From positions 1 to 26,236 of the IMG/VR virus record IMGVR_UViG_3300024999_000346: a stretch of DNA of 26,236 nt, one strand, 5' to 3'. Below are positions 1 to 26,236 of the stretch, one piece after another. A model generated the notes under the pieces. That model did not search any database. It had not been told where the DNA came from and saw only the letters and a program-made list of their open reading frames with translations. This DNA comes from a virus. The first letter of the stretch is position 1. Each line of letters begins with the position of its first letter. The position numbers and the translations under genes were made by a program.

Positions 1-6
1 AAACCT

Positions 7-15
7 AAGGAGGTG
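7..15 (+). promoter_or_regulatory. Ribosome binding site of the small terminase
   Basis: AAGGAGGTG lies 7 bases before a TTG codon at 23. It is a near-perfect anti-SD match and supports the TTG start of the first gene. It also shows that the window opens right at the beginning of the packaging module. Confidence 0.8.
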
Positions 16-22
16 CAAAGCC

Positions 23-577
23 TTGTCAGAAGCAACATCGCCAACGATTGGAACATCCGAACTTGCAACAATTTTAGGGTTAACCGATTCCCGAATTCGA
101 CAACTAGAACGAAGTGGAATTATTGAGAAAATCGGGCGCGGGCAGTATGACTTGGCAAGCGCCGTCCAAGGGTATTGTAAGTACCTCAAGGAATCAACAT
201 CCACGCCGGATGGGATGAGCGAGAAAGATCTACTGGATAGGACTCGTCGCAAAAAACTTGAATTGGAAATTAGTATCATACAAGGTGAGCTTCACCGCGC
301 CGACGATGTCCGACGGGTGACGAACGATATGCTATCGGCATTTAGGCAACGAATATTATCTATCCCAACAAAGGCAGCCCCACGTCTGATAGGCATAACC
401 GAACTAGCAGTCATTCAAGACGTGATACGCAAAGAGGTTCATGAAGGTCTGAGTGAGCTGGCTGATTATAATCCTGAAGCGTTCTATCGACAGAGTAAAG
501 ATAAGCTAGTGCTTGACGATGGCGGCGCTGAGCATGGTAAATCGGAGGCATCCCGTCGTGTCCGAGCCAAGAAGTGA
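23..577 (+). CDS. Terminase small subunit (Nu1-like)
   Basis: This 184-residue protein is predicted to bind the phage packaging site and recruit the large terminase. The N-terminal 50 residues look like a winged helix: a TSELATILGLTDSRIRQLE helix-turn-helix followed by a short wing (GRGQYDL). The middle is a charged helical segment (residues about 65-95) suited to oligomerisation. This layout is that of the lambda Nu1 / phage DNA-packaging Nu1 family. The start is TTG, chosen for the strong ribosome site at 7-15. The 3' end overlaps the large terminase start by about 20 bases, so the two are translationally linked. Family call is by domain order and by the GpA-type neighbour. Specificity for a pac or cos site cannot be told from this window. 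Confidence 0.85.
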   Translation: MSEATSPTIGTSELATILGLTDSRIRQLERSGIIEKIGRGQYDLASAVQGYCKYLKESTSTPDGMSEKDLLDRTRRKKLELEISIIQGELHRADDVRRVTNDMLSAFRQRILSIPTKAAPRLIGITELAVIQDVIRKEVHEGLSELADYNPEAFYRQSKDKLVLDDGGAEHGKSEASRRVRAKK

Positions 578-2420
578 CACACTTAACCTATTCAAGGAAC
601 TTGCTAAGACCGTTGCCCCACCGCCAGAGCTAACCGTATCTGAATGGGCAGACCTATACAGGAAGCTATCTTCGGAGTCAAGCGCTGAACCTGGCCAGTG
701 GAGAACGGAACGTGCTCCCTATCAAAGAGCGATGATGGATGCAATCAATGACCCGGGATGCGAGACAATTGTTATCATGACATCAAGCCAGGTAGGGAAG
801 ACTGAGCTACTTCTAAATATTATAGGATATCATATCGACTTTGACCCAGCTCCCATCCTGCTAATCCAGCCTACGTTAACCATGGCCCAGGCTTTTTCTA
901 AAGATAGGTTAGCGCCAATGCTTAGAGATTCGCCAGCATTGCATGGTAAAGTGCAGGATCCTCGGGCAAGGGATAGCGGCAACACCCTGCTACATAAATC
1001 CTTCCCTGGTGGTCATGTGACACTAGTCGGAGCAAATGCCCCTGCCGGCCTAGCTTCAAGGCCTATCCGTATAATCTTAGCGGATGAAGTTGATCGCTTC
1101 CCTGTGTCAGCCGGTACTGAGGGTGACCCTGTTTCCTTGGCAGACAAGCGCACAACAACCTTTTGGAATCGGAAAAAAGTACTCGTGTCTACGCCAACTA
1201 TTAAAGGTGCTTCTCGTATTGAATCAGCTTACGAGTCTAGCACGAAGGAACGCTGGAATTTACCATGCCCATCTTGCGGTGAATATCAACCACTTGCTTG
1301 GGGACAGATGGTATACGACAGCGTGTCCATGGCATGTAAGCACTGCGGGTCAATACATTCTGAGCTTGAGTGGAAATCAAGCGATGGAAAGTGGGTCGCC
1401 GAAGTCCCCGAATCAAAAGTAAGAGGTTTCCACTTAAACGAGTTAGCCAGCCCTTGGAAACGATGGGGAACAATTATAGAGGAATTCAAGGATGCTGAGA
1501 AGAAAGGCCCAGCGCGCCTGAAGGTTTTCGTCAACACCTCCCTCGGTGAAACGTGGGAAGAAAAAGGCGAGGGCGTTGAATCTGAAGAGTTAGTTAGGCG
1601 CCGAGAACGGTATGATTGCGAGGTACCCAAAGATGTACTAGTCCTAACCTGCGGGGTTGACGTGCAAGATAACCGGCTTGAATATGAGATAGTGGGCTGG
1701 GGCTTAGGCTGTGAATCTTGGGGCATCCAATACGGTGTGATCATGGGTGATCCCGGACAGTTAACCGCAATCACCAGTCCAAGTGGAGTTAAAATACAGT
1801 CAGTATGGGAGATGCTTGACGTTGTTCTGACTAAGTCTTATATCCGCAATGATGGTCAGATACTACAGATCACGTCTACCTGCATCGACTCCGGAGGTCA
1901 CCACACTAAAACAGTTTATAAGTTTTGTAAAACTAGAGAAATCCGAAGAGTGTGGGCTATAAAAGGGAAGAGTGTAAGTGGTACATCGTTCATTAATCGA
2001 CCAAAACACAGAAACAGTGACGGCATATGGTTGTTTAGTATCGGTGTCGACGTAGGCAAGGACACTCTTACATCAAATTTACAGATCCAATTTGAAGGCC
2101 CTGGGTATTGCCACTTCCCCATGGACGGGGGAAAGGGATATAACCAGGCCTATTTTGATGGGTTAACGGCAGAACATCGCGTTACACGATGGGTCAAGGG
2201 TCAGGCGAAGATTAACTGGGAAAAGCGCACATCCGGCGCGCGGAATGAACCGTTTGACCTCAGAAACTACGCAATAGCGGCGTTTGATATCCTAAATCCA
2301 CCCCTGGAAGTGATCAAAAGGATACAAGAAACAGGAAGTAATAAGCCAAAAACGGTAACACAAGGAGCTAAAACAACACAAAGACGTTCGGGTTTAGCCA
2401 GTAAAGGAGTGACATTGTGA
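558..2420 (+). CDS. Terminase large subunit (GpA family)
   Basis: ATP-driven packaging motor and nuclease that fills the prohead. From a GTG start at 558 the protein has 620 residues, the usual size for lambda GpA relatives. Visible motifs are a Walker A-like SSQVGKTE near residue 80, a Walker B LADEVD near residue 175, and two CxxC pairs (CPSC near 237, CKHC near 259) forming a probable zinc knuckle. Nuclease-type acidic segments follow (GVDVQDN, then TCIDSGG, then PFDLRNYA). Longer starts exist at 513 (TTG), 519 and 534 (ATG). GTG 558 is preferred because GGAGG sits 9 bases upstream at 544-548. The gene ends in a 4-base overlap with the next one. Confidence 0.93.
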   Translation: MSEPRSDTLNLFKELAKTVAPPPELTVSEWADLYRKLSSESSAEPGQWRTERAPYQRAMMDAINDPGCETIVIMTSSQVGKTELLLNIIGYHIDFDPAPILLIQPTLTMAQAFSKDRLAPMLRDSPALHGKVQDPRARDSGNTLLHKSFPGGHVTLVGANAPAGLASRPIRIILADEVDRFPVSAGTEGDPVSLADKRTTTFWNRKKVLVSTPTIKGASRIESAYESSTKERWNLPCPSCGEYQPLAWGQMVYDSVSMACKHCGSIHSELEWKSSDGKWVAEVPESKVRGFHLNELASPWKRWGTIIEEFKDAEKKGPARLKVFVNTSLGETWEEKGEGVESEELVRRRERYDCEVPKDVLVLTCGVDVQDNRLEYEIVGWGLGCESWGIQYGVIMGDPGQLTAITSPSGVKIQSVWEMLDVVLTKSYIRNDGQILQITSTCIDSGGHHTKTVYKFCKTREIRRVWAIKGKSVSGTSFINRPKHRNSDGIWLFSIGVDVGKDTLTSNLQIQFEGPGYCHFPMDGGKGYNQAYFDGLTAEHRVTRWVKGQAKINWEKRTSGARNEPFDLRNYAIAAFDILNPPLEVIKRIQETGSNKPKTVTQGAKTTQRRSGLASKGVTL

Positions 2421-2650
2421 GCCGATTAACAGATTTACAGACCCGCTTAGAACAATATACAGCCTGTGAAGCGGCTATTTTGGACGGTGCACAAAGCTAT
2501 GGCATTGGATCTCGCAACTTAACAAGGGCAAATCTAAAGGATATATCCGATATGATCAAGTATTTAGAGCAAGAAATAACCGCAGAGCAAGCCAAAGCGT
2601 CAGGTAAACGACGTAACTGGTCAGGCGGTATCATTCCTAGAGATTTTTAG
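2417..2650 (+). CDS. gpW-like head-tail joining protein
   Basis: Small 77-residue protein. It is helical at both ends, with the central pattern ILDGAQSYGIGSRNLTRANL and then a second helix (DISDMIKYLEQEI). This is the pattern of the small gpW / DUF6148-type proteins that sit between large terminase and portal in lambda-like head modules and help close the portal ring before tail joining. The GTG start overlaps the terminase stop (GTGA) and has AAAGGAGTGA upstream, indicating coupling. The position is exactly that of gene W in lambda. The family call is from pattern and synteny. Confidence 0.8.
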   Translation: MSRLTDLQTRLEQYTACEAAILDGAQSYGIGSRNLTRANLKDISDMIKYLEQEITAEQAKASGKRRNWSGGIIPRDF

Positions 2651-2660
2651 GGGGGAGAGC

Positions 2661-4709
2661 ATGAACATTTTTGATCGGGTGGTAACTGCAGTCGCTCCCG
2701 TCACAGCGCTTAAGCGAATGGCTGCGCGTCAAACAATGCAGATACTCAACTATGGCTATAGCGAGGGTGGAGCATCCGGTCAGAAAAAATCTATGCGTGG
2801 ATGGCGAGCCAACGCGACAAGCCCGAAGGATGACATCGATTCAAACCTTAATACTCTGTGCGCGAGATCTCGCGATCTTTACATGAATGCACCCCTTGCA
2901 AATGCGGCACTGAAAACAATTAAGACAAATGTTGTCGGCCCTGGCTTGAAGTTGAAGTGCCACATTGACGCAGAACGATTAGGGATATCTGAAGATCAAG
3001 CAAGTTCCATGGGGCAAGAAATAGAGCGAGAATTTTCACTATGGGCTGAAAGTAAACATTGTGACGCCTTGAAGATGAATGACTTTAATGATCTTCAAGG
3101 ACTAGCCTTCCTCGGAGCCATTATGAACGGTGATTCTTTCACTCTCTTCAAATATTCCAAACCAACACCTTGGATGCCTTATGGATTAAGGTTGCACGTC
3201 ATTGAGGGAGATCGAGTTTCAAGTCCTTACTCCTCAATCATGGTATCTGGAAACGTCGATGCAATAAACCCAATAACTAAAAACAGAATCATATCTGGAA
3301 TTGAATTAGATTCAGATGGAGCAGTGATTGCTTATCACGTTTCCAATCATTATGCAATCTCAACCGGACTAGATTCAAGCGTGCCAAGGGAATGGATGAG
3401 GATTGAGGCCTTCGGAAAAAATACTGGTCGCCCAAATGTTCTGCATTTAATGGAGACCGAACGGGCAGAGCAACGACGTGGCGTTCCAGTGCTCGCTCCA
3501 GTGATCGAAACATTGAAGCAGCTCACAAGATATACCGAAGCGGAGCTTATGGCCTCTGTTGTTGCAGGGATGTTTACGGTGTTTGTTAAGACTACGGGAC
3601 CGACAAGTGAAATGTCATTAGGGAGCATGGTTCCCGAGGAAGATCAGGTCGCACCATCTGACCCAACAGTTTATGAGATGGCAAATGCAGGGATCAACGT
3701 ATTGGGACCAGGTGAATCAATCGAGATCGCTAATCCCGGAAGACCAAACAGCCAGTTCGATGCCTTCATAACATCGCTGACTACTCAGATCGGTGCATCG
3801 CTTGAAATACCGCGTGAGTTATTGCTCAAAGCGTTTACTTCCAGCTATAGCGCAAGTCGAGCGGCGTTACTCGAGGCTTACAAGATGTTCAGAACTAGGC
3901 GAACGTGGGTTGCGAAAGAGTTTAATCAGCCAGTTTTTGAAGAGTGGATGGACGAAGCTGTGGGAAGTGGTCGCATTAAAGCACCGGGATATTTTAATGA
4001 CCCGGCTATTCGCAGGGCTTATCTCCAATCGGAGTGGACGGGCCTTGCTCCAGGTATGCTCAATCCAAGCGTGGAGGTTGCGGCAGCTGGTAAGCGGATC
4101 GAATTAGGTCTTTCCACCCGCGAGAAGGAGACCATTGAACTTACGGGTGGAGATTTTAGTCGCAACGTAAAACAACTTGCGCGTGAAAAAGCATTGATGA
4201 AGGAGTCTGGATTATTGACAGTTGTCAGTGGCGAAGGTGGTCGGGATCCTGTATCGTCACAGCAAAATATAAAAGCAGAATTATACTACAACAGGTTTAA
4301 GCCACTCAATGAAAAAAACAAAGATAAGCTTGACGAGGTTAAGAGGGTTATTAAAACCTTGTCTAAAGAGGAAAAGGCTGAACTTGGCCCACGTTATTTT
4401 TATGATGATGCGCAATATCGATATATCGTTGAAAAGGATGATAAGTCTGTTGGATTTATTGAAAATCGTGCAACCGGCAAGAAGGGGCATTTTAATATCG
4501 CGGTTGATCCCGATTACCGAGGACAGGGAATAGCCGATGATATGGTTGATCAGGCAATTAATGATGCCCCTAAAAATCTTCCAGACATCGAAAAAATATT
4601 ATGGGTGACCACTTCGGGAAATAAAGCATCAAGAGACTTGGCGGAGAAACATGGCTTTGAATTGACATCCGAAGACGATGACGAGGTTAAGTATACCTAC
4701 TGGCTTTAA
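2661..4709 (+). CDS. Portal protein (lambda gpB family) with C-terminal GNAT-like acetyltransferase domain
   Basis: 682 residues. Residues 1 to about 535 look like a complete lambda-family portal, the dodecameric DNA channel at the head vertex. The cues are NTLCARSRDLYMNAPLANAALKTI, then LQGLAFLGAIMNGDSF, then the SYSASRAALLEAYKMF segment conserved in portals. After a short linker (GEGGRDPVSSQQ) the last 140 or so residues form a separate domain. It has a GNAT-like motif A: a strand HFNIAV, then YRGQGIADDMVDQAI at about 619-633, the place where acetyl-CoA pyrophosphate binds. A motif-B-like NKASRDLAEKHGFEL follows. No stop codon or internal ribosome site separates the two parts. Portals of this family are often 500-550 residues, so the extra domain accounts for the excess length. 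The target of acetylation is unknown. Confidence 0.88.
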   Translation: MNIFDRVVTAVAPVTALKRMAARQTMQILNYGYSEGGASGQKKSMRGWRANATSPKDDIDSNLNTLCARSRDLYMNAPLANAALKTIKTNVVGPGLKLKCHIDAERLGISEDQASSMGQEIEREFSLWAESKHCDALKMNDFNDLQGLAFLGAIMNGDSFTLFKYSKPTPWMPYGLRLHVIEGDRVSSPYSSIMVSGNVDAINPITKNRIISGIELDSDGAVIAYHVSNHYAISTGLDSSVPREWMRIEAFGKNTGRPNVLHLMETERAEQRRGVPVLAPVIETLKQLTRYTEAELMASVVAGMFTVFVKTTGPTSEMSLGSMVPEEDQVAPSDPTVYEMANAGINVLGPGESIEIANPGRPNSQFDAFITSLTTQIGASLEIPRELLLKAFTSSYSASRAALLEAYKMFRTRRTWVAKEFNQPVFEEWMDEAVGSGRIKAPGYFNDPAIRRAYLQSEWTGLAPGMLNPSVEVAAAGKRIELGLSTREKETIELTGGDFSRNVKQLAREKALMKESGLLTVVSGEGGRDPVSSQQNIKAELYYNRFKPLNEKNKDKLDEVKRVIKTLSKEEKAELGPRYFYDDAQYRYIVEKDDKSVGFIENRATGKKGHFNIAVDPDYRGQGIADDMVDQAINDAPKNLPDIEKILWVTTSGNKASRDLAEKHGFELTSEDDDEVKYTYWL

Positions 4710-4746
4710 GGTAGTTAAGTCAGACCGAAAGGAGGTGAGATAAGAA

Positions 4747-5937
4747 TTGGGGTTTTGGAACTTTGTTAACAATCCAGAAAACGATAATGAGGTAGAACTT
4801 CGCATCGAAGGCGACATTGTTTGCGGTGATGATGCATGGTTATACGAGTGGTTTGGGATTCCGGTTGCCTCAAAAAATAAATTTAGATCTGAATTGGCTA
4901 AACACAAGGGTAAGGATATTATCCTATGGGTTGATAGTGATGGCGGAGATGTGTTTGCGGCAACCGGAATGTATAACGCACTAATGGAACACAAAAAAGA
5001 TGGCGCAAAGGTAACTTCAAAGATTGATGGCAGGGCCATGAGCGCTGCGACCATCCCCCCCATGGCGGCAGACGAAAGATTGGTGAGCCCAGGTTCGCTC
5101 TGTATGGTACACAATCCGTTAACTGGTGTTCGTGGCTACGCCTCTGATCTAAGGAAAACGGCAGATGTACTTGACGAAGTTAAGGAAGCCATCATCAACG
5201 CCTATCAGCTCGGGACGGGTAGATCGAGAGAAGATATCTCACAAATGATGGATAACGAGACTTATATGAGCGCAAGAACAGCGATTACCGAAGGATTTGC
5301 AACTGGAATGCTATATACAGACAAGCAATCCGCGGAGTCTATCGAAAATACGTTCATGTTTAGCCGGCAACTATCCATCCAAAACAGTGTCACGGATTCG
5401 ATGAAACTATTTTTTGAACAGTATGGCAAGGGTCAAGCGGTACCGCCTATCGCTGTAGTCACGACTGAACCAAATGAAAAAGGGAGTGAGAACATAGTGG
5501 ATATTAAAGACATTAAAAACATCGACGAACTTAGACAGCATCTTCCAGAGCTGTGTAACCAATTAGAAGCGGCAGCTCAATCTACGGCGCAAGCCGCGCA
5601 GGTCACTGCTCAAATCACAGCACAAACCGCAGAGAGGGATCGAATTAAAGCTATCGATGAAATATCCGCGCTGATTGATCCTGCATTGGTGGCCAAAGCT
5701 AAATATGATGAGCCAATCACAGCAGAGGCGCTTGCCTTCCAAGCTTTCAAAGCAAACGCTGCCAATGGTGAAACTTATGTAGCAACACGGACTGCAGAGG
5801 TACAGGCCTCTGGGACTGCCGGCGTAGCCGGAGCTATAGGTCAAAGTCAAGACGAAATCGATGCCGCATTTGAGGCCGCAGTTATTAACCGAGTCGCAGC
5901 CTCGGCCAACCAAAAAAGAAAGGTGGAAGTTAACTAA
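4747..5937 (+). CDS. Head maturation protease (ClpP/S49-like) fused to scaffold
   Basis: 396 residues. The first 215 or so form a ClpP-fold serine protease that processes the prohead. WVDSDGGDVFAA is followed by GRAMSAAT with candidate nucleophile Ser99, then the candidate catalytic histidine His122 in CMVHNP, then ETYMSARTAITEGFATG. The remaining 180 residues are Ala/Gln/Glu-rich and helical, typical of a scaffold. This is the lambda C/Nu3 arrangement in one reading frame. The start is TTG at 4747 with AAAGGAGGTGAGAT before it. The stop overlaps the next start by one base (TAATG). Gene position between portal and decoration protein fits. Assignment of the third triad residue is not possible by eye. 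Confidence 0.88.
   Translation: MGFWNFVNNPENDNEVELRIEGDIVCGDDAWLYEWFGIPVASKNKFRSELAKHKGKDIILWVDSDGGDVFAATGMYNALMEHKKDGAKVTSKIDGRAMSAATIPPMAADERLVSPGSLCMVHNPLTGVRGYASDLRKTADVLDEVKEAIINAYQLGTGRSREDISQMMDNETYMSARTAITEGFATGMLYTDKQSAESIENTFMFSRQLSIQNSVTDSMKLFFEQYGKGQAVPPIAVVTTEPNEKGSENIVDIKDIKNIDELRQHLPELCNQLEAAAQSTAQAAQVTAQITAQTAERDRIKAIDEISALIDPALVAKAKYDEPITAEALAFQAFKANAANGETYVATRTAEVQASGTAGVAGAIGQSQDEIDAAFEAAVINRVAASANQKRKVEVN
5497..5937 (+). CDS. Nested scaffold protein (Nu3-like), internal in-frame start
   Basis: Inside the protease gene a GTG at 5497 is in frame and is preceded by AAGGGAGTGAG, about 10 bases away. Translation from here would give a free 146-residue scaffold beginning MDIKDIKNIDEL. 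The rest is a helical region with Ala/Gln/Thr repeats (STAQAAQVTAQITAQTAE) and a basic C-terminus (QKRKVEVN) that could contact the capsid protein. In lambda, Nu3 is made in just this way from within gene C. The ribosome site and frame are seen directly; that the start is used is inferred. Confidence 0.55.
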   Translation: MDIKDIKNIDELRQHLPELCNQLEAAAQSTAQAAQVTAQITAQTAERDRIKAIDEISALIDPALVAKAKYDEPITAEALAFQAFKANAANGETYVATRTAEVQASGTAGVAGAIGQSQDEIDAAFEAAVINRVAASANQKRKVEVN

Positions 5938-6623
5938 TGGCAAAACAACTTTACGAAGTCGATGCAACCCCGGCCGCGTTTGACAATCTTTTTGCCGATC
6001 TTGCCATTAACGTTTTAACTAAGGGGGTTACCCTTAAGGCTGCACAAGGTATTGTAAAACGCGGATCAGTCCTTGGCTTAATTACTCTGGCAGTCGGCAC
6101 CATCGTAGCTGGCGATAACACGGGTGATCCAACAATTGCTACAGCTACCTTGGCAGCAAATGCCCAAAAGGGAGCATATAAAGTTATTTGCAATAAGGCT
6201 CCAACTGCTGGTGGAGCAAATGATGCTATGTTCTCTGTATTTGCCCCCGACGGTTCTCGCTTGGCGGATGCCGTTCAGGATGTTGCGTATGCTGGCGGCC
6301 ACTTGGCCTTCAAAGTCGCAGTCGTAACGGCTGTTGATAGTGTAGTCGGAGATTCGTATACGATCAGCGTAATTGCCAGCTCAGGCTTAGCAGTTCTCGT
6401 TAATAAGGCTAATTTTGACGGTAGCAACTTAGCCGACTGCGTTTTGTCAGATGACGTTGACACAGGGGCTGTCGGTTCGACTACTGACATCACCTATACT
6501 GCGTACAGCGCGGGCCACTTCAACCGTGCGGCGCTTATCTTTGCTGCGACAAATACCGCAGCAGACCACGAAGATCGATTACGTGACGTTGGTATTGTCC
6601 TCAAAGACAATATCGCGTACTAA
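5937..6623 (+). CDS. Head decoration protein (lambda gpD-like)
   Basis: 228-residue Ala/Val/Thr-rich beta protein lying between protease/scaffold and major capsid protein, where lambda has gpD. Cues are LTKGVTLKAAQGIVKRGSVLGLIT early on and, at the end, DCVLSDDVDTGA followed by YTAYSAGHFNRAALIF and LRDVGIVLKDNI. That ending is characteristic of the gpD-like family that trims the capsid three-fold axes. It is longer than lambda gpD (about 110 residues). The extra middle part (about residues 75-130) could be an inserted domain displayed on the capsid surface. ATG start overlaps the previous stop. Confidence 0.82.
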   Translation: MAKQLYEVDATPAAFDNLFADLAINVLTKGVTLKAAQGIVKRGSVLGLITLAVGTIVAGDNTGDPTIATATLAANAQKGAYKVICNKAPTAGGANDAMFSVFAPDGSRLADAVQDVAYAGGHLAFKVAVVTAVDSVVGDSYTISVIASSGLAVLVNKANFDGSNLADCVLSDDVDTGAVGSTTDITYTAYSAGHFNRAALIFAATNTAADHEDRLRDVGIVLKDNIAY

Positions 6624-6640
6624 GAAGGAGGCAGATTACT

Positions 6641-7684
6641 TTGGATTTAAATATTTATCGTACACAGACCCTTTTGAAGGTCGTTAGAATCATGCTTCCA
6701 TCTCATTCATTCCTGCGTTCGACGTTCTTTCCTGGACAGACAACTTTTACCACAGAGGATGTCCTAATTGATTACAAGAAGAGCAAGCGCAAAATGGCTC
6801 CCTTCGTTGCACCGAGAGCTGGCGGCATCACGATGGAGCGCCAAGGTTATACCGTCCAAAGATATACTGCGCCACGGATCGCACCACAGCGAATGATCAC
6901 AATCGACGACATCATGATTCGCGGCATGGGTGAAAATATGTATAGTCAACAAACCCCTGCTAACCGTCAAGCCGATCTTCTCGGTCAAGATCTTTTCGAG
7001 TTGGATGAAATGATCGCTCGTCGTGAGGAATGGATGGTCAGGGAAATCCTTTTCGGTGGAAAAATCACCATGAAGGGGTTCGTTGACAAAACTCTCACTC
7101 AGACCGTTGACCAAGAGTTAGATTATCAATTCGACAACAGCATAGTGCTTGAGTCTGGCGATCTCTGGAGCGCAGAAACCTCCACCAAGTATGAAGATCT
7201 CAAAGCATGGCGGTTACAGGTCATTCAGAAGTCTGGTTTCTCACCGAAGATTGTAATTTTCGGGCAGGATGCTAGCACAGAATTTGTCAATGATGCTGAG
7301 ATCCAGAAGAAACTTAATCAATTCAACGGGACTCTTGCCATAATGAAACCATCGGTTATTGACGACGCGGTGACCTATATCGGCGTTCTGCCTGAGCTTG
7401 GACTAGAGCTTTACACCTACAACGAGTGGTACATTGACGACGCAGGAGTAGAGCAACCCATGATTCCAACCGACCACGTCCTAATGGGCCGTAAAAACAT
7501 GGGAGAATTGCTCTATGGAGCCGTCACCCAGCTTGAAGGAGGTCAGTTCGTGACGATCGAAGGAACGCGGGTACCAAAATCCTGGGCCAACGAGAATGAC
7601 GATCAGCGCTTGATCCGTTTGATTTCCAGCCCCGTTCCTCGTCCGGACGACATTGACGCATGGCTTGTCGCCAAAGTTCTGTAG
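6641..7684 (+). CDS. Major capsid protein (lambda gpE family)
   Basis: 347 residues, the size of lambda gpE. Seen motifs are SFLRSTFFPG near the N-terminus, DYKKSKRKMAPFVAPR, and TVQRYTAPRIAPQRMIT in the N-arm and E-loop region. The C-terminal half has a long acidic beta section (LGLELYTYNEWYIDD) and ends in VPRPDDIDAWLVAKVL. These match the phage major capsid protein E family, which builds the HK97-fold shell. The start is TTG at 6641 with AAGGAGG upstream. A start at a later ATG would remove conserved residues. It directly follows the decoration gene, as in lambda. Confidence 0.92.
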   Translation: MDLNIYRTQTLLKVVRIMLPSHSFLRSTFFPGQTTFTTEDVLIDYKKSKRKMAPFVAPRAGGITMERQGYTVQRYTAPRIAPQRMITIDDIMIRGMGENMYSQQTPANRQADLLGQDLFELDEMIARREEWMVREILFGGKITMKGFVDKTLTQTVDQELDYQFDNSIVLESGDLWSAETSTKYEDLKAWRLQVIQKSGFSPKIVIFGQDASTEFVNDAEIQKKLNQFNGTLAIMKPSVIDDAVTYIGVLPELGLELYTYNEWYIDDAGVEQPMIPTDHVLMGRKNMGELLYGAVTQLEGGQFVTIEGTRVPKSWANENDDQRLIRLISSPVPRPDDIDAWLVAKVL

Positions 7685-7694
7685 GGGGATAAGT

Positions 7695-8042
7695 ATGATT
7701 GTAGTAGTGAGTAAAAAAGGGGTCAAGGTCAAGGCTCACGGAAAATACCACAGCCTTGGCGAGTCCGTAAATGAGTTAACCGAAGCAGAGGCTAAACGAC
7801 TAGTTGATGGAGGGGCATGTGAATATGCTCCCTCCCCTTTCGTTCCTCATGATTCTACCTCAGATTTCCAGACACCTGATGTGGAGGAGAATGCTGAGGA
7901 AGTTAAGGTTGATGAGCAACAAAAAGTACCGGAAACTGGCGCTAAGATTAAATCGGCAACGAGTAAGAAATCAAAGGTGGACACCGAAACACCAGAGGAT
8001 ATCAATGAACTAGGACCCGACACGTCTCACCCTTTGGGTTAG
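7695..8042 (+). CDS. Small head-assembly accessory protein (lambda FI position)
   Basis: 115 residues from ATG 7695, chosen because AGGGGGAT lies just upstream; the open frame extends further back into the capsid gene. The N-terminal 45 residues are compact (VVSKKGVKVKAHGKYHSLGE, then LTEAEAKRLVDGGACEYA), a small SH3-like or FI-like module. The rest is a low-complexity acidic and lysine-rich tail (EENAEEVKVDEQQ, SATSKKSKVDTETPED). It occupies the place of lambda FI between capsid and connector genes. The exact function is unknown. Confidence 0.65.
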   Translation: MIVVVSKKGVKVKAHGKYHSLGESVNELTEAEAKRLVDGGACEYAPSPFVPHDSTSDFQTPDVEENAEEVKVDEQQKVPETGAKIKSATSKKSKVDTETPEDINELGPDTSHPLG

Positions 8043-8045
8043 CCG

Positions 8046-8354
8046 ATGAGATTCAAGGATTGCGTCAACGCTGACCTAAAAGTATTCTTTAATATTGACG
8101 AATTCGCTGAGTTGCACACCATCAACAGTGTGCAACTTAATATTGTCATCGACAATGACAAGTTGAAGGAACGGCAGGCAAAAGCAGAATACGGCTATAA
8201 GGGATATGTTCTTTTCTATGTCCAAAAATCTGTATATGGCGATGCTCCAGCAATAGGACAAATCGTGAAATTTGATGGTGAAGTATGTAGGGTATCTGAC
8301 TTCCAGGATGATAATGGTATGTATTCTATTACACTGGAGTCGAATAGGTCATGA
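8046..8354 (+). CDS. Head-tail connector (gpFII / phage attachment family)
   Basis: 102 residues. It has an acidic N-terminus (FKDCVNADLKVFFNIDEFAELHTI) and then a beta-rich body with DGEVCRVSDFQDDNGMYSITLE. This is the pattern of the lambda FII-like proteins (Phage_attach / Gifsy ATP-binding-like) that form the ring between portal and tail. The gene starts 4 bases after the preceding stop, with no clear ribosome site of its own, so coupled translation is likely. It overlaps the next gene by 4 bases. Confidence 0.72.
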   Translation: MRFKDCVNADLKVFFNIDEFAELHTINSVQLNIVIDNDKLKERQAKAEYGYKGYVLFYVQKSVYGDAPAIGQIVKFDGEVCRVSDFQDDNGMYSITLESNRS

Positions 8355-8929
8355 TCTACATCAGCAATCTAGACGTACAGGCCGTTGGACGCCGCCTTGG
8401 AGAGTACAGTAAGAAAGCTCCTACTGTTATCATGAGGGCCTTAAATAGAGCTGCGGAGTCTGCAAAGACCGATATAGCTAAACAGGCTACCGAAAACTAC
8501 TGGGTGAAATCTGCTGAGGTTAAAAAAACTATGACAATTACCAAGGCATCAAAGGGTAAGCTGCTGGCGGTTGTTACTTCGAAAGCAACTAGAAGAGAAT
8601 TAACGGAGTTCAAGGTGAGTCCTAAAAAACCCATGCCAAAAAAGCCGCCTAAGATGGTAAAAGTGGCGGTTAAAAAAGAAGGCGGATTAAAAGAACTGCT
8701 GGGGACCTTTGTGCAGGCAGGGACATCTAGCGGCAAGCTACATGTTTTACAGAGAGCAACATCAAAGAGATATCCGATTCATATCAAGTACGGTCCGTCG
8801 GTGCCGGAGATGATTGGCGCAAATTTAAGTAAACGGCAATTCAAGCGGTTCGTGGAAGATAAAGTTAAAGAAACATATGAACGGCGCTTGGATCATGAAA
8901 TAGCTCGGATTATTGAGGGGGGAAGGTAA
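8351..8929 (+). CDS. Minor tail protein Z-like (gpZ)
   Basis: 192 residues, basic. The N-terminus (SKKAPTVIMRALNRAAESAKTDIAKQA) followed by YWVKSAEVKKTMTITKAS is characteristic of the prophage minor tail Z family. That family acts at the upper end of the tail when head and tail join. A lysine/proline-rich stretch (PKKPMPKKPPKMVKVAVKK) lies mid-protein. The overlaps (ATGA with the preceding gene, TAATG with the following one) place it in a tightly coupled connector operon. Confidence 0.78.
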   Translation: MIYISNLDVQAVGRRLGEYSKKAPTVIMRALNRAAESAKTDIAKQATENYWVKSAEVKKTMTITKASKGKLLAVVTSKATRRELTEFKVSPKKPMPKKPPKMVKVAVKKEGGLKELLGTFVQAGTSSGKLHVLQRATSKRYPIHIKYGPSVPEMIGANLSKRQFKRFVEDKVKETYERRLDHEIARIIEGGR

Positions 8930-9371
8930 TGATTCCGGTACTCTTGCAGGAGTTTCTTGTCAAAGAAGCCAAAAACCTGTTTGACGGATTTACCTTGAAG
9001 AATGCCAAAGGCGAAGAAGTCCCCCTTAACGTGTGCCCTCAGCGTCTACCAGCCCGAAAGGGCCAAAAAGACACGGCGCACTACCCTTTCCTCGTTATAC
9101 AGAGCTAGGCCCTAATCAATGCAGGGTTCTTTTTTATTGCGGTGTATATGATGACACGGACGATTACCAGGGATATCGTGATTCTCTTAATATGATTCAG
9201 AAGCTATATAATCATTTAATGCGGAAACGTGTATTTGATAAGAAATACAGGGTTGAATACCCCATTGAATGGTCTGTTACTGAGGAAGATTATTATCCCT
9301 ATTACTACGCAGGTTTGGAGACTACCTGGACAGTCGGAAAAATATCTATGCAAGATGACGAATTAACTTAA
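8929..9371 (+). pseudogene. Tail-completion protein interrupted by a frameshift
   Basis: Two reading frames together look like one tail terminator/completion protein of about 147 residues. The first frame, from ATG 8929, gives MIPVLLQEFLVKEAKNLF and later HYPFLVIQS, and then stops at 9106-9108. The second frame, one base back, is open to 9371. After about 9100 it reads GPNQCRVLFYCGVYDDTD, then YRDSLNMIQKLYNHLM and a beta-rich C-terminus. The pattern 'HYPFLVI' followed by 'CRVLFYCG.Y' and 'YRD.LNMIQ' is what the tail-completion proteins next to the sheath show when intact. No classical slippery heptamer lies in the overlap. This looks like a 1-base deletion near 9100, a sequencing error, or an unusual recoding. 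Confidence 0.65.
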
Positions 9372-9384
9372 AGGAGTTGATGAA

Positions 9385-10845
9385 ATGCCTTATACCCATG
9401 GCGTGTATGTGCAGGAGAATCCTACTTCAGTAATCGCACCAATAACCGCAGATAGTGCGGTACAGGTAATTGTGGGTACTGCACCGGTTAATTTGCTGGC
9501 AGACCCGGCAAGCGCTTTCAATAAGCCACTCTTAGCTAATACTTTCGCAGAAGCGGCAGCAAAGGTAGGTTACTCTGATACGTTTGCTGATTATACCCTG
9601 TGCGAATCTATTGATGCCAGTTTTCGGGTTTTCAACGTGGCGCCCCTGGTACTAATAAACGTACTAGACCCGGCAACCCACAAAGAATCCATTGCGGCGT
9701 CCCTAAAAACTATCACAAATAATCAGGTGCTGATTTCTGAAGAGGGAATCCTGAAGGCTGGTCTTGTTGTTAAAAATGAAGAAGCCCTCGTTACGTATGA
9801 CATCACCGACGATTATACCCTTGAGTTTGACGCTAACGGCTATCTGCTTTTGAAAGTTGTCGTTGGTGGCCAGGTTGCCATTGATGCAGAAACCAAGTTA
9901 AGTATTGCATATGACAAGCTCAAGCCTAGCCTTGTTGATAAGGATGACATTATTGGCAGTTATACCGCACTGACCGGCGTATATGCGGGTCTTGAATGCG
10001 TGTCGCAGGTCTATCCGAAATTGGAGTTAGTACCTGGCTTAATTCTGGCTCCTGGATGGAGCCATATACCAGAGGTGGGGACCGTATTGAGCGCAAAATG
10101 CGTAGCAATTAACGGCTCTTTTAGCGCTAACTGCGTGAAAGATGTTGATTCCACTACAACGGGCGTAGTTGAGTATTCCGGAGTAAAAGCTTGGAAGGAT
10201 ACCAACTCTTACACCAGCAAGCACGACATTGTTTGCTGGCCGATGTGCAAGATCGGGATCAAAAAGTACCACATGAGCGCGTTAATGGCAGCCCTGATTG
10301 CCTATACAGACGCTGGTAATGGCGGGGTGCCTTACGTATCGCCATCAAACAAGAGAATGGGGATATCCGGTGCAATTCTTGATAGTGGCACAGAAGTATT
10401 TCTTGACCAACTGCAAGCTAATATCCTCAACGGCGGTGGGATTTGCACCGTGATTAATCTCAACGGCTGGCGTTCTTGGGGGAATAATACTGGCATTTAT
10501 CCATCCTCTAGCGACGTAAAGGATCGCTTTATCCCGGTTCGGCGTATGTTTGACTGGTGGGGTGATAGCTTTATCTTAACCTACTTTCAGAAGGTTGATA
10601 GCCCGTTAAATAAGCGACTGATTGAAGCTGTAGTTGACAGCGAGAATATCCGCGCCAATGGCTACATGGCCCGGTACGAGATTGCTGATGCACGTATGGA
10701 ATACAATACGGCAGACAACCCAACCACTGACCTACTCAATGGGAAAATCACATTTAAGCAGTATCTGACACCTTACCCGCCGACAGAGACAATTATTAAC
10801 GTGCTGGAATTCGACCCTGCTGCATTAACTGCAGCACTGGAATAA
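9385..10845 (+). CDS. Contractile tail sheath protein (P2 FI type)
   Basis: 486 residues. It opens with PYTHGVYVQENPTSVIAPIT, the usual N-terminus of Firmicutes phage sheath proteins, and has RMGISGAILDSGTEVFLDQLQANILNGGGI in the conserved C-terminal part. The sequence WRSWGNNTGIYP, then FIPVRRMFDWWGDSF, matches the sheath core. The protein contracts to drive the tube into the cell. AAAGGAGTTGATGAA precedes the ATG. It is followed by the tube gene after 12 bases, as in P2. Its presence shows that the phage is a myovirus even though the head genes are lambda-like. Confidence 0.93.
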   Translation: MPYTHGVYVQENPTSVIAPITADSAVQVIVGTAPVNLLADPASAFNKPLLANTFAEAAAKVGYSDTFADYTLCESIDASFRVFNVAPLVLINVLDPATHKESIAASLKTITNNQVLISEEGILKAGLVVKNEEALVTYDITDDYTLEFDANGYLLLKVVVGGQVAIDAETKLSIAYDKLKPSLVDKDDIIGSYTALTGVYAGLECVSQVYPKLELVPGLILAPGWSHIPEVGTVLSAKCVAINGSFSANCVKDVDSTTTGVVEYSGVKAWKDTNSYTSKHDIVCWPMCKIGIKKYHMSALMAALIAYTDAGNGGVPYVSPSNKRMGISGAILDSGTEVFLDQLQANILNGGGICTVINLNGWRSWGNNTGIYPSSSDVKDRFIPVRRMFDWWGDSFILTYFQKVDSPLNKRLIEAVVDSENIRANGYMARYEIADARMEYNTADNPTTDLLNGKITFKQYLTPYPPTETIINVLEFDPAALTAALE

Positions 10846-10857
10846 GGAGGTGTAACA

Positions 10858-11382
10858 GTGAGCAAGGTTAATCCAATCCCTGAAAAAGTTGTCAACTTTA
10901 ACGTCTATGATGAGGGAGAAAAGTTAGTTGGTGTTTCTGGCGAGGTTACGCTCCCTAACCTGGAGGCCATGACAGAGACCATCTCTGGTGCAGGAATCGC
11001 AGGCGAATACGAAAGCCCTACTCCCGGCCATTTTGGCAGCATCACGACTGAGATTCCATTTAGGACTCTCTATGATAGCTCATTTAAGCTCATGGTACCT
11101 GGTGGCAGAACGATCACTCTGCGAGCGTCCCAGCAATCCTACGATGTAGCCGGTGGAGATATCCAGCACCGGGGCTTAAAGATTGTACTGAAGGTCATAC
11201 CCAAAGGACTCGACCTCGGGAAGCTTGCGGTGGGAAGCCCAACAGACACAAAAAACAGCCTTGAAGTGCTGTATATCAAGATTGTCGAGAACAACAAAAC
11301 ACTGCTTGAGCTGGACAAGCAGAATTTCAAATATATGGTCAATGGCGTTGATATCTTGGCAGATGTCCGGGACCAGATTTAG
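10858..11382 (+). CDS. Tail tube protein (P2 FII type)
   Basis: 174 residues, the length of P2 FII. Cues are IPEKVVNFNVYDEGEKLVGVSGEVTLPNL at the start and GAGIAGEYESPTPGHFGSI, then the C-terminal KQNFKYMVNGVDILADVRDQI. Together these are the conserved frame of the phage major tail tube family. It forms the inner tube under the sheath. The start is GTG at 10858 with GGAGGTGTAACA upstream. It stands 12 bases from both neighbours in a sheath-tube-chaperone operon. Confidence 0.92.
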   Translation: MSKVNPIPEKVVNFNVYDEGEKLVGVSGEVTLPNLEAMTETISGAGIAGEYESPTPGHFGSITTEIPFRTLYDSSFKLMVPGGRTITLRASQQSYDVAGGDIQHRGLKIVLKVIPKGLDLGKLAVGSPTDTKNSLEVLYIKIVENNKTLLELDKQNFKYMVNGVDILADVRDQI

Positions 11383-11393
11383 GAGGGGAATAG

Positions 11394-11687
11394 ATGGCTA
11401 ATAGTTTAATAACCCTGTCTAAGCCATACGTATTTGAGGGTGAAACCTATACAGAAATAAATCTGCAGGGACTGGGCGATCTCAAGGCAAAAGATCTTTC
11501 AGTGATCGACAAGATTTATATTTCAAAGGGCTGTAATCCTGCGACGAGCGGCCTGACAATCGACTATGCCGTGATTACTGCGAGCATGGTTACGAAAAAG
11601 CCACTTGAATTTTTTGAGAATCTACCAGCCAAGGACGCTATGGCCATGAAAAATGTGGTAGTGCGTTTTTTTTACAAAGAGGATTAA
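11394..11687 (+). CDS. Tail assembly chaperone, short form (gpE-like)
   Basis: 97 residues with the pattern ITLSKPYVFEGETYTEINLQGLGDLKAKDL, then KPLEFFENLPAKDAMAMKNVVVRFF. This is the P2 gpE family / Phage_TAC type found between tube and tape measure. The short form binds the tape measure during tail assembly. AGGAGGGG precedes the ATG. The gene ends with a run of eight T at 11666-11673, where ribosomes can slip to make the extended product. The call rests on position, size and the overlapping second frame. Confidence 0.82.
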   Translation: MANSLITLSKPYVFEGETYTEINLQGLGDLKAKDLSVIDKIYISKGCNPATSGLTIDYAVITASMVTKKPLEFFENLPAKDAMAMKNVVVRFFYKED

Positions 11688-11821
11688 ACCCCGGAGACGG
11701 GAAGGGGCTCAGAAAAATAGCAATAAAGGCAGCAATGGCTACTTTTACTAGCGCTGAATTCTTTTTGGGTTTGTCCTTAGATGATTTTTTCGAGGTAATA
11801 TCAGATATACCTAAAAACTAA
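11394..11821 (+). CDS. Tail assembly chaperone, -1 frameshift product (gpE+E'-like)
   Basis: At 11666-11672 the sequence T TTT TTT is a slippery heptamer in the frame of the short chaperone. Slipping back one base leads into an open frame running to TAA 11819-11821. That gives a fusion of about 142 residues whose tail reads GLRKIAIKAAMATFTS, then LDDFFEVISDI. The tail has no plausible start of its own except a late ATG at 11735. Two-frame chaperones of this type are universal in long-tailed phages (lambda G/GT, P2 E/E+E'). The extended form links tape measure and tube subunits. Frame and slippery site are seen; the efficiency is unknown. Confidence 0.78.
11666..11701 (+). promoter_or_regulatory. 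Programmed -1 frameshift signal
   Basis: Eight T at 11666-11673 contain the heptamer T TTT TTT in zero frame. Starting 17 bases downstream, CCCG (11690-11693), the loop GAGA and CGGG (11698-11701) form a short hairpin capped by a GNRA tetraloop, which could pause the ribosome. The zero-frame stop TAA is at 11685-11687. Confidence 0.7.
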
Positions 11822-11846
11822 AAGCGCTCTGAAACAGGGCGCTTTT
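11820..11846 (+). terminator. Hairpin between tail chaperone and tape measure
   Basis: A 12-base stem (AAAAGCGCTCTG with CAGGGCGCTTTT, one G-T pair) with an AAA loop. The right arm ends in four T, so it resembles an intrinsic terminator or an mRNA processing/stability element. It begins inside the stop codon of the frameshift product and ends 23 bases before the tape-measure start. It could lower tape-measure expression relative to tube and sheath. Confidence 0.65.
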
Positions 11847-11868
11847 ATGTCGAAAAAGAGGTGGGGCC

Positions 11869-13884
11869 ATGGCGGGCAGAGTGTACGAAACCATGTTTGA
11901 GTTAGGAGCCAGAATAGACAGCTCTTTCGGAAGAGCCTTTGCTAATGCTCAAGATCAACTCGAAGCTACTAGCGGGCAGGCTGAAGAAACTAATACTATG
12001 TTTGGTAAGTTGGGTGCGGGGTTAGGTATCGCAGCTGTAGGAATCGGTGCAGCGGCTTTAGCCGCCGGAGGATTAGCAGTAAGCGTCAGCGATGATCTAC
12101 AGAAATCCCTTAACGGTATACAAGCTGCAACAGGCTCAACCGATGAGCAAATGGGCGGTATGAGAGATACTATGCTTGCCATTTATAATAACAATTTCGG
12201 TGAGAATTTTGAGGATATTGGCGCATCAATGGCTTTAATTGCTCAGCAAACAGGTTTTGCAGGAGATGCTTTGCAAAGAGCAACCGAAGACGGCCTAATG
12301 CTTCGAGATACGTTCGGCCTTGAGGTAAACGAGAGTATCCGCACAGTCGATATGATGATGAAGAAGTTCGGGATATCAAGCGATGAGGCGTTTAATCTTA
12401 TTACCCAGGGGGCCCAGGCCGGATTAGATAAAAACGGTAATCTACTTGACTCTATCAATGAGTACAGTGTCCATTTTGAGCAGCTGGGGTTTGATAGCCA
12501 AGAAATGTTTAACATGATGGCTAATGGAGCCGCAACCGGCGTATTTGATATCGATAAGCTGGGCGATGCCATGAAGGAGTTTGGCATCCGGAGTAAGGAT
12601 GGGAGTAAAACCTCAACAGAGGCATTTCAAGCACTAGGATTAAACGCTTCAGAAATGACCAAAGCATTTGCAGCGGGGGGAGATACGGCAAAAGAGGCGT
12701 TTGATAAAACTGCTAAAGCAATTTTTGCATTGGAAAGTCCGGTAGCAAGAGAGGCTGCAGGGGTTGCGTTATTTGGTACCCAATGGGAAGATGTAGGCGT
12801 CAAGGGCATTGAGGCATTAACGAATACCAAAGGCGGGATAGATAAAAACGTTGATGCACTCGGCAAAATAAATGCAGTAAAATACAATACTTTTGGCGAG
12901 GCCATGACGGGTATAAAGCGAAATCTCGAAACAGGAATATTGATCCCATTAGGCGATAAGATAATGCCAAGCATGAACGCATTTGCAGGATGGATCACAG
13001 ACAACATGCCTAAGATCCAGAACGAGATCGGGTACGCATTTAACGTAGCGGGGGATGCCATCGGTACAGTGGGAACAGAGTTGCAAGAAACAAAAACTTT
13101 CTTCCAGGACCATTGGGGAGTAGTATCTCCAATACTAGCCGGGATTGCAGCGGGGGCAATTACCTTTGGAGCCATCACCCTAGCTACTAAGGCGTGGACG
13201 CTAGCAACTGAACTTGCCACGATAGCTCAAACGGCAATGGGCGTCGCCATGAATCTAACGCCAATGGGCAAGGCAATTGCCCTTGTCAGCCTATTAGTTG
13301 CTGGAGGAGTACTCTTGTATCAAAATTGGGATACAATTAGCGCAAAAGCAAGTGAAGTAGGAGAATCAATTGGAAATGCATTTAAATCAGGCGTAAATGT
13401 AGCCATTGATGCTATTAATTGGCTAACCGATAAACTTAACGGGGCCCTTGGCTTAATTGGAGTGAAGATCCCTAGTGTAGCCCATATTGCTATCGAGCAA
13501 ACAACAACAGAAAAGCGTAGTAGCTTTGACGCTGTAAGGGGGATTGACGGTAACGCCAATGGAACGGACAACTGGAGAGGTGGCCTAACATGGGTTGGAG
13601 AAAAGGGGCCTGAGCTAATAAATTTGTCCCGTGGCGCTCAGGTGTATGAGCATAATAAATCTATGGCGATTGCTGGCGGCGGGAGGGTATCAACTCTTGA
13701 ATCGAAGTTAAGCGGGGTAAATAATAAGTCATCCTTGCCCGCGTATTCTCCGCAAGTCATTATTCAAGGGAATGCGGATGAAAATGTTATAACAAAGGCA
13801 CTCGATATGTCTTTTGAAAAATATAAGCAATATGCAAGGAAATACGAGGCTGAAAAAAAGCGGCTCCAATTCTCCCCAAGTTAA
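11869..13884 (+). CDS. Tail tape measure protein
   Basis: 671 residues. The N-terminal part (ARIDSSFGRAFANAQDQLE, then a hydrophobic GAGLGIAAVGIGAAALAAGG, then SDDLQKSLNGIQAATGS) followed by AQAGLDKNGNLLDSI and FGIRSKDGSKTSTEAFQALG is the TP901 tape-measure core domain. Two or three hydrophobic segments (about residues 420-480) suit a protein that inserts into the host membrane on ejection. The C-terminus has the GGLTWVGEKGPELINLSRGAQVY motif seen in many tape measures. Length sets tail length; 671 residues suggests a tail of about 100 nm by the usual 1.5 angstrom per residue rule. AAAGAGGTGG precedes the start. Confidence 0.92.
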   Translation: MAGRVYETMFELGARIDSSFGRAFANAQDQLEATSGQAEETNTMFGKLGAGLGIAAVGIGAAALAAGGLAVSVSDDLQKSLNGIQAATGSTDEQMGGMRDTMLAIYNNNFGENFEDIGASMALIAQQTGFAGDALQRATEDGLMLRDTFGLEVNESIRTVDMMMKKFGISSDEAFNLITQGAQAGLDKNGNLLDSINEYSVHFEQLGFDSQEMFNMMANGAATGVFDIDKLGDAMKEFGIRSKDGSKTSTEAFQALGLNASEMTKAFAAGGDTAKEAFDKTAKAIFALESPVAREAAGVALFGTQWEDVGVKGIEALTNTKGGIDKNVDALGKINAVKYNTFGEAMTGIKRNLETGILIPLGDKIMPSMNAFAGWITDNMPKIQNEIGYAFNVAGDAIGTVGTELQETKTFFQDHWGVVSPILAGIAAGAITFGAITLATKAWTLATELATIAQTAMGVAMNLTPMGKAIALVSLLVAGGVLLYQNWDTISAKASEVGESIGNAFKSGVNVAIDAINWLTDKLNGALGLIGVKIPSVAHIAIEQTTTEKRSSFDAVRGIDGNANGTDNWRGGLTWVGEKGPELINLSRGAQVYEHNKSMAIAGGGRVSTLESKLSGVNNKSSLPAYSPQVIIQGNADENVITKALDMSFEKYKQYARKYEAEKKRLQFSPS

Positions 13885-13899
13885 AGGATGGTGGGCTGA

Positions 13900-14106
13900 A
13901 TGACATACACAACTAAGCAGGGGGACATGTGGGATAGCATATCCAAAAAGCTGTATGGTAATGAGAAGTATACAGAGCAGCTTATGAAAGCAAATACCGC
14001 CTATATTTCGACGGTAGTTTTCTCAGCAGGGGTAATCCTTATTGCTCCAGACGTAGACGCAGCGAGCAGCGCCAGTGTATCTTCCCGGCCACCTTGGAGG
14101 TCCTGA
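13900..14106 (+). CDS. Tail protein X (LysM-like)
   Basis: 68 residues. The pattern YTTKQGDMWDSISKKLYGNEKYTEQLMKANTAY followed by FSAGVILIAPDV is the P2 gpX / LysM-like module that binds at the tail hub or peptidoglycan. ATG start with GGATGGTGGG upstream. Its end overlaps the ribosome site of the next gene. It stands between tape measure and gpD as in P2-like tail operons (order T, X, D). Confidence 0.85.
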   Translation: MTYTTKQGDMWDSISKKLYGNEKYTEQLMKANTAYISTVVFSAGVILIAPDVDAASSASVSSRPPWRS

Positions 14107-14108
14107 CT

Positions 14109-15122
14109 ATGTTAGCGCGTAGAGCAAGTATAGATATCGTTTATCAGGGCGTTAGCATTACAGCTGACATTGCAAAGGATTTGCTCAGTTTTGGGTATAC
14201 GGACAACGCAAGTGGTACGTCAGACTCGATTGCTATATCGCTTAAAGATGATACGGGCAAATGGATTTCCACATGGGCACCTGAGCAAGGAGACAAGCTC
14301 AAAGCGTCAATCCGCACTACAAATTGGCGATATGACGGAGATTCTCAGAGGCTTGATTGCGGCACTTTTATGGTGGATGAACCGGAATACGCAGGCAGGC
14401 CCAGAACGCTATCACTGAATGCAGCAGCCATTCCCTCGAGTAATGATTTTAGGGATACAGCCAAGTCTCGGACGTGGGAAAAAGTCACAACAAAGAAATT
14501 AGCAGATGATATAGCGTCTAATGCGGGCCTTTCTTTGTATTATGACACGGCTAAGGTATACACTATTTCGTATCTCGAACAGAGTGAGCAGCCAGATAGT
14601 GCTTTTCTTGCCGACGTTTGTGGCAAGTACGGCCTTAGCCTGAAAATTTACAACGATAAAATAGTCATTTTTTCCGAGCAGGAATATGAGGCCAAAGAGC
14701 CTATTGCAACGATTACAGAGCAAATGACCGAGGGAAATTGGACGGCCAAGAAGTCGCTTACTGAAACCGGGTATGGCGCTTGCGAATTAACTTACACCCC
14801 GCCAGATTCCGGCGAGAAGGTGCAATATATGTTCAATCCAAACTTGGCGCCTAAGAAGATTCTGCGAATCAACCAAGATGTGGCAAGTGTAGCTGAAGCT
14901 GAGATAGTTGCAAAGGCCGAGTTAAGGAAAGCTAACGTAAAGCAGTACGCCTTAAGCTTTACAGTGCCGGGGAATGTTACCCTTATCGCGAGCTCAACGG
15001 TCATAGTCTTAGGCTTCGGCGTGTTTGACGGCAAATATTATATCGACAAAGTTGACCATGGCATAGGTAGCGGGTTTGCCTCATCGGTAGACGTTCACCG
15101 GGTGCTGGAAGGAGGATATTAA
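14109..15122 (+). CDS. Tail hub protein (P2 gpD family)
   Basis: 337 residues from ATG 14109, preferred over an in-frame TTG at 14094 because GGAGG at 14095-14099 lies 9 bases upstream of the ATG. It opens with ARRASIDIVYQGVSITADI and contains FGYTDNASGTSDSIAISLKD, then TWEKVTTKKLADDIASNAGLSL. Together these are the GPD / phage late-control-D family, the gp27-like hub that holds the spike at the tail tip. It ends in a one-base overlap (TAATG) with the spike gene. Confidence 0.88.
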   Translation: MLARRASIDIVYQGVSITADIAKDLLSFGYTDNASGTSDSIAISLKDDTGKWISTWAPEQGDKLKASIRTTNWRYDGDSQRLDCGTFMVDEPEYAGRPRTLSLNAAAIPSSNDFRDTAKSRTWEKVTTKKLADDIASNAGLSLYYDTAKVYTISYLEQSEQPDSAFLADVCGKYGLSLKIYNDKIVIFSEQEYEAKEPIATITEQMTEGNWTAKKSLTETGYGACELTYTPPDSGEKVQYMFNPNLAPKKILRINQDVASVAEAEIVAKAELRKANVKQYALSFTVPGNVTLIASSTVIVLGFGVFDGKYYIDKVDHGIGSGFASSVDVHRVLEGGY

Positions 15123-15544
15123 TGCTGAAAAACATAGTCAGAATTGGGCATGTGTCCTCTGCAAATGCAACGAAAGGCACCGTGAGAGTAGTAATTGATG
15201 ACCAACAGGGCATCGTAACTAATGAGTTACCTTTGCTGGCGGGAGAATACAACATGCCTGCGGTTGGCGATTTGGTGCTATGTCTATTCCTCGGTAATGG
15301 AATTTCAAACGGGTTCTGCCTTGGCAAGTATTTTTCGACTGTTAATCCTCCCCCAGTGACTGACCCAAAGATAATTTATAAGGATTTCGGAGACGGATCT
15401 TATATTAAATATGATAAAACCAGTAAAACACTGACCATAAAGGCCGATGTTGCGATAGAAGGAGATCTCAGCGTAACCGGCAACATTTCAGCGACGGGGA
15501 CGATTCTTGATACCCTTGGTAACACAAACAATCATTCCCACTAG
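15122..15544 (+). CDS. Baseplate spike (gpV-like)
   Basis: 140 residues. The N-terminal OB-fold domain (RIGHVSSANATKGTVRVVID, then LPLLAGEYNMPAVGDLVLCLFLGNG) is the gpV / VgrG-like base. Repeated beta strands (SYIKYDKTSKTLTIKADVAIEGDLSVTG) form the triple-stranded needle. The protein ends NNHSH, an HxH motif which in P2 gpV-type spikes binds an iron ion at the membrane-piercing tip. GGAGG sits before the start. It follows the hub gene directly, so both are made together. Confidence 0.88.
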   Translation: MLKNIVRIGHVSSANATKGTVRVVIDDQQGIVTNELPLLAGEYNMPAVGDLVLCLFLGNGISNGFCLGKYFSTVNPPPVTDPKIIYKDFGDGSYIKYDKTSKTLTIKADVAIEGDLSVTGNISATGTILDTLGNTNNHSH

Positions 15545-15558
15545 GACGGTGATTAAAT

Positions 15559-15957
15559 ATGATTGGATATTTCGGTGATATAATTTTTGAAACATCAGAC
15601 CAGCGCATCCTAACATTCTCCGGCCTGAAGCGTGATACTTCCAGCCGTTGGGGCAATCACGAACTTATTGGCTTAAAGCCCAAAACTGAGTTTATCGGTC
15701 CTGGGCTGGACACGATTTCTTTTACCGTTGATTACAACGGCAATAATGGTGTAAAGCCACGTACCGAAATGGATAAATGGTTAGACAAAGCTAGAGACGG
15801 CGCAGCGGAAACTCTTGTTATTGGCGATAAACCTTTAGGCACAGATAAATGGATAGTCAAGTCGGTAAGCCAGGCTTGGGGTATCGTATTTAATCGTGGT
15901 GAGCTTTTCTCAGGGAAAATAGACGTAACCCTCGAAGAGTATATTTCAACGCTGTAG
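15559..15957 (+). CDS. Tail protein U (P2 gpU family)
   Basis: 132 residues: IGYFGDIIFETSDQRILTF, then RDTSSRWGNHELIGLKPKTEFIGPGLDTISFTV. The pattern RWG.HE.IG.KP..EF.G.G...I.F is the gpU family, which completes the tail tube or baseplate junction in contractile tails. The order D, V, U here differs from P2, where U precedes X and D. It probably has a LysM-type partner in gpX upstream. Confidence 0.85.
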   Translation: MIGYFGDIIFETSDQRILTFSGLKRDTSSRWGNHELIGLKPKTEFIGPGLDTISFTVDYNGNNGVKPRTEMDKWLDKARDGAAETLVIGDKPLGTDKWIVKSVSQAWGIVFNRGELFSGKIDVTLEEYISTL

Positions 15958-15970
15958 GGGGGGCGATTTT

Positions 15971-16279
15971 GTGAGTATAACATTGATTAATATTGACCTG
16001 CAGGTTGACTTTACGGCTACTGGTACGAATGAAGTGATCCAGAATGTGAAAACGATTCTGACTACTCCAACAGGTACGGTCCCCTTTGACCGTGATTTCG
16101 GCATTGATTGGAGCATCTTAGACCTGCCGATCAGGGAAGCAAGGGCCAAGCTGACGGTTGAGTATATTGAAAAAATCAAGCTGTATGAACCACGGGCCAG
16201 CGTAAAAAGCATATCTTTTGAGGCTAACGAATCTGGCCAACTTATTCCTAGGGTGGTGATAGATATTGTCGGAACTTAG
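15971..16279 (+). CDS. Baseplate wedge protein W (gp25-like)
   Basis: 102 residues with the lysozyme-like gp25/gpW fold signature: TGTNEVIQNVKTILTTPTGTVPFDRDFGIDWSILD, then LYEPRASVKSISFEAN. GTG start at 15971 after GGGGGGGCGAT. It is the wedge nucleator of the baseplate and is followed with overlap by the J homologue, its structural partner. Confidence 0.9.
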   Translation: MSITLINIDLQVDFTATGTNEVIQNVKTILTTPTGTVPFDRDFGIDWSILDLPIREARAKLTVEYIEKIKLYEPRASVKSISFEANESGQLIPRVVIDIVGT

Positions 16280-17411
16280 TAATCTCCCTGATATAAATTT
16301 TGTAGATACTGATGTTGAAGCTTTACTAACTAGCATGGTTGCAGAATACGAGGCCGCTTATCTCACGCAGACTGGAGAGGCCAAAACACTCCAACCAGGG
16401 GACCCTATGCGGATATGGATCTACGCTCAGGCTTTGCGGATCTACCAAGCGCATGCGCTTATCGATGCGACGGCAAAGCGAAACCTTTTGAGGTATGCGA
16501 CGGGAGTTTACTTGGATCAAATAGGTGCGAGGTACGGAACAAGGGGAGCAAGGCTCACTGCAGATAAGGCGGTCACTACAGTAAGGTACACGCTGTCGGC
16601 AGCTCAAGAAGGAGACATCACAATCCCTGCCGGTAACCGGTCAAGCCCTGCTAATAATGTATTCTTTGCCACTACCGCGGCGTCGGTAATTTCTGTCGGC
16701 AGCACAACCGTTGACGTTACCGCAGAATGCACGGCAGCAGGCGCAGCAGGGAACGGGTACACGGCAGGGCAGGTAAATATACCTGTTGACCCCATCGCCT
16801 ACATTGCTAGTGTGAGCAACACCAACACCAGCCAGGGCGGTGCTGATATTGAGACAGATGATGCTTACAGAGAGCGTCTTTTTTTATTGCCTGAATCGTT
16901 CAGCGTGGCCGGTCCGTCAGAAGCATATGAATATTTTACAAAGCAGTACAGCCCGTCGATTACCGACGTGAAGGTCACCTCTCCATCTGCCGGGGCGGTT
17001 GACGTTAGGTTTATCCTTCAGGACGGAGTAAACCCGGGCGCGCCCCTGATCGCCTCGGTACTGACCTATATCAGCGATAAGACACGCAGGCCGCTAACAG
17101 ATAGCGTTACTGTCCAGTCGCCAACGGTTGTAAACTATGGCATTACCCTGACTTACTACATTAAAACCGATGACACAGCGTTTGCGGTTAGTATTCAAAC
17201 CGCTGTAACTGCGGCCATAGCAGATTATGTAATTTGGCAAAAGAGCAAGATCGGGCGCAGTATAAATCCTTCAGAGCTGATTTCTCGAATAATCCAAGCC
17301 GGTGCGAAGCGCGTAGTCTTAACTTACCCCGTCTATACGGCCATTGCTGAAACCGAGCTCGCTGTTGCCGATACTATAACGGTGACCTACGGAGGGCTGG
17401 AAGATGAGTAA
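16266..17411 (+). CDS. Baseplate wedge protein J (gp6-like)
   Basis: 381 residues. Cues are NFVDTDVEALLTSMVAEYEAAYL, GDPMRIWIYAQALRIYQAHALIDATAKRNLL, YATGVYLDQIGARYGTRG and, in the C-terminal half, IETDDAYRERLFLLPESFSVAGPSEAYEY. These are the baseplate_J / T4 gp6 family motifs. Six copies of such proteins link wedges into the baseplate ring. TTG start at 16266, 14 bases inside the preceding gene. It overlaps gene I by 8 bases. Confidence 0.92.
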   Translation: MSELSNLPDINFVDTDVEALLTSMVAEYEAAYLTQTGEAKTLQPGDPMRIWIYAQALRIYQAHALIDATAKRNLLRYATGVYLDQIGARYGTRGARLTADKAVTTVRYTLSAAQEGDITIPAGNRSSPANNVFFATTAASVISVGSTTVDVTAECTAAGAAGNGYTAGQVNIPVDPIAYIASVSNTNTSQGGADIETDDAYRERLFLLPESFSVAGPSEAYEYFTKQYSPSITDVKVTSPSAGAVDVRFILQDGVNPGAPLIASVLTYISDKTRRPLTDSVTVQSPTVVNYGITLTYYIKTDDTAFAVSIQTAVTAAIADYVIWQKSKIGRSINPSELISRIIQAGAKRVVLTYPVYTAIAETELAVADTITVTYGGLEDE

Positions 17412-17973
17412 TCTATCTAACACTAAACTGATCGACCTGCTCCCTCCCAATCTCAAAGGTGACCCTGATATTATAGCCGCCAGTCATGCGGCAGACACCG
17501 AATTTCAGGCTATGGTAGGGAAAATAAAAAATGTGCTAACTCTTGCAGACATAGACAACGCCAGCTCTGAGGTAGTGGATAATCTGGCATGGGAGCTAAA
17601 CACGGATTTTTTTGACGCTTCATTGCCGCTCATTAAGCGCAGGGAATTAGTAAAGAATGCACTTATATACCATTTTACCAAGGGGACACCATATGCCATT
17701 GAGCAACTGGTGACAGATGCTTTCGACGATGCGGAGGTACTGGAATGGTTTGACTATAGTGGGGCTCCCTTCTGTTTCAAAATTACAACCTCTGACTCGG
17801 TAACAGATGCAGCTAAACTGATTAATCTAAAAAGAGCCATAGAATCCGTTAAAAGGGAAAGCGCACGACTGGAAAAGATTACCGTGGATAGAGATACCCC
17901 ATTTAATACATTCTTTGCGGCTGTTGTATCCACCAACGATACGATAACAGTTGCTACTAATATACCAGTATAG
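17404..17973 (+). CDS. Tail protein I (P2 gpI family)
   Basis: 189 residues, the size of P2 gpI. The pattern KLIDLLPPNLKGDPDI is followed by ASSEVVDNLAWELNTDFFDASLPLIKRRELVKNALIYHFTKGTPYAIEQLV. Together these form the tail_P2_I domain, the gp7-like arm that connects the wedge to tail fibres. GGAGGG precedes the ATG. It overlaps gene J and is followed by the fibre gene, as expected. Confidence 0.92.
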   Translation: MSNLSNTKLIDLLPPNLKGDPDIIAASHAADTEFQAMVGKIKNVLTLADIDNASSEVVDNLAWELNTDFFDASLPLIKRRELVKNALIYHFTKGTPYAIEQLVTDAFDDAEVLEWFDYSGAPFCFKITTSDSVTDAAKLINLKRAIESVKRESARLEKITVDRDTPFNTFFAAVVSTNDTITVATNIPV

Positions 17974-17987
17974 GGGGTGGGATTGAG

Positions 17988-18785
17988 TTGGCTGATTTTG
18001 GAACCATGACAATTACGGATCTAGGGCTTGCTTTATATGCAAAAGCGCAAGCCGGGGAAGCAATTGTCTTTACAAAGATGCAGGTAGGCTCGGGGGCACT
18101 ACCGGTTGGACAAACTATCGCTGCCCTGACAGCCCTGATTGATTCAGAATTTGATGTGGCCATATCAGGCATTACCGTTGATACTGCAAACCATGTAGCC
18201 CAGGTTAAAGGCACGAAGGATAATACAGGGATGCTGGCGGGGGTGCAAACAAAAGAATTAGGTTTGTTTGCAACCGATCCTGATGTCGGAGAGATATTAT
18301 ATGCCTATACCAACGCTGGCGACTTGGGCGACTATATCCCACCAGCAACCGACGGTTTGTTTACCCGGACTTATAAAATCAATGCTGCGATCGGCAATGC
18401 TACAAATGTTACCATAGTAGTGCCACAGGACGTATATGCAACCCTGGAAGATCTCGAGGACTTATGGGATGAGACTAATTATGCCCTAGCAACAAAGGAA
18501 ACTCCTGCCGGAGCACAGTCCAAAGCTGACGCTGCAGCCGCAATAGGAGTTGCATCTGCGGGCGAGGTGCAGGTTGCTCTTACTGAACATCAGGCAGAAA
18601 CTGTCCAGCAACAATTATCTCAAGACCTAAATATTATTGACATAGCTGTTAACCTTGAAACGCTTAAAAGCGCAACGCTAACAGGGGTTACGGCTAATAT
18701 TTTCGTCGAGACATTTTTGACGATTGATGATGTTACCTTAACTCATGGAGTTTATGATGCCGAGAATAAGAAGGTGTATGTATAA
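17988..18785 (+). CDS. Tail fibre protein, N-terminal attachment domain (P2 H-like)
   Basis: 265 residues. The first 150 residues (FGTMTITDLGLALYAKAQAGEAIVFTKMQVGSGALP, then GVQTKELGLFATDPDVGEILYAYTNAGDLGDYIPP) are the DUF3751-like fibre domain that docks on gpI. A helical shaft follows (YALATKETPAGAQSKADAAAAIG). The C-terminal 30 residues end at DAENKKVYV with no receptor domain. The receptor function is probably in the next gene, which overlaps by one base. TTG start with GGGGGTGGG upstream. Confidence 0.85.
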   Translation: MADFGTMTITDLGLALYAKAQAGEAIVFTKMQVGSGALPVGQTIAALTALIDSEFDVAISGITVDTANHVAQVKGTKDNTGMLAGVQTKELGLFATDPDVGEILYAYTNAGDLGDYIPPATDGLFTRTYKINAAIGNATNVTIVVPQDVYATLEDLEDLWDETNYALATKETPAGAQSKADAAAAIGVASAGEVQVALTEHQAETVQQQLSQDLNIIDIAVNLETLKSATLTGVTANIFVETFLTIDDVTLTHGVYDAENKKVYV

Positions 18786-20248
18786 TGGCTAAATTAATCA
18801 CAACTTTAAATACAGGTGACAAAATTAAACTTGGTACTTATAAAGTTGAGGGCAGTACAACGCTCCCTATTATATGGAAACTAATAGCTATAGGTCATAC
18901 AGGTTATCCATCTAATGCAGTAACATTAATTACAGAAAAGGTTATAGATTACCGTGGGTTTGATGCTATCGAAGCCGCCAATTATGACTCCAATAGGGCA
19001 AATTATGGCAATAACCGTTGGCGTACCTCTAATATTAGACAATGGTTAAATAGTGGTGGGGGTGCATCCGCGTGGTGGACGGCCCAAAATCTGAGTGATG
19101 GTGTTTCAAACACGAATGATAAAGACACTCGACCTGTTGAAAGTGTGTTTACACACACTACTGGATACGACGATATAGCAGGGTTTTTATCAAACTTTAC
19201 AGCGCAGGAATTGGGGAGAATACCCACGGTTACAAATATAACCGCTAAAAATACTGTGACAGATGGCGGATCATTCGAGACAACAGACGATTATGTGTAC
19301 TTTCTATCAACTACGGAGATGGGATACCCGAATCAGGGTGGTATTGCAGAAGGTTATGCATTTGAAGCATTTACAGGGAGTTATATACCTAGGACTACCA
19401 CCATGACTGAGCAAGCATTTTACAGCTCACTCTCCAGTTCTAAGGGTATTCTGGGTAATAATTATCCATATTATCTTAGAACACCACAAGTAAATCTCAC
19501 GATGAACGTGCGGAATGTTAGCATCGATGGGTCTGAAAACGCAGAGTATGCCTATATGGGTAATCAAGGGATACGCCCAGTTACTAACTTGTCTCCAACT
19601 ACTTATGTCTCTGACGAAGTAGATGGTGATGGATGTTATACTTTAGTGTTTAATTCAACCCCAACAATAAGCGGCTCTAATTCTGATTTAGGAAATAAAA
19701 CCGCAAGCTTTACACAAGATTTCTCAGTCAACGACACGGATTCAGGAGATACTTTAACTTTAACTGTAAAAGTTGATACAACAACAATACAGACTATTAA
19801 TAATGCTGTAAGGAGTCAGGCATATACAGCAGATATATCAAGTGTTTTCTCAAGTTTAACCTTGGCCTCTCACTCCCTGATTATCTCTGTGGCGGATGGC
19901 ACCGCTACTGCTACCCGTACCTATACGTTTACAAAGGTGGATGATAGGATAGAGTTTACCCTAGCAAATCCAATTCAGACCAGTGCGGCTGCCCGCAAAA
20001 TAGTTTTGAGCGGAATTTTAACCGTCCCAGATGGTGCAACGTTGACCGTTGAAGCATGTAATAATGGCCTTGATGCATCTCCTACATGGGAAGACATCAC
20101 CACAGAGTACGAAGCTAGACAGGCTTATACGTTTACAAATGCAGCTAAAACGGACGCAAACTGGGGGGTTAATGTGCATTTTTTAATCCTCAAGGGTACC
20201 GCAGTTTCTAATGTTGAGGTAGCTGGATTCGGTTTAAGTTTTGAATAG
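18785..20248 (+). CDS. Receptor-binding candidate with DUF6273-like and Ig-like domains
   Basis: 487 residues in at least three parts. Residues 1-290: GDKIKLGTYKVE, WKLIAIGH, LITEKVIDYRGFDA, YGNNRWRTSNIRQWLN, then YYLRTPQVN and GIRPVTNL. This is the pattern of DUF6273, which I believe adopts a C-type-lectin-like fold. Residues 290-390: an Ig/cadherin-like repeat (SFTQDFSVNDTDSGDTLTLTVKV). Residues 390-487: a beta-rich end domain (LSGILTVPDGATLTV). The base composition is more AT-rich than the structural genes upstream, which fits module exchange. Position after the fibre stem suggests the tip adhesin. No catalytic residues are recognised. Confidence 0.7.
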   Translation: MAKLITTLNTGDKIKLGTYKVEGSTTLPIIWKLIAIGHTGYPSNAVTLITEKVIDYRGFDAIEAANYDSNRANYGNNRWRTSNIRQWLNSGGGASAWWTAQNLSDGVSNTNDKDTRPVESVFTHTTGYDDIAGFLSNFTAQELGRIPTVTNITAKNTVTDGGSFETTDDYVYFLSTTEMGYPNQGGIAEGYAFEAFTGSYIPRTTTMTEQAFYSSLSSSKGILGNNYPYYLRTPQVNLTMNVRNVSIDGSENAEYAYMGNQGIRPVTNLSPTTYVSDEVDGDGCYTLVFNSTPTISGSNSDLGNKTASFTQDFSVNDTDSGDTLTLTVKVDTTTIQTINNAVRSQAYTADISSVFSSLTLASHSLIISVADGTATATRTYTFTKVDDRIEFTLANPIQTSAAARKIVLSGILTVPDGATLTVEACNNGLDASPTWEDITTEYEARQAYTFTNAAKTDANWGVNVHFLILKGTAVSNVEVAGFGLSFE

Positions 20249-20259
20249 GAGGGAATGAC

Positions 20260-20445
20260 TTGAAAGAAATAAAGACAAAAGATTTAGCAACTTTAAGGGC
20301 TGAAGAAGAAGCTGAAGAACAACGTATTCAAGACCTAGAATTGGCTTTAGCAGACCAAACGGCATTAAATGCTGACCTATTGGCGAGACAGCAGGATACT
20401 GAATTATTTATAGCTGACCTTGTGGCAGCTCAAGGAGGGGTATAA
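20260..20445 (+). CDS. Small coiled-coil protein, function unknown
   Basis: 61 residues from TTG 20260 after AGGAGGGAATGA. It is one long heptad-rich helix (DLATLRAEEEAEEQRIQDLELALADQTALNADLL), rich in Glu, Ala and Leu and likely to dimerise or trimerise. It lies between the receptor candidate and a 56-residue protein, still in the tail operon. A fibre chaperone or oligomerising helper is possible. XkdX-type small tail proteins also occur here in other phages, but I see no clear match. Confidence 0.6.
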   Translation: MKEIKTKDLATLRAEEEAEEQRIQDLELALADQTALNADLLARQQDTELFIADLVAAQGGV

Positions 20446-20446
20446 A

Positions 20447-20617
20447 ATGGCATATCCAGCATACACAGTACGAGTTATTGCGAGGGCTATTATCACTAAA
20501 GTTGGTGCAGGACAGGGAACACCCGAAGAATTGGTGTTAGCATATCCAGAGGCAGAAAGAGTAGCAATTTTAGCAGAGGTTTATCGTATGCGACCTGATT
20601 TAGAGCCAGCAGCTTAG
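20447..20617 (+). CDS. Small hypothetical protein at the end of the tail operon
   Basis: 56 residues from ATG 20447, with GGAGGGGTATAAA upstream of the ATG. The open frame extends back to 20420 inside the previous gene, but the ribosome site favours 20447. The sequence PAYTVRVIARAIITKVGAG, then TPEELVLAYPEAERVAILAEVYRMRPDLEPAA, looks like a compact helical protein. It is the last gene of the late structural operon. Function unknown. Confidence 0.6.
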   Translation: MAYPAYTVRVIARAIITKVGAGQGTPEELVLAYPEAERVAILAEVYRMRPDLEPAA

Positions 20618-20627
20618 TAGACAGTAG

Positions 20628-20640
20628 ACGCATTATGCGT
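20628..20640. repeat. Short palindrome after the tail operon
   Basis: ACGCATTATGCGT, a 6-base arm palindrome around one T, lies 10 bases after the last tail stop codon. It could be a protein site next to the integrase end, or chance. Confidence 0.35.
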
Positions 20641-20654
20641 AGCAAGGAGAGCAT

Positions 20655-20678
20655 AAAAATAACGCCCCGAAAGGCGTT
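20655..20678 (-). terminator. Terminator of the integrase operon
   Basis: On the minus strand AACGCC, a 6-base loop and GGCGTT form a stem followed by ATTTTTA, immediately after the integrase stop. On the plus strand the same hairpin lacks a T run, so it mainly ends leftward transcription and may weakly stop the tail operon. Confidence 0.75.
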
Positions 20679-21684
20679 CTATTGGACAAAATACTGATCA
20701 TATGACTGCTTTTTCTTCTCATCCGTAAGGCTTACGTAGGTCATAGTTGTGTTAGGATCGGAGTGCCCGAGTAGTTTCTGCACGGCCACCAATCCGGCAC
20801 CATTTTGCAGCATTAAAGTTGCAAAGGTATGTCTGAATACATGCGGATGCACGTTTTTCTTAACCTCAGACCGTGCGGCGATAATCTTAATCTCTCGCTG
20901 GATACCTTTATTCGAGAGCCTCCGATATGGCTGTCGCTGGGTGATAAATAACGCATCGACACGATCGGTTCTCCTCATGAGGTATTTCTTAAGGTGATAC
21001 ATGGCCTTGAACGAGAAGTAGACTGTTCGCTCCTTATCACCCTTCCCGACGACCAGCACAGACATCGCTTGATAATCAATATCTTGCCTGTTTAATTGCT
21101 GCACTTCGGATAGTCGAGCCCCAGTCGCGTAATAGACTTCGATCAGTGCTCGTTCGCGTGACGTAACGCAGGCTTCCCTGATCATTTCTAACTCTTCAAT
21201 CGTCAGCGCCTTCGGTACTCTTTTTTCTTTCTTCGGTGGTTTTATTTTGCTGGCCGTATCCTTTGAGATTACACCTTCGTTTGCCAACCAGCCGAACATT
21301 GATTTCAGGACAGATAATTTCTTGGAGATTGACGAAGTTTTAAGGTGGCCGAATTCGCCGAGATAGAGACGGATATCAGATGTGGTTACTTCGTCGGTGG
21401 CTTTCGGGACGTGTTCCGCAAAGATCCTCAATTCTAGCTCATAACTGTCGAGGGTTAGAGGGCTGAGGCCTTCGAGTTTTTTTTCCAGCCAAGAATAACT
21501 TAATTTTTGCTGCTAGATCCGGATGTCCGTTGGGAATCAGTGCAGGTTTAATCTCGTACTGAGTAAGGATCGCGGAGAGTGTTTGCTGGATATCCTGCTT
21601 GTCCACTTTAGGGCAAGAAAAAGCAATAGAGCTTAACAACTGCTCAAGTAAGATCTCGGCGGTTGAGCTAAGTATTTGAGTCAT
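20679..21684 (-). pseudogene. Tyrosine recombinase (phage integrase), split by a frameshift in an A8 run
   Basis: Two frames join into one XerC-like recombinase of about 334 residues. The first, from ATG 21684 (AGAGGAGCGAG upstream), encodes an N-terminal region of 81 residues and stops at 21439. The second resumes at LSPLTLDSYELELRIFAEH and is open to 20679. It carries the SAM-like core-binding part (SISKKLSVLKSMFGWLANEG) and all catalytic residues: Arg in ATGARLSEV, Lys in GKGDKER, His-x-x-Arg in HPHVFRHTFAT, His in LLGHSDP and the nucleophile Tyr in TMTYVSL. The break is at eight A (minus strand; 21484-21477). Seven A would restore one frame, with total length 1005 bases. Transcriptional slippage on the run could still make active enzyme. 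Confidence 0.85.
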
Positions 21685-21706
21685 AGTCTCGCTCCTCTTT
21701 CTTTAG

Positions 21707-21748
21707 ACCGGAGCGCTGTGGTATAATCGAAATGTAAGGCGCTCCGGT
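21707..21748. repeat. Inverted repeat in the integrase leader
   Basis: ACCGGAGCGC (21707-21716) and GCGCTCCGGT (21739-21748) are perfect complements separated by 22 bases. On the minus strand this forms a hairpin ending 22 bases before the integrase start, after the stop of the preceding gene. It may terminate or attenuate the operon or stabilise the message; on the plus strand its right arm is followed by GTCTTTATA. Confidence 0.6.
21719..21727 (+). promoter_or_regulatory. Extended -10 promoter element, plus strand
   Basis: TGGTATAAT is a perfect extended -10 (TGnTATAAT) within the loop of the inverted repeat. No good -35 is seen at the right distance, but extended -10 sites can work without one. 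Transcription would start near 21734 and run against the integrase operon. No plus-strand gene follows, so it would make a short antisense or regulatory RNA if active. Confidence 0.4.
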
Positions 21749-21758
21749 GTCTTTATAT

Positions 21759-21797
21759 AAGCACTCGTTCGGGCTGCCAGGCTAGGGACGGGTGCTT
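21759..21797 (+). terminator. Hairpin overlapping the end of the 125-residue gene
   Basis: AAGCACTCGT (21759-21768) pairs over 10 bases, one of them G-T, with ACGGGTGCTT (21788-21797). On the plus strand TTCTATTT follows. It could end a short plus-strand RNA starting near 21734, or on the minus strand slow transcription entering the integrase. Confidence 0.45.
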
Positions 21798-22159
21798 TCT
21801 ATTTGATCTAAACTATGGCATAGTGGTTCATCGTAAAGTCGAGAAAAATCATTGGGATGCCTTGGATCAGTAATCGATTTAATTGCAGAATCAACTTCTT
21901 TGATACATCTCTCATAATTATCCTTACGAGCCTTAAGGTGCTTCACGAGAGCGTTTTGCGCTCGCTTAGTTACAACGATAAATTGTTCGCCGTATGATTC
22001 TGTCTTAACCTTGATCATAAGCGCCTCAGGGAATTCCTCTTTTATAAACGGGAATATATCATCAGCAAGCTCTTCGTTGGCTAGATAGTGGGGAGTTTCT
22101 TTTCTCTTAGTAATTTCCTTAACTGTCCATTTTGCATGGTCTCTGTTAAATTCTTTCAC
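21782..22159 (-). CDS. Hypothetical protein in the integrase operon
   Basis: 125 residues, not recognised. GTG start at 22159 with AGGAGGGATAATCT before it. The sequence is charged and mixed alpha/beta: KWTVKEITKRKETPHYLANEELADDIFPFIKEEFPEALMIKVKTE, then YGEQFIVVTKRAQNALVKHLKARKDNYERCIKEVDSAIKSI. No signal peptide or membrane segment. It starts 3 bases after the preceding stop and is co-transcribed with the 132-residue gene and the integrase. A recombination directionality factor or a regulator of the switch is possible from position only. Confidence 0.6.
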   Translation of the reverse strand: MKEFNRDHAKWTVKEITKRKETPHYLANEELADDIFPFIKEEFPEALMIKVKTESYGEQFIVVTKRAQNALVKHLKARKDNYERCIKEVDSAIKSITDPRHPNDFSRLYDEPLCHSLDQIESTRP

Positions 22160-22162
22160 AGA

Positions 22163-22561
22163 TTATCCCTCCTGTACGCTATGAACTCTGTGGGTAAACA
22201 TCCATTTTCCTAAGGGTTTTGAGTAGTAGTATTCCTTGCCGCATTCATCGGTATAACGCTCAGCAAGTCCTCTGAGCTTGCATTGCATTCCGTTTGTGTC
22301 AAAGTCCGTTCCGTGTTTCATGAGTGATGGTATCTCACAGATTACAATTGAGCGTTTACCGTTGTAGTTATCATAGTAGATGTTTGGGTTATCCTGGTCA
22401 TCCGCTTCATTGATAATGATATGCAAGGTGTGCAAAGCATGCCAGCGACTTGATGCCCACGATCCCATCTTTTCGGATTCAGCATCCATTTTATCTTTGA
22501 TGATTTGCGCTAACCAACTCGTGTCTTCTAGTTTCCTCATGGTAGGTTTTTGTCTTCTCAT
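22163..22561 (-). CDS. Hypothetical protein, first gene of the integrase operon
   Basis: 132 residues from ATG 22561, with GAGGGGGAAACGAAG just upstream. The frame stays open to 22696 but that stretch is promoter DNA giving an Ile/Leu-rich artefact, so the shorter start is chosen. Not recognised. The N-terminus is basic (RRQKPTMRKLEDTSWLAQIIKDKMDAESEKM), followed by Trp/His-rich helices (WASSRWHALHTLHIIIN) and a Tyr/Lys-rich C-terminus (GKEYYYSKPLGKWMFTHRVH). Transcribed from the TTGACA/TATACT promoter, divergent from the HTH regulator. Confidence 0.62.
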   Translation of the reverse strand: MRRQKPTMRKLEDTSWLAQIIKDKMDAESEKMGSWASSRWHALHTLHIIINEADDQDNPNIYYDNYNGKRSIVICEIPSLMKHGTDFDTNGMQCKLRGLAERYTDECGKEYYYSKPLGKWMFTHRVHSVQEG

Positions 22562-22580
22562 CTTCGTTTCCCCCTCTGTT

Positions 22581-22678
22581 TTGATCAACAATTTGATGTT
22601 TTTAATCAACCTTATGATCATAGTATACAGGAAATTAATCAACGTGTCAACTATTATAATCAGAGTATTGATGTTTTT
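22581..22678. promoter_or_regulatory. Operator cluster with TTGAT / ATCAA half-sites
   Basis: The divergent control region has TTGATCAA (22581-22588), TTGAT then 7 bases then ATCAA (22593-22609), TTAATCAAC twice (22602-22610 and 22635-22643), and TTGATGTTTTT twice (22593-22603 and 22668-22678). The second TTAATCAAC lies inside the spacer of the leftward promoter and the second TTGATGTTTTT carries the -35 of the rightward one. This is the layout of a phage switch bound by the adjacent HTH protein; binding is inferred. Confidence 0.6.
22622..22650 (-). promoter_or_regulatory. Leftward promoter of the integrase operon
   Basis: On the minus strand TTGACA (22650-22645), a 17-base spacer and TATACT (22627-22622). 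This is one mismatch from full consensus and predicts a start near 22615, about 54 bases before the ATG at 22561. Confidence 0.85.
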
Positions 22679-22696
22679 TGTTAAATATGTTATCAT
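22668..22696 (+). promoter_or_regulatory. Rightward promoter of the HTH regulator
   Basis: TTGATG (22668-22673), a 17-base AT-rich spacer and TATCAT (22691-22696). A start near 22703 would leave only about 15 bases before the ATG, so the ribosome site lies at the very 5' end of the message. Confidence 0.75.
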
Positions 22697-22717
22697 CTTT
22701 TTGAAGAGGTGATAAAC

Positions 22718-22939
22718 ATGATCGAGAATAAACTAAGCGAAGTCATGGGGCGCAAACGCCTGAAAATATCAGATGTGATTGAGGGTACTGGACTTGCCCG
22801 TAATACGGTGGCAGAGATGTACCACGGGAGGTCAAAGGCAACCAATTTTGAGACTTTGGATAAACTCTGTACCTTCTTGGATGTCGGAGTGGGGGAACTG
22901 TTGGAACACAAAAAAGACGCTGAGGAGGGGGGAGGTTAG
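22718..22939 (+). CDS. Cro/C1-type HTH regulator
   Basis: 73 residues from ATG 22718 (AGAGGTG 6 bases upstream; an in-frame GTG at 22709 falls in the ribosome site). The protein is a single helix-turn-helix domain: NKLSEVMGRKRLKISDVIEGTGLARNTVAEMYHG, then ATNFETLDKLCTFLDVGVGELLEH. This is the short Cro/C1 type (HTH_26-like) that binds as a dimer. No C-terminal cleavage domain is present, so induction would not be by RecA self-cleavage of this protein. Its promoter faces the integrase promoter across repeated TTGAT sites, which suggests it sets the switch. It may act as Cro-like repressor or activator. Confidence 0.82.
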   Translation: MIENKLSEVMGRKRLKISDVIEGTGLARNTVAEMYHGRSKATNFETLDKLCTFLDVGVGELLEHKKDAEEGGG

Positions 22940-22941
22940 AA

Positions 22942-23170
22942 GTGGAAGAATGTAAATTAAGTTTCAAGAGAATTTTCTGAGATAAATCCAAAAGTAATCG
23001 AAATTTATAAAGGATATTCAATTTTGCAATATGATACAGAAAACGGATATCGTGTTGATTTCGGAACAAAAAGAACTAAGTTAGTCCAAACCATTAAAGA
23101 AGCTAAAGAATTAGTAGATTTTAGATTGTCGCCTGATAAATGGAGTGAACAAAAAGACGCTGAAGTTTAA
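22942..23170 (+). pseudogene. Small protein downstream of the regulator, interrupted by a frameshift
   Basis: A GTG at 22942 with GGGGGGAGG upstream begins MEECKLSFKRIF and hits TGA at 22978-22980. One base forward, a frame open from 22961 to 23170 reads EFSEINPKVIEIYKGYSILQ, then GYRVDFGTKRTKLVQTIKEA and KELVDFRLSPDKW. That stretch looks like real protein. Together they form a product of about 75 residues with a 1-base change near 22965-22975. An alternative is a fresh TTG start at about 23022 with AAAGGA upstream, giving 47 residues. Not recognised. The coding end runs into a terminator stem. Confidence 0.5.
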
Positions 23171-23184
23171 TCTTCGGCGTCTTT
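23153..23184 (+). terminator. Terminator after the regulator operon
   Basis: AAAGACGCTGAAG pairs over 13 bases with CTTCGGCGTCTTT (one T-G pair), loop TTTAAT, which contains the stop codon of the small protein. The T run at the end is short. Confidence 0.75.
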
Positions 23185-23201
23185 CGTATTTAGAGTTTAT
23201 T

Positions 23202-23226
23202 TAACTCCATCACGGGGTTATTTTTT
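23202..23226 (+). terminator. Second terminator, just before the lysis cassette
   Basis: TAACTCC pairs with GGGGTTA (one T-G pair) across a 5-base loop, followed by six T at 23221-23226. It ends 28 bases before the holin start, leaving no room for a promoter in between. Confidence 0.7.
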
Positions 23227-23254
23227 ATGGGTAGCAACGAAAGGATGGTGACGC

Positions 23255-23653
23255 ATGAGTGATTATTGGGGTTTCTTAGTTGCTATAGGGGCATTCGTCT
23301 CATGGCTTATCGGAGGATTTGATTCCCTAGTCCAGACTTTAGTAATCTTTATCGTTATCGACTATTCCACCGGATTAGCAAAAGCATGGATAAACAAAGA
23401 GCTTAGTAGCCAAAAAGGATTGCGCGGAATAGTAAAAAAGCTCGCATTGATTTCACTCGTGGTAGTCGCCGAAAAAATAGACTTCCTTATAGGTGGTAAT
23501 GATTTTATGCGCAATACAATCATTTACAGCTTAATAACGAATGAGACGATAAGCATCCTTGAAAATGCTGGACACATGGGGATACCTATACCAAAGCAGT
23601 TTTTCCAGGCTCTTGATAAGTTGAAGAGTAAGACGGAAGGAGATTCGAAATGA
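23255..23653 (+). CDS. Holin (phi29/TcdE-type phage holin family 4)
   Basis: 132 residues. It begins with two to three membrane segments (GFLVAIGAFVSWLIGGFDSLVQTLVIFIVIDYSTGLAKAWINK) and continues SSQKGLRGIVKKLALISLVVVAEKIDFL, then ISILENAGHMGIPIPKQFFQALDKLK. This is the pattern of the phage_holin_4 / toxin secretion-phage lysis holin family. It makes the membrane lesions that release the amidase. AAAGGATGGTGACGC precedes the ATG. Overlaps the amidase by 4 bases (ATGA). Confidence 0.93.
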   Translation: MSDYWGFLVAIGAFVSWLIGGFDSLVQTLVIFIVIDYSTGLAKAWINKELSSQKGLRGIVKKLALISLVVVAEKIDFLIGGNDFMRNTIIYSLITNETISILENAGHMGIPIPKQFFQALDKLKSKTEGDSK

Positions 23654-24345
23654 AAGTATGTGAAGATCCCGGCCACGGTGGCTATGATCCAGGGGCCTGC
23701 GGTAACGGTCTGCAAGAGAAAGACATCACGCTAGACATTGCCCTACGATTACGTCCCTTGCTGATCCATAATGGCATCGAGGTAATCATGACGCGCGAAG
23801 GGGATTACGCTCCTGGACACTTAGAGCACGATCTTAACGGTGAGCTATATGAACGAGTTAGGATCGCAGAAAACGCCAAAGTGGATCTCTTCGTATCTAT
23901 TCACATTAACTCTGGTGGAGGAACTGGCGAAGAGGTTTTGATTTCTGGCACTGGTGGGCGAGCGGAGACAGCGGCTAAAAAGGTTTTACCATACCTGGTT
24001 CAAGTAGGTGGTTGGGCTAATCGCGGTGTTAAGACGCAGAACGTTTTAGTGCTAAAGGAAACGAGTATGCCAGCAATCCTGACCGAAAGCGGGTTTATCG
24101 ACAACGCAGCAGATGCAGCAAAGTTAAAGGATTCTAATTTCCGCCAAGCTCTTGCGGTAGCCCATGCCAAGGGGATTTGTGACTATTTTGGGATTCAGTA
24201 TAAAGAAGGAATGAGTAAGGTGGCGGCTGTTAAAGCCGACAAAGATGTATATTTATCAGTTCGAGTTTTGGACAGCAAGGCGGATGCCGTAACGAGACAG
24301 ATTATCGCTATGGGCTATGCGACTAAAAGATTAGAGTTGGCTTAG
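23650..24345 (+). CDS. Endolysin, N-acetylmuramoyl-L-alanine amidase (Amidase_3)
   Basis: 231 residues. It cleaves the bond between muramic acid and L-alanine in peptidoglycan. The zinc ligands are His9 in DPGHGG, Glu23 in LQEKD and His85 in SIHIN, with the catalytic Glu146 in LTESGFI. The catalytic domain ends near residue 180. The last 40 residues (VKADKDVYLSVRVLDSKADAV, then MGYATKRLEL) form a small module that may bind the wall or just stabilise the enzyme; I associate it with Sporomusaceae phages from memory. No signal peptide, so it depends on the holin. Coupled to the holin by ATGA. Confidence 0.94.
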   Translation: MKVCEDPGHGGYDPGACGNGLQEKDITLDIALRLRPLLIHNGIEVIMTREGDYAPGHLEHDLNGELYERVRIAENAKVDLFVSIHINSGGGTGEEVLISGTGGRAETAAKKVLPYLVQVGGWANRGVKTQNVLVLKETSMPAILTESGFIDNAADAAKLKDSNFRQALAVAHAKGICDYFGIQYKEGMSKVAAVKADKDVYLSVRVLDSKADAVTRQIIAMGYATKRLELA

Positions 24346-24401
24346 AACAATTCAAAATCGCAAGCGCTTTGCCAATTCAAAAAAAGGGGAGAGGATTTAT
24401 T

Positions 24402-24815
24402 ATGCCGTCAGATCTATTCACAACGCCATACCTTGGGAGCTTTGCCGGGCTCGTAGCTGTTACCTATCTTTTGGTACAGTTTTTTAAGGAGCCAATCAGA
24501 AAACACCTTAGCGACTGGTGGATCCGACTCTTGGCTGTGTTCATCGCGTTGTCTATCCAATCATTTACGCTGTACGTGGTGGGAAATTTTACGGTTGAAG
24601 CGATTGGGCTTGCCGTGTTGAATTCGTTTTTGATTGCGATTACTGCAGCTGGAGCACATGATATAAGTCAACCTACTAACGTAGCTCCTATTTTACCTAC
24701 AAGCACCACGTATAATTATAATTTAAGTGATTCGTTGCCGATTAATAATGTTGTAACTCCAGCAGCGAGTCAGGCCTTGCCTGACGAGTCAAAGGATGAA
24801 CCGCCAATAATATAA
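24402..24815 (+). CDS. Membrane protein in the lysis cassette, holin-like or lysis regulator
   Basis: 137 residues from ATG 24402, with GGGGAGAGGA upstream; the frame extends back to 24369 but the ribosome site supports 24402. Three hydrophobic segments: FAGLVAVTYLLVQFF, IRLLAVFIALSIQSFTLYVV and EAIGLAVLNSFLIAITAAGA. They are followed by a 50-residue polar, Asn/Ser/Pro-rich tail (TSTTYNYNLSDSLPINN, ending DESKDEPPII). Small three-segment membrane proteins beside endolysins are often second holins or antiholins. It ends the lysis operon 50 bases before a strong terminator. Confidence 0.65.
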   Translation: MPSDLFTTPYLGSFAGLVAVTYLLVQFFKEPIRKHLSDWWIRLLAVFIALSIQSFTLYVVGNFTVEAIGLAVLNSFLIAITAAGAHDISQPTNVAPILPTSTTYNYNLSDSLPINNVVTPAASQALPDESKDEPPII

Positions 24816-24865
24816 TTGTCCTTATCTCACTTATATTATTAGTAGATTTAGGACAAAGCATTACG

Positions 24866-24905
24866 AAAGCCCGCTTCCTTAATTGGAGGCGGGCTTTTTT
24901 TTATT
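24866..24905 (+). terminator. Strong terminator ending the lysis operon
   Basis: AAAGCCCGCTTCC and GGAGGCGGGCTTT form a 13-base stem with a TTAATT loop, followed by eight T in a row and TATTTTA. It separates the phage late genes from the AT-rich gene downstream. Confidence 0.9.
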
Positions 24906-24990
24906 TTAATAAAAAATCAAATTAGAAGGATTTATTGTATTCATGTTTAAATAATAACTTAAATCATAAAAGAGGTTGGGAGGTTAAAAT

Positions 24991-25524
24991 ATGATAAGGG
25001 AATTTATTGGCGACTTTTTTTCATCGCTATTCTTAGTAATATTCTGTATGATCATTATTTCTCCATTTATTATATTTTCATTTATATCTATTAGGTTTTT
25101 ATTAAGCTTTTTGATATATGAAACTCTAGCTATTAATTTTATTTCCTTATTAATTACTTTAATATTTTTAACATATATTCCTATAACAGATAATATGTTC
25201 ATTAAATTATCACCAATAATTGAAAGATATGTTGAAACTAATTCTTCTTATCCTTATAAGGAAGGCGCTGTCTCGGTTTTGCTTTATATTCTATTTAAAG
25301 TAATGCGATTTAGATCGCGGTTAAAAATAGGAATTTATGCAATATCTTTTATTTTAGTTTTTATCGCCAATATTCAAGAATGTGGCTTACATCTTATTCA
25401 GAATTTATACTTAAATGATATTAGGGTTGTGATTAACGGAGCAGTTTTAACATTTGTAGTTTTCGATAGACTGGTTAATGAATATCAAAAATTGCGAGAA
25501 AAGACAGAGGAACCAACACCATGA
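24991..25524 (+). CDS. AT-rich multi-pass membrane protein, candidate moron
   Basis: 177 residues, not recognised. Hydrophobic segments are FFSSLFLVIFCMIIISPFII, then FSFISIRFLLSFLI with LAINFISLLITLIFLTYI, then IGIYAISFILVFIANI near residue 120 and VVINGAVLTFVVF near residue 155. The C-terminus is charged (NEYQKLREKTEEP). The gene is strongly AT-rich, unlike all phage genes upstream, and stands behind its own terminator-bounded start with GGGAGG before the ATG. A weak promoter-like TTGTAT with a TTAAAT 18 bases on lies upstream (about 24932-24962). This is the look of a moron gene carried by a prophage. Superinfection exclusion is a guess from the membrane nature and position. Confidence 0.72.
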   Translation: MIREFIGDFFSSLFLVIFCMIIISPFIIFSFISIRFLLSFLIYETLAINFISLLITLIFLTYIPITDNMFIKLSPIIERYVETNSSYPYKEGAVSVLLYILFKVMRFRSRLKIGIYAISFILVFIANIQECGLHLIQNLYLNDIRVVINGAVLTFVVFDRLVNEYQKLREKTEEPTP

Positions 25525-25769
25525 AAATCCTAATGACCCCCATTGAAGTCCTGGCCCACTTCGAAACCGACGGCACACCCCACCCACTCCGCCTCAAGCT
25601 CAACGACAAAGAAATCAGAATCGAACAGGTAGTCTCAGTAACCGAGGAGAAGCTGGCTGGCAATAAGATGCTATGCTTCCGCTGCCAAAGCGAAATCAAG
25701 GGAGAGCTGCGGCCGTTCGAGATCAAGTTTGAAATCGGAACCTGCAAATGGTTTCTGTGGAAGATGTAG
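25521..25769 (+). CDS. Conserved-looking small protein, function unknown
   Basis: 82 residues, coupled to the membrane protein by ATGA. The sequence is well formed: ILMTPIEVLAHFETDGTPHPLRLKLNDKEIRIEQVV, then EEKLAGNKMLCFRCQSEIKGELRPFEIKFEIGTCKWFLWKM, mostly beta strands. I have a loose memory of similar small Firmicutes chromosomal proteins ending in CKW plus a few residues, sometimes near SOS repair genes, but I cannot confirm it. GC content is like the rest of the window, in sharp contrast with the preceding gene. It may be host DNA outside the prophage. Confidence 0.65.
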   Translation: MKILMTPIEVLAHFETDGTPHPLRLKLNDKEIRIEQVVSVTEEKLAGNKMLCFRCQSEIKGELRPFEIKFEIGTCKWFLWKM

Positions 25770-25827
25770 TATGGTAAACCGAATAACGGGTAGAATATAT
25801 AACAGTTCTTTTTCCATCTTTCAGCTT

Positions 25828-25865
25828 GGCTCTCATCGGTAACGGTGGGGGCCTTGTTTGTTTTT
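25828..25865 (+). terminator. Terminator after the 82-residue gene
   Basis: GGCTCTCATCG pairs with CGGTGGGGGCC over 11 bases (several G-T pairs) around a GTAA tetraloop, followed by TTGTTTGTTTTT. It ends the two-gene unit 24991-25769. Confidence 0.75.
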
Positions 25866-25881
25866 ACAAGGGAAAAACACT

Positions 25882-25952
25882 CTTGCCATAATTCCATTAA
25901 CCCTTCCAGTAACGCGAAGATCGAATGGAAGGGTTAATGGAATTATGGCAAG
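25882..25952. repeat. Perfect 27-bp inverted repeat with 17-base loop
   Basis: Bases 25882-25908 (from CTTGCCATAATTCC to CCCTTCCA) are the exact reverse complement of 25926-25952. The loop is 17 bases. There is no T run on either side, so it is not a usual terminator. Each arm read outward contains a ribosome-site-like GGAAGGG followed by ATG and codons for MELWQ. It sits in the stretch 25770-26105, between a plus-strand terminator and a convergent gene. It may be a recombination or attachment site, a MITE-like element end, or a processed RNA hairpin. Confidence 0.85.
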
Positions 25953-26105
25953 CCTTCAAACCCTTGCACGCCAAGGCTTCGGAGTGTGTCGACGGACGAA
26001 ATAAAAACACACTTTAAATCTCGTAACATATACCCTTTTTTCTATAAATAAATGTACCCCAATCGCTCGGCCCGCAGGGATCGATGCGAAGGGGGTAAGT
26101 TGTGT

Positions 26106-26236
26106 CTATTTAGTCGATTCCTTTGCCTTTTTTATCTCCTGTACCGTTTTCTCGATCTCCCTCACCGACTCAACCAGCCCCGCATTTGCTTGGCGTACTC
26201 CATTCCTGACAGCTGCCCTGATGATGCCGTAGAAGA
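26106..26236 (-). CDS. C-terminal end of a gene running off the window
   Basis: On the minus strand, from the right edge to TAG at 26106-26108, the frame reads FYGIIRAAVRNGVRQANAGL, then VESVREIEKTVQEIKKAKESTK. It is a charged coiled-coil-like C-terminus of 43 residues. The start lies outside the window. Not recognised. It converges on the 82-residue gene and probably belongs to the host. Confidence 0.55.
   Translation of the reverse strand, partial: FYGIIRAAVRNGVRQANAGLVESVREIEKTVQEIKKAKESTK

Follow-up and report, generated by a model that had tools for sequence, protein, structure and literature searches.

A GNAT acetyltransferase domain at the C-terminus of phage portal proteins of two families

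Portal-borne enzymes and the portal protein of the window

The portal is a ring at one vertex of the phage head. In phage lambda, the crown of the portal protein gpB (8k38) is formed by residues 453-511; the final 20 residues of the protein are unmodelled (PMC10721106). Portal and MuF proteins carrying PBECR, 2H, InPase, Nudix or ART domains have been described by Iyer, Aravind et al. (PMC5512222, PMC9503650). In the available portions of these papers, packaging and injection of the extra domains are deduced from domain architecture, and the available literature gave no experimental demonstration that such a portal-fused domain is delivered. In addition, the GNATs treated in these portions sit in polyvalent proteins or solo genes. 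Rac, a GNAT of phiKMV-like phages, is by its description the product of a separate gene outside the head proteins (PMC7552054). Neither a portal-GNAT protein nor one enzyme cassette repeated across two portal families was found in the available portions of the open-licence literature. Head proteins bearing effector domains, by contrast, are already known.

The DNA analysed here (the window) is a viral record 26,236 bases long, which comprises a module of head and contractile-tail genes. The gene order is terminase, gpW-like adaptor, portal-GNAT, ClpP-type head protease, decoration protein, major head protein, tail sheath and tape measure. The portal gene (2661-4709, + strand) is a single open frame of 682 aa with zero internal stops. 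The initial annotation had described one uninterrupted frame running from a lambda-type portal into a tail, and both the frame and the portal assignment hold. In the Pfam profile search, residues 42-414 matched Phage_portal_2 (PF05136; E 3.8e-95, 319.5 bits versus a cut-off of 32.9). Furthermore, the TIGR01539 portal_lambda model scored 211.8 bits over residues 42-519 (cut-off 172.7), which places the protein in the lambda portal family. In the alignment to solved structures, portal residue 518 pairs with gpB residue 505 of 533. Thus, the portal is complete before the tail, which begins where an ordinary portal ends. The portal part (residues 1-519; 2661..4217, +) aligns with gpB up to this point; however, little of gpB follows its crown, and an enzyme domain is absent. 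With an enzyme domain fused to a portal, the protein has the architecture of the head-packaged effector fusions of the portal/MuF type, and it shares with them an extra enzyme domain within a head or portal polypeptide.

The portal part is followed by a variable linker (residues 520-551; 4218..4313, +). Its length and sequence vary among the carriers, and the model has pLDDT <50 there (tail residues 2-21). The initial annotation had also reported no ribosome site before the tail. A scan of in-frame starts showed that this does not stand for the window itself, where an in-frame TTG at codon 519 (nt 4215) is preceded at 9 nt by AAGGAG (4200..4217, +), a possible internal start. No comparable start is common to the other seven fusions described below. 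The internal start might yield a free GNAT besides the fusion, with the free form as the working product. The AAGGAG and TTG of the window speak for this reading, but no such start is shared by the other seven fusions, and we consider the reading very improbable.

Features of the GNAT domain

The initial annotation had placed a GNAT-like domain on the portal C-terminus, and a profile match, a predicted fold and seven further fusions bear this out. The domain occupies residues about 552-682 (4314..4706, +). Searching the tail against GNAT profiles, as that annotation had suggested, gave Acetyltransf_1 (PF00583) over residues 579-666 with an E value of 7.4e-13, and this match is far past chance, because it scored 49.2 bits versus a cut-off of 20.7. 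The tail also scored above the curated cut-offs of PF13508, PF13302 and PF13673. The acetyl-CoA-binding-type loop YRGQGIA (residues 619-625; 4515..4535, +) and the following segment NKASRDLAEKHGF (residues 654-666; nt 4620-4658) were found where they had been annotated. In the eight sequences of the group, the Y, R, G, G and A of the loop are invariant (8/8). The RGQGIA of the window fits the pattern R/Q-x-x-G-x-G/A, whose R, G and A positions are likewise invariant (8/8).

The initial annotation had allowed for a structure prediction without a GNAT fold; the tail, modelled from eight aligned sequences, was predicted to have one. The mean pLDDT was 81.7 and the pTM 0.76, with the first ~20 residues uncertain, and residues 20-150 of the model (552-682 of the protein) matched solved GNATs with Z up to 16.5. 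The top structural match by VIA-align was the Sulfolobus protein acetyltransferase 3f8k (Z 16.5, rmsd 2.0, 121 residues), followed by PA4794, Naa10 and RimI. However, 3f8k is only 25% identical over the structural alignment and is a free enzyme with no portal fusion. The full-length fusion, modelled from a six-row alignment, reached a pLDDT of 36, too low for conclusions.

SpeG spermidine acetyltransferases ranked first both in sequence comparison and in Foldseek; of the solved structures, the SpeG entry 6vfn was the closest in sequence (E 7e-8). These matches would fit acetylation of polyamines, which neutralise packaged DNA, so that packaging or ejection might be tuned. However, the tail scored 25.5 bits against the SpeG equivalog NF011709, whose cut-off is 218; the tyrosine position of SpeG is Ala in the tail; and protein acetyltransferases rank above SpeG by VIA-align. 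We therefore consider a polyamine substrate improbable. The RimI S18 acetyltransferase equivalog TIGR01575 gave 31.4 bits, below its cut-off of 86.4. On the predicted model, the GNAT fold is clear and the substrate class is not.

Where GNATs usually have a general-acid tyrosine, 8/8 sequences have Ala; against SpeG, LAEKHGF stands opposite VYKKVGF. This tyrosine is used by many GNATs and many others do without it, so it is common and not required. This change might mean that the domain is catalytically dead and that its role at the portal is one of binding or shielding. However, the key positions of the acetyl-CoA loop do not vary, and GNATs without that tyrosine are numerous. From the alignment, the loss of the tyrosine does not prove inactivity, and a dead domain seems to us rather improbable.

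Distribution of the GNAT tail among portal proteins

One further record (L002) carries the same fusion and is identical to the window (100% over 8,944 nt). It was therefore not counted as independent, and from this identity the two probably belong to the same virus population. The GNAT domain was found in seven further loci at 53-84% identity. Six of them (L003, L006, L008, L009, L011 and L012) are viral contigs, and L014 is a Syntrophomonadaceae MAG. In all seven, the domain is in frame at the portal C-terminus. A chance frame or an assembly join was thus ruled out, given seven further loci with identical architecture. L006 and L009 have PF05136 portals like that of the window, and the portals of the other five (L003, L008, L011, L012 and L014) are of the HK97 type (PF04860).

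In the GNAT tree, lambda-type and HK97-type carriers are intermixed in a clade with support 100/99; within the tree, the pairing of L003 with L009 (91/93) is only suggestive. The closer pairs show higher amino-acid than nucleotide identity (87.5 versus 76.0%, and 90.2 versus 77.5%), and thus the protein appears to be under selection. It should be noted that synonymous sites were saturated in nearly all pairs, so that identities and dN were used instead of dN/dS. The G+C content of the tail is below that of its own portal in 8/8 fusions, slightly so in L008.

Empty sites with both flanks aligned were found in near relatives of four backgrounds (the window, L006, L008 and L003). For instance, L006 and L041 share ~82% identity as far as the end of the portal and 79% beyond it, and between these points there are 555 nt in L006 versus 69 in L041. 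The same pattern was seen in L008 versus L100 (481 versus 29 nt) and in the window versus L005 and L007. L003 versus L180 gave a similar empty site with weaker flanks. Portals 89-92% identical to that of the window end ~12-15 residues past the same point and have no tail. The initial annotation had left open that homologous portals might show the tail to be an ordinary crown or clip domain, and the survey of relatives went against this. In sets gathered by sequence patterns, which are not an unbiased census, the tail was missing in 79/80 lambda-type relatives (the sole carrier being the known L006 contig), was present only in L008 and L012 among 80 portals of their type, and only in L003 among nine portals of its type. 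An ordinary portal extension was ruled out, as the relatives mostly end 2-74 residues past the core and the tail occurs only in the known carriers.

Between the window and L003, the GNAT parts are 87.5% identical and the portal parts 21.8%. Because of this difference, the empty sites and the presence on two portal families, the tail appears to be a horizontally exchanged cassette. In addition, the DNA match of L003 and L009 to the window continues into the protease gene, so some exchanges may have carried the GNAT together with the protease. An HK97-type portal of the L008 group (L139) bears a different C-terminal tail of 91 residues, and the GNAT may therefore not be the sole addition at this site.

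No free-standing close relative of the portal GNAT was found in viral contigs, INPHARED phages, plasmids or bacterial genomes. The window tail as a query had no match among the INPHARED phages, where the family consensus gave weak general GNAT matches only, and the plasmids likewise gave weak general GNAT matches only. The bacterial species collection contained one member, L014, and 398 genomes of its phylum contained L014 and one weak match (G203, E 2e-11). PADLOC gave no relevant match. A match in a small protein of Luteibacter phage Pluto (H82; 36% over ~60 residues) was taken as chance.

A distant GNAT, 39% identical over ~70 residues and not fused to a portal, was found in the packaging module of another record (L194), ~1.2 kb after the terminase gene. 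Its N-terminus is a short motif, PF23847 (DUF7211), which also opens two neighbouring genes. These three genes downstream of the terminase (L194:2522-5537) have a near-identical starting motif (NELYHHGIKGQKWGVR...), with one of the three copies just under the curated cut-off. In gp6 of Streptomyces phage Bilo (L200:2269-3171), DUF7211 is joined to GNAT, twice in one protein, and in gp13 of Gordonia phage Petito (L201:2936-4498) it is joined to a 2H/RNA-ligase-like domain; both genes lie directly before the terminase gene. At a lenient limit, DUF7211-like matches occur in 153 phage records, mostly actinophages. No literature naming DUF7211 was found, and our guess is that it might be a sorting or head-loading tag.

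Possible roles of the portal-borne GNAT and neighbouring genes

With confidence somewhat short of an even chance, we favour the reading that the exchanged GNAT cassette is a virion-borne effector, possibly freed by a protease, which acts in the newly infected cell. By analogy with the published portal/MuF effector fusions, this head-borne role is the likeliest, and the distant GNAT beside the terminase gene of L194 also speaks for it. The cassette would have entered portal genes at their 3′ end with the reading frame kept. Each portal subunit would then have one GNAT beyond the crown, towards the interior of the capsid, and every head would be loaded. From portal stoichiometry, a ring would bear twelve GNAT copies. 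By analogy with lambda gpB, the tail is more likely inside the head than outside at the neck, because the gpB C-terminus follows its crown. With an enzyme fused to the portal, each particle would carry the same small dose, placed where the DNA leaves. Furthermore, the occurrence of one cassette on two portal families suggests that portal C-termini tolerate added enzymes and are used repeatedly for loading them.

A domain still attached to the portal would be left in the emptied head, so proteolytic release would be needed. The next gene (4747..5937, +) encodes a ClpP-type head maturation protease (PF00574, E 5.5e-24; phrog_94), which is a candidate to cut the linker. In 8/8 cases the gene after the fusion encodes a head maturation protease; five of these proteases are ClpP-type (PF00574) and three are S78-type (PF04586). 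Portal followed by protease is the usual gene order, so this adjacency is compatible with linker cleavage and is no evidence for it. The protease of the next gene, or another protease, would free the GNAT through the variable linker before ejection, and the freed GNAT would acetylate a target in the newly infected cell, more likely a protein than a small molecule. Release and injection are the weakest steps of this proposal. The portal itself is not ejected, and this counts against it, as does the Ala at the usual tyrosine position. The portal-GNAT offers a direct route to asking whether portal-fused domains truly get delivered.

The leading alternative, somewhat less likely, is that the GNAT stays on the portal and acts in the cell that produces the virions, where neither release nor injection would be needed. 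Its targets could be partners in head assembly (the scaffold, the capsid protein, the terminase or the portal itself); another candidate is a host protein approaching the portal, such as a defence protein sensing packaging components. Acetyl-CoA is at hand in the cell and absent from the free virion, which favours this reading, and the strict link to the portal in 8/8 fusions suggests that location could matter. For phage ARTs, PMC9503650 suggests as a possibility that they counter immunity aimed at the portal or terminase; in the literature on Avs4 and portal recognition, nothing directly applicable was found. However, the cassette occurs on two portal families with different head proteases, which makes a single conserved assembly substrate less likely, and close relatives manage without the tail.

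The virion-borne effector can also be put in a fuller form. A mobile GNAT would move between portal families, always at the portal C-terminus, and would be loaded into the head and freed by the phage's own head protease. As infection begins, it would acetylate a conserved target, either of the host or of a defence system, through a mechanism that does without the usual tyrosine. In this full form we regard it as unlikely.

The region around the portal and protease genes varies among close relatives of the window. The gap between the two genes is 37 nt in the window, whereas in the tailless close relatives L004 (7593-7959) and L007 (4408-5034) it contains a small extra frame starting with MELEKMSELEFVVKTAIKTKQ. 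The decoration protein also differs in length, with 130 aa in L004 (9167-9559), 228 aa in the window (5937-6623) and 328 aa in L007 (6224-7210), and this spread seems to have arisen through added repeated segments.
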